Virus record (IMG/VR): IMGVR_UViG_3300048839_001882
Coordinates: 1-37,125 of that record
Length of the DNA stretch: 37,125 bases
Origin: a virus
Strand: one strand, 5' to 3'
Shown: in pieces, positions 1-37,125 of the stretch
Numbering within the stretch: position 1 is the first letter of the stretch
How the letters are laid out: each line of letters opens with the position of its first letter
The notes under the pieces: model-generated
The model's input: the letters and a program-made list of their open reading frames with translations, nothing else
Told to the model about the DNA's origin: nothing
The model's database searches: none
Position numbers and translations under genes: made by a program

Positions 1-216
1 CTACTCTTCGATCTTGGCTGTGAGGCCGAGGTTCTTCTCGATTACTTCGACATGACGCTCCACCGCAAACTCGATCTCGCCGCTGACGGTTCGCTTTTCG
101 TAGGCGGCGGCGCGACGGATGCGCTGCCAGAGCTCCCGCGGCAGTGTAATGCTGGTCTTGACCCGGCCGCTGGTCGTCTCGGATGGTCCTTGCTGCTTTT
201 TTGTCATGTTCCTCAT
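1..216 (-). CDS. Ribbon-helix-helix (CopG/Arc-like) DNA-binding protein
   Basis: A 71-residue protein whose central part reads as an RHH fold. The strand KTSITLPRELW is followed by two helices (residues ~20-50) containing RRAAAYEKRTVSGEIEFAVERH, split as RRAAAYEKRT and VSGEIEFAVE. RHH proteins bind DNA as dimers through the beta strand and usually act as repressors or antitoxins. The start is the ATG at 214-216, preceded by AAAGGG; the ATG at 205-207 is an alternative. A more upstream in-frame ATG at 279 lies above the predicted promoter (250-279) and is unlikely. The stop codon is the first triplet of the window. No partner toxin is visible here because the window ends, so a solo regulator and an antitoxin are equally possible. 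Confidence 0.75.
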   Translation of the reverse strand: MRNMTKKQQGPSETTSGRVKTSITLPRELWQRIRRAAAYEKRTVSGEIEFAVERHVEVIEKNLGLTAKIEE

Positions 217-249
217 TCCCTTCCCTTTCGGGTTATCTACCGTTGCTGC

Positions 250-279
250 ATTATATACCCCTAGAATGGTAAAAGTCAA
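250..279 (-). promoter_or_regulatory. Sigma70-type promoter of the RHH gene
   Basis: On the minus strand TTGACT (274-279) and TATAAT (250-255) are separated by 18 bp. The expected start near 243 gives a short leader before the RHH gene. This also argues against the upstream ATG at 279. Confidence 0.6.
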
Positions 280-348
280 CGGGCAAAGCCGGGATTGCGG
301 GGATGAGTTTCAGACCATTGACCATATTATACGCGAATGGAACAGATG

Positions 349-357
349 TGCTATACT
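349..357 (+). promoter_or_regulatory. Possible extended -10 promoter for the excalibur gene
   Basis: TGCTATACT matches the extended -10 pattern TGnTATAAT, with no good -35 box at 17 bp. A start near 364 would place the 391-422 hairpin inside the leader of the secreted excalibur protein gene. Confidence 0.35.
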
Positions 358-390
358 GGATTTGGGTTTTCGTCTTTCTTTAGGTTTTGC

Positions 391-422
391 AACGGCCGAA
401 CAGCGCCTGCTGTTCGGCCGTT
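391..422 (+). terminator. Perfect 14-bp hairpin in the leader (attenuator or terminator)
   Basis: AACGGCCGAACAGC (391-404) and its exact complement (409-422) flank the 4-nt loop GCCT. Only a short T run (421-423) follows, so termination would be weak. It lies 36 bp before the excalibur gene and could act as an attenuator or transcript stabiliser. Each arm contains the CGGCCG word that is abundant across the window. Confidence 0.55.
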
Positions 423-458
423 TGCGTTGTATAGGGTAGGTAAGCAAGGAGGATGGGC

Positions 459-1109
459 ATGAGTAGGTTCGGCATCGCGGGGTTGATCGGAGTATCTTTG
501 GTAATGGACTTGCTTGGAGGCAGTCAATTGCCGGGAGTAAGGAGCCAGGAGGAAAGGGCCGCGTATTTGCCGGTGGTCTTGGGGGCGGGATCTGAGGTGG
601 AGCTGTCGACGGCCACGGCCACGTTGCCTGTGGCGTCGCCATCACCAACCGGGACGGGGACGACAGCTCCGACTATGACGCTGACGCCCATGGGGACGCC
701 CACGGCAACCGTTATGGTGACGATGGAGTTGACTTCCACCCCAACGCCGATCTTTACTGTGGCGCCGACGGAGGCGGCGACAAGCACGGCGACGGCGACG
801 CATACGCCGAAGCCGACGGGTACCATTAAGCCGACCAAAACGCCGAAGCCGACGAATACACCCAAGCCGACGAACACGCCCAAGCCCGCAGCGACACCGA
901 CCAGGCGGCCGCCTGGGGACTGTACGATATGTGAATATGATGCTTATAATTGCAGCGATTTTGAGAAGCAAGTAGATGCGCAGGCGTGTTTTGATTATTG
1001 TTGGGAGAAGACAGGGAAGGACATCCATCGGCTAGACTACGACAACAATGGGATTGCTTGTGAGTCGTTGCCGCTGATCTTTGGAGGGTGGGTGTTTAAT
1101 TGGCCATAG
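459..1109 (+). CDS. Secreted protein with Thr-Pro linker and C-terminal excalibur domain
   Basis: A 216-residue protein in three parts. A hydrophobic N-terminal signal or anchor (RFGIAGLIGVSLVMDLLGG) comes first. A long low-complexity linker follows, rich in Thr/Pro with repeated PKPTNT units (residues ~48-150). The C-terminal domain has the excalibur signature: paired Cys (CTICEYDAYNCSDF), then DIHRLDYDNNGIACES with the DxDxNGxxCE calcium loop. Excalibur domains are extracellular calcium-binding modules often found on nucleases or wall proteins; no nuclease domain is present here. The ATG at 459 is chosen because AAGGAGG (446-452) lies 6 nt upstream; the in-frame ATG at 453 abuts the ribosome site. 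The gene is convergent with the protease pair and may be lysogenic-conversion cargo or host DNA. Confidence 0.85.
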   Translation: MSRFGIAGLIGVSLVMDLLGGSQLPGVRSQEERAAYLPVVLGAGSEVELSTATATLPVASPSPTGTGTTAPTMTLTPMGTPTATVMVTMELTSTPTPIFTVAPTEAATSTATATHTPKPTGTIKPTKTPKPTNTPKPTNTPKPAATPTRRPPGDCTICEYDAYNCSDFEKQVDAQACFDYCWEKTGKDIHRLDYDNNGIACESLPLIFGGWVFNWP

Positions 1110-1155
1110 TCGCTTCCTTATGCATTGATGGCAGAGACCCGATAGGTTACTTATG

Positions 1156-1190
1156 AAAACGGCCGCTCCACATCTTGGAGCGGCCATTTT
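1156..1190. terminator. Bidirectional intrinsic terminator
   Basis: AAAAC precedes the 10-bp stem GGCCGCTCCA (1161-1170)/TGGAGCGGCC (1176-1185), followed by ATTTT. The A run on one side and T run on the other let it work for both the excalibur gene and the converging retropepsin gene. Confidence 0.8.
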
Positions 1191-1230
1191 CGTGTTAGCG
1201 TGGGGGCAGTTTCAAGTGGAGAGGTCGAGC

Positions 1231-1764
1231 TTAGCGGCGCTTGAGCCCTTTCTTGGAGCGTTTCTTGCGTAGCTTAGCCTCCTCCGCAGCTCGCTTACGA
1301 TTAATTTCGTCAGCGAAGTTGAATCTGACGGTGGAGGGTAGCCGGAAGGTGAAGACGGTTTGGCCATCAACACAACTTGCCGCGAAGTCGCCCATGCCGA
1401 TGATGTCCATACCGATAAGGACTTCGATGTCGCCGGCAAGGAGGCCATCACAGACGGCCACTTCCGGGAAGCCAACGTTATTGGGTAAGCCAACGCGCAC
1501 AAGGTATCTGTTACTACGATGACGGCCGGCGGCCGTCTCAACTTCGATTATCCCTATGGGTGAAAGGCGGCAGTCGGCGACGACCTTCTCTGTGATAACT
1601 GTATTTGTGGCGCCTGTATCCCAGAGTGCTTTGTAGGTATATTCCGGATCAAGTGGTCGTGGGTATTTGTTGGTGTCAAATGCCTGTCCGATTGTGACTG
1701 TGCTCTCCAAGACAAAGCTTCGCCCATTGTAGGTAACCGTAAAGGCTTGGGAAGCGTCTTTCAT
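1231..1764 (-). CDS. Retropepsin-like aspartyl protease
   Basis: A 177-residue protein with the retropepsin catalytic signature ALWDTGATNTVI (Asp at about residue 49). The second characteristic segment is VLIGMDIIGMGDF (residues ~115-127), equivalent to the ILGxD region of retroviral-type proteases. The family acts as a homodimer, each chain giving one catalytic Asp, and one DTG motif fits that. The last ~25 residues are very basic (RKKRSKKGLKRR), perhaps a nucleic-acid or membrane contact. The start overlaps the stop of the upstream DUF5678 gene by four bases (ATGA at 1761-1764), so the two are translationally coupled. No reverse transcriptase or integrase is nearby, so this is not a retroelement remnant. 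The substrate is unknown; cleavage of the partner is one possibility. Confidence 0.8.
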   Translation of the reverse strand: MKDASQAFTVTYNGRSFVLESTVTIGQAFDTNKYPRPLDPEYTYKALWDTGATNTVITEKVVADCRLSPIGIIEVETAAGRHRSNRYLVRVGLPNNVGFPEVAVCDGLLAGDIEVLIGMDIIGMGDFAASCVDGQTVFTFRLPSTVRFNFADEINRKRAAEEAKLRKKRSKKGLKRR

Positions 1765-2009
1765 GCGGGAAAGCTGACCATGGAGTGGAAAACTTGCCTG
1801 AAGCTTGTCTCATCGCCAGAAATGAATTGGACGAGGAAGGTCCCGGGCTGATGGTCTTTTGACGTATGTTCAACAGCTTCGAGTTCGTCATCGTAGACGC
1901 CGATGACGTGCTGGTTCTTGATGACCACGTAATGCCCTTCATATTGATCGAGCAGGGCTTGTCGATTAGCTAGGAAGTAGTCGAACTCTTTGTCAAGCGG
2001 TCTCTCCAT
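1761..2009 (-). CDS. DUF5678-family small protein, partner of the retropepsin
   Basis: An 82-residue protein with features I associate with DUF5678: an N-terminal helix (EFDYFLANRQALLDQYEG), the core YVVIKNQHVIGVYDDELEA and the late GTFLVQFISG strand. The function of the family is not established. Genes of this kind often sit just upstream of retropepsin-like genes, as here with a 4-nt ATGA overlap, which suggests a conserved two-component module. GAGGA lies about 10 nt before the start. A TATAAT on the minus strand (2077-2082) is a possible -10, but no convincing -35 was found. The 140-bp space upstream of this gene holds nothing else recognisable. Confidence 0.7.
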   Translation of the reverse strand: MERPLDKEFDYFLANRQALLDQYEGHYVVIKNQHVIGVYDDELEAVEHTSKDHQPGTFLVQFISGDETSFRQVFHSMVSFPA

Positions 2010-2149
2010 ATTACATGTCCTCGGCTCCGGAAATGTGCGTCTCCCAGGATGGATTAAGTGATCTAGCGTATTGGCTATTATAGGGGATGGGCAGCCGTTA
2101 TGGTATAGAACTGATGGGCTGTTTCGATATCCGCTAAGAAGGATAGAGC

Positions 2150-3022
2150 TTATTCCTCGAACATAGGGTCGATAATGAACAAATCGGCCAAATCAAAGAC
2201 CTGGCTAGGAGTTATGGTGTCCCAGTCGATAGCGTTGAGGGTATCTCGTTCAAAAGTGAGGGTCAATACTTCAACCTCGTCGACCATATCGAGGTGTTCA
2301 ATTGACATCGGGTACGTGGAACCAATCAGGATGGCGTCGTAGTCGAGGCCATTGTCATGAACGGCCCGCAGAACTGTCAAGGTGTCGTGCTGCATTCTTT
2401 CACGGATGAGGGCGTTGCTGGCGGCATCGTCTGCGGCCCAGCCGATTACGATCGCGTTGTCGTAGTAAAGCGGTGGATAGGCCGCAAAGAGTGTTAGCTT
2501 ACTCTCGAAACCACGATTGGATTCGCCCAGGGCCCGGTCGAGGGTTTCACGGAGGGTCATCTCGGCGGGGGTCAGGTCGCGCAACTCCTCCAGGGTGGGC
2601 GGCGCAGGCTGGAATGCGGTTGGCTCTGGCGCCGGGGTTGGTTCAGGGGGTATGGTGGTAGGGGGGGACGTCGGCGTCGGCAAGGGCGTGTGGGTTGGTA
2701 AAGGTGTATAGGTCGGTAAAGGCGTATTGGTCGGTTCAGGGGTGTACGTGTCTTGTGGTTCTACTGTACTTGTAGGGTCGTCTCTTGACGCGCCGGCGGT
2801 GCTCTCGGCGGGGGCGTCGGATTGCTGGGCTATTTCGGCCGTGGAGGTTTCGCGAGGACCTGAACTAGGGAAGAGCAGGCTGAAGAGACTGCAGATGCCG
2901 CAGATGAAGAAGAGGGCGATGAAAGCGAGGAGGTATTGTTTGCGGAGGCTGTTTTTTGGGCGGAGGCGATCGGTGGAGGGCAGGGGATCGGGTAACGGGT
3001 CGGACGTGGGGTCCTGGGACAT
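2150..3022 (-). CDS. Membrane-anchored protein with Thr-Pro linker and unknown extracytoplasmic domain
   Basis: A 290-residue protein. Residues 1-28 are polar and probably cytoplasmic. Residues ~29-52 form one transmembrane helix (QYLLAFIALFFICGICSLF). Residues ~53-140 are a disordered linker with PLPTYT and PLPTHT repeats, typical of cell-surface proteins in Chloroflexota. The C-terminal ~145 residues form an alpha/beta domain (LTLFAAYPPLYYDNAIVIGW, DAILIGSTYPM) that I do not recognise. AGGAGG (3028-3033) lies 5 nt before the ATG and fixes the start; longer frames up to 3319 are the antisense of the DUF3800 gene. It begins 19 nt after the DUF3800 stop, so the two are probably one operon. It could be an accessory or anchor for the DUF3800 protein, or unrelated cargo. 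Confidence 0.75.
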   Translation of the reverse strand: MSQDPTSDPLPDPLPSTDRLRPKNSLRKQYLLAFIALFFICGICSLFSLLFPSSGPRETSTAEIAQQSDAPAESTAGASRDDPTSTVEPQDTYTPEPTNTPLPTYTPLPTHTPLPTPTSPPTTIPPEPTPAPEPTAFQPAPPTLEELRDLTPAEMTLRETLDRALGESNRGFESKLTLFAAYPPLYYDNAIVIGWAADDAASNALIRERMQHDTLTVLRAVHDNGLDYDAILIGSTYPMSIEHLDMVDEVEVLTLTFERDTLNAIDWDTITPSQVFDLADLFIIDPMFEE

Positions 3023-3041
3023 GGGTTCCTCCTGATAGGAT

Positions 3042-3809
3042 CTAGACGGGCCGTTGGCTGGTAATGGCTCTGGATAAGCAGGCCGGGCAGGTGCAGTTGG
3101 TTCGCTTCTTCTGGAGATGGACCAGACCGTGGATGACGGCGTTATTGGTGTCAAAGCGATCTTCGATGCATTGGAAGTAGGTGAGGTCGTCAGCATTGTA
3201 GCGGCGGAAGACGGCATAGGCAATGTGGTCGGCGAGTTGCACGACGCGCGAGGCTTTGCTGTCGACGAATAGTGGCACTTCGCAGATTTCGCGCAGTTCG
3301 TTTCCCCAGCGGTTGCCATCTTTGCGGTATTTTGTTGCCAGGGACTGGAGGCTTGTTTCGTAGGTGCTCTTGTCGAGTACGATAAGGCCTCGTTGGTTGG
3401 CGCTCTTTTCGGCGGTTTTTCGGCGGAGGTAGATGGCGAAGCGGTTACTTATTTCTTCGAAGGCCATTTCTACGGGGTCCTGATCTTTGAAGCTTTGTTT
3501 GTGAACGGCGCAGGCAAAAATGACGATGTCGGCATAGGCGCCATCCAAAGCGCGGAGAACAGTCTTGATGATTTCGATGCGTTGGTTGCGGTCCAGTTGC
3601 TTGGCCCACTCTTGGCGGCCGCCGAAGGTCTCGGAGGCGTGGAGCTCGATGGCGGCGGGATTGGCGGCGGGGAGGGCGAGGGCGACTTGTTCGAGCTGGT
3701 GGGACAGCCAGCGGGTACTTTGCTCGGGGACGCAGACGCCGCCGAGGACAAAGTATTCTTCGCTGACGGTGGAGGCGGAACCGGAGTCGTCGAGGTAGAG
3801 AAGGTACAT
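3042..3809 (-). CDS. DUF3800 protein (RNase H-like fold family)
   Basis: A 255-residue protein that starts MYLLYLDDSGS, the typical DUF3800 opening with an acidic pair. It continues with YFVLGGVCV, FACAVHKQSF, GLIVLDKSTYET and the late family signature SRVVQLADHIAYAVFRRY (residues ~196-213). DUF3800 is thought to have an RNase H-like fold with Asp/Glu residues suited to metal-dependent nuclease chemistry; the activity here is unproven. The C-terminus adds a possible zinc site (CTCPACLS). The start is fixed by the family motif, yet no Shine-Dalgarno lies before it: TATCATTACGCT precedes the ATG. Immediately upstream is a terminator hairpin preceded by a tandem-repeat structured RNA with its own promoter. 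Published RNA surveys describe structured RNA motifs upstream of DUF3800 genes. Confidence 0.85.
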   Translation of the reverse strand: MYLLYLDDSGSASTVSEEYFVLGGVCVPEQSTRWLSHQLEQVALALPAANPAAIELHASETFGGRQEWAKQLDRNQRIEIIKTVLRALDGAYADIVIFACAVHKQSFKDQDPVEMAFEEISNRFAIYLRRKTAEKSANQRGLIVLDKSTYETSLQSLATKYRKDGNRWGNELREICEVPLFVDSKASRVVQLADHIAYAVFRRYNADDLTYFQCIEDRFDTNNAVIHGLVHLQKKRTNCTCPACLSRAITSQRPV

Positions 3810-3820
3810 AGCGTAATGAT

Positions 3821-3859
3821 ATCAAAAGCCCTTGAGTCATCCACTCAAGGGCTCTTGAT
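3821..3859 (-). terminator. Intrinsic terminator between the repeat RNA and DUF3800 gene
   Basis: The 10-bp perfect stem GCCCTTGAGT (3828-3837)/ACTCAAGGGC (3843-3852) has a 5-nt loop and extends to ~17 bp with one mismatch. On the minus strand it ends in CTTTTGATATC, a U-rich tail. It stands 11-12 nt before the DUF3800 start codon, so DUF3800 expression would need readthrough. Confidence 0.75.
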
Positions 3860-3869
3860 TATCGCGATA

Positions 3870-3986
3870 GCTAGCTTAGCCGAATCGGGTGTTCCCGAGC
3901 GAACCGCTGATGCAGCTCTTTCGACCGCTAATTAGCCGAGTGAAACTTTGTTCAGCGAATCGCCTATCTGCGACTCTCTCGACCTG
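3870..3986 (-). ncRNA. Candidate structured tandem-repeat RNA upstream of DUF3800
   Basis: Two tandem units are read on the minus strand: 3984-3927 (58 nt) and 3926-3870 (57 nt). Both begin GGTCGARAGAG, share GCGRTTCGCT and GAACA in the middle, and end TCGGCTAA..TAGC; identity is about two thirds with small gaps. Local stems are visible: TGTTCAG/CTGAACA (3984-3990 with 3949-3955), AGTCGC/GCGATT inside it, and TCGGG-AACA-CCCGA (3885-3898). The transcription start predicted from the promoter falls within a few bases of the first unit, and a terminator follows the second. No open frame of note exists here. It may be one of the DUF3800-associated RNA classes or an antitoxin-like RNA. Confidence 0.55.
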
Positions 3987-3991
3987 AACAC

Positions 3992-4020
3992 AGTATAGTA
4001 GTTTTTGTGGGGCAACTCAA
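3992..4020 (-). promoter_or_regulatory. Sigma70-type promoter of the repeat RNA/DUF3800 operon
   Basis: On the minus strand TTGAGT (4015-4020) and TATACT (3992-3997) are spaced by exactly 17 bp. The predicted start near 3985 coincides with the first base of the tandem repeat. Confidence 0.65.
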
Positions 4021-4069
4021 TAGGTTGGTTGTGACTCTCATGTTCCGGGGGCAGGGTTCGGCCGGTAGG

Positions 4070-4339
4070 TTACGGGTTGGCGTAGGGGTCGACGGGCGGG
4101 AGAGTGTCGGGCAGGTTGTGGACGCCGATGACGCGGAGGGCGAGGGTGACGCCGGCGGGGTCGCGCTGGTAGGCGGCCGCGAGGGCGTCGAGCATGGCGG
4201 GCGGCGATGCAATCCCCTGAAAACCTCCTGGCGTATCGACGGTGAACCCTAACTTACCGGCCATTTCCTGCAGGGCGGGCAAGCTCTCTCTCTGTATCTT
4301 CGCCGACCATCGATAGTACGTCGTTTTCCGTTTCGCCAT
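4070..4339 (-). CDS. Small putative RHH-like repressor of the divergent control region
   Basis: An 89-residue protein. Its N-terminal part can be read as strand (KTTYYRWSAKI), helix (RESLPALQEMAGKLGF), loop and helix (SPPAMLDALAAAYQRD), the order of a ribbon-helix-helix fold with a longer loop. No family name is certain. The start at 4339 is chosen because AGGGA lies 6 nt upstream and the predicted promoter start is about 12 nt upstream; in-frame ATGs up to 4417 lie inside the promoter and operators. It is the first gene read leftward from a divergent promoter region carrying three palindromes, the classical position of an autoregulated phage repressor. It could instead be an unrelated small protein. 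Confidence 0.6.
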   Translation of the reverse strand: MAKRKTTYYRWSAKIQRESLPALQEMAGKLGFTVDTPGGFQGIASPPAMLDALAAAYQRDPAGVTLALRVIGVHNLPDTLPPVDPYANP

Positions 4340-4357
4340 TTGAGTTCCCTGCCAATC

Positions 4358-4386
4358 AGTATAAGGTGGATGCATACACTCGTCAA
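4358..4386 (-). promoter_or_regulatory. Leftward promoter of the control region
   Basis: On the minus strand TTGACG (4381-4386) and TATACT (4358-4363) are spaced by 17 bp. The spacer contains the palindrome-like site GTGGATGCATACAC (4366-4379). Confidence 0.75.
4366..4379. promoter_or_regulatory. Operator-like palindrome, site 3
   Basis: GTGGATGCATACAC is an imperfect palindrome centred on ATGCAT. It lies in the spacer of the leftward promoter. Its centre is 42 bp from that of site 1, four helical turns. Confidence 0.65.
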
Positions 4387-4401
4387 TCCCCAAATTGGTC
4401 A

Positions 4402-4430
4402 TTGACATTGTATGCATACAAGACTATAAT
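4402..4430 (+). promoter_or_regulatory. Rightward early promoter with perfect consensus hexamers
   Basis: TTGACA (4402-4407), a 17-bp spacer and TATAAT (4425-4430) match the sigma70 consensus exactly. It reads toward the gene at 4515 and the early operon. A palindrome fills the spacer and a second covers the start region, so it should be strong but tightly repressed. Confidence 0.9.
4408..4421. promoter_or_regulatory. Operator-like palindrome, site 1
   Basis: TTGTATGCATACAA is a perfect 14-bp palindrome between the -35 and -10 of the rightward promoter. Confidence 0.8.
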
Positions 4431-4441
4431 GTATGCATACA
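4430..4441. promoter_or_regulatory. Operator-like palindrome, site 2
   Basis: TGTATGCATACA is a perfect 12-bp palindrome overlapping the end of the -10 box and the expected start. Its centre is exactly 21 bp (two helical turns) from site 1. Confidence 0.8.
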
Positions 4442-4447
4442 ACAGCA

Positions 4448-4486
4448 GAGCGCCCCGACCGGCCTGAGAAACTAGACGGGGCGCTC
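4448..4486 (+). promoter_or_regulatory. Leader hairpin of the early transcript
   Basis: A perfect 10-bp stem GAGCGCCCCG (4448-4457)/CGGGGCGCTC (4477-4486) with a 19-nt loop starts about 11 nt into the predicted early transcript and ends 15 nt before the ribosome site GGAGG. No U tract follows, so it is more likely a stabiliser or protein or antiterminator target than a terminator. Confidence 0.55.
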
Positions 4487-4514
4487 ACTAACCAAACACC
4501 CGGAGGTGTCGATC

Positions 4515-4802
4515 ATGTCTACTGTAGTTGAATCCCCTTCTTCTGACAAGAAAAATCCACATTGGAATAACCAGGTGAAGATCGGCCGCGGCCGCACGGA
4601 CGCCGGGGCGTTTCACCGGGCGATTGCTGTCGCTGTGGAGCTGTTCCGGACGGGCGCCTGGGACGGCCGGGGGCTGCTGGTCGTCCATGATGCCTATGAG
4701 ACGCATCTCAAGATGAGCTTCTATCGGGAGTCCCTGGTGGAGGGTGTGGACTTCGAGTTGGCGAGTGATTCGGTCTATACGCGGGCTGGGGAGGCATCAT
4801 GA
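4515..4802 (+). CDS. Unknown early phage protein, first gene of rightward operon
   Basis: A 95-residue soluble protein. Residues 1-20 are polar; the core contains GAFHRAIAVAVELFRTGAW, LLVVHDAYETHLKMSFYRE and FELASDSVYT. I recognise no family. GGAGG (4502-4506) with 8-nt spacing sets the ATG at 4515; the GTG at 4506 overlaps the ribosome site. Its stop overlaps the next start (ATGA at 4799). As the promoter-proximal gene it should be expressed immediately after derepression, a position often used for host-takeover or anti-defence proteins, but that is only positional reasoning. Confidence 0.65.
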   Translation: MSTVVESPSSDKKNPHWNNQVKIGRGRTDAGAFHRAIAVAVELFRTGAWDGRGLLVVHDAYETHLKMSFYRESLVEGVDFELASDSVYTRAGEAS

Positions 4803-5620
4803 ACTACCAGGGGACGGAGATGGTCTACATTTACGCGCCTGATCCGCAGAATCCCAGCCGCCTGGAGGGTGGCAGCGGGAAGCGGATGTGGACGTATGTG
4901 GACGGTGTGGACGAGGACGGACGGCCGCGGCTAGTGGCGAAGTATGGCCAGGCGTATGTGCCGGTGCAGCGGCGGGCGGGGCAGTTGTCCATTGTCGTGG
5001 GTCGGGAGCCGGTTCGAGCGGCGAGTGACGAGCGGCGAGTGACGAATGAAGGTGGGGAGGCGACGAACGACGAGAGACGAGGGACGAGTGGGGAGAAGCG
5101 GCCGCGGCCGGAGTCGGTGGCGGCGGCGGTGGCGGAGATGGTGGAGATAGGGAAGGCGTGGCGGCCGAAGATGGGTATGCGGCTGGACTCGGCGGCGGAG
5201 CTGGTGCTGTTGGGGAAGGTGCGGTTGCTCGACCCGGAGACGGCGAAGGTGGGTGTCTATGAGGTGACGGCGGAGAGCTGTAAGTGCATGGACTTTGGGT
5301 ATCGGGGCGGCTGGTGCAAGCATCGGCTGGCGGTGCGGATGGCGCGGCATTTGGCGGCACATGGGTTTGAGGTGCCGACGGAAGAAGCGACGGGCGCCGA
5401 GCCACGAGCGACGACGCCGCAGATCTCGGCGGCGAATCTGGCGCTGATTGCCAGTGGGGCGGTGATTGACGAGGAGCGGCGGTCGCAGCGGGCGTATCTT
5501 CAGAGTGAGCACGGGGCACGGACGGCCGTGGTGCGGATGTTGGGCAACGGGGCGAAATCGGTTCCGGCGGGGTTGGCCCAGCGGGCGGGGATGGGAAGTC
5601 AAATGACGAACGACGAATGA
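4799..5620 (+). CDS. SWIM zinc-finger protein with in-frame repeat insertion
   Basis: A 273-residue protein. The SWIM-type metal site CxC-x9-CxH is visible as Cys161, Cys163, Cys173 and His175 in ESCKCMDFGYRGGWCKHRL. SWIM fingers bind DNA or protein and occur in recombination mediators and mobile-element proteins. An N-terminal domain (residues 1-70) contains YIYAPDPQNPSRLEGGSGKR and is unassigned. Residues ~76-100 (DERRVTNE, TNDERR) are the translation of a GACGAATGACGAA-type iterated repeat that also occurs between genes and in the gene at 6240, so this segment is probably a dispensable linker. The last residues (MTNDE) come from another copy. Role: probably DNA metabolism; low certainty. 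Confidence 0.7.
   Translation: MNYQGTEMVYIYAPDPQNPSRLEGGSGKRMWTYVDGVDEDGRPRLVAKYGQAYVPVQRRAGQLSIVVGREPVRAASDERRVTNEGGEATNDERRGTSGEKRPRPESVAAAVAEMVEIGKAWRPKMGMRLDSAAELVLLGKVRLLDPETAKVGVYEVTAESCKCMDFGYRGGWCKHRLAVRMARHLAAHGFEVPTEEATGAEPRATTPQISAANLALIASGAVIDEERRSQRAYLQSEHGARTAVVRMLGNGAKSVPAGLAQRAGMGSQMTNDE
5019..5098 (+). repeat. Iterated GACGARTGACGA-type repeat, copy 1 (inside coding sequence)
   Basis: A degenerate run of GAGTGACGAGCGGCGAGTG, GACGAATGAA and GACGAACGACGAGAGACGAG words. It preserves the reading frame of the SWIM-finger gene. Confidence 0.7.
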
Positions 5621-5702
5621 CGAAGAGGGAATTACGAATAACGAATTACGAATTATGAATGGGGAAGGGTAGGCGGCGAACGACGAATGACGAATAAGGA
5701 AT
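5598..5702 (+). repeat. Iterated GACGAATGACGAA/AATTACGAAT repeat, copy 2
   Basis: The end of the SWIM gene and the ~110-bp gap after it consist largely of GACGAACGACGAATGACGAA and AATTACGAATAACGAATTA words. No gene or clear promoter is visible in this gap. Confidence 0.75.
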
Positions 5703-5733
5703 GCCGGTGGAAGCCGGAAAGGGAGATTTAGCG

Positions 5734-6030
5734 ATGAATGGTTTGGATGGCATGAATGAGATGGACAAGATGGACGATCTGGAGAGCTTCGACGTGATCT
5801 TTGAGTTGGGAAAGGGTGAGGACATGGACGAGACGGACGATGGCGATGAGATGATGACCTTTATCTTGCTGGAGGACGTGCAGGCGGCGTTTGATGCGCT
5901 GCTGGAGGTTGTGGAGCGGGAGTGCGATTGGCGGTATGTGGACATGGTGCGGTCCGTGGCGGAGGACATCATGGAGATGTTGACGGGCGAGTGGCCGGAC
6001 GAGTCGGACGGGGAGATGGAGGTGGTCTGA
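5734..6030 (+). CDS. Small acidic protein of unknown function
   Basis: A 98-residue, strongly acidic and Met-rich protein (GLDGMNEMDKMDDLES, ETDDGDEMM). The C-terminal half contains helices AAFDALLEVVERECDW and DMVRSVAEDIMEMLTG. The ATG at 5734 is chosen over 5701 because GGGAG lies ~10 nt upstream. Small acidic phage proteins can be DNA mimics that block restriction or host enzymes. The charge fits, but nothing else here proves it. It ends TGATG, overlapping the next small gene. Confidence 0.55.
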   Translation: MNGLDGMNEMDKMDDLESFDVIFELGKGEDMDETDDGDEMMTFILLEDVQAAFDALLEVVERECDWRYVDMVRSVAEDIMEMLTGEWPDESDGEMEVV

Positions 6031-6137
6031 TGGACTGGTACGCGATCGTGTGGTCGGCGGTGGTGTTTATCGTCGCCATGGCCTGCGCGGTTATCTCGCT
6101 GCGGCCCGAGGGCGATGATAAGGATGATGAAGGATGA
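6030..6137 (+). CDS. 35-residue single-pass membrane microprotein A
   Basis: The start overlaps the preceding stop (TGATG). The peptide is MDWYAIVWSAVVFIVAMA followed by CAVISLRPEGDDKDDEG: one transmembrane helix and a short charged tail. It is the first of two tandem, similar microproteins; its stop overlaps the next start (ATGA at 6134-6137). Possible roles include holin-like, superinfection-exclusion or membrane-docking peptides. None can be assigned. Confidence 0.5.
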   Translation: MDWYAIVWSAVVFIVAMACAVISLRPEGDDKDDEG

Positions 6138-6238
6138 TATCGATTAGCGAGTGGGTGGCCTTCGTATTGGTTTGTGTGGTGTTGTCGGCGTGTTGCATCG
6201 GCCTGGTGGCGGTGGCGCGGCCGAAGGATGGCGAGTGA
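6134..6238 (+). CDS. 34-residue single-pass membrane microprotein B
   Basis: Read from the ATGA overlap at 6134: MISISEWVAFVLVCVVLSAC then CIGLVAVARPKDGE. It has the same plan as microprotein A: a short polar start, one hydrophobic helix containing Cys, then an R-P-acidic tail. This suggests tandem duplication. It is followed one base later by the next gene at 6240. Confidence 0.5.
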   Translation: MISISEWVAFVLVCVVLSACCIGLVAVARPKDGE

Positions 6239-6239
6239 G

Positions 6240-7055
6240 ATGAACGAGCAGTTGGATCGGATTGAGCGGATGCTGCGGGCGCAGCTGAAGGGCGAGGGTC
6301 ATCTGTGGTGGATCTCGGGGTTCGTATACGGGCAGACATCACGGGATGACTTGTTCATCATACTGTACCCGGCTGATGAGCGGCTGGTGGAGAAGGTAGT
6401 GCGGGTGTATCCGCATGATTTCAAGAAGCTGCCCACTTTCATCCGGACGGAGGGGATCGACGGTGGCGACACGGACGGGAACCCGAACAAGGAGCAGGCG
6501 CGGCGGAAGGGGATCTATCATGAGTGTCCGTTGTTCGAGATCGTGACGTTTGACGGGAAGGACACCCAGATGGGGAAGGAGCGACGGTTTGGGGATGTCG
6601 TCAGAGTGACGAACGCCGAGCGCCGAGCGCCGAGCACCGAGCGGGGAATTATGAATGACGAACGACAAGTGACGAATGGGAAGCAAGCGCCCACGCCCGC
6701 TTCGCCCGCCCAGCCACCGCCACCCCCACCGCCCGCGGCCGATGTAGAGCGGCCGGAGTTGCCGGACTATCGGGCGATGGCGGTGGGGGCGAAGACGGCC
6801 GGTGAGTTCGATTATGCGGCGTATATGGTCCTGCGGAATGGTCTGTATACCGAGGTGGAACGGATTACTCGAACGCGGGAGAGTCTGGTGCCGGCATGGC
6901 AGCCGGGGGAGCGGCCGAACGGGGCGATGCTGTCGGCGCTGGCGGTCTATCGGGACAAGCGGTCAGCGGCTGAGGGGCGTGGGGAGGCGGCCGGAGCAGC
7001 GCACAAGTTTGCGCGGCGGGAAGCGATGTCGGCTTATAACAAGGCGATTCGGTGA
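6240..7055 (+). CDS. Unknown two-domain early protein with Pro-rich and repeat-derived linker
   Basis: A 271-residue protein. Residues 1-118 form an N-terminal domain (GHLWWISGFVYGQTSRDD, LFIILYPADERLVEKV). Residues ~121-148 (RVTNAERRAPSTERG, MNDERQVTNG) translate another copy of the GACGAATGACGAA repeat. Residues ~150-167 are a poly-Pro linker. Residues ~168-271 form a helical C-terminal domain (EFDYAAYMVLRNGLYTEVER). The start at 6240 follows GAGTGAG; 6228 is an in-frame alternative. I recognise no family. The position among early genes with methylases suggests DNA metabolism or anti-host functions. Confidence 0.55.
   Translation: MNEQLDRIERMLRAQLKGEGHLWWISGFVYGQTSRDDLFIILYPADERLVEKVVRVYPHDFKKLPTFIRTEGIDGGDTDGNPNKEQARRKGIYHECPLFEIVTFDGKDTQMGKERRFGDVVRVTNAERRAPSTERGIMNDERQVTNGKQAPTPASPAQPPPPPPPAADVERPELPDYRAMAVGAKTAGEFDYAAYMVLRNGLYTEVERITRTRESLVPAWQPGERPNGAMLSALAVYRDKRSAAEGRGEAAGAAHKFARREAMSAYNKAIR
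6604..6683 (+). repeat. Iterated GACGAATGACGAA-type repeat, copy 3 (inside coding sequence)
   Basis: Words such as GTGACGAACGCCGAGCGCCG, AATTATGAATGACGAACGAC and GTGACGAATGGG run in frame through the gene at 6240 at its interdomain linker. Confidence 0.65.
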
Positions 7056-7085
7056 TAGATCGAAGGTCCATCGAGTGAGAGCAGG

Positions 7086-7124
7086 TGAAACAAGTGTGGA
7101 GAAATAGCACACTTGTTTCATTTT
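7086..7124 (+). terminator. Hairpin terminator or operator cluster after the first early operon
   Basis: A perfect 13-bp stem TGAAACAAGTGTG (7086-7098)/CACACTTGTTTCA (7108-7120) is followed by TTTT. The half-site TGAAACA recurs right after it (7124-7130), with a partial inverse TGTTT, so it could also be a multi-site operator. No promoter was found in the rest of the 120-bp gap. Confidence 0.65.
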
Positions 7125-7174
7125 GAAACATTGTTTATGCTATTGGTGGTAGCCAAGTGGTGAGAGGGAAAGAT

Positions 7175-7468
7175 ATGGATAGGCAACTGGTGGTGCGGGG
7201 GCTGGCGGTGTATGCAGTGGCAGTGGCGTTGACGGAGAAGCGTGGGCCGGGGGATGTTTTCCGGCGAGCGCGGACGTTGGTGATCGCCACATTCGGCGAG
7301 GAGAGCAGCGCGGCGGCCGGGGTGCAGTGCCCGATTTGCGCGTCGTTCTGGTTGGCTTGGCTGGTGCCGTTACTGCCGGGCTGGGTGGTAGAAGCGTTGG
7401 CGCTGGCGGGGATGACGGTGATGGTCGAGCGGCTGGCGCAGGGGCAGAAGCTGGAGATCTCCTTATGA
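7175..7468 (+). CDS. Small membrane protein resembling DUF1360
   Basis: A 97-residue protein with a hydrophobic N-terminal segment (LVVRGLAVYAVAVALTE) and a C-terminal membrane region. The latter begins with a Cys pair and aromatic, GVQCPICASFWLAW, and continues LVPLLPGWVVEALALAG. The CPxC-x3-W arrangement is like the CPYCLGxW motif of DUF1360 membrane proteins found in phage and bacterial genomes; their function is unknown. AGAGGGA lies before the ATG at 7175; a GTG at 7157 is less likely. Its stop overlaps the next start (ATGA). Confidence 0.55.
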   Translation: MDRQLVVRGLAVYAVAVALTEKRGPGDVFRRARTLVIATFGEESSAAAGVQCPICASFWLAWLVPLLPGWVVEALALAGMTVMVERLAQGQKLEISL

Positions 7469-7641
7469 TTGAGCCGGGACGGTATACGCTGGAGGAAGCG
7501 GCTGCGCTGGGCGTGTATGATGCGCTGAGCGGCCGTGTTTTGCCCCAGGAAGGGCTGATCATCTTCAAGGCGTGTAGTGGGGGATGTGGCTGCCGGAGCG
7601 AGGGGCAGGAGTGTTGGGTGTTCATACGGGTGCGGAGCTGA
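7465..7641 (+). CDS. 58-residue Cys-rich protein of unknown function
   Basis: The peptide contains YTLEEAAALGVYDALSGRV, LIIFKACSGGCGC and GQECWVFI: four Cys in a CxxxCxCx7C pattern that may bind zinc. The first part resembles a short helix-hairpin sequence. It overlaps both neighbours by 4 and 1 nt, strong evidence that it is translated. No family is recognised. Confidence 0.6.
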   Translation: MIEPGRYTLEEAAALGVYDALSGRVLPQEGLIIFKACSGGCGCRSEGQECWVFIRVRS

Positions 7642-8501
7642 TGGGCATTCCTGCGATGAGTGACACTGCGCCCACGCGGCCGGCGTTGCGGTATTACGGT
7701 GGGAAGTGGAATCTAGCGAGCTGGGTTTCGTCGTTCTTCCCACCGCACCGGGCGTATCTGGAACCGTGTATGGGCGCGGCGTCGGTGTTTTTGCAGAAGC
7801 GACCGGTGGAGGTGGAGGTGTTGAATGATGCCAACGGCCGGGTAGTGAACTTCTTCCGCCAGTTGCGCGACAATGGCGCAGAACTGATCCGGCGCATCGA
7901 GCTGACGCCCTGGGCTGAGGATGAGTATGGGTTGTGCAAAACAGCGACTGAGGATCCGGTGGAGGATGCGCGGCGGCTCTATGTGGCGTCGTGGCAGTCG
8001 GTGCATGGGGTAGGATCGGATCGGTCGGGCTGGCGCTGGGTGGCCGACCCGGACGGCCGACGGGGATTGTCGCCGTCGGCGGACTGGATCGCCCATGACC
8101 TGCATACGGTTGCCCAGCGCCTGCGGCGGGCACACATTTCTAATCGTGATGCGTTGAAGGCGATCCGGCGGATGGTGAGCCTTGATTCGTGTCTCATTTA
8201 CTTTGATCCGCCTTATACGCTGGAGAGTCGGACTCGTACGGATGGCTATGGCGCGTATGAAGTTTCGGAAGTATGGCACGAGGAGGCGGCCGAGTTGTTG
8301 CGCCGACATGCAGGTTATGTGGTGGTCAGCGGGTATGCTTCGCCGCTGTATGAGCGGTTGTATGAGCAGCATGGGTGGCGCCGGGTTGATCGGGCCTTCA
8401 GCGGCAACAGCGGTTCGTTGCGAACTGAATCGCTATGGCTGTCGCCTCGAGCGGATCGTGACTCGTTGCCGCTGTTTCGAGCGATGGGGAGGTCGTTGTG
8501 A
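7641..8501 (+). CDS. DNA adenine methylase, D12 class
   Basis: A 286-residue N6-adenine methyltransferase of the Dam/D12 class. Visible motifs in order are LRYYGGKWNLASWV (cofactor-side start, residues ~16-29), YLEPCMGAASVFLQK (SAM-binding motif I, ~39-53), VEVLNDANGRVVNFF (~57-72) and the catalytic IYFDPPYTLESRT (DPPY at 189-192). Full length fits the family (260-290). Phage enzymes of this type methylate phage DNA against host restriction or mark regulatory sites. The start overlaps the upstream stop by one base; Met6 (7656) is an alternative start. The stop overlaps the next start (GTGA). The target sequence cannot be read from the gene. Confidence 0.92.
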   Translation: MGIPAMSDTAPTRPALRYYGGKWNLASWVSSFFPPHRAYLEPCMGAASVFLQKRPVEVEVLNDANGRVVNFFRQLRDNGAELIRRIELTPWAEDEYGLCKTATEDPVEDARRLYVASWQSVHGVGSDRSGWRWVADPDGRRGLSPSADWIAHDLHTVAQRLRRAHISNRDALKAIRRMVSLDSCLIYFDPPYTLESRTRTDGYGAYEVSEVWHEEAAELLRRHAGYVVVSGYASPLYERLYEQHGWRRVDRAFSGNSGSLRTESLWLSPRADRDSLPLFRAMGRSL

Positions 8502-8836
8502 GTAGCTCATCAAGATTGCATCCGACGGCCGAGATGATGTACCGGTATATTGTCCGCTATAAGCGACGGTATGCGGGGGACAGTCCGAGCCGGCGGGAGA
8601 TTGCGAAGGCGCTGGGGCTGTCGTCGACGTCGATGGTGCAGCATTATTTGCGGGCGTTGGAGAAGGCGGGACGAATTGAGCGGCCGGAGTATGGGCAGGC
8701 GCGGCGGCTGGTGATACCGGGGGCGGAGTGGCGGTTTGAGGAAGCGCGCGTGGCTGGGGACGAGCCGCAAACGGAAGATGATGAGTCGATCGTCGATGAG
8801 GCCGAAAAAGAACTGGTTTCCCCAAAGATGGGGTAA
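8498..8836 (+). CDS. LexA-like winged-helix DNA-binding regulator without peptidase domain
   Basis: A 112-residue protein. Residues ~8-72 match the LexA N-terminal winged helix: TAEMMYRYIVRYKRRYAGDS, then SRREIAKALGLSSTSMVQHY as the helix-turn-helix, then LRALEKAGRIERPEYGQAR as the wing. The C-terminal 40 residues are acidic and lack the Ser-Lys self-cleavage domain, so it would be a stable regulator rather than an SOS-responsive one. GTG start overlapping the methylase stop. Three 11-bp direct repeats cover its stop codon and the next leader and could be its binding sites. Confidence 0.8.
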   Translation: MSSSSRLHPTAEMMYRYIVRYKRRYAGDSPSRREIAKALGLSSTSMVQHYLRALEKAGRIERPEYGQARRLVIPGAEWRFEEARVAGDEPQTEDDESIVDEAEKELVSPKMG

Positions 8837-8858
8837 AGGTGGGGTAAAGGTGGGGTGC
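8826..8858 (+). repeat. Three tandem 11-bp G-rich direct repeats
   Basis: AGATGGGGTAA, AGGTGGGGTAA and AGGTGGGGTGC follow one another with exact 11-bp phase, about one helical turn. They lie between the winged-helix gene and the ParB-MTase gene. Candidate operator or iteron-like site. Confidence 0.7.
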
Positions 8859-8877
8859 TTTCGGCACTAATTAAGCT

Positions 8878-10206
8878 ATGGACCAGAAACATAACATTAT
8901 TCCTGACCTTCTGTCGCTGGCGACACCGGTGGGTGAACTGCATCTTGATCCGGCTAATGCGCGGATGGGTCATCATTTGGAGCGAATTGCGGCCAGTCTG
9001 GCGCAATATGGCCAGCGCAAGCCAATTGTAGTCAATCGATCGGAAGGGAATAAGGTGGAGGCCGGGAACGGGATGCTGCAGGCGGCGCAGCAACTGGGCT
9101 GGTCTCATATCGCGGCCGTGTTTGTGGAGGAAGACGCCACGACGGCAGCCGCGTTTGGGATCGCTGACAATCGGCTCGCGGAATTATCGCAGTGGGATTT
9201 TGAGACGCTGCAGACGCTGATTGGCAGTATTGATCCTGACTTGGAGCTAGAAACAGGGTTTGGGGACGGTGAGCTGGAAGCGTTGTTGGAGGCGGCCAGG
9301 ATAGAGAGCGCTGATAGTGATCTCGAGGAGCCGGGCGACGCGGAGCCGCGATTCGATAGGGCTGAGGCTTTGGCCGAGGAGTGGGGTGTAGCGCCGGGTC
9401 AGATTTGGCGGCTGCCGAGCCGGGTCGAGGGCCAGGAGCATCGTCTTGCCTGTGGCGATTGCACGGACGCGGCCGTGGTTGAGCGGCTTATGGCCGGGAA
9501 GCGGGCGACGTTATTCGCGACTGATCCACCCTATCTGGTCGATTATGATGGCACGAATCACCCCCAGAGCTGGAAGGCATCGCCCAAAAAGCGACGGGTT
9601 GTGAACAAGGATTGGTCGGCTACCTACAAGGATTGGGATGCGGCCGGACAGGGGGAGGAGCTATACGACAGGTTTGTCGCCGTGGCTGTTGAGCACGCGA
9701 TTATCGAGGACGCGGCCTGGTACTGTTGGCACGCGAGCAGGCGGCAGGCGATGCTTGAGGAGGTGTGGGCGCGGCATGGGGCGTTTGTCCATCAGCAGAT
9801 TATCTGGTTTAAGGATCGGCCGGTGCTGACGCGCTCGTGGTATATGTGGCAGCATGAGCCGTGTTTCTTCGGATGGGTGAAGGGCAAGAAGCCACGGCGG
9901 GCAGTGGATGAGTGGATCGGCAGCGTCTGGGTTCACCCGACGCAAACGGCGTTTGAGAAAACGGATCATCCGACCTCCAAGCCGGTGCCGTTGTTTGAGA
10001 TCCCGATTCATCAGCATACTCTGGCTGGTGAGCTGTGTTACGAGCCGTTTTCGGGAAGTGGAACGCAGATCGTGGCGGCCGAGAATTTGGGGCGGCAATG
10101 TCGGGCGGTGGAAATTGCGCCCCCGTTTGTGGCTGTGGCACTGGATCGGTACTTTCGAGCGTTCGATATTCGCGGGGAGCTGATGGACGGAGAAGTCGAT
10201 GGGTGA
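8878..10206 (+). CDS. ParB-like domain fused to a beta-class DNA methyltransferase
   Basis: A 442-residue protein common in phages. Residues ~15-130 are a ParB/Srx-type domain: LDPANARMGHHLERIAASL, KPIVVNRSEGNKVEAGNGML, then FGIADNRLAELSQWD. The MTase half has the catalytic DPPY (216-219, FATDPPYLVDYDG) before the SAM-binding motif EPFSGSGTQIVAAENLGR (~389-406), with HPTSKPV between them. This order is typical of group beta N4-cytosine/N6-adenine enzymes. The likely role is protection of phage DNA. No Shine-Dalgarno is obvious before the ATG; the leader has G-rich repeats and a small GTGC/GCAC hairpin, so translation may be regulated. Confidence 0.92.
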   Translation: MDQKHNIIPDLLSLATPVGELHLDPANARMGHHLERIAASLAQYGQRKPIVVNRSEGNKVEAGNGMLQAAQQLGWSHIAAVFVEEDATTAAAFGIADNRLAELSQWDFETLQTLIGSIDPDLELETGFGDGELEALLEAARIESADSDLEEPGDAEPRFDRAEALAEEWGVAPGQIWRLPSRVEGQEHRLACGDCTDAAVVERLMAGKRATLFATDPPYLVDYDGTNHPQSWKASPKKRRVVNKDWSATYKDWDAAGQGEELYDRFVAVAVEHAIIEDAAWYCWHASRRQAMLEEVWARHGAFVHQQIIWFKDRPVLTRSWYMWQHEPCFFGWVKGKKPRRAVDEWIGSVWVHPTQTAFEKTDHPTSKPVPLFEIPIHQHTLAGELCYEPFSGSGTQIVAAENLGRQCRAVEIAPPFVAVALDRYFRAFDIRGELMDGEVDG

Positions 10207-10303
10207 GCTAGCGGTCGAAGTTGGCCAAGGCGTCATCTATGAGGGCGAGGAACTGAGTCTTGCCGCAGTTGAGGGTCTTTCAGTAAGTCATGGACAACTT
10301 TGA
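10199..10303 (+). CDS. 34-residue overlapping small protein
   Basis: MGELAVEVGQGVIYEGEELS then LAAVEGLSVSHGQL. The start overlaps the ParB-MTase stop by 8 nt, its own GGAG lies 6 nt upstream, and its stop lies inside the next gene (start 10290). The placement suggests translational coupling to the packaging operon. No family is recognised. Confidence 0.45.
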   Translation: MGELAVEVGQGVIYEGEELSLAAVEGLSVSHGQL

Positions 10304-11039
10304 GCAACGGGTACAGGCGGAGATCGCTCGTCTGGGCGAGCCGGAGTTTCCCATGGGGCGGGCGGCACGCCGACAGCGAACGGCAACGATTCGGGCGCTG
10401 GCGGAGGCGACGATGGCCGGCGTGGCCTGGACGGGCGAGAACGGGGTGCTGGGCTCCAAGCGCGATCGGCTAATAGTGAGTGAGAATACCTTCTATAGCA
10501 AGCCGTATTGGTACGCGAACCCGCTAACGCGAGAGGTAATTGAGAACGTCACGAATTTGTATCTGATGCGGGAGGCGGAAGAGAAGGAACGGGCCAGGCA
10601 GGAAAAGCGGGTCTGGTTGGAGAATAAGGAACTGGAGGCGGCCGAGAAACAGTTCAGTAAGGCTGATGATTTGCTGTCGCTACCGCACATTACCAAGAAA
10701 ACGAAGTCAGTGGATGGGGAGACGACCATCATTCTCGATCCGGCCAACGCGGCCATTTTCAACGCGGCCGTTAACCTGAACCTGAAGGGCAGTGACCTGG
10801 CGCGGCGGTCGCTGGCCTTGCCGACAGAGGTCAAGCGGTCGGAGTTAACCGGGGCGGAAGGCGGGGCGATTGCGCTGAGAAATGATGGGTTGGAAGAGGT
10901 AAGTGATGAGGAGCTACAACGCCGAATTGCCGCCCTCGCTGCCGGAGCGCTTGCGGCCGTCGGCGAGGGATACGCTGGTGAGTCAGTGGCGGGCGATGAG
11001 GCAGGGGCTACGGGCAACGATCCAGCGGGCGAGGTATAG
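10290..11039 (+). CDS. terS: Probable small terminase subunit
   Basis: A 249-residue protein placed directly before the large terminase. The N-terminus (FEQRVQAEIARL; RAARRQRTATIRALAEATM) is helical and basic and could be the DNA-recognition part. The middle is a charged coiled-coil-like helix (MREAEEKERARQEKRVWLEN), and the C-terminal 40 residues are Ala/Gly-rich. The assignment rests on position and general architecture, not on a clear motif. Its last 134 nt overlap the start of the large terminase gene in another frame, which is long for phage genes. Confidence 0.5.
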   Translation: MDNFEQRVQAEIARLGEPEFPMGRAARRQRTATIRALAEATMAGVAWTGENGVLGSKRDRLIVSENTFYSKPYWYANPLTREVIENVTNLYLMREAEEKERARQEKRVWLENKELEAAEKQFSKADDLLSLPHITKKTKSVDGETTIILDPANAAIFNAAVNLNLKGSDLARRSLALPTEVKRSELTGAEGGAIALRNDGLEEVSDEELQRRIAALAAGALAAVGEGYAGESVAGDEAGATGNDPAGEV

Positions 11040-11817
11040 GGGTATTGTGACGCCGGAGGTGGTGGCTGCGTTTGCGATGCTGCATATGCAGACAGATGAT
11101 GGGCTGCCGATTGCGCCGGCGGCGCATCATTGGCTGTGGTTGCAGCTTGTTTGTGATGTGGACATCAAGCGGCTGCTGATTGTGGCCACGCCGGAGAGCG
11201 CGAAGACAACGTGGATGATGGCGTATGCGGCGTGCCTGGTGGGGTTTCACCCAGAGTGGCCGGGAATTATCGCGGCGGTGAGCGGGCCGGTGGCAGAGAA
11301 GCGGAGTCTGTCGCTGCGGAACCTAGTGGAGTCGGCCGAGTTTGCGGAGACGTTCCCGGCCGTTCGGCCGGCAGCGGGCATGTCGTGGCGGGCACATGAG
11401 TGGAGTGTGGCGGAGGATGGACGGCCGCATGCGGGGCGGTTGCATCCGACGGTTTCTGCGTACGGTACGGGCGGTAGCATCACCGGCTCGCGGGCGCGGT
11501 GGCTGATCGCCGACGATATTCTGGATTACGACAACACCCGGACGCAGCATCAGCGGGATTTGGTGGACGCGTGGTTGCATACGTCGTTGCTGTCACGGGT
11601 GACGGCCGAGACGGGCATCGTCAGGATGATCGGGAATGCGTGGCATCATGATGACAGCCACGCTCGGTTGAGGCGCAGCGAGGGGTGGGTGATTTGCCAT
11701 ATCCCGCTGCTGAGCGACGGGCGTGAGGTGGCGGCGACGATCACGTATCCGGATGACTTTCGCGGCCGTCGGCTGGGGCAGCCAGTAGGGGCAGCGGGTA
11801 TCGGGACAGCAGGTTAG
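10906..11817 (+). CDS. terL: Large terminase, ATPase half (split TerL)
   Basis: A 303-residue protein carrying the packaging-motor ATPase. The Walker A-like LLIVATPESAKTTW lies at residues ~91-104, Walker B RWLIADDILDYD at ~199-210, and the coupling motif MIGNAWHHDD follows. These match TerL proteins of siphophages. The chain stops (TAG 11815-11817) just after the ATPase domain, and the nuclease half begins 2 nt later in another frame. The ATG at 10906 follows GAGG with 6-nt spacing; a GTG is at 10903. Either the motor is truly two-chain or a frameshift joins the halves. Confidence 0.88.
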   Translation: MRSYNAELPPSLPERLRPSARDTLVSQWRAMRQGLRATIQRARYRGIVTPEVVAAFAMLHMQTDDGLPIAPAAHHWLWLQLVCDVDIKRLLIVATPESAKTTWMMAYAACLVGFHPEWPGIIAAVSGPVAEKRSLSLRNLVESAEFAETFPAVRPAAGMSWRAHEWSVAEDGRPHAGRLHPTVSAYGTGGSITGSRARWLIADDILDYDNTRTQHQRDLVDAWLHTSLLSRVTAETGIVRMIGNAWHHDDSHARLRRSEGWVICHIPLLSDGREVAATITYPDDFRGRRLGQPVGAAGIGTAG

Positions 11818-11819
11818 CA

Positions 11820-12575
11820 ATGCAAACGTATCATTACACCGTTCATCGGAATGGCCCGGCTCTATGGCCGGAGCATAAGAGTCTTACAGAGATTCTTAAG
11901 CTCCAGGCGACAACGCCCAGCTTGATCTGGGAAGGTACGTATCAGGGCAATCCGACGCCGGCCGGTGGGTATGTATTTCGGCGGAAGTTCTGGAACGGGA
12001 AGAACCGATACGCGGCCGATGGGCATGATTTGCGCGGGTTGGTCGTGGCGCGTTTTCAAAGCTGGGATACTGCGGAAGAAGTGGGCGAATCCAATGCCTG
12101 GACGGCTTGCGTGACCGGGGAGATTATGCGGGATTACCGACTGGCGATCCGGCATATGTATCGGGCGCGGCTGACATTCGATGCGCTTCCGGCGACGATT
12201 GAGAGCCAGGCGCGGCAGTGGAATGGGGACGGATTGTTGCATGGGGTGGTGATTGAGGACAAGAGCAGCGGCAAGAGCGCGCAGCAGACGTTGCGAGTGA
12301 CGGCGCCGGAGTGGTTGCGGCCGTTGATCTCGCCTTACCGGCCGGTGGGCAGCAAGGAGGCGCGGGCCGGGGCGGCGGCGGTATGGTGTCGGAATGATAT
12401 GGTGTGGTTGCCGCATCCGGGGAATGAGGTTGGCTGGCTGATTGACTTCGAGGACGAGTTATTCACGTTTCCGCAGGGGGCGTTTGCGGACCAGGTGGAT
12501 GCGTTTTCGCAGTTGGTATTGTATAGCGAGAATTATTTGAGCGCCGGTTGGGAGGCGAAGGAAGGGAGAGGGTGA
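11820..12575 (+). CDS. terL: Large terminase, nuclease half (split TerL)
   Basis: A 251-residue protein. It begins with the segment that normally links ATPase and nuclease (ALWPEHKSLTEILKLQ, YQGNPTPAGG). It then carries the RNase H-like nuclease residues: Asp83 in FQSWDTAEE, Glu146-Asp147 in VVIEDKSSGKS, and Asp224/Asp227 in FADQVDAFSQ. Both halves keep all expected catalytic residues, so neither looks decayed. The start is TAGCAATG, with AGG 6 nt upstream, suitable for termination-reinitiation. The stop overlaps the portal GTG start (GTGA). Confidence 0.88.
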   Translation: MQTYHYTVHRNGPALWPEHKSLTEILKLQATTPSLIWEGTYQGNPTPAGGYVFRRKFWNGKNRYAADGHDLRGLVVARFQSWDTAEEVGESNAWTACVTGEIMRDYRLAIRHMYRARLTFDALPATIESQARQWNGDGLLHGVVIEDKSSGKSAQQTLRVTAPEWLRPLISPYRPVGSKEARAGAAAVWCRNDMVWLPHPGNEVGWLIDFEDELFTFPQGAFADQVDAFSQLVLYSENYLSAGWEAKEGRG

Positions 12576-14167
12576 TCATCGAAAACGGGCAGGGTGTGCG
12601 CGGGCGGTTGTGGGGCTGGGCCGGGCAGCAGTTGGCTCGCTATGGGGGGCTGCTGGAGGCAGCGGCGGTAGAACGACCGGAGACGATCGGTGAGTCAGTG
12701 ACGCGGGGCGCGGCCGAGTATGCGGTGCGCTGGGTCTATGCGGAGAACAAGCGACTGTACCAGCGGTTGCATGCGTGGGGCCTGGCTGATTACCCGATGG
12801 CGGCGGCCTGGAATCCTGTGCCTGCGGTGGCGGGATTTTATGTGGCGAATGTGTTGTTCGGCGACCTGGAGATTGTGGCGGAGCAGCGGCCGACGGTTGA
12901 TGGCGGGGAATCGAGCGAACAGGAGAATGAGGCGCTGGTGGAGGCGGTCGGCCGAGTGCAGGAGTGGTCGAACTTTATCACGTTGAAGCAGGAGCTGGTG
13001 CGGGCGGCGGCCGTATTTGGCGATGTGGTGATTAAGGTAGCCGAGCGGACGGATGGAGCGGGGAACGTCACGGGCGTCTATTTGCAGCTTCTGCCTGTGG
13101 AGAGCATTCGCTATTGCCGGGTGGATGAGCGGGGCATTGTCCAGGAGATGCGGATCGATACGCCGCGGATGACCTCGATCTTCGGGACGGCCGAGCGGGA
13201 GCATGTGCTGGTGGAGATCTGGCGGAAGTCCTGGGTGGATGATGATCAGGGAGGGGTGCGGTTCTACGAGGTCGAGGGGCGGCAGGAGGTGAGGGATGAG
13301 GAGTTGCCGGCGGCCGTCGGGGCGCAGACGTTCGGTGAACTGGGTTATGACTTTGTGCCGTTGGTCTGGGCGCGGTGTGAGACGCCGTGGTGGGAGATGA
13401 CGGATCAGATCGATTATTACAATCTGCTGGCGCGGAAGAGCGCCCGGCTGAACGTGCCGTTGGGCGTGGTGCGAGCCAATGCGATGGACAGCGACGGTCG
13501 GCCGCTGCCGGCACCGCCAATCGACAATAATCGGCTCCAGGCGACGTATCAGGAGGTTGGCGACGGGGCGGCGGCGGTGATGCGGTTGCCGGGGCGGACG
13601 GAGTTCGATTGGAGCAACGGGCCGATTGATTTCGCAGCCTTACATCGGGATATGGAGGATGTACGGCTGGGCGTGGAGGAGTCGCTTCCGGAGTATCGGG
13701 TCTCGAAGCTGGATGCCTCGACGCAAATTGCGGCCGAGACGTTGGATATGTTGCTGCGGCAGGCGGGTCAGCGGGTATTGGATATGCGTGGGACGTTGGA
13801 GCGGGCGTTGGTGCGGGGGCAGATGATGGCGCTGACATTGGGGCAGCAAGCGGGGCTGCCGGGATTTGCGCGGGACGATATTGGGAATTACGAGGCGGCC
13901 GACTTCGGGCATGGTTTTGTGGAGCGTGATGTGTTTGAACCCTCGCCGCCGACGATGGCCAAGACGCTGAAAGAGCTGGTGGCGGCGGGGATGCCGGTGA
14001 AGCTGGCACTGGTGGCGGCCGGGTTTGGGCAGGCGGTGGTGGAGGCTTATGACGAGGCGGCGGCCGAGCAGGCGGTGAGGGAGCGCGTGACGCTGGCGGG
14101 GGCGTTGGTGCGGGCGCGGCAGGATGTGGATAGTGGGGTGGCCGATAACAGAGCGACGAGAATATAG
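12572..14167 (+). CDS. Portal protein
   Basis: A 531-residue portal, the dodecameric head vertex through which DNA is packaged. Supporting features are its place right after TerL, typical length, and portal-like segments. These include VYAENKRLYQRLHAWG, AGFYVANVLFGDLEIV, the internal LVRAAAVFGDVVIKV, IDYYNLLARKSARLNVP and the late helix SKLDASTQIAAETLDMLLRQ. The latter two resemble SPP1 gp6-type and related portals. The GTG at 12572 overlaps the terminase stop; a TTG at 12548 is possible but less likely. The C-terminal ~40 residues are Ala/Glu-rich. Confidence 0.85.
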   Translation: MIIENGQGVRGRLWGWAGQQLARYGGLLEAAAVERPETIGESVTRGAAEYAVRWVYAENKRLYQRLHAWGLADYPMAAAWNPVPAVAGFYVANVLFGDLEIVAEQRPTVDGGESSEQENEALVEAVGRVQEWSNFITLKQELVRAAAVFGDVVIKVAERTDGAGNVTGVYLQLLPVESIRYCRVDERGIVQEMRIDTPRMTSIFGTAEREHVLVEIWRKSWVDDDQGGVRFYEVEGRQEVRDEELPAAVGAQTFGELGYDFVPLVWARCETPWWEMTDQIDYYNLLARKSARLNVPLGVVRANAMDSDGRPLPAPPIDNNRLQATYQEVGDGAAAVMRLPGRTEFDWSNGPIDFAALHRDMEDVRLGVEESLPEYRVSKLDASTQIAAETLDMLLRQAGQRVLDMRGTLERALVRGQMMALTLGQQAGLPGFARDDIGNYEAADFGHGFVERDVFEPSPPTMAKTLKELVAAGMPVKLALVAAGFGQAVVEAYDEAAAEQAVRERVTLAGALVRARQDVDSGVADNRATRI

Positions 14168-14182
14168 AATAAGGAGTCTTGC

Positions 14183-14476
14183 ATGGCGAATGATGGATTT
14201 TCGGTTAGGGCAGTGCCGGAGCAAGGGAAAGTGATCGAGGGAAGTATGATCATAGAAGATCGCCCATACTGGAGCATCTCGCGGGTGGTGGCGGTGCTGG
14301 CCTGGACGCTGTTGCTGGTGGTGACGTTTCTGGTGGCGATCGGGGTTGTGGGGCTGTGGAGTGGACCGCAGTTGTTCAGCACGGCCGTGTTTGTGATCGT
14401 GGGCGTGGTGGCGGGGACGCTGAGTATGCCGCGGGCTGCTTCTTCCTCGCCTCAGGGCAGCCGGCGAGGGCGTTAG
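14183..14476 (+). CDS. Two-helix membrane protein between portal and MuF genes
   Basis: A 97-residue protein with AAGGAG upstream. Residues ~33-60 (VVAVLAWTLLLVVTFLVAIG) and ~66-82 (LFSTAVFVIVGVVAGTL) are transmembrane helices. The tail is basic and Ser-rich (SSSPQGSRRGR). A membrane protein inside the head operon is unusual. It could be a holin-like, exclusion or injection-related protein. No family is recognised. Confidence 0.6.
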   Translation: MANDGFSVRAVPEQGKVIEGSMIIEDRPYWSISRVVAVLAWTLLLVVTFLVAIGVVGLWSGPQLFSTAVFVIVGVVAGTLSMPRAASSSPQGSRRGR

Positions 14477-14479
14477 GGT

Positions 14480-15928
14480 ATGGCCGCGGATCCGGCGTCG
14501 GAGGCGGTGCGAATTGCATCGGAGTATCGAGAGGCGCTGCGGGCGTCGGAGGCGTCCGTGGTGGAGACGATGCTCGACACCTGGCAGGGCGTGCAGGATG
14601 ACCTGGTGGCGGAGTTCGAGCGCTTTCTGGGAGCGCTGGACCTAAGCGAGCCGCTGACGGAGGCGCAACTGCTGCGGCTGGGGCGAATGCAGGCGCTGCT
14701 TGTGCAGGTGGAGGGGCAGCTCGGCCGCTTCGAGGGGGCGGCGGGGCTGGTGCTGGATGTGGGGCAGCGGTTGGCGGCCGAGCAGGGGCAGGCGATGGCG
14801 CTGGAGCTGTTGCACGAGCTGGGTGTGTCGCTGAATCGGTTGCCGGTGGGAGCGGTGGAGAATGTAGCGGCACTGGCGCGGGCCGGCCGGCCGTTGGCGA
14901 TGCTGCTGGAGCCGATGTATGGCGCGTCCGCGGCGGGGATCATGCGGGAGCTAGTGCAGGGTGTGGCGCTGGGTCGGGGGCCGCGGGCGATTGCGCGACG
15001 AATGGCGCAGGATGGATTGACGGACGGGCTGAATCATCTGCTGCTGGTGACGCGGGACCAGTACAACCGGTCGCACCGGTTGGCGGCGTTGCAGATGTAT
15101 CGTTCGTCGGGGGTGGTCGATGGGTATGTGCGCCGGTGCGCGCGGCAGCCCGGCCGGACGTGTATCGCCTGTATTGCGCTGGATGGGCAACGGTATCGCT
15201 TGGAGTCGGAGTTCGAGGAGCACGCCCAGGGACGCTGCACGCTGATTCCGCTGGTGCGTGAGGTCAACTATGATGGACTGGGATCGGGCCAGACTTGGTT
15301 TGAGGGGTTGAGCGCGGATGAGCAGATCGCGACGATGGGGCGCGGCCGGTGGGAGTTGTGGAAGGCGGGCCGGGCCGGTTGGGCCGATATGGTGACGCGG
15401 TCGCGGGATAGCGTGTGGGGGCCGTCGGTATGGCCGACACCGGTGCGGGCGCTGGGAAGTGAGGAGGCGTGGGCGCTGTTGGGCAGTCGGGATCGGATGG
15501 TGGGGGCGATTGTGGATCGGGTGGGGTCGGCTTATCGGACCAATCCACTACGGCGGGCTTACGAGGAAGAGGTGCGGCAACTGGCGACAGTGGCGGCACA
15601 GTTGAGGCGGCAGGGGTTGGATGTGGAGGCGATCGCCCGGCGCATGCATGCGGAGCGGCGCATCTTGGGCGTGCGGTATAAGGATGCGACGCCGGAGCCG
15701 TTGCTGGCGTATCTCTATGAGATTAACCGGGAGCGGTATGAAGATGTTTACGGACCAACGTTTGAATGGTTGCTTGAACAGGATCGTACGGCTGAATCCA
15801 TCATACAATCGGCGTTGCGACCGAATGCAGACATTGATAGGTTATTGAGTGGGTTTGAGCAGTGGTTGAGATCCATGGATGCCAGGCAACTGCGCGATAG
15901 TTTTGGCATGTGGTTATTGGAGGCCTGA
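14480..15928 (+). CDS. MuF-like head morphogenesis protein with toxin-like C-terminal tip
   Basis: A 482-residue protein. The N-terminal ~140 residues are helical. Residues ~190-260 form the MuF/SPP1 gp7-like core with TRDQYNRSHRLAALQMYRSS and a Cys/His set (Cys220, Cys228, Cys231, His248, Cys253). MuF proteins sit inside the head next to the portal and are thought to be ejected with DNA. Residues ~360-465 look different: ILGVRYKDATPEPLLAYLYE, YGPTFEWLLEQ and IIQSALRPNADIDRLL. They resemble a C-terminal domain of bacterial polymorphic toxins and MuF toxins. GC falls from ~70% at 15601-15660 to about 45-52% over 15721-15900, suggesting a swapped tip. Confidence 0.8.
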   Translation: MAADPASEAVRIASEYREALRASEASVVETMLDTWQGVQDDLVAEFERFLGALDLSEPLTEAQLLRLGRMQALLVQVEGQLGRFEGAAGLVLDVGQRLAAEQGQAMALELLHELGVSLNRLPVGAVENVAALARAGRPLAMLLEPMYGASAAGIMRELVQGVALGRGPRAIARRMAQDGLTDGLNHLLLVTRDQYNRSHRLAALQMYRSSGVVDGYVRRCARQPGRTCIACIALDGQRYRLESEFEEHAQGRCTLIPLVREVNYDGLGSGQTWFEGLSADEQIATMGRGRWELWKAGRAGWADMVTRSRDSVWGPSVWPTPVRALGSEEAWALLGSRDRMVGAIVDRVGSAYRTNPLRRAYEEEVRQLATVAAQLRRQGLDVEAIARRMHAERRILGVRYKDATPEPLLAYLYEINRERYEDVYGPTFEWLLEQDRTAESIIQSALRPNADIDRLLSGFEQWLRSMDARQLRDSFGMWLLEA

Positions 15929-15930
15929 AA

Positions 15931-16371
15931 ATGGTCGTGTATGTACGTCATTTTGATCATGCGTCTCGGCTGTTAGTGATTGATGTGGACGGCGGAGAAG
16001 TGTTGCGGGAGGCAGAGCGACGACCCGAAGGGGCGAAAGATGAGGGCGTGGGTTTCTTTATGACGACCGAGGACGGCCGAACGGTGGGCGAATATCGCAC
16101 TCGCCAGGGTGCCTACTTCTTCGCGGACGGCAAGCGGTGGCTGCTGGATGACGCGGGCCGTTGGCGGACGCGATTGGTTGATTTAGAACCGCGCGGCAGT
16201 CAGGCCAGGAGGGAGTTCTCATTTCTGTGGGATGACGAGCCGGTGGTCGTGGTAGTCTACGATCGGCCGAAGTCTCTGGGATGGGTTTATCATACAGAGG
16301 ATCACGAGATAGACTTCTACGCCTGGTTCCACACGGTGGATCGGCAAAGGTATTTACGTAGGAGCCAATAG
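15931..16371 (+). CDS. Unknown beta-rich protein, candidate immunity protein
   Basis: A 146-residue protein with GGAGG 7 nt before its ATG, starting 2 nt after the MuF stop. It appears beta-rich (VYVRHFDHASRLLVIDVDGG, FFMTTEDGRTVGEYRT, EPVVVVVYDRPKSLGWVY) without signal or membrane segments. I recognise no family. Position directly after a MuF gene with a toxin-like tip is where an immunity gene would be expected; a structural role is the alternative. Confidence 0.6.
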   Translation: MVVYVRHFDHASRLLVIDVDGGEVLREAERRPEGAKDEGVGFFMTTEDGRTVGEYRTRQGAYFFADGKRWLLDDAGRWRTRLVDLEPRGSQARREFSFLWDDEPVVVVVYDRPKSLGWVYHTEDHEIDFYAWFHTVDRQRYLRRSQ

Positions 16372-16547
16372 TGACGGTTGATCAGGAGCGGGCGTTCTGG
16401 ATCGGGTTGCGGCGAGCGCTTATTGAGGTGATTCGCACCATTGAGCTTCGGTATGGGCTGGAGAGCGCGATTGTGACGAACGAGCAGAGAAAGAGGTTGC
16501 GGCGGACGATGCGCTATGAAACGGAGGCTGAGCCGACGGAAAGTTGA
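16371..16547 (+). CDS. 58-residue basic small protein
   Basis: A GTG start overlaps the upstream stop by one base, with AGGAG 6 nt before it. The peptide is helical and basic: DQERAFWIGLRRALIEVIRT, IELRYGLESAIV, QRKRLRRTMRYE. It may be a small DNA-binding or portal-region protein. Its stop lies within TTGACA-like promoter DNA. No family is recognised. Confidence 0.5.
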   Translation: MTVDQERAFWIGLRRALIEVIRTIELRYGLESAIVTNEQRKRLRRTMRYETEAEPTES

Positions 16548-16555
16548 CAAAGGGA

Positions 16556-16584
16556 TTGACATAGAACAATAGAGCTAATATACT
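16556..16584 (+). promoter_or_regulatory. Strong promoter ahead of the capsid operon
   Basis: TTGACA (16556-16561), 17 bp, TATACT (16579-16584). A second TTGACA lies 12 bp upstream (16544-16549) without a matching -10. The expected start near 16591 is followed by a terminator within ~70 nt. Confidence 0.8.
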
Positions 16585-16622
16585 ACGGGTAATCGAATAC
16601 GAAATTGGCACACTCGCCTACG

Positions 16623-16662
16623 AGCAGCCGTCACCCACGATAAGGTGATTGGCTGCTTTTTT
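16623..16662 (+). terminator. Intrinsic terminator in the capsid-operon leader
   Basis: AGCAGCC (16623-16629)/GGCTGCT (16651-16657) with an inner TCACC/GGTGA stem is followed by TTTTTT and then TTTT. A transcript from 16591 would be cut to ~70 nt unless antiterminated. Confidence 0.85.
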
Positions 16663-16716
16663 GTTTTCTCCCCTCACTGCGACGGCAGGTTAAACACGGT
16701 AATCACGGAGAATGGT

Positions 16717-17400
16717 ATGAAACTTTATAGAAGTCCCAGCGCCCAGGGCGGCGCACCAACACAGCAAAGTCAGGGGGCGGGGCAGCCACCGGATACCTCG
16801 CCGCCGTCGGCACAGCCGCCATCAGGAGCGGATCCGACGGCCGCGCAGGATGGTGGGCCTGCGCCGGGGCAACCGGTCCAGTTTACGGCCGAGCAGCAGG
16901 CGGCGGTGGACAGGGTCGTGGCCGAGCGATTGCGGCGAGCACAGGAGAGGTGGCAGGCGGACCAGGATGCGAAGGCGAAGGCTGACGCGGAAGAGGCTGA
17001 TCGAAAGCGGCTTCAGGATGAGCAGAAGTGGCAGGAGCTGGCCGAGAAGAGCCAGGGCAAGGCGGCCGAGCTGGAAGGCAAGCTAACGACGACGAAGGCG
17101 GACTTCGAGCGGGCGACGACGCTGATCTCCGGCTTGCTGGAGAGTAAGGTGAAGGGGTTGCCGGAGTCGATGACGAAGTTGCTGGAGGGCAAGAGCATCT
17201 TCGACCAGCTGGAGATCGTGGACGCGTATCTGGCGGCGCAACCGGGGCAGGCAGCGGCGATAGGGCCGCGGACGGCCTCGACGACGCCGACGCCGGGGGC
17301 GCAGACGGCCGGGCAGCCGGATTTTGTGAAGCAGGCGATTGAGCGACAGCAGAAGCGGGCCACGGAGGTGGATCCGTTTGAGGCGATGATGAAGCGATAG
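16717..17400 (+). CDS. Scaffold protein (GP20/DUF4355-like)
   Basis: A 227-residue capsid assembly scaffold. A Pro/Gln-rich N-terminus (residues 1-50) is followed by a long charged coiled-coil (QFTAEQQAAVDRVVAERLRR through ELEGKLTTTKADFERATT). A C-terminal capsid-binding tail has GQPDFVKQAIERQQKR. Position just before decoration and capsid genes fits. GGAG lies 6 nt before the ATG at 16717; an in-frame start at 16645 would lie inside the terminator and is rejected. Confidence 0.85.
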   Translation: MKLYRSPSAQGGAPTQQSQGAGQPPDTSPPSAQPPSGADPTAAQDGGPAPGQPVQFTAEQQAAVDRVVAERLRRAQERWQADQDAKAKADAEEADRKRLQDEQKWQELAEKSQGKAAELEGKLTTTKADFERATTLISGLLESKVKGLPESMTKLLEGKSIFDQLEIVDAYLAAQPGQAAAIGPRTASTTPTPGAQTAGQPDFVKQAIERQQKRATEVDPFEAMMKR

Positions 17401-17416
17401 GGATAGGAGGAGCGAT

Positions 17417-17857
17417 ATGCCGACAGTGAGCAGCTATCAGTTAAGCCGGGCGCAGTGGCTCGTGGATTGGGAGAATTCGCCCCGAGATCTGGGTCACCAG
17501 ATCGATTGGGAGTCGGTGGACCCGGCCCGCGTGGACACGCAGGGCAAGAAGTATGTGCCCGATGGGACGATTATGGCGAAGCTGGCGAGCGGGAAGGTGA
17601 TCCCGCGGCGCGACGTGGCGCTGACGGAGGGGAACGCGCTGGGGACAGAGACGGCCGTGGGCATTCTCATCGGGCAGGCCAATGAGGGAGACAGGAGCGA
17701 CGCGCTGACGGGCTACGGTCTTCTGTTGGGCGGGGTGGTTTATAACAACCTGCTCTACGATTTCGGTCAGGCTAACCTGGCGACATGGAAGACGGAACTG
17801 GAGACGAATGCGCTGACGTTCGTCTATTTGACGCACGTGAATTCGGCCGCGTCGTAG
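17417..17857 (+). CDS. Head decoration protein
   Basis: A 146-residue protein between scaffold and capsid, the lambda gpD-like slot. The core YVPDGTIMAKLASGKVIPR, ETAVGILIGQA and TGYGLLLGGVVYNNLLYD matches the small beta-rich proteins that cap capsid three-fold sites. It has a strong AGGAGG ribosome site and no signal or membrane segments. Confidence 0.75.
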   Translation: MPTVSSYQLSRAQWLVDWENSPRDLGHQIDWESVDPARVDTQGKKYVPDGTIMAKLASGKVIPRRDVALTEGNALGTETAVGILIGQANEGDRSDALTGYGLLLGGVVYNNLLYDFGQANLATWKTELETNALTFVYLTHVNSAAS

Positions 17858-17878
17858 CAGAGGGGAGGAGGAGTCATC

Positions 17879-19003
17879 ATGGACTTGGATTTCACACAGG
17901 TTATCAATGACCTGGGCGGGAACGGCGGATTTTTCGAGATTGCGCGGTCGGCGCGGACGCCGGCGAATTATCTCTTCAGCCGCTTCTTGCCGGAGCAGGT
18001 GCGGCCGACGTATGACGTGAGCGCGGGGTCGATGCGCATTGTGCCGACGTTGGCCGGGCTATCGGGTATGGATGCGCGGTATGCTCAGGTGGGCGCGATG
18101 GATGCGCGGACGTTTATGGAGCGGACGGCCAAGTTGACGGCTAAGCTGCCGTTGACGGAGAACGCGCTGCGCGAGATTCACGCGTTTTCGCAGGCGATCA
18201 GCGGCCAAGGCGGGGATGTGCGCGGATGGTTGCGGGGCGAGGTGGAGGCGATCTTCAACAATGTTGTGATGCAGGCGCAACTGGACACGATGGAGTGGCT
18301 GCGCGGGCAGGCATTGAGCGAAGGCGGCGGCATTGACTGGACGTATGATGGGGTAAACCTGACGGTTGACTACGGCATTCCCAACAGCCATGTGCTGGCT
18401 GTGCGGACATTGGCGTCCAACAATGCCTATGGCGGCTCGACGTCGCAGTTCTGGGCGGACGTGCGCGCGGCGCAGCGTCTGCTGAACTATCGTGTGACGG
18501 CGTTTATCGCCCACCCGGATACGATCGACGCGATCATCCACAACGCGGTCAACGCAGCGCGAGTGATCGGCCAAGATACCAATGGCGGCTGGTTTGATAT
18601 TCAGCGCTACACCGGGACAACCGAACAGGTTTCAGGTGATACGCGCGATACGTTGCGGCTGTGGGCGTATGGGCTGGAGGGCGAGGTGATTGACCCGGCC
18701 AACCCGACACAGACGGTGAAGGTGCCTTTCCTGGTGCCGGGCAAGCTGCTGGCGATTGGGCAAGCAGGGCGCGGCGGCTATGTGGTCGGCATGGGCAGCC
18801 AGGCGGACCCGCTGGACAACCGGCCGGTGGGGTATACCCACATCGGGCCGACGGTGGAAGGGGCGAACATGCCCGGCCGCTGGGGGCGGATGTATGTGCC
18901 CCAGGAAAGGCCGTGGGAGCTGCACGGCGAGAGCGTGACCAACGGCCTGCCGGTGATTGAGGATGCCTCGAAGATCGTCATCGCCGAGACGGAACTAGCC
19001 TAA
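17879..19003 (+). CDS. Major capsid protein (lambda gpE-like family)
   Basis: A 374-residue HK97-fold major head protein. Features are the N-terminal NYLFSRFLPEQVRPTYDV, a long helix region (FMERTAKLTAKLPLTENALR), the insertion/axial segment VTAFIAHPDTIDAIIHNAVN, VPGKLLAIGQAG and the C-terminal ESVTNGLPVIEDASKI. These resemble phage capsid protein E. Length and position fit. The ribosome site GGAGGAGG fits a highly expressed gene. Confidence 0.88.
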   Translation: MDLDFTQVINDLGGNGGFFEIARSARTPANYLFSRFLPEQVRPTYDVSAGSMRIVPTLAGLSGMDARYAQVGAMDARTFMERTAKLTAKLPLTENALREIHAFSQAISGQGGDVRGWLRGEVEAIFNNVVMQAQLDTMEWLRGQALSEGGGIDWTYDGVNLTVDYGIPNSHVLAVRTLASNNAYGGSTSQFWADVRAAQRLLNYRVTAFIAHPDTIDAIIHNAVNAARVIGQDTNGGWFDIQRYTGTTEQVSGDTRDTLRLWAYGLEGEVIDPANPTQTVKVPFLVPGKLLAIGQAGRGGYVVGMGSQADPLDNRPVGYTHIGPTVEGANMPGRWGRMYVPQERPWELHGESVTNGLPVIEDASKIVIAETELA

Positions 19004-19018
19004 CGGTAGGAGGGATTG

Positions 19019-19321
19019 ATGAGCGAGCAGATGGTTGAAATTACCGAAGTACCGGTGCTGCAGGAGGCGGCCGATCTCTACCCCAATCTCCGTAAGGTAA
19101 CGTTGGATGCCGCCCATAATGTGGCGTATGTGTTCACCGGTCGCAGTAATCAGGCGAAGACGGTGCGCGGTGCGGAGTATGAGGCGCTGGCGGCTATGCT
19201 TCTGGGGTCCTTGAAAGAAGAGGATCCGGAAGAAGAGGATCCGGAAAAGGATGCGGCCGGGGCGAAGGGCAGCAAGCGCGGCAAGAACGCTGAGGGCAAC
19301 GAAGAGACTGACGCGAAGTAG
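19019..19321 (+). CDS. Small structural protein after the capsid gene
   Basis: A 100-residue protein: an N-terminal domain (ITEVPVLQEAADLYPNLRKV, AHNVAYVFTGRSNQAKTV) and a charged Lys/Glu tail (KEEDPEEEDPEKDAAGAKG). AGGAGG precedes the ATG. No family is recognised; the position suggests a head-completion or capsid-associated role. Confidence 0.6.
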   Translation: MSEQMVEITEVPVLQEAADLYPNLRKVTLDAAHNVAYVFTGRSNQAKTVRGAEYEALAAMLLGSLKEEDPEEEDPEKDAAGAKGSKRGKNAEGNEETDAK

Positions 19322-19327
19322 TGGTTT

Positions 19328-19378
19328 CCTCCAACGACGCAGGGTGGCCGGAACAGGGCGGCCGCCCTGGGTTGGAGG
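19328..19378 (+). other. Structured intergenic region with 16-bp perfect palindrome
   Basis: The outer arms CCTCCAAC (19328-19335)/GTTGGAGG (19371-19378) enclose the perfect palindrome CAGGGCGGCCGCCCTG (19354-19369). There is no U tract. It may be an RNA-processing or protein-binding hairpin between capsid and connector genes. Confidence 0.5.
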
Positions 19379-19429
19379 GAGTTGCGGCGAGGATGGCTGT
19401 GGCGAGGACGGCCGCACAAGGAGAGAGGT

Positions 19430-19762
19430 ATGAGCATTGCGCTGACGCAGAAACGACGGGAGCTGAATCAGCGAAAGGTGGCGGCGCTGGCCCTGCTGGC
19501 AAAGCTGACGGAACTGGATGAGTGGCCGGAACGATTGGAAGCGCTGGGGAAGAGACCAGACGCGCTGGTGAACGAGACGTTTGTCCGGGCACTGGTGCAG
19601 GATGTGGTGCAGGCGGTGGCGTTGAGAGGCACGTTGCCAAAGCTTGTGGAGCAGCCCGGTCCTGCGGCTGAGCAGGCGGAGGACGAGCCCCAGGAAAAGG
19701 GTACTGGGAAGCCGGGTAAAGCGACGGTAAGCAAGGCGGAGAAGGGGGATGAGTCGGATTAG
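19430..19762 (+). CDS. Small helical protein of the connector region
   Basis: A 110-residue protein with GGAGAGAGG before the ATG. It has helical segments LTQKRRELNQRKVAALALLA and ETFVRALVQDVVQAV, then a charged disordered tail (QEKGTGKPGKATVSK). It overlaps the next gene by 14 nt. It could be a head-tail joining or assembly factor; not recognised. Confidence 0.55.
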   Translation: MSIALTQKRRELNQRKVAALALLAKLTELDEWPERLEALGKRPDALVNETFVRALVQDVVQAVALRGTLPKLVEQPGPAAEQAEDEPQEKGTGKPGKATVSKAEKGDESD

Positions 19763-20414
19763 CGGCACAGTCGGCTATGATGCCGACGCCGACGGGCTGG
19801 TTGAGCTGCCTACGCCGCATGTGCGCGTGACGGCTGAGTGGCCGGACGGCCGGGTGACGACGGTCGAGAGCGACGCGGTTGGGACGTTTCGCTTCGACAC
19901 GCTTCTGGCGGGGGAGTACCGGTTGTTTATTGCGGCGCGAGATGTGCCGCCAAACACCACGCCCGCAACGGCCGAGCTGGTGGTGCTGTTCGACGGCGTG
20001 CCGTTTGACTCGGCCGACTTCGTCTTGCAGCCGGTGACGGCGGGATGTGTGGCCCAGATCGTCGCCCGGATACGCACCCGGCACGCGGCCGTGGTTGGGG
20101 CGTTTTGCTGGGACGAGGCGATGCTGGCGGAGATGGCGGCCGAGGTGCTGGCGCTGTGCGGCCTGGCCGAGGATGGAACATTGACGCCGGCGCAGATGAG
20201 CGATTTGAGCGTTGTGGCGGCTGTGGTGGTCTGGCAGCGCGTGGAAGAGGCAGCGGCGCTGGGCTTTGACTTCGAGGCGGACGACGCGGCATATAAGCGG
20301 TCGCAACTGGCGGCGCAGGCGTCGAAGATGCGCGTGCGGGCCGAGGAGAGGGCGTGGCGGCTGGGGATCTGTGGGTTTGTCGCGCCGGTTATTGAGTGGG
20401 GCTGTGTGCCGTGA
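19749..20414 (+). CDS. Ig-like/carboxypeptidase-regulatory-like domain fused to head-tail connector-like helical domain
   Basis: A 221-residue protein. Residues ~1-88 form a prealbumin-like beta-sandwich typical of carboxypeptidase-regulatory or Cna-B repeats: ISGTVGYDADADG, VESDAVGTFRFDTLLAGEYR. Residues ~95-221 are helical and fit the small connector proteins that follow capsid genes (AQIVARIRTRHAAVVGAFCW, ADDAAYKRSQLAAQASKMR). The beta domain may be displayed at the neck. Ig-like insertions on phage structural proteins are known and thought to bind host surfaces. The connector assignment is by position. Confidence 0.6.
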   Translation: MSRISGTVGYDADADGLVELPTPHVRVTAEWPDGRVTTVESDAVGTFRFDTLLAGEYRLFIAARDVPPNTTPATAELVVLFDGVPFDSADFVLQPVTAGCVAQIVARIRTRHAAVVGAFCWDEAMLAEMAAEVLALCGLAEDGTLTPAQMSDLSVVAAVVVWQRVEEAAALGFDFEADDAAYKRSQLAAQASKMRVRAEERAWRLGICGFVAPVIEWGCVP

Positions 20415-20444
20415 CGGACGGGATGGATTGCATCGGAGGCCAAC

Positions 20445-20894
20445 GTGTGTAGTTGTCTCGTGCGGCCGTGCGGTTGCGCGTCAGATGGGCCATGTCGCTG
20501 CGGGGCGGCCGCGGCGAGCCAGGTTGAGCTGCGTGAGATGCGGCGGGCGCAGGAGGGGACGATGACCTTTCGGGCGACGTTCCTGCGCTATGACCCGGAG
20601 AAGGATGTGTGCAGCGGGCAGCAGGTGGACGGCTCGTACTCGGAGATGCAGGTGTGTTGCGGGCTGAGTCTGGACCAGAAGGATCCGCGGCCGGTGGATA
20701 TGGCCGATGGGCAGACGGCGAGCCTGTACACGTTGCGGTTGCCGCACTGGATGGCCGGGAGTGCACGGCCGTTGAGCCGCTATCGGATTGAGACGGCGCA
20801 AGGGCGACCGATGGCGCGGCCGCTGGTGATTGAGCAAGTGGGCGACGCGAGTGTGGGACCGACGGCGGTGGTGGTGCGCGGGAGGTCGGTGTGA
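20445..20894 (+). CDS. Probable head-closure protein with Cys-rich N-terminus
   Basis: 149 residues from the GTG at 20445, which has GGAGG 5 nt upstream. An internal ATG at 20562, with its own AGGAGGGG, would give a 110-residue form. The N-terminal extension CSCLVRPCGCASDGPCRCG has seven Cys and looks like a metal or disulfide cluster. The core (FRATFLRYDPEKDV, LYTLRLPHWMAGSARPLSRY) is beta-rich like head-closure proteins. Two translation products are possible. Assignment is by position. Confidence 0.55.
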   Translation: MCSCLVRPCGCASDGPCRCGAAAASQVELREMRRAQEGTMTFRATFLRYDPEKDVCSGQQVDGSYSEMQVCCGLSLDQKDPRPVDMADGQTASLYTLRLPHWMAGSARPLSRYRIETAQGRPMARPLVIEQVGDASVGPTAVVVRGRSV

Positions 20895-21256
20895 CAACGG
20901 GCCGGGCGGACACGAGCCAGGTGAGCGCGGCGCTGAAGAAGCTGATGGACGCGGCGAGTGGGGAGCAGCTCATGAAGGCGCTGATGGCCGGGGGGCTGGT
21001 GTTGGAGGCGAAGGCCAAGGGCAACATCATCCGCTATGACTTTATCGACACCGGCGCGACGCTGAACAGCACGCAGGCGCGGCCGAGCGACAACGATTCG
21101 GTGGAGGTGGGGCCGACGACCGAATACGCGATCTATGGCGAGATGGGCATTGGGCAGTCGGCCAAGCCGTTCATGCGTGAGGCATTTGACGAGGGCAAGG
21201 GCGCGGCGTTGGCGGCCGTGGCTGACGAGTTGAAGCGGCAGGTAGGCGGTCGATGA
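20891..21256 (+). CDS. HK97 gp10-like tail-completion protein
   Basis: A 121-residue protein in the usual slot before the tail terminator. The pattern MKALMAGGLVLEAKAKGNI, FIDTGATLNST, VEVGPTTEYAIYGEMGIG and AKPFMREAFDEGKGAALAAV matches the HK97-gp10 family: a helix, DTGxL, a Y-A-xxxExG segment and PFxRPAxD. The GTG start overlaps the upstream stop (GTGA) and its stop overlaps the next start (ATGA). Confidence 0.85.
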   Translation: MTTGRADTSQVSAALKKLMDAASGEQLMKALMAGGLVLEAKAKGNIIRYDFIDTGATLNSTQARPSDNDSVEVGPTTEYAIYGEMGIGQSAKPFMREAFDEGKGAALAAVADELKRQVGGR

Positions 21257-21699
21257 GCGGGATTGTGGAGCTGGCGTTTCGGCAGGAGCTGGTGAAGCAG
21301 TTCTTCCCGGAGTTGGGAGAGCGCATTTACGACAACGCGCACCCGTCCGGAGCCGGGTTGCCGCTGGCGATGTACCGGCGCATTGGGGCCGGTGAGCGGC
21401 CAGTGGTGTATGGCGGCACGGAGGATTGGTTGCAGGCGCGGATTCAGTTGACCTTGATGAGCGAGAGTTACAGCGAGGTAAAGCGCTTGCAGCAGCGGAT
21501 TGAGCGGTTTTTCGCGGCGTTTCGCGGCCGGATGGGCCGCGCGGCCGTTGGCGGCGCGGCGGCCGTTGGCGGCGTAGACGCCGAGTGTTGTCCGGTGGAG
21601 GTGAGGTACGTGCAGGTGATCACCATGCCGGACTTTCGGGAGCCGAGCAGCCGGGCCAGACTGGCGATCTCGGACTATATCTTTCGGTATCAGGAATAG
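21253..21699 (+). CDS. Tail terminator protein (gp17/DUF3168-like)
   Basis: A 148-residue protein. ERIYDNAHPSGAGLPLAMYR, then QARIQLTLMSESYSEVKRLQ, is the strand-helix pattern of tail-terminator proteins that cap the tail tube. A short in-frame tandem duplication (16-bp GCGGCCGTTGGCGGCG at 21541 and 21559, period 18 bp) gives AAVGGAAAVGG, probably a surface loop. ATGA overlap with the preceding gene. Confidence 0.75.
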   Translation: MSGIVELAFRQELVKQFFPELGERIYDNAHPSGAGLPLAMYRRIGAGERPVVYGGTEDWLQARIQLTLMSESYSEVKRLQQRIERFFAAFRGRMGRAAVGGAAAVGGVDAECCPVEVRYVQVITMPDFREPSSRARLAISDYIFRYQE

Positions 21700-21726
21700 G
21701 TAGTTCAAGTTGAGGAGGTTAGAGAA

Positions 21727-22080
21727 ATGGCACGTGGGATTATTGCATTGAATACGCCGGCTGGGTCGCGCAATTGTGTGGCGCCGGTGGATCATCCGGC
21801 GACGGCGACGGAGTTCGACAAGTATCTGAGCAACGGCCAGGAGTTCCTGGTGGCGGCTAACGGCAGTGTGTCTTCGGTGAACATCATCGTGCGCCACCCC
21901 GATGAGCCGAACTGCATCGCGTTTACGTGTGCGGTGCCGGCCGGTGAGGAGCGCATTCTGCCGCGATTCGGGTCGGAATGGCGGCAGGCGGACGGCTACA
22001 TCTATGTGGACAACAGCGCCGCGACTGATGTGACATACCGGCTGTACAGCTGTGACCCGACGCCGACGCCTTGCGCTTAG
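21727..22080 (+). CDS. Small virion-associated protein of unknown function
   Basis: A 117-residue beta-rich protein (SNGQEFLVAANGSVSSVNII, DGYIYVDNSAATDVTYRLYS) ending in Cys-rich CDPTPTPCA. GAGGAGG precedes the ATG. It lies between the tail terminator and the probable tail tube, so it is likely a virion or tail component. Not recognised. Confidence 0.55.
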   Translation: MARGIIALNTPAGSRNCVAPVDHPATATEFDKYLSNGQEFLVAANGSVSSVNIIVRHPDEPNCIAFTCAVPAGEERILPRFGSEWRQADGYIYVDNSAATDVTYRLYSCDPTPTPCA

Positions 22081-22124
22081 GCTGAACCGAGAACGGTCAG
22101 TTTCAGACTACCAGGAGGTAGGAC

Positions 22125-22589
22125 ATGGCAGAGTTGAATGAATTGTGTGGACCGCAGGGCGGCGACGGGGCTGTCAGCGGTAATCAGAAGATCCTTGTCG
22201 TGCGCGAGGTGGGGTTCTGCGGCAGCGGCCGGTGGGAGCGCGTGGGGCATGTGCAGGCGTTTGCGCCCCCGTCGCGCACCAAGCGGACGCAGACCTATAC
22301 CGAGTATGGCACGGACGAGGTCGAGCTAACCATCCGGTCGGGCATTGACGAGGGCGAGTTGAGCGCGACGGTTACGTTGTACAAGAACGACGAGATGCTC
22401 TTCCAGCTTGAGAAGGATTTCGAGGTGGATGTGAATTGGAATTATGCCTATGTCATCGGCGGGCAGTATGCCTACCCGTTCCAAGGCTACATCTCCGGCT
22501 GGCAGTGGTCGCAGGAGGCCAACGGGCCGGTGGCGGCGCAGGTTACGTGGGACATCGAGCGCAAGCTGCCGAAGTTCCAGTTCCTCTAG
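22125..22589 (+). CDS. Major tail tube protein
   Basis: A 154-residue protein placed immediately before the frameshifted tail chaperones, the expected slot. It has tube-like beta content (TYTEYGTDEVELTIRSGIDE, LSATVTLYKNDEMLFQLEKD, GGQYAYPFQGYISGWQWSQE). AGGAGG ribosome site. It is shorter than many tube proteins but within the family range. Confidence 0.7.
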   Translation: MAELNELCGPQGGDGAVSGNQKILVVREVGFCGSGRWERVGHVQAFAPPSRTKRTQTYTEYGTDEVELTIRSGIDEGELSATVTLYKNDEMLFQLEKDFEVDVNWNYAYVIGGQYAYPFQGYISGWQWSQEANGPVAAQVTWDIERKLPKFQFL

Positions 22590-22598
22590 GTGAATCGA

Positions 22599-23084
22599 AT
22601 GACGGACGATTCACGGTATGAGGACGAGGTGCCGGCCGAGCCGAAACCGCTGAAGCTGGCGGATGTTTTCCGGCGGGCGAAGCTGCGGACACGGTTTGTG
22701 GACTTGAGTCACCTGGATGGATGGGCGCCGGGCGAAGGGGTCTGGATTCGGGAGCTGACGGCCGGGGAGCGCTCGAAGGCGCGGTCGCAGATGGGCGAGT
22801 ACCGACAGACGGAAGCGGGTGACACCATTCTGGACCTGGGCAAGGTGGACCCGGATGGGGACGCCAAGCTGGTCTGGTGGGCGACGCTGGACAGTGACGC
22901 CGAGGGGAATCCGGTACCGGATTCGCAGATGTTCGACACGCGCAAGCTGCGGGAGCTGGGTTATGGGAAGCCGGTGGAGGTGATCCAGAACATGGGCTCA
23001 GGCTTTGTGGACGCAGTGGTGAAGGAGATTCGGGAGATCAGCGGACTGAACGCCAACGCCAAGGACAAGGAAAAAAAAGGCTAA
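22599..23084 (+). CDS. Tail assembly chaperone, G-like product
   Basis: A 161-residue protein. The core (VWIRELTAGERSKARSQMGE, DAKLVWWATLDSDAEG, ELGYGKPVEVIQNMGSGFV) fits phage tail assembly chaperones. The C-terminus is Lys-rich and encoded by the slippery run G-AAAAAAAA-GG at 23071-23078, ending TAA at 23082-23084. The ATG at 22599 has AGGTGA 6 nt upstream; a GTG at 22590 is possible. A -1 shift in the A run produces a longer G-T fusion with the next feature. Confidence 0.82.
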   Translation: MTDDSRYEDEVPAEPKPLKLADVFRRAKLRTRFVDLSHLDGWAPGEGVWIRELTAGERSKARSQMGEYRQTEAGDTILDLGKVDPDGDAKLVWWATLDSDAEGNPVPDSQMFDTRKLRELGYGKPVEVIQNMGSGFVDAVVKEIREISGLNANAKDKEKKG

Positions 23085-23413
23085 CCGCTGATCCGGACTT
23101 AGCGCTGAAGTGTGAGATTGCCTATCACTGGCGGCTGACGCTGGCGGAGGTGGATGACACGTTTAGCGGGAGCGAGATTGCGACGTGGGAAGCGGTGCGT
23201 GATCTCGCTCCCTTCGGTTTACGCGGGGAGTATGTGCGGGCTGCGGCGTTGCAGGCACTGACGGCCAACGCCAACCGCGATCCAAAGCGCCGGCCGCAGG
23301 CGTACTCGCTCAATGACTTTTTGCCGGAGTGGCTGCGCTATGAGCCGGGCGAGACGGCCGATTCACTGGAGCAAATGATGGCTTATCTGAACGCCACCTG
23401 GGGGGAGGAGTAG
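23078..23413 (+). CDS. Tail assembly chaperone, T extension made by -1 frameshift
   Basis: From 23078 in the -1 frame the sequence stays open to TAG at 23411-23413. It begins RLTADPDLALKCEIAYHWRL and continues VDDTFSGSEIATWEAVRDLA and NDFLPEWLRYEP. The fused G-T product would be ~271 residues. No ribosome site suits an independent start: the ATG at 23150 follows GAGGTGG with no spacing. The reading frame, the A8 tract and the place before the tape measure all match the classic lambda G/GT arrangement. Confidence 0.82.
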   Translation, partial: RLTADPDLALKCEIAYHWRLTLAEVDDTFSGSEIATWEAVRDLAPFGLRGEYVRAAALQALTANANRDPKRRPQAYSLNDFLPEWLRYEPGETADSLEQMMAYLNATWGEE

Positions 23414-23414
23414 A

Positions 23415-23506
23415 GCCGGGGGACACGGCTTAGGCCGGAGGACACGGCTTAGGCCGGAGGACACGGCTTAGGCCGGAGGACACGGCTTGAGCCGGAGGAC
23501 GCAGAG
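23415..23506 (+). repeat. Tandem 19-bp repeat array with GGAGG in hairpin loops
   Basis: Four 19-bp units GCCGGAGGACACGGCTTAG (23415, 23434, 23453, 23472; the first has GGGGG, the fourth ends TGA) and a partial fifth (23491). Each unit can pair GCCG with CGGC, presenting GGAGGAC in the loop. The array fills the whole gap between the chaperone stop and the tape-measure start; no other element is seen. Confidence 0.85.
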
Positions 23507-23514
23507 AGACCACC

Positions 23515-26500
23515 GTGGAAATCGCCAAGCTGTACATCACACTGGCGGCCGATGCCGATCAGTACAAGGGGCAATTGCAGCAGGTCGACCGGGAGACGAT
23601 GAGCTGGGCCGGCGATTTGGCCGGGCGCATGTCGAAGCTGGTCGGCGCGGCGGTGCTGGCGGCCGTGGCGGCTATGGGGGTGGCGCTGGGGGCGTTCTTT
23701 AAGGACTCGATCAGCAAGGCGGCCGATCTGGAAGCGCAGATGGATACTGTGGCGGCGTTGCTGGGGGCAACGGCCGAACAAGCCGAGTTACTGCGGCAGG
23801 CGACTATTGATCTGGCGTTGGACCCGAACCTAAAGGTGAGCGCAACCGAGGCGGCGCAGGCGATTGAGATGCTGGCCCAGAACGGGTTGACCGTCGAGGA
23901 GATTCTGGGCGGGGCGGCTCGGGCTACGGTGCTGCTGGCCAACGCGACGGGGGCGGACTTCAGCACGGCGGCGCGGATTGCGACGGACGCGATGGCGCTG
24001 TGGGGGATGGAAGCCGGCGACCTGGAGCAGGTGGCCAACGGCGTGACGGCAGTGCTGGTGCAATCGAAGTTTGAGGTCAACGACTATGCGCTGGCGCTGG
24101 CGCAGGCAGGCGGCGTGGCGTCGGCTGTAGGGGTGTCGTTCGAGGATTTCAACGCCACGCTGGTGGCGATTGCCCCGTTTTTTGCCAGCGGCTCAGACGC
24201 GGGCACGTCGTACAAGACGATGCTGCAGCGGCTGATCCCGACGACGAGCGACGCAAAAGATGCGATGGCGGACCTGGGGCTGATTACGGCCGACGGGGCA
24301 AATGCGTTCTTTGATTCCGAGGGCAACATGCGCTCGATGGCCGAGGTGGCGGGGCTGCTAAATGGAGCGTTAGGCGGGCTATCGGAGGAGCAGCGATTAC
24401 AGGCGCTCTCGACCATCTTTGGGACGGACGCGATGCGGGCGGCCGTGGCGATGTCGCAGTTTACGAAGGAAGAGTTCGAGCGGTTGCAGGCGGTGATGGC
24501 CAACACGGACGCGGCCGAAATCGCGGCGCAGCGGATGCAGAACTTCACCGGAGCGATGGAGATCTTCAAGGGCGTGGTGGAAGGGTTGCAGTTGCAGCTG
24601 GGGAATGTACTGCTGCCGATCCTGACGAAGCTCGCGCTGGAGGGGGCGAATCTGCTGGCGGCGTGGGGGCCGCCGATCATCGAGGCGTTTCAGGCGTTCT
24701 TCAACAATCTGGGGGAGGGGATGTCGGTGATGGACGCCTTTATTGAGGCGATCGACGGCCTGGTTCCGGAATCGGTGGTGCGGGCGCTGGTGGTGTTCAG
24801 GGACAGTATTTTGCCGGTGGTGGAGCGGGTGGCGGAGGCGATCGCCTCGTTTGTGTCGTGGAAGGATGTGTTGCTGGCGCTGGCCGTGGTGGTGGGGGGA
24901 TTTGCGGCGTCGTTCTTGCTGCCGTTGCTGGCTCCGATTGCGGCGCTGGCGGCGGCCGTGGCGGGGCTGACGCTGGTGTTTGCGGCGGTACGGACGGCGT
25001 TTGAGACCAATTTTCTGGGCATTCGTGATTTGGCTTTGGGCGTATGGGCGGCGCTGCAAAGCGTGTTTGACGGGATCAAGGCGCTGCTCACGGGGGATAC
25101 AACGGCGGCGATGGCGGCGTTCCGGGCGGCGTGGGAGACGGGCTGGGCGGCTGTGGTGGGGTTCATCCAGAATGCCGGGGCGCAGATCGGGCAGGTGTTG
25201 GCCGGGCTGTGGCAGAGTATTGTGACCTGGTTCCAGGGGATCGATTGGGCGGCGCTGGGGCAATCGCTCATCGAGCGGTTTTTTGCGGGGATGGCGGCGT
25301 TGGGGCAGGCGGCGGCCGGGGCGTGGGAGTGGGTGCTGACCAGCCTGACCAGCTTCATCAATACGGTGAATTGGGGGCAGCTTGGCTATACGCTGATTGA
25401 TCTGTTCATCAAGGGCATTATCGGAGCGGTGGGGCTCATTGGGACGGCGCTGGCGGGCATTGTCACCTACATCTGGAACTTCATCACCGGGACCAACTGG
25501 ATTGAGTTGGGCGTCAATCTGGTCACGGCCATGGTGCAAGGGCTGTCTTCGTTTGCCCAGGGCGCGGCCGCGGCGCTGGCTGATTGGCGGCAGGTAATCT
25601 TCGACTGGGCCGGGGCTGAGGATTGGGGTGACGTCGGCGAAAAGGTGGCGGAGTTGGTGGGCGACGCCCTGGGTGCAGCAAAAGACTATGTCGCAGGAAA
25701 GCTAGACGAGTGGCAAACGGCGATATTCGACTGGGTCGGAGCTGAGGACTGGGAAGGCGTGGCGGAGCATATCGCCGAGGAGGTTGGCGAGAAGCTTGGT
25801 GAGGCAAAGGACGCTGTTGCCGCGCAGCTGAGCGAGTGGCAGACGGCCATCTTCGATTGGGCAGACGCAGAAGATTGGCAAGGGGTGGCAAAGTATATTG
25901 CCGACGAGGTCGGTACGAAGCTGGGCGAAGCGAAAGATGCAGTCTCGGCGCAACTCTCCGAATGGCAGACGGCGATCTTTGATTGGGCGGATGCGGAGGA
26001 TTGGGAAGGCGTCGCCCAGGCTGTGGCCGACGAGGTCGGTGCGAAACTTGGGGAAGCCAAGGACGCGGTGGCGGCGCAGTTGAGTGAGTGGGAGACAGCG
26101 GTATTTGACTGGGCCGGGGTTGAGGATTGGAGCGGCGTGGCGGACAAGGTGGCCACGATGGTGGGCGAGGCGCTGGGAACGGCGGCCGGTAGTGTGACCT
26201 CGACCCTGGATAGCTGGGAGCAGGCGATCTTCGACTGGGCAGACGCAGAAGATTGGGTTGGCGTCTCGGAGACCATCGCTGTGGCCGTAGGCGAGTCGTT
26301 AGCGACGGCGAGTGACAAGGTTACGGAGAAGCTGAGCGGTTGGATTACGGCTTTCACTGCTTGGGTAGGCACAGTGGATTGGTACCAAGTCGGCTATGAC
26401 ATCATGTTCAAGATCACTGATGCGTTTCTGGATTTCAAGGAGGCGATCAACGAGAAGATCAGCGCGTGGCTGACGGACACGCAGTCGGCGACTGAAGGGT

Positions 26501-29500
26501 ATGCGTGGTATGAGGTGGGGGCTTACATCCTGGCGGAGATCGCCAAGGCGGTAGCGGGAACGGTAGCGGATTTCGTCACGGTGGTGGGGGATTGGATCAG
26601 CAACATTGGCTCGGCTATTAGCCAAAACATAGAGAACTTAAAGCAAGTCGGCCGGGACCTCGTGGGGGGTATTGCGGCGGGTATTTCGGCCGCAGGCGAT
26701 CTTATCCGTGGGGCCATTGCCGGCGTCACGGCAGCCGCTGAACCGGCCGCGCGTCAGGCGGCTCAGAGTGATTCGCCCTCAAGACTGATGATGCCGGTAG
26801 GTTATGACCTGTCGGCCGGCGTCGCGGTGGGTGTTACGCAAGGGGCGGGGACGATCATCAGCGCGATTCAGGATGTGGCGGGGCAGGTGCAACTGGAGGC
26901 GGTGAAGGCGTTTAGCGAGGCGGTGGCGGCAATTGGGGAGGCGATTGAGAGCGCGGTGCGGTCGTATGTGCTGCTGAGCGGGTTTGGCAGCGCGGACACG
27001 GGACGCACGGCCGCGAGTCTGGCGGCGATCACGCTCTTAATGAAGGGGATGGTGGATGCGTTCCTGGAGGCGAACGGGCACGCGGCTGAGGCGCTGGAGT
27101 TGGTGGGGACGTTTGCCGACGCGGCCGGGTCGGTCGTGAAGCTAATCACCGACAGCCTGCTGCCGCTGCATATTTTGGCAGCGATTGACTTGGGTTTCCT
27201 GAGCTCAGGCCGGTTGATGGCGGGGCTAAGCGGGATGCGCGATTTCCTGGTGGCGGCGGTGGGGGCGTTTGTGGAGGCGGCGACCGAGTTGGGGGTGTTG
27301 GGGTCGCTGGTGGAGTCGTTTACGAGCGCGGCCGAGGGGGTGATCGGGCTGGTGGAGGAGGGGCTGCGGGCGGTGGCGCTGCTGGCGGGGTTCAACTTCG
27401 GGGCGGTGGTCCAGGGCTGGCATCTGCGGGATCAGATCGTCATCTTCCGCAAGATCGCGGAGACGATGGTGCGGGAGTTCGCTGAGGCGGCGCTGGGGCT
27501 GGCGTTCATGAGCGAGGCAGTGGAGGCGTTTACCGAGGCGGCCGAGGGGATCATTGGCCTGGTGGAAGAAGGTCTGAAGGCAACGGCGTTATTGGCCGGG
27601 TTCAACTTCGGGGCGGCCGTCCAGGGCTGGCATCTGCGGGATCAGATCGTCATCTTCCGCAAGATCGCGGAGACGATGGTGCGGGAGTTCGCTGAGGCGG
27701 CGCTGGGGCTGGCGTTCATGAGCGAGGCGGTGGAGGCGTTTACCGAGGCGGCCGAGGGCGTGATCGGGCTGGTGGAGGAGGGGCTGCGGGCGGTGGTGTT
27801 GCTGGCCGGGTTCAACTTTGGGGCGGCCGTACAGGGCTGGCATTTGCGGGACCAGATCGTCATTTTTCGCAATATCGTGCGGACGATGGTGCGGGAGTTT
27901 GCGGAGGCGGCGGGCGAGTTTGGGTCTATGGCGGAGTCGGTGAGCGCGTTTACGGAGGCGGCTGAGGGGGTCATAGGTTTGGTGGAGGATGGGCTGAAGG
28001 CGGCCGTGGCGTTGAGCGAGATCGATTTCGGGGCCGTGGTCCAGGGCTGGCATTTACGCGACCAGATCGAGACGTTCCGCAACATTATTCGGACGCTGAT
28101 TCGGGAGTTTGCCGAGGCGGCGACGGAGTTCGGGTCGATGGCGGAGTCGGTGGAGGCGTTTGCGGACGCGGCCGATGCGGTGCTGGGACTGGTGGTCGAC
28201 GGCATTGAGGCCATTCAGGCGCTGAGCGAGACGGACTTTGGGGCGCTCGTGCAAGGGTGGCATCTGGCGGGGCAGATCGAGACGTTCCGCAACATTATCC
28301 GGACGCTGATTCGGGAGTTTGCTGAGGCGGCGACGGAGTTCGGGTCGATGGCGACGTCGGTGGAGGCGATGGCGGACGCGGCTGGGGCAGTGGTGGATCT
28401 GGTGGGACCGGCGATTGAGGCGATTGGGTTGCTGGCGAACTATGAGGCGGTAGCCGGTATTCGGGTGGCGGCAACAGCGTTTTCGTTGCAGCTCGCGGCG
28501 GTGTTGACGGCGTTTTCGGAGGCGTTTGCGGCAGCGGCGAACGGAGCCGAGGAGGCGATGAGTGAGGCGGCCAATTTTGCGGAGACGGCCGGGGATATCC
28601 TCGATGTAGTGGCGCCGGGGATTGAGGCGCTGGGCGTGATTGCGACGTATGAAGCTGTGGCAGGTATCCGTGTGGCAGCGACGGCCTTTGCTTTGCAGCT
28701 GGTGGCGGTGGTGATGGCGCTCACGGATGCATTTGAGCAGGCAGGTATCCTAGCGAACGAGGCGGTGATTGAGGCGGGGGAGATGAGTGGGGCGCTGGAG
28801 GATATCGTCTCGGTCGTGGAGCCGGCGGTGGAGGCGGTGGTGGCGTTGGTCGGTTACAACACAGTCGGGGGGTTGCAGACGAATGTGCGGCAGTTTGCGG
28901 CCGATCTGGTCGTCGTTATCCAGACGCTGGTGGACGGGTTGAAGCAGGCCGGGTTGTTGGCGAACGAGGCGGTGGCGGAAGCGGGCGAGATGGCCAAGAG
29001 CATCGCCGATATTCTGAAGGTGGTGGAGCCGGCGCTGCATCCTGATAAGGGCGCTTTGCCGCTGATCGCCAAGTATGTGAGCGCCGGGGGACTGGTGCAG
29101 AAGGCGCAGCAGTTTACGGCCGATCTCATCGCCGTGACGCAAGTGTTGGTGGATGGGCTGACGACATCAGCGCTGGCGGCCGGGGTGGCGTTGACAAAGG
29201 CGGGGGAGATGGCCAAGAGCCTGAAGGACCTGTTTGATGCGGTGGGGAACGGGATAGATGCGATCAACGACATCGCGAATTACACCAAGGGGGCCAACCT
29301 GGCGCAGAAGACGGGGGAGTTCACGGATGATTTGGTGACGGTGGCGACGGTGATTGTGACGGGGTTGACAGCGGCGGCGAACAAGCTGGGGGCGGAAGCG
29401 GTGTCGGCGGCGCATGCGTTTGCGCAGTCGGTGGGCTTGATCGTGAGCCGGGTTCGGTCGGTCGTTATGGATCTGAATGAGTTGGGAAGTGTGGCCACGC

Positions 29501-30630
29501 CGAGCATTGAGCCAAAGCTGGCCTATATTGCGGCGTCGGCAGAACAGATCGCGAAGGCGTTTAGCGCGGCGGGTGATATCGGCGCGGCGGTGAAGTACGC
29601 GGAGGTCTTCCGGACGAATTTGGAGCAGCTCGTGCAGGAGGTCAAGCTGGCGGTGGCGCTGCTGGCGGCGCTGGCGGGGACGGGGACGAGCGGACCGGTG
29701 GGCGCGGCATTGGGCGCTATCGCGGCGGCGTTGCAGAACACGGCCGGGCAGTTTGCGGGGGCAGGGAGGGCACTGGCAGAGGCATTTGTGGCCATGCTAA
29801 CGGTGGGGATTGCCGGGGGGGCGGGCGCGGCGGTGGGAGCCACGGTGACTGTGTTGGGCGCGGCGTATAACGCGGGGATGGCGGCGGCCAAGGCGTTTGT
29901 CGCCGTGGGTGTGGCTATCTCACAGGCGATTGCCGCCGGCGTGCTGTCGGGGCAGGGGCAAGTCATTAGCGCGGTGGTGCAGGTCATCGGCGCGGCAAGT
30001 GCGGCCGGAACGGCCGAGGCGCGGAAGGCGACGGCTGTGGGGCAGGAGCTGGTTCGGTCGGTGCTGGCGGAGATCAGTGGGGCGCGGGGGGCGCTGGACT
30101 CGGCGGGGTCAGCAGCAGGCGTGGCGCTGATCGATGGGATGGTGCGGGCGATTACGGCCGGGAAGTCACGGTTGGTGAACGCGATTCGGGAGTCGGTGGG
30201 GGCGGGGATTGCAGCAGCCAAGGCGGCGCTGGGTATCGCCTCGCCGTCACGGGTGGCGTTTGAGCTGATGGCTAACTTCATGCGGACGGCGGCGATCCCA
30301 CTAAGCGACCCGCGCGGGCTGGTCAAAGCAATTGGACAGTCGACGAGGGCGATGGTGGCGGAGGCGGCGCGGGCGATAGGCGATATTGGCCAGGTGCAGG
30401 GGTTGGTGGCGGCGCCTATGACGGCGGGGACGGTCGGGAGCGGCTCGACGATGCGCCTAACGCAGCCGGCGTTGGCCGCTGTGGCACCGCAGCCGGCGAC
30501 GCCCCGCGGACTGGTTCAGCCGGGGCCGGTCTATAACTTTTATGGCAACTGGACGGTTGAGGGAGTGGAGGATGGTCCGGGGTTGCTGGAGCAACTGGCG
30601 TCTATTGCGGCGGGAGCGAGAGGGCGATGA
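23515..30630 (+). CDS. Tail tape measure protein (2371 residues, two internal repeat arrays)
   Basis: It sets tail length and is ejected during infection. The N-terminus (MEIAKLYITLAADADQYKGQ) and residues ~60-400 match the TP901-type tape-measure core, with DLEAQMDTVAALLGATAEQA and GVSFEDFNATLVAIAPFFAS. Hydrophobic helices follow (~440-650). Residues ~696-989 are seven 42-residue repeats around IFDWADAEDW..GVA. From ~1200 to ~2000 at least ten 70-residue repeats occur around VQGWHLRDQIVIFR, of which five (1273-1622) are in exact register. At the usual ~0.15 nm per residue the tail would be ~350 nm (inference). The GTG start follows an array of GGAGG motifs; the stop overlaps the next start (ATGA). 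Confidence 0.93.
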   Translation: MEIAKLYITLAADADQYKGQLQQVDRETMSWAGDLAGRMSKLVGAAVLAAVAAMGVALGAFFKDSISKAADLEAQMDTVAALLGATAEQAELLRQATIDLALDPNLKVSATEAAQAIEMLAQNGLTVEEILGGAARATVLLANATGADFSTAARIATDAMALWGMEAGDLEQVANGVTAVLVQSKFEVNDYALALAQAGGVASAVGVSFEDFNATLVAIAPFFASGSDAGTSYKTMLQRLIPTTSDAKDAMADLGLITADGANAFFDSEGNMRSMAEVAGLLNGALGGLSEEQRLQALSTIFGTDAMRAAVAMSQFTKEEFERLQAVMANTDAAEIAAQRMQNFTGAMEIFKGVVEGLQLQLGNVLLPILTKLALEGANLLAAWGPPIIEAFQAFFNNLGEGMSVMDAFIEAIDGLVPESVVRALVVFRDSILPVVERVAEAIASFVSWKDVLLALAVVVGGFAASFLLPLLAPIAALAAAVAGLTLVFAAVRTAFETNFLGIRDLALGVWAALQSVFDGIKALLTGDTTAAMAAFRAAWETGWAAVVGFIQNAGAQIGQVLAGLWQSIVTWFQGIDWAALGQSLIERFFAGMAALGQAAAGAWEWVLTSLTSFINTVNWGQLGYTLIDLFIKGIIGAVGLIGTALAGIVTYIWNFITGTNWIELGVNLVTAMVQGLSSFAQGAAAALADWRQVIFDWAGAEDWGDVGEKVAELVGDALGAAKDYVAGKLDEWQTAIFDWVGAEDWEGVAEHIAEEVGEKLGEAKDAVAAQLSEWQTAIFDWADAEDWQGVAKYIADEVGTKLGEAKDAVSAQLSEWQTAIFDWADAEDWEGVAQAVADEVGAKLGEAKDAVAAQLSEWETAVFDWAGVEDWSGVADKVATMVGEALGTAAGSVTSTLDSWEQAIFDWADAEDWVGVSETIAVAVGESLATASDKVTEKLSGWITAFTAWVGTVDWYQVGYDIMFKITDAFLDFKEAINEKISAWLTDTQSATEGYAWYEVGAYILAEIAKAVAGTVADFVTVVGDWISNIGSAISQNIENLKQVGRDLVGGIAAGISAAGDLIRGAIAGVTAAAEPAARQAAQSDSPSRLMMPVGYDLSAGVAVGVTQGAGTIISAIQDVAGQVQLEAVKAFSEAVAAIGEAIESAVRSYVLLSGFGSADTGRTAASLAAITLLMKGMVDAFLEANGHAAEALELVGTFADAAGSVVKLITDSLLPLHILAAIDLGFLSSGRLMAGLSGMRDFLVAAVGAFVEAATELGVLGSLVESFTSAAEGVIGLVEEGLRAVALLAGFNFGAVVQGWHLRDQIVIFRKIAETMVREFAEAALGLAFMSEAVEAFTEAAEGIIGLVEEGLKATALLAGFNFGAAVQGWHLRDQIVIFRKIAETMVREFAEAALGLAFMSEAVEAFTEAAEGVIGLVEEGLRAVVLLAGFNFGAAVQGWHLRDQIVIFRNIVRTMVREFAEAAGEFGSMAESVSAFTEAAEGVIGLVEDGLKAAVALSEIDFGAVVQGWHLRDQIETFRNIIRTLIREFAEAATEFGSMAESVEAFADAADAVLGLVVDGIEAIQALSETDFGALVQGWHLAGQIETFRNIIRTLIREFAEAATEFGSMATSVEAMADAAGAVVDLVGPAIEAIGLLANYEAVAGIRVAATAFSLQLAAVLTAFSEAFAAAANGAEEAMSEAANFAETAGDILDVVAPGIEALGVIATYEAVAGIRVAATAFALQLVAVVMALTDAFEQAGILANEAVIEAGEMSGALEDIVSVVEPAVEAVVALVGYNTVGGLQTNVRQFAADLVVVIQTLVDGLKQAGLLANEAVAEAGEMAKSIADILKVVEPALHPDKGALPLIAKYVSAGGLVQKAQQFTADLIAVTQVLVDGLTTSALAAGVALTKAGEMAKSLKDLFDAVGNGIDAINDIANYTKGANLAQKTGEFTDDLVTVATVIVTGLTAAANKLGAEAVSAAHAFAQSVGLIVSRVRSVVMDLNELGSVATPSIEPKLAYIAASAEQIAKAFSAAGDIGAAVKYAEVFRTNLEQLVQEVKLAVALLAALAGTGTSGPVGAALGAIAAALQNTAGQFAGAGRALAEAFVAMLTVGIAGGAGAAVGATVTVLGAAYNAGMAAAKAFVAVGVAISQAIAAGVLSGQGQVISAVVQVIGAASAAGTAEARKATAVGQELVRSVLAEISGARGALDSAGSAAGVALIDGMVRAITAGKSRLVNAIRESVGAGIAAAKAALGIASPSRVAFELMANFMRTAAIPLSDPRGLVKAIGQSTRAMVAEAARAIGDIGQVQGLVAAPMTAGTVGSGSTMRLTQPALAAVAPQPATPRGLVQPGPVYNFYGNWTVEGVEDGPGLLEQLASIAAGARGR
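25600..26481 (+). repeat. Seven 126-bp (42-residue) repeats in the tape measure gene
   Basis: The TTC/TTT-GAC-TGG (FDW) codons recur at 25600, 25726, 25852, 25978, 26104 and 26230, with a diverged seventh unit at 26356, exactly 126 bp apart. Each unit reads FDWADAEDW..GVA..VGE.LG.AKDAV..QLSEWQTA-like. Confidence 0.9.
27331..28380 (+). repeat. Five 210-bp (70-residue) repeats in the tape measure gene
   Basis: Units begin at 27331, 27541, 27751, 27961 and 28171 with exact 210-bp spacing. Diverged copies continue on both sides (about 26900 to 29500). Units 1 and 2 are identical for about 110 bp (from 27409 and 27619), implying recent duplication or gene conversion. Confidence 0.9.
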
Positions 30631-32495
30631 AGTTGATGAGTTTCAACGGTCAGGCCATCAATGACGGTGTGGCGTATCAGGCGTGGTTCCTGACGCCAGT
30701 GAAGAGTCTGCCGGCGCTGTCGGCCAACATGGCGCGGCGGCATGGGGCGCCTCCGCGTATTGGAGGCATCGGCCGGAACGGGGTAACGCTGCAGCTGCTG
30801 GTTCGGGCGCTGGCGGGGAGCCGGGCGTGGTTACGGGCGCTGTTTAACGGCGAGGATGGGACACCGAAGGTATTGGTGGCGGCCGAGGATGACGGCAGCA
30901 GCCTGCGCTACGTGAAGGCGCTGTGTCTGGAGTTCAACCAGACGGCGCAGCCGGGGGTGTTTGTGGCGGTGTTGCAGGTGGATGATGAGGTGCGATGGCG
31001 ATCGGTGGCGCCGACGACACAGAACTGGAAGGTGACGGGCAGCGGGCAGACGACGACGGTAGTCAACGGTGAGGTAGGGGTGAACGATGACGCCTACCCG
31101 ACCTTTCGGGCGACGCCGCGACAGTATTCGGTGGGGCTGAACCCGTACCGGTCGTTTTTGGTTGTGCCGTGGCCGGCGGCACAGGCGGCGGTGAGCTATC
31201 CGACAGATATCACGAACGGTGGACTGGACACCCGCATCGCCTTCACGCATTTCTACTCAGCGGCCGGGAATGATATGCGGGTGATTGTCGATGGGCAGGA
31301 GGTGGATTATTGGCTGCGCGGGGTGAACACAGCGACGACGAGCGTATGGTGCAATCTGGATTGGCAGGCCACGCAAACGGCCACCCTGGCGGCCGCGCTG
31401 GGGGCCGGGGCGATTACGACCCTCACGGTGAATGAGGACATCGGTAACTTTCCGATCAGCGGTATCTTGCAGATCGACAACGAGCTGCTCACTTATACGG
31501 GAAAGGACCCCGGCGGGAAGAGGTTCACGGGGGTGACTCGAGCGGCAAAGGGATCGGCGGCGGCCACCCACACGGCCGGGGCGACGGCGCGCTGGATTCA
31601 GCATGACATCTGGGTGGAGTATGGGTCGGCGACGCTGACGGCGATTGTCCCGGACAACAGCCGGAAGCCGATGTTCGATCTGGCGACCTCGACGAATACG
31701 AGCTGGAACTATCTGGAGTTTTTCGAGGAAGGAGCGAGCCGGGCCGGGGCCTGGGCGTTTACGAACCAGCAGTGGACCCAGGCGTATGGGGGTAACCAGA
31801 AGTCGGAGGCGAATCCGTATGGGGAGCTGGGGATTTCTGACGCCACGGAGGAGCAGACGAGCAAGAAAACGCTGCGGGGGCATTGGAGTCTGGTTAACCC
31901 GTGTGGGATTGTGAGCGCCAACTTCCAGAGTGGTGAGCGGTATTACGGCCGGAGTGACTGGTGGAAGGCGCGTTTGCGGTCGAGCGTGGACGGGTCGAAG
32001 CTGATCACTCATTACAACCTGCCGACGGGGACGATTGACGCCTGGGTGGCGTGGTCGCAGAACGTGACCCTGACCAGCGGGGCGCGGTATGTGTATCTGT
32101 GGCTGGAGGGGTATGCCAAGAACACGGAGCCGATGCGGGTGGAGGCAAGTCAGGTGACGGTGGCGCTGAACGGAGCCAAGACGCCGACGGCGAGCATTTT
32201 GCCGGAGCAACTGGTTTACCGGATGGCGGCGACGCTGACGAACGAGGAGACCGGGGACGCGATTGGGATCAATTTCATGCTGGACGTGGATGAGACGCTG
32301 CGAATTGACGTGGACAAGAGCGAGGCGATCTATGAAGTGGACGGGTCCGGCAGGTTTGCGGCGGTGGCGGTGATTGGTGGCGAACGGCATCGATGGTTGC
32401 GTTTGGTGCCGGGGAGCAACACGCTGCGCTGGGACGAGGCCGGAGTGCTGGAGGTGGATGTGGAGATTGAGTTTGAGCGGCGGTATTTTGCGTGA
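30627..32495 (+). CDS. Distal tail (Dit-like)/minor tail protein
   Basis: A 622-residue protein right after the tape measure with a 4-nt overlap. The N-terminal ~130 residues (MKLMSFNGQAINDGVAYQAW, AALCLEFNQTAQPGVFVAVL-like, EVRWRSVAPTTQNW) fit the distal tail protein that starts the baseplate hexamer. Later parts are beta-rich: TLTVNEDIGNFPISGILQID, DNELLTYTGKDPGGKRFTGV, then a jelly-roll-like region with YYGRSDWWKARLR. These may be carbohydrate-binding insertions. Assignment by position and N-terminal pattern. Confidence 0.72.
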   Translation: MKLMSFNGQAINDGVAYQAWFLTPVKSLPALSANMARRHGAPPRIGGIGRNGVTLQLLVRALAGSRAWLRALFNGEDGTPKVLVAAEDDGSSLRYVKALCLEFNQTAQPGVFVAVLQVDDEVRWRSVAPTTQNWKVTGSGQTTTVVNGEVGVNDDAYPTFRATPRQYSVGLNPYRSFLVVPWPAAQAAVSYPTDITNGGLDTRIAFTHFYSAAGNDMRVIVDGQEVDYWLRGVNTATTSVWCNLDWQATQTATLAAALGAGAITTLTVNEDIGNFPISGILQIDNELLTYTGKDPGGKRFTGVTRAAKGSAAATHTAGATARWIQHDIWVEYGSATLTAIVPDNSRKPMFDLATSTNTSWNYLEFFEEGASRAGAWAFTNQQWTQAYGGNQKSEANPYGELGISDATEEQTSKKTLRGHWSLVNPCGIVSANFQSGERYYGRSDWWKARLRSSVDGSKLITHYNLPTGTIDAWVAWSQNVTLTSGARYVYLWLEGYAKNTEPMRVEASQVTVALNGAKTPTASILPEQLVYRMAATLTNEETGDAIGINFMLDVDETLRIDVDKSEAIYEVDGSGRFAAVAVIGGERHRWLRLVPGSNTLRWDEAGVLEVDVEIEFERRYFA

Positions 32496-32503
32496 GGTGA
32501 TGA

Positions 32504-33226
32504 ATGGGCATCAGCGTTGACACGCAAACCGTCGTACCGTTCGCGGTTTCGACGAAAAGTCCGAGCCTGACCCACACGTGTAACGGGCCACAGCGGTTGC
32601 TGGTCGCCCTCGTCCACGGGATGCGCAATTCGGACACGGCCTGGTCGGTGAGTAGTGTTATGTATGGGGCGTTGTCGCTGACGCAGCAGGTGGCTATCGC
32701 GCTGTCGGGGCAGGGCCGAAATGTCCGGACGGAGATATGGACGTTATTGGCGCCGGTGCAGGGCAGCCCGCAGACGTTACAGGCCAGCTTCTCGGCTTTT
32801 GCGGGGTGTGTGTTGACGGCACTCTCGCTGACGGGGGTGCATCAGACGACGCCGCTGGGGGTAAGCGGGAGCGACAGCGGGGTCAAGGATGTTTTTAGCA
32901 CACCGATTGTGACCGGGGCGGATGGGTCGTGGCTGGTGGGGGGAGCGACTAACCGCAACGGCACGTTGAGCTGGACGCCGGGGACGGGAGTGACTGAGCG
33001 GTATGACCAGTCTACGGGAACGGATCTGACGAGCGACCAGGTGGGGATGGGAGGTAATCGGAGCTGTGGGGCGGCGGGGTCGTATGATTTTGCGGCGACG
33101 TTGAGCGCCTCGAACCGGGGAACGCTTGTGGCGATTGAGGTGCGGGCGGCGCCGGCCGTGGCGGGCGGTCCGGCCGGGGCGCGCTTTATGGTGCCGACGT
33201 TCGGCGGACGGGTATTTAATCATTGA
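32504..33226 (+). CDS. Tail-associated beta-sandwich protein
   Basis: A 240-residue protein with AGGTGATGA before the ATG. The pattern SSVMYGALSLTQQVAIALSG, RTEIWTLLAPVQGSPQTLQA, LTGVHQTTPLGVSGSDSG and SWLVGGATN resembles a beta-sandwich module common in secreted bacterial surface proteins (GVDQTTPLG-type). On a phage tail it may bind the host envelope. No enzyme motif is visible. Confidence 0.6.
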   Translation: MGISVDTQTVVPFAVSTKSPSLTHTCNGPQRLLVALVHGMRNSDTAWSVSSVMYGALSLTQQVAIALSGQGRNVRTEIWTLLAPVQGSPQTLQASFSAFAGCVLTALSLTGVHQTTPLGVSGSDSGVKDVFSTPIVTGADGSWLVGGATNRNGTLSWTPGTGVTERYDQSTGTDLTSDQVGMGGNRSCGAAGSYDFAATLSASNRGTLVAIEVRAAPAVAGGPAGARFMVPTFGGRVFNH

Positions 33227-33243
33227 GGAGTGGAGGAGTAGAG

Positions 33244-33507
33244 ATGGCACAACCAGCAGTTTTTGTAAATGACTTTCGGAGCAAGGTGCGTGAGCTGATG
33301 CGGGCGCAGAACGAGGTGATGTTCGCGATCCGGCCGTATACGGCGTATGGCGGTAAGGATGTGTGGAATGAGATCAAGACGTACTTCACCGAGGGAAACG
33401 GGGCTGACATCTCGCTGGACGAGTTGCTGGGGATGATCAGCTCGGTGCAGGCGATTGATCAGTTCATCAAGGACAACTATCACCATACGAATCTGGACAA
33501 GGCGTAG
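33244..33507 (+). CDS. Small tail-region protein of unknown function
   Basis: An 87-residue helical protein (FVNDFRSKVRELMRAQNEVM, ISLDELLGMISSVQAIDQFI, ending YHHTNLDKA). GGAGTAGAG precedes the ATG at 33244; a start at 33223 is less likely. Possibly a minor tail or assembly protein. Confidence 0.6.
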   Translation: MAQPAVFVNDFRSKVRELMRAQNEVMFAIRPYTAYGGKDVWNEIKTYFTEGNGADISLDELLGMISSVQAIDQFIKDNYHHTNLDKA

Positions 33508-33515
33508 GGAGCAGA

Positions 33516-34307
33516 ATGACCAGCTATAACCCGCCGGTTAAGAATCAGACGTACATCGTGTATGCGTATCTGCGCAGCCGGACGGATCCGAATGTGTTTC
33601 AGAACAACCCGACGCTGGCGACGGGGGACGCGAAGGTGAGCGTGGACGGGGGCGCGTTGGCGAATCTGGCGACGCTGCCGACGGTGACGCCGGCGGGCGG
33701 CAAGCAGATCAAGATAACGCTGTCGTCAAGCGAGATGAACGGCGACAACGTGAGTGTGGTGCTGTCGGACGCGGCCGGGGATGAGTGGAGCGATTGGGCG
33801 ATTACGTTGCAGACGGTGGCCGCAGGGCGGCAGTTTGACAACCTGAGCACGCTGACGGCGGCGCAGGTGAACGCCGAGGCGGATACGGCGCTGGCGGACT
33901 ATGATGCGCCGACACACACGGAGTTGACGGCGGCGCTGGCGGCGCTAAATAACATCAGCACGGCGCAGGTGTATGCGCAGGCGGCGGCAGCGTTGGCGGC
34001 TTATGATGGGCCGACCTACGCGGAGTTGGTGTCCGAGCTGGCGGGGTTGAATGATCTGGACGCGGCCACGGTAAAAGCCAAGCTCGTGGAGGCGCTGAGC
34101 GTAGACGGGTATGGCGAACCGGGCGCGGTGCCGGGGGCGACAGCGACGATCGTCGAGATGTTGGCCTGGATGAAGGCGCTGACTATTAATGAAGATGTGC
34201 AGACGGCGACGACGCGAACGGTGAAGACGAGTGGCGGGTCGGGCACACTTGGATCGGCGGCGGTGAGTCGGACCCCATCGGCGGTGACACGGGGACAGTT
34301 TAGCTGA
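33516..34307 (+). CDS. Minor tail/fibre-like protein
   Basis: A 263-residue protein. The N-terminal domain (~1-105) is beta-rich (ATGDAKVSVDGG, NVSVVLSDAAGDEWSDWAIT), like phage tail proteins that carry a BppU-like strand. The middle holds repeated Ala-rich helices (LADYDAPTHTELTAALAALN and LAAYDGPTYAELVSELAGLN, a 28-30-residue duplication), and the C-terminus is Ser/Thr-rich. Probably a trimeric fibre or spike base. Stop and next start overlap (TGATG). Confidence 0.6.
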   Translation: MTSYNPPVKNQTYIVYAYLRSRTDPNVFQNNPTLATGDAKVSVDGGALANLATLPTVTPAGGKQIKITLSSSEMNGDNVSVVLSDAAGDEWSDWAITLQTVAAGRQFDNLSTLTAAQVNAEADTALADYDAPTHTELTAALAALNNISTAQVYAQAAAALAAYDGPTYAELVSELAGLNDLDAATVKAKLVEALSVDGYGEPGAVPGATATIVEMLAWMKALTINEDVQTATTRTVKTSGGSGTLGSAAVSRTPSAVTRGQFS

Positions 34308-35503
34308 TGACGGAAGAGGAGTTGCTGAGCCTCTTTGGGACCGTCGGCCCGTGGTCGGTGCTGTTTCCGTCGGCCGGGGCTGACCCGTTGGTCGAGGGCG
34401 ACATGGCGCATCTGCTGGGGCTGTATCGGGGTGAGCTGATCCCGGTGAATCTGCTGGTGTCGCTGTCGCCGGCGGGGGTGTCGATTCGGCTGCTGGTGGG
34501 GGACAAAAGCGGGCGGGTGCTGACGAGCTTGCGGCCGGATATTCGGCGGGTGAGTTGGCGGTTTAACGCGCTAGGCCAGTTGTCGTTTGCGCTGGCCCGG
34601 ACGGATGAGAAGTTGCAGGAGCATTATCTGCGGTTTGGGAATCGGATTTTGTTGCAGTTTGACAACGGCCTGCCGCCATGGGGTGGGGTCATTGGGGGCA
34701 CGTATGATTGGAATGATGCGGAGGTTGTCTTCCAGGCGATAAGCGGCGAGGCGTTGTTGTTTCGGCGGTTGACGGCGCGGCAACGGCGATTTGATGATGC
34801 CACGGTGGGGGCGATTGCGCTGGCGTTGCTGACGGAGGCGGATGCGATTGCGCCGACGGGCGTGCGGCCGGGGCGGATCTGGAGCGGCGGGCAAGGGCAC
34901 TTCCCGGAATACCACTACAAATCATTGGGCGATGCGCTGCACGACAGCCTGGTCGAGAATCTGAGCGCGGAGTCGTTTGATGTGTCGGCGCGGGAGGAGG
35001 CCGGGACTATCGTTTTCGAGTTGAATCTGTATGGGGCGCGGGGGGAGCGGAAGACCAATATCGCGCTGGTGGAGAACCAGAATGTGGCTGATGTGCGCTT
35101 CCGGGTTGAGGACACGATTGTCAACGCCTGGGTAATGGCCGGCGAGGGGAGCGACTGGGGCGATGATGATCGGGTGTATGCGGAGGCGATTGATGAAGAG
35201 AGCATCCGCCTTTACGGTCGTCGGGAGGATTTCGAGGTTCGGTCGGGGGCGATTTACCAGAGCACGCTGGACGAGACGATTGCCAAGCGACTGGACGAGA
35301 CGGCTTACCCGACGCGGGTGCTGGGGGTGGCGGCGACGGACGATGCGCCGGCGCGGTTTAGTGACTATGGCGTGGGGGATTCGATCCTCTGTGTATTGCC
35401 GTCGTATGACTGGAACGGCCTGCGGGGGCTGTATCGGGTGCTGGACCGGGAGTTTCTGCCGGATGAGGGTGTGACGGATCTGGTGCTGGAGGAAGTGCGA
35501 TGA
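34307..35503 (+). CDS. Baseplate hub/tail-associated protein (gp27/Tal-like fold)
   Basis: A 398-residue protein. The segment IRRVSWRFNALGQLSFALAR, then YLRFGNRILLQFDNGLPPWG and GVIGGTYDWNDAEVVFQAIS with LLFRRLTARQRR, matches the hub-domain pattern of siphophage tail proteins. The rest (VGDSILCVLPSYDWNGLRG, YRVLDREFLPDEGVTDLVLE) is the C-terminal part of the same fold. No peptidase or lysozyme motif is evident. Confidence 0.75.
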   Translation: MTEEELLSLFGTVGPWSVLFPSAGADPLVEGDMAHLLGLYRGELIPVNLLVSLSPAGVSIRLLVGDKSGRVLTSLRPDIRRVSWRFNALGQLSFALARTDEKLQEHYLRFGNRILLQFDNGLPPWGGVIGGTYDWNDAEVVFQAISGEALLFRRLTARQRRFDDATVGAIALALLTEADAIAPTGVRPGRIWSGGQGHFPEYHYKSLGDALHDSLVENLSAESFDVSAREEAGTIVFELNLYGARGERKTNIALVENQNVADVRFRVEDTIVNAWVMAGEGSDWGDDDRVYAEAIDEESIRLYGRREDFEVRSGAIYQSTLDETIAKRLDETAYPTRVLGVAATDDAPARFSDYGVGDSILCVLPSYDWNGLRGLYRVLDREFLPDEGVTDLVLEEVR

Positions 35504-36042
35504 CGAAGAAGCGGCGGGTCTTTGAGGGTGGCTCACTGATGCCTAGTTTCCTGGGGGGTACGATCGTGGGCGATGTGAGCCGGTTGAACCGGCAGGCGCA
35601 GGCGATTGACCAGGAGAAGTTGTCGACGCGGTCGGCGCGACGGGACTATGTCCGGCAGTTGCAGGAGGTGGTGTTCGACGGCTGGGGGATGCAGGATGTG
35701 GCCGTGTCGTTGAGCAATGTGACGCTGAACCGGTTCGGGAATAGCTGGCAGGCTGGGTTGCGACTGGCGACGGCCGGGAGTGTGGTGGCGTTGGGGGCGC
35801 AGGTGAGCGACCAGCGGACGGCGGGGAGCTGCACGGTGAAGGTGTACATCGGTGGGTCGCTGACGGACTTGACGGCGGCGATTGACGCGGATGCGAAGCT
35901 GGCGGTGCTAGAGACGCGGCCGGCGGGGGAGGTGTTGTTTGATGTCGGCGAGGAGATCACGTTGCGAGTGAGCACAGTGAGCAGCTGGGCGCCGGTGACG
36001 GCCGATTTGCAGGCGTTTATTGTGGTGAATCTGGAGTTGTAG
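35500..36042 (+). CDS. Tail-tip structural protein of unknown function
   Basis: A 180-residue protein overlapping the hub gene (ATGA). A basic N-terminal region (MTKKRRVFEGG, SRLNRQAQAIDQEKLSTRSA) precedes a beta-rich domain (QDVAVSLSNVTLNRFGNSWQ, TVKVYIGGSLTDLTAAIDAD). It may be a receptor-binding or tip-lattice component. Not recognised. Confidence 0.6.
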   Translation: MTKKRRVFEGGSLMPSFLGGTIVGDVSRLNRQAQAIDQEKLSTRSARRDYVRQLQEVVFDGWGMQDVAVSLSNVTLNRFGNSWQAGLRLATAGSVVALGAQVSDQRTAGSCTVKVYIGGSLTDLTAAIDADAKLAVLETRPAGEVLFDVGEEITLRVSTVSSWAPVTADLQAFIVVNLEL

Positions 36043-36044
36043 CG

Positions 36045-36566
36045 GTGACGCAGGGGGTAAAGCTGTCTCGGGCTGAGATCGAGGCGATTCTGGCGCTGTT
36101 GGCCGAGGGGTATACGTATGCGGAGGTGGCTGAGGCGACGGGGTTTGGGGCGGGGACGGTGTGCCGGACGGTGAAGCGGCATGGGCATCCACCCCCGCCC
36201 TGCTGGACGGAGGAGACGGTGGCGGCGCCGCTGGAGCGGTTGTACCGGTCGGCGGTTAGCTATGAGGAGATGGCGCGGCGGCTGGGGATCAGTCTAGCGC
36301 AGGTGAAGAGGTGGCTGCGGCGGCGAGGGCTGACGGGTCGGCCGCGGCGGGTGACGGATGAGGATGTGGCCGAGATGGTTCGGCTGCGAAATGAGGGGCT
36401 GTTTTACCGGGAGATCGCGGCCCGGTTGGGTTGGCATCATGACACGGTGTATTGGCGGGTGCGGGAAGCGGCGGGCGTGGACCACGGCCGGGCGGCGGAA
36501 CGTAAACGGGAAGTAAACCGAAGGTGGGCATATCGAGATGTCGGACAGTATAGAACGCACGTTTGA
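36045..36566 (+). CDS. Triple helix-turn-helix DNA-binding protein in the tail module
   Basis: A 173-residue basic protein with three successive HTH units. They are ILALLAEGYTYAEVAEATGF with AGTVCRTVKRHG (~15-46), YEEMARRLGISLAQVKRWLR (~73-93) and YREIAARLGWHHDTVYWRVR (~121-141). The units resemble homeodomain/resolvase-type HTHs. It starts with GTG and has GGAG 8 nt upstream. The C-terminus overlaps the next gene by 29 nt. It is likely a late-gene regulator or a DNA-ejection or packaging accessory; no recombinase catalytic domain is attached. Confidence 0.75.
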   Translation: MTQGVKLSRAEIEAILALLAEGYTYAEVAEATGFGAGTVCRTVKRHGHPPPPCWTEETVAAPLERLYRSAVSYEEMARRLGISLAQVKRWLRRRGLTGRPRRVTDEDVAEMVRLRNEGLFYREIAARLGWHHDTVYWRVREAAGVDHGRAAERKREVNRRWAYRDVGQYRTHV

Positions 36567-37125
36567 ACCGATCGCGGTGATTCAGGAAAGTGCGGCGGGG
36601 ATTAACCCGGCGCCGGAAGTGCTGGCGGCGTGTTGGGGGGCGCAGGTCATTGGCCTGCTGTTTCCGGCCGTATCCATTGGGGGTGTTGTGCCGGTGGCGG
36701 CACGGGTTGAGATGGTGCTAGCACCATTGGGGGCAGTCTATTACATCAGTCAGGCCGTGGCGATCTGTGCGCCGCAGCCGGGCGACGCGCTGCCGTCGGC
36801 TTGGCCGGTGGTGGATGTCTACACGGTGAATGGGGCGTATACGGCCGGCGAGGTAGTGGGGTTGTCGGTGCCGGTTAACGGGACGATGGCCACTGAGGGC
36901 TGGGGGGTGCAGCTGCGCGCGGCCGGCACAGCTTATAACAATTTGCGGGGGGTTGTGGGCAGCGTGCGACTGGTGGTGGCGTATGCTGTGCCGGAGCCGC
37001 CAGAAGCGGAGCCGCAGGAGTACGTCTACACGATTCACCGGCCGTTTGTGCCGGGGGATAGTGTGGCGCTGAATGTGATGAATGGCGGGCGGTTGGTGGC
37101 GGAGATGCGGTTTGTGATTCAGTAG
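36538..37125 (+). CDS. Virion structural protein, probable tail tip or receptor-binding component
   Basis: A 195-residue beta-rich protein (IAVIQESAAGINPAPEVLAA, YTVNGAYTAGEVVGLSVPVN, LRGVVGSVRLVVAYAVPEPP). It begins inside the triple-HTH gene and its TAG is the last triplet of the window, so it is complete. No family is recognised; its place after the hub genes suggests the tail tip. Any lysis genes would lie further right. Confidence 0.55.
   Translation: MSDSIERTFEPIAVIQESAAGINPAPEVLAACWGAQVIGLLFPAVSIGGVVPVAARVEMVLAPLGAVYYISQAVAICAPQPGDALPSAWPVVDVYTVNGAYTAGEVVGLSVPVNGTMATEGWGVQLRAAGTAYNNLRGVVGSVRLVVAYAVPEPPEAEPQEYVYTIHRPFVPGDSVALNVMNGGRLVAEMRFVIQ

What the first reader, a model, noticed from the sequence alone, without database searches (positions are those of the whole stretch)
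3042..4020. Repeat RNA - terminator - DUF3800 locus with type III toxin-antitoxin-like layout
Seen: on the minus strand, a TTGAGT-17-TATACT promoter whose predicted start falls at the first of two tandem 57-58 nt repeats (3984-3870), then an intrinsic terminator (3821-3859), then a DUF3800 gene lacking a Shine-Dalgarno. Known: type III toxin-antitoxin loci have promoter, tandem-repeat RNA antitoxin, terminator and toxin in this order; published RNA surveys list structured RNAs upstream of DUF3800 genes. Inference: the RNA may restrain or be processed by the DUF3800 protein, giving an RNA-controlled nuclease system of a different protein family.
Basis: partly seen in the sequence, partly recalled or inferred. 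Interest (0 to 1): 0.85.

Follow-up and report, generated by a model that had tools for sequence, protein, structure and literature searches.

The report
RNA-paired RNase-H2-like gene in a phage
A phage carries two small folded RNAs, followed by a transcription stop signal, directly in front of a gene for an RNase-H2-like enzyme; comparison with over 100 relatives suggests that the RNAs are separate molecules that hold the enzyme in check, like the RNA antidotes of toxin-antitoxin systems, although nobody has tested this.

Summary
On the minus strand lie a sigma70-like promoter, two tandem copies of the Rfam RNA DUF3800-VI (RF02915; 3985-3933, 3927-3877), an intrinsic terminator (3859-3821) and a DUF3800 gene (3809-3042). 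The copies are only 62% identical; they are repeats of structure. The RNA is a three-way junction: 17 of 20 base pairs show changes on both sides across 50 sequences. It was found at 79 of 80 related DUF3800 genes. Across loci it begins about 7 nt after the -10 box and ends at a terminator: its own closing stem plus a U-tract (53/89) or a separate hairpin as here (25/89). No antiterminator pairing was found, and in Zavarzinella formosa the RNA is divergent, so it looks like a free small RNA rather than a leader switch. The protein model has an RNase H2-like fold with an invariant D-E-D-D set. About 13 loci keep the RNA beside a broken DUF3800 gene; no intact gene was seen to lack it, but the RNA's small target size weakens this asymmetry. 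Best reading: a type III-like toxin-antitoxin module with an unrelated toxin fold and a usually single-copy, often self-terminating antitoxin. Toxicity and binding are untested; Rfam files the RNA as cis-regulatory.

The parts
3992..4020 (-). sigma70-like promoter, -35 TTGAGT (4020-4015), spacer 17, -10 TATACT (3997-3992)
   Evidence: position against the RNA start agrees with the family (-10 hexamer ends about 7 nt before the RNA in 30 of 87 loci, background about 2)
3933..3985 (-). RNA copy 1, three-way junction, Rfam RF02915 DUF3800-VI
   Evidence: 46.3 bits with Rfam, 53.1 bits with model R1; fold z -2.98; here P3 is weak in the single-sequence fold
3877..3927 (-). RNA copy 2, three-way junction, Rfam RF02915; carries A8-U53 in place of G8-C53, as the second copies of the Chloroflexota tandem loci do
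   Evidence: 47.1 bits with Rfam, 53.9 bits with R1; fold z -2.91; copy comparison
3821..3859 (-). intrinsic terminator between RNA and gene
   Evidence: inverted repeat of 17 nt, 94% complementary; dG -30.6, z -7.7
3042..3809 (-). DUF3800 gene, 255 aa, RNase H2-like fold, invariant D7, E55, D146, D194
   Evidence: PF12686; AlphaFold2 pLDDT 95.8; RNase H2 Z 10.2; conservation 77/77

Best explanation
The locus is an RNA-protein toxin-antitoxin-like module. RNA polymerase starts at the first base of the three-way-junction RNA and mostly stops at the terminator, so a short stable RNA is made in large excess. A small share of transcripts reads through and gives a little DUF3800 protein (no Shine-Dalgarno here). 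The protein is an RNase H2-like nuclease; the folded RNA binds it and keeps it inactive. If RNA supply falls (loss of the element, or host shut-off by another phage), free DUF3800 cleaves nucleic acid and harms the cell. Shown here: separate start and stop of the RNA (by sequence), conserved fold, conserved acidic residues, tight linkage of the pair, one divergent copy, RNA retained beside broken protein genes. Inferred: transcript abundance, RNA-protein binding, inhibition, toxicity, trigger.
For: Three-way junction with 17/20 pairs changed on both sides, 96.5% of cells paired against at most 48% in slid controls. One RNA or one tandem pair per genome at the DUF3800 locus in 40 of 41 genomes searched whole; the one extra copy is also next to a DUF3800 fragment. 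RNA at 79 of 80 protein-first genome loci. Promoter and terminator fixed around the RNA: -10 peak at 7 nt; 78 of 89 loci terminate right after the RNA, against 7% and 2.5% in shuffled flanks. No antiterminator in 16 loci. Divergent RNA with its own promoter and terminator in Zavarzinella. RNase H2 is the best fold, D7/E55/D146/D194 in 77/77. RNA intact beside broken DUF3800: L022, L050, L061, L080, L094, L141, L142, L150, L157, L164, E. coli plasmids with a frameshift (L172) and an ISSen4 insertion (L173), and a split gene in Agrobacterium (L169-L171). Found on ColE1-type small plasmids, rhizobial plasmids and phages. RNA and protein distances correlate (Mantel r 0.54, 0/2000 permutations). 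Precedent: the AbiF RNA, also a two-motif Rfam RNA upstream of its gene, neutralises AbiF in cis and in trans (PMC12373285).
Against: No toxicity, expression or binding data were found for this clade. Loss asymmetry is weak as a test: the protein gene is about 13 times longer than the RNA, so most inactivations would hit it anyway. Only one divergent case was seen, on a short contig. A DUF3800 gene of Legionella was called essential in Tn-seq (PMC7811196), though its subfamily is unknown to me. Some more distant DUF3800 genes have no such RNA (L371, L372), so the fold as such need not be harmful. Eleven of 89 loci did not pass the terminator rule, two of them (L017, L025) through limits of the rule or of my coordinates.
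Confidence: 0.55

Rival explanations
1. RNA-protein effector (defence RNP): the RNA is a needed cofactor or activator of the RNase H2-like nuclease, and the pair acts against invaders rather than being a toxin held by its antidote.
For: DUF3800 proteins occur as accessory RNase H-fold proteins in some Cas12a2-type and VI-F CRISPR loci (PMC10910872, PMC12669027); tight linkage and correlated evolution fit a cofactor as well as an inhibitor; scattered distribution of about 0.3-4% of genomes per group.
Against: The RNA is almost wholly paired with short loops and no free variable stretch that could serve as a guide; loci with intact protein and no RNA were not seen, while the reverse is common, although target size may explain this.
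Confidence: 0.22
2. Cis-acting regulation: the RNA is a leader or attenuator that controls DUF3800 expression, for instance by binding the DUF3800 protein (autoregulation). This is how Rfam files it.
For: RF02915 is typed Cis-reg; the RNA sits directly upstream on the same strand in nearly all loci and in 53/89 its own stem is the terminator.
Against: No antiterminator pairing beyond chance in 16 loci with separate terminators; divergent RNA in Zavarzinella; two long-diverged tandem copies kept in one clade; RNAs persisting without the gene. Autoregulation and antitoxin action can also coexist.
Confidence: 0.17
3. Reverse module: the RNA is harmful and DUF3800 degrades or tames it.
For: A Legionella DUF3800 gene was listed as essential in Tn-seq (PMC7811196).
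Against: About 13 independent loci keep the RNA beside a disrupted DUF3800 gene; a harmful RNA would have to go first.
Confidence: 0.03

Closest known systems
Rfam RF02915 DUF3800-VI RNA
   Same: Both copies in the window match over the gathering score, and a DUF3800 gene follows.
   Different: Two tandem copies with distinct, anciently diverged sequences and a separate terminator; Rfam types the family as cis-regulatory, the evidence here points to a separate small RNA.
Type III toxin-antitoxin systems (ToxIN, AbiQ, CptIN, TenpIN)
   Same: Order promoter, tandem RNA, intrinsic terminator, protein gene; nuclease-like protein; mobile elements.
   Different: Protein is RNase H2-like DUF3800, not the ToxN family; the RNA is a three-way junction; most relatives have a single copy that often carries its own terminator, so processing into units is not required.
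AbiF / RCd22 RNA system (Rfam RF03085), PMC12373285
   Same: Two copies of a structured Rfam motif plus terminator upstream of a phage-borne gene; RNA is antitoxin in cis and trans.
   Different: AbiF protein is Abi_2 (linked to Cas13 ancestors in the paper), the RNA motif is another family; no match to either in this window.
RNase HII / H2
   Same: Fold of residues 1-208 (Z 10.2, 158 residues, rmsd 2.9) and an invariant acidic set.
   Different: 11% identity; a housekeeping repair enzyme without an RNA partner gene.

Membership tests
Rfam RF02915 DUF3800-VI | Match over the family's gathering score (35 bits) | tested here: met
   46.3 and 47.1 bits
Rfam RF02915 DUF3800-VI | Upstream of a DUF3800 gene | tested here: met
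   PF12686 E 8.5e-16, same strand, starts 68 nt after copy 2
Rfam RF02915 DUF3800-VI | Acts in cis on the downstream gene (Rfam type) | not testable with these tools
   indirect evidence against a switch:
Pfam PF12686 DUF3800 | Score over curated cut-off (21 bits) | tested here: met
   59.4 bits over residues 3-203
Type III toxin-antitoxin | Promoter, tandem-repeat RNA, terminator, protein gene in this order | tested here: met
   for the window; most relatives have one RNA copy
Type III toxin-antitoxin | Toxin of the ToxN/AbiQ/CptN/TenpN family | tested here: not met
   Pfam at E <= 0.001 gives DUF3800 only; fold search led by RNase H2
Type III toxin-antitoxin | RNA antitoxin binds and neutralises a toxic endoribonuclease | not testable with these tools
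   needs expression and binding assays
Type III toxin-antitoxin | Repeats cut into units by the toxin (ToxN) | not testable with these tools
   single-copy relatives show that it is not needed in general
AbiF system | Abi_2 protein and RF03085 RNA | tested here: not met
   neither reported in the window or for the gene
RNase H2-like nuclease fold | Fold and acidic active-site set | tested here: met
   Z 10.2, D7/E55/D146/D194 77/77; catalysis itself untested

The most novel reading that the evidence does not exclude
A separate class of type III-like toxin-antitoxin module, spread over about fifteen bacterial phyla, plasmids and phages, in which the toxin is an RNase H2-like nuclease and the antitoxin is a 53-nt three-way-junction RNA that begins at its promoter's first base and often ends with its own stem as terminator; in Chloroflexota and their phages it has become a two-part tandem antitoxin.
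Probability: 0.45. Interest if true: 0.85.

Novelty: new variant of a known kind. Interest (0 to 1): 0.62.

Why it matters
The DUF3800 RNAs are catalogued structured RNAs without an assigned function in the sources I could read. The comparison turns them into a sharp, cheap test: is the RNA a free antidote of an RNase H2-like protein? If so, RNA-inhibited toxins would include a nuclease fold that, to my knowledge, is not known for them, with an antitoxin that needs neither repeats nor processing, and a large set of orphan RNA-protein loci on phages and small plasmids would gain a function.

Tried and rejected
Plain repeat search did not call the two copies: they are 62% identical, so the structure model was needed. 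phmmer and profile search against PDB sequences gave nothing. PADLOC gave only weak, partial matches, not used. An attenuator with antiterminator pairing was tested and not found. RNA-pattern scans of viral contigs gave mostly chance matches; only known DUF3800 phage loci passed the RNA model. Weinberg et al. 2017, the source of the motif as I recall it, is not held, so I could not check what its authors proposed. I considered counting RNA-without-protein loci as proof of antitoxin function and rejected it: the RNA is a small mutational target and some orphan RNAs (L148, L149) look decayed. Weak RNA-first hits (L156, L161) may be chance or relics and are not counted.

Full report
What is there. 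The window is a 37,125-base virus record with siphophage genes: terminase, major head protein, tape measure and tail genes. On the minus strand, left of a divergent control region, lie a sigma70-like promoter (4020-3992), two matches to Rfam RF02915 DUF3800-VI (3985-3933 and 3927-3877, 46.3 and 47.1 bits), an intrinsic terminator (3859-3821) and a DUF3800 gene (3809-3042, PF12686) with no Shine-Dalgarno before its ATG.

The repeats are repeats of structure. The two copies are 62% identical and a plain repeat finder does not call them. Each folds as a three-way junction better than shuffles (z -3.0 and -2.9), although P3 of copy 1 is weak in the single-sequence fold. An alignment of 50 copies from many phyla (A2) supports the junction: 20 pairs in P1, P2 and P3, 96.5% of cells paired against at most 48% when the 3' partners are slid, 17 pairs with changes on both sides, 0 of 500 shuffles as good. 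The structure was taken from the Rfam model and the rows were chosen by a geometric search, so some bias towards it exists, but the effect is large.

The pair is almost inseparable. A protein-first scan of one genome per species gave 80 kept loci; 79 have the RNA next to the gene, by geometry or by the covariance model R1. The exception, L063, holds only 117 nt upstream of the gene start. R1 run on 41 whole genomes found one RNA or one tandem pair per genome, at that locus; the single extra copy, in G005, again lies beside a DUF3800 fragment. Thirteen of 14 viral loci and all ten plasmid or phage loci have it too; the most distant viral one (L108) has a similar-looking junction by eye only. 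RNA and protein distances correlate (Mantel r 0.54, 0 of 2000 permutations).

The RNA is bounded as a transcript of its own. A TAnnnT hexamer ends 7 nt before the first RNA base in 30 of 87 loci, against about two at most other offsets, so transcription should start at the first base of P1. The 3' end is a terminator in one of two ways: in 53 of 89 loci a U-tract follows P1 directly, so that the RNA's own closing stem is the terminator, sometimes abutting the ATG; in 25 of 89 a separate hairpin follows, as in the window. Shuffled flanks give 7% and 2.5%. In 16 loci of the second kind the terminator's 5' arm pairs with the RNA no better than with shuffled RNA, so a switch of the riboswitch kind is not supported. 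In Zavarzinella formosa (L037) the RNA lies on the other strand, divergent from an intact DUF3800 gene, with its own -10 box and terminator; there it cannot be the leader of that gene. This is one case on a short contig.

Tandem copies. Most relatives have one copy. The tandem form is found in the Chloroflexota clade that holds the window (a starred clade of nine: six Chloroflexota and three viral rows), and also in L023 and L033. In the Chloroflexota loci second copies resemble each other (mean identity 0.72) more than their own first copy (0.57) and share an A8-U53 pair where first copies mostly have G8-C53. So the duplication is old and the copies are different parts, not a fresh repeat; the near-identical pair of phage L095 is an exception (0.92). 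Processing into equal units, as in ToxIN, is therefore not suggested.

The protein. AlphaFold2 on the alignment of 77 relatives gives pLDDT 95.8. The best solved matches are RNase HII, H2 and H3 (Foldseek; Z 10.2 over 158 residues at 2.9 A), ahead of RNase HI at about 6.5. D7, E55, D146 and D194 are identical in 77 of 77 rows, as expected of an RNase H acidic set; which of them correspond to the RNase HII catalytic residues one by one was not checked on coordinates. An RNase H fold for DUF3800 was already reported from AlphaFold2 (PMC10910872), and the family is noted beside CRISPR systems (PMC12669027).

Which partner is dispensable. RNA kept, gene damaged: single early stops in L050, L061, L080 and L094, frameshifts in L022 and L142, 5' deletions that leave the RNA in L141 and L150, truncations in L157 and L164, a frameshift in E. 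coli plasmid L172, an ISSen4 insertion in E. coli plasmid L173 (the 3,604-bp plasmid type plus the insertion), and a split gene in Agrobacterium L169-L171. RNAs without a nearby gene: L140, L162, a cyanobacterial lineage (L144, L145, L147, L149), L146. Intact gene without RNA in this clade: none seen. This is what an antitoxin RNA and a toxin gene would give, and it argues against a harmful RNA tamed by the protein. It is not strong evidence for toxicity, since the gene is about 13 times longer than the RNA and only about one RNA loss would be expected among 13 neutral losses. Some stops could be sequencing errors.

Mechanism. I take the best reading to be an RNA-inhibited nuclease: excess RNA made by early termination, rare read-through for a little protein, RNA bound to the protein as inhibitor, release when RNA supply stops. 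A terminator setting the ratio of RNA to protein is how type III loci are described (PMC12373285). Binding, inhibition, toxicity and trigger are inference. The rivals are an RNA-dependent effector, and a cis-acting leader with autoregulation, as Rfam's type implies. A published Tn-seq study lists a DUF3800 gene of Legionella among essential accessory genes (PMC7811196), which does not fit a plain toxin; I could not place that gene in a subfamily. More distant DUF3800 genes without such an RNA also exist.

Known or new. The RNA family, its link to DUF3800 and the RNase H fold are known. I found no paper in the held library that tests the pair; 11 papers mention DUF3800. The nearest proven case is AbiF, where a phage-borne two-motif Rfam RNA is an antitoxin in cis and in trans (PMC12373285). 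What is added here is the case that DUF3800-VI RNAs are separate, self-bounded transcripts, that the tandem form is an old paralogous pair, and that the protein is closest to RNase H2 with an invariant acidic set. By the ToxN criterion it is not a member of the known type III families; it may well work like one.

Noticed in passing
window 4367-4441: Three copies of the palindrome TGTATGCATACA (4367, 4409, 4430; 0.03 expected) around a perfect TTGACA-17-TATAAT promoter (4402-4430, +) and a divergent TTGACG-17-TATACT (4386-4358, -): looks like the phage's repressor-operator switch.
   Followed up: partly
window 8878-10206 (+): Fusion of a ParB-like N-terminal part and an N4/N6 DNA methyltransferase; a second D12-class adenine methyltransferase lies at 7584-8501.
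   Followed up: no
window 36045-36566 (+): A 173-aa protein matching many helix-turn-helix families with up to three stretches, near the right end of the record.
   Followed up: no
window 1231-1764 (-): A retroviral-type aspartyl protease-like protein (PF13975/PF13650) in a phage record.
   Followed up: no
L144, L145, L147, L149 (RNA at 1501-1554): In a cyanobacterial lineage the DUF3800-VI-type RNA is followed not by DUF3800 but by the same other small gene; the RNA decays stepwise from 52 to 34 bits.
   Followed up: partly
L005 1570-1670, L006, L007, L008 upstream of DUF3800: ColE1-type plasmids of enterobacteria carry a variant of the RNA that RF02915 misses but model R1 finds, so the Rfam model is narrower than the family.
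   Followed up: yes
L108 3001-3741: A DUF3800 gene at 27% identity has, by eye, a similar three-way junction followed by a T-run just upstream, which neither Rfam nor R1 reports.
   Followed up: partly

Follow-up and report, generated by a model that had tools for sequence, protein, structure and literature searches.

A putative repressor switch with three operator-like palindromes in a tailed, probably temperate phage, and its counterpart in a sister phage

The DNA analysed here, called the window, is the whole stretch of 37,125 nucleotides from the virus record IMGVR_UViG_3300048839_001882. Two divergent promoters lie at 4340-4450, flanked by a leftward gene for an 89-aa protein, P0001, and by the first genes of a long rightward operon, which comprises early genes, methyltransferases, terminase, head and tail. 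Two DNA methyltransferases, one of them fused to a ParB-like domain, and the terminase, head-morphogenesis, scaffold, major head and tape-measure proteins are all encoded on the (+) strand. Since the large rightward genes of the window are all downstream of the early promoter, the switch precedes the lytic genes. A relative (IMGVR_UViG_3300048592_000897, 48,859 bp; G006 below) was reached via major head protein relatives in viral contigs, and its head protein is 87% identical to that of the window. A search of 50,697 deposited phage records revealed no close relative of this phage group, with terminase identity at most 30% among the matches listed. The features discussed below are:

1-207, (-): clear ribbon-helix-helix (RHH) gene, Arc-like and with an RHH_5 match (protein at 1-204), placed at the extreme left of the record and preceded by a TTGACT-18-TATAAT promoter of its own
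4070..4339, (-): P0001, 89 aa, putative autoregulated repressor; an open reading frame with a 51%-identical homologue in G006
4358..4386, (-): repressor promoter; -35 box TTGACG at 4386-4381, 17-bp spacer, -10 box TATACT at 4363-4358
4367..4378, no strand: putative operator copy in the repressor-promoter spacer, TGGATGCATACA, one mismatch, the weakest copy
4402..4430, (+): early promoter; -35 box TTGACA at 4402-4407, 17-bp spacer, -10 box TATAAT at 4425-4430
4409..4420, no strand: putative operator copy in the early-promoter spacer, TGTATGCATACA, a perfect palindrome
4430..4441, no strand: putative operator copy over the early start (about -7 to +5), TGTATGCATACA, a perfect palindrome
4448..4486, (+): leader hairpin; 10-bp stem GAGCGCCCCG/CGGGGCGCTC, 19-nt loop
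4515..4802, (+): P0002, 95 aa, first gene of the early operon; no counterpart kept in G006
4799..5620, (+): second early gene, SWIM zinc-finger-like, below the Pfam cut-off; 51% identical in G006

Both promoters are present as an earlier note on this DNA had described them, with 12/12 consensus positions matched by the rightward and 10/12 by the leftward promoter, and 15 bp separate their -35 boxes. The note had also placed a TGTATGCATACA-type palindrome in each spacer and a third at the rightward start. Its centres (4372.5, 4414.5 and 4435.5) and gaps of 42 and 21 bp were reproduced exactly, and all three sites are there, but the copy in the leftward spacer deviates from the perfect word. Copies with at most one mismatch are confined to one 75-bp stretch of the 37,125-bp record, where these three are the only ones. 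In 60 whole-window shuffles that preserved dinucleotides, three similar 12-bp near-palindromes never fell within one 120-bp stretch, and local shuffles of the 111-bp region never gave an equally good three-copy family of 12-mers (0/400). A loose whole-window search allowing three mismatches showed no excess (9 found against 6.8 expected), so that the signal consists in the tight cluster. The three-palindrome divergent arrangement is real and probably functional.

The sister phage G006 encodes a homologue of P0001, placed divergently in the same manner, next to divergent promoters (TTGACA-16-TATAAT and TTGACG-18-TATCCT) whose -35 boxes are 7 bp apart. Upstream of the homologue stand three repeats, spaced 22 and 33 bp: TATGTACCTAC at the early start, TATGTACCTAC within the early spacer and TATGTACCGTC within the spacer of the repressor promoter. 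These positions match those of the three window sites. The repressor's own promoter has the weakest copy in either phage (TATGTACCGTC in G006). With the start taken 7 nt past the -10 box, the site centres fall at about -2 and -22 of the early promoter and -21 of the repressor promoter in the window, and at +1, -21 and -23 in G006, a difference of 1-3 bp between the two phages. Local shuffles of the G006 stretch yielded no triple as good (0/400).

The word itself is another matter. The note had suggested looking for the same palindrome near homologues; G006 has no TGTATGCATACA-like site (at most one mismatch) and carries TATGTACCTAC-type repeats instead. The layout has been kept while the operator word changed between the sister phages. 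The dyad of the G006 sites, GTATGTACCTAC, is imperfect and exceeds the window core by two bases, and the half-site geometry is consequently not simply the same. A search of viral contigs for the spaced palindrome pair found none, which is what a phage-specific word would predict. As to the note's further claim that all sites lie on one face of the helix, the window fits exactly, with 2.0 and 4.0 turns, and G006 approximately, with 2.1 and 3.1 turns; given this less exact phasing, co-operation of bound dimers is no more than suggested. The first early genes of the two phages cannot be aligned and the SWIM-like second gene is kept; because the first early gene is not conserved, the repressor gene and its operators appear as the constant unit. 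With a single homologue found, this conservation rests on two phages.

P0001 is encoded by a real open reading frame, with an ATG start, an AGGGA ribosome site and the homologue in another phage. Its pI is 9.2, and the net charge of its first 17 residues is +6. Sequence searches of Pfam, PHROGs, NCBIfam and PDB with P0001 gave no convincing match, and neither P0001 nor its homologue matched an RHH or an HTH family in Pfam, PHROGs or NCBIfam at E<=1. Searches with P0001 of viral contigs and of genome contigs returned nothing significant, searches of contigs with the two-sequence alignment found G006 again as the sole match in one set and none in the other, and tblastn of both proteins against phages and plasmids was likewise without significant result.

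The same note had cast P0001 as an RHH-like protein in a compact lysogeny switch. The divergent repressor switch is strongly supported, with the layout of G006 behind it; the RHH assignment is not established. Besides the family and PDB sequence searches, a profile comparison of P0001 with the two RHH proteins of the window phage and G006 gave a probability of 0.5%. The AlphaFold monomer from the two-sequence alignment is of low confidence (mean pLDDT 55.7), with the element order E9-15, H17-30, E39-42, H46-59, E64-72; the homologue's model (pLDDT 48.6) has the same order. Fold searches with these models gave middling ferredoxin-like matches, none at E<=0.001, and the matches listed contained no RHH chain. 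A PII/ferredoxin-like fold was not adopted for P0001, as the models are too poor and this arrangement was taken to be a default low-confidence one. Residues 9-16 alternate between hydrophobic and polar or basic (YRWSAKIQ in P0001, YAYKVRIH in the homologue), and a stretch of about 15 residues separates the two predicted helices of P0001. The alternating basic/hydrophobic strand and the modelled order strand-helix-(insert)-helix would be compatible with an RHH fold without demonstrating it, and we put the chances of such a fold as about even. P0001 probably represents an orphan repressor family within an ordinary kind of switch.

The early transcript begins with a hairpin in both phages. In G006 the counterpart stem, GAGCCGCCGG/CCGGCGGCTC, is also of 10 bp and encloses an 18-nt loop, and in both cases the GC-rich stem begins a few bases past the early start. 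Three of the ten stem pairs are changed on both sides between the phages, which is compensatory, none is broken, and the loops are similar; the leader folds beat shuffles in both phages (z -3.2 and -3.7). The shared loop motif was found nowhere else in the relatives examined. An intrinsic terminator was ruled out, there being no U-run after the stem, and an Rfam PtaRNA1 match on the minus strand of the leader was put down to chance (21 bits against a cut-off of 47). The hairpin may serve in protection of the mRNA end or in antitermination.

The left arm bears on the question of lysogeny. In G006, a tyrosine integrase (PF00589, 97.5 bits) is encoded about 6 kb past the repressor gene; an RHH gene adjoins it and separates it from the rest of the arm. 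No integrase was found in the 37,125-bp window record, whose end coincides with the stop codon of its own RHH gene, which occupies the corresponding arm; as the record begins there, the integrase of the complete phage would fall just outside. A temperate life of the window phage is likely, judging from G006. In G006 the RHH gene (L013 10818-11078) has CTAGTATA repeats within its own promoter spacer and thus the look of an operator in a spacer. A stretch beside the G006 integrase that resembles a tRNA 3' half (L013 11208-11267) was considered as attP and dropped, as nothing rose above any cut-off.

Several other features of the record deserve mention in their own right. Two tandem Rfam DUF3800-VI RNAs (RF02915; 47.1 and 46.3 bits) lie at window 3877-3985 (-), flanked by a promoter-like sequence (3992-4020) and a terminator (3827-3853), with a DUF3800 gene (3042-3809; PF12686, 59 bits) directly downstream. 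Type III toxin-antitoxin loci are laid out as tandem RNA, terminator and protein gene, and the window arrangement resembles this layout; G006 carries the RF02915 pair (L013 6643-6752), and the DUF3800 gene is absent from its record. At 16556-16665 (+), just ahead of the scaffold and head genes, a strong promoter (TTGACA-17-TATACT) is followed about 75 bp on by a hairpin that, with its T run, looks like a terminator; the segment is 75-82% identical in two relatives and may encode a small RNA or act as a terminator in the leader. At 23426-23494 (+), between the preceding gene and the start of the tape-measure gene at 23515, a 19-bp unit is repeated four times in tandem, and every unit contains the near-palindrome CGGCTTAGGCCG (CGGCTTGAGCCG in the last). 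The large terminase subunit is split into adjacent reading frames (10903-11817 and 11820-12575, (+), in different frames) that match consecutive parts of one PHROG; a natural split, a frameshift and an assembly error are all candidates.

Taken as a whole, the locus is likely to be a repressor switch, and the phage a tailed and probably temperate one; P0001 would bind the palindromes, silence the rightward operon and regulate its own synthesis. Divergent repressor and early promoters with shared operator-like sites are present in both the window and G006. P0001, the putative binder, would occupy the three 12-bp palindromes in dimeric or higher oligomeric form. Bound to both perfect copies, one within the early spacer and one over the early start, it would exclude RNA polymerase from the rightward promoter; the operon would then be silent and the prophage quiet, which would give the switch its role in lysogeny. 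The weaker copy in its own promoter would presumably be filled later, at a higher level of P0001, resulting in negative autoregulation. The bound dimers could sit on one face of the helix and perhaps co-operate.

Known systems offer partial models. Lambda OR has three operators between back-to-back promoters, of which OR3 is the weakest for CI and lies in CI's own promoter. The window switch is similar in the number of sites, the back-to-back promoters and the position of the weakest copy; in contrast to lambda, P0001 matched no HTH CI/Cro protein in any search, no Cro-like partner was recognised, and the operators are set within the promoter spacers and at the start site, at 2- and 4-turn spacing. 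In the immI region of P22, Arc and Mnt are small repressors with divergent promoters, promoter-overlapping operators and autoregulation. Each of these traits recurs here, in the case of autoregulation as a proposal, whereas P0001 has no detectable RHH signature and about 15 residues between its predicted helices, the two promoters share three near-identical 12-bp palindromes, and one small regulator takes the place of two facing ones. The switch would work like those of lambda and P22, and with no HTH or RHH signature its membership in either type is not demonstrated. AmrZ is a small protein that represses its own promoter via more than one site (PMC3325190), as is proposed for P0001. The RHH fold is demonstrated for AmrZ, however, and AmrZ is cellular, whereas P0001 belongs to a divergent phage switch.

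It is unlikely, but deserves weighing, that P0001 binds these sites as a Cro/Arc-like early regulator or a local autoregulator, with the task of adjusting early transcription in the lytic cycle, and that the immunity repressor is encoded elsewhere, for example by the RHH gene at 1-207. That gene is a genuine RHH_5/Arc-like one, at the far left end of the window, and P22 sets a precedent in using Arc as well as Mnt, both RHH repressors with a role in lysogeny (PMC10516654); a window record without an integrase also favours an early regulator. Yet none of the three palindromes occurs upstream of the 1-207 gene (at most one mismatch), and no other divergent gene adjoins the strongest promoter pair than that of P0001, which, like immunity repressors, is read away from the lytic operon.

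We regard it as very improbable that a host regulator or another phage protein binds the palindromes and that P0001 is a mere neighbour. Such a reading draws on the lack of family or fold support for DNA binding by P0001, whose models are of low confidence. Against it, the homologue and the operators persist jointly in G006 while the other neighbouring gene changes, and the operator word varies along with the P0001 sequence, unlike a common host-factor site. A word that differs between phages is what would be expected of a phage-specific repressor and not of a shared host factor; the changed word is thus an argument, though not proof, against a host factor as binder. Finally, that the palindromes cluster by chance and lack regulatory meaning, as the loose count might suggest, is refuted in practice by the conserved layout, given that the close-copy triple is unequalled in shuffles and that the layout recurs in G006 independently of the word.

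On the preferred reading of P0001 as the repressor of this switch, a bolder proposal is possible, although we lean against it: P0001 may found a new phage repressor family, with either a new fold or an RHH fold with a long inter-helix insertion, whose operator word was switched between sister phages. If so, the passage from the 10-bp core GTATGCATAC to the 12-bp GTATGTACCTAC, with site number, promoter register and relative strength kept, would be a natural change of immunity specificity. The useful part of the finding is this natural change of operator word under a fixed architecture: a candidate repressor-operator pair together with a naturally occurring variant of its specificity, from phages for which no close deposited relative was found. 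Comparison of the two pairs would reveal which residues of a P0001-type protein set the operator word, and would also show whether immunity here works without a CI/Cro or a recognised RHH protein.
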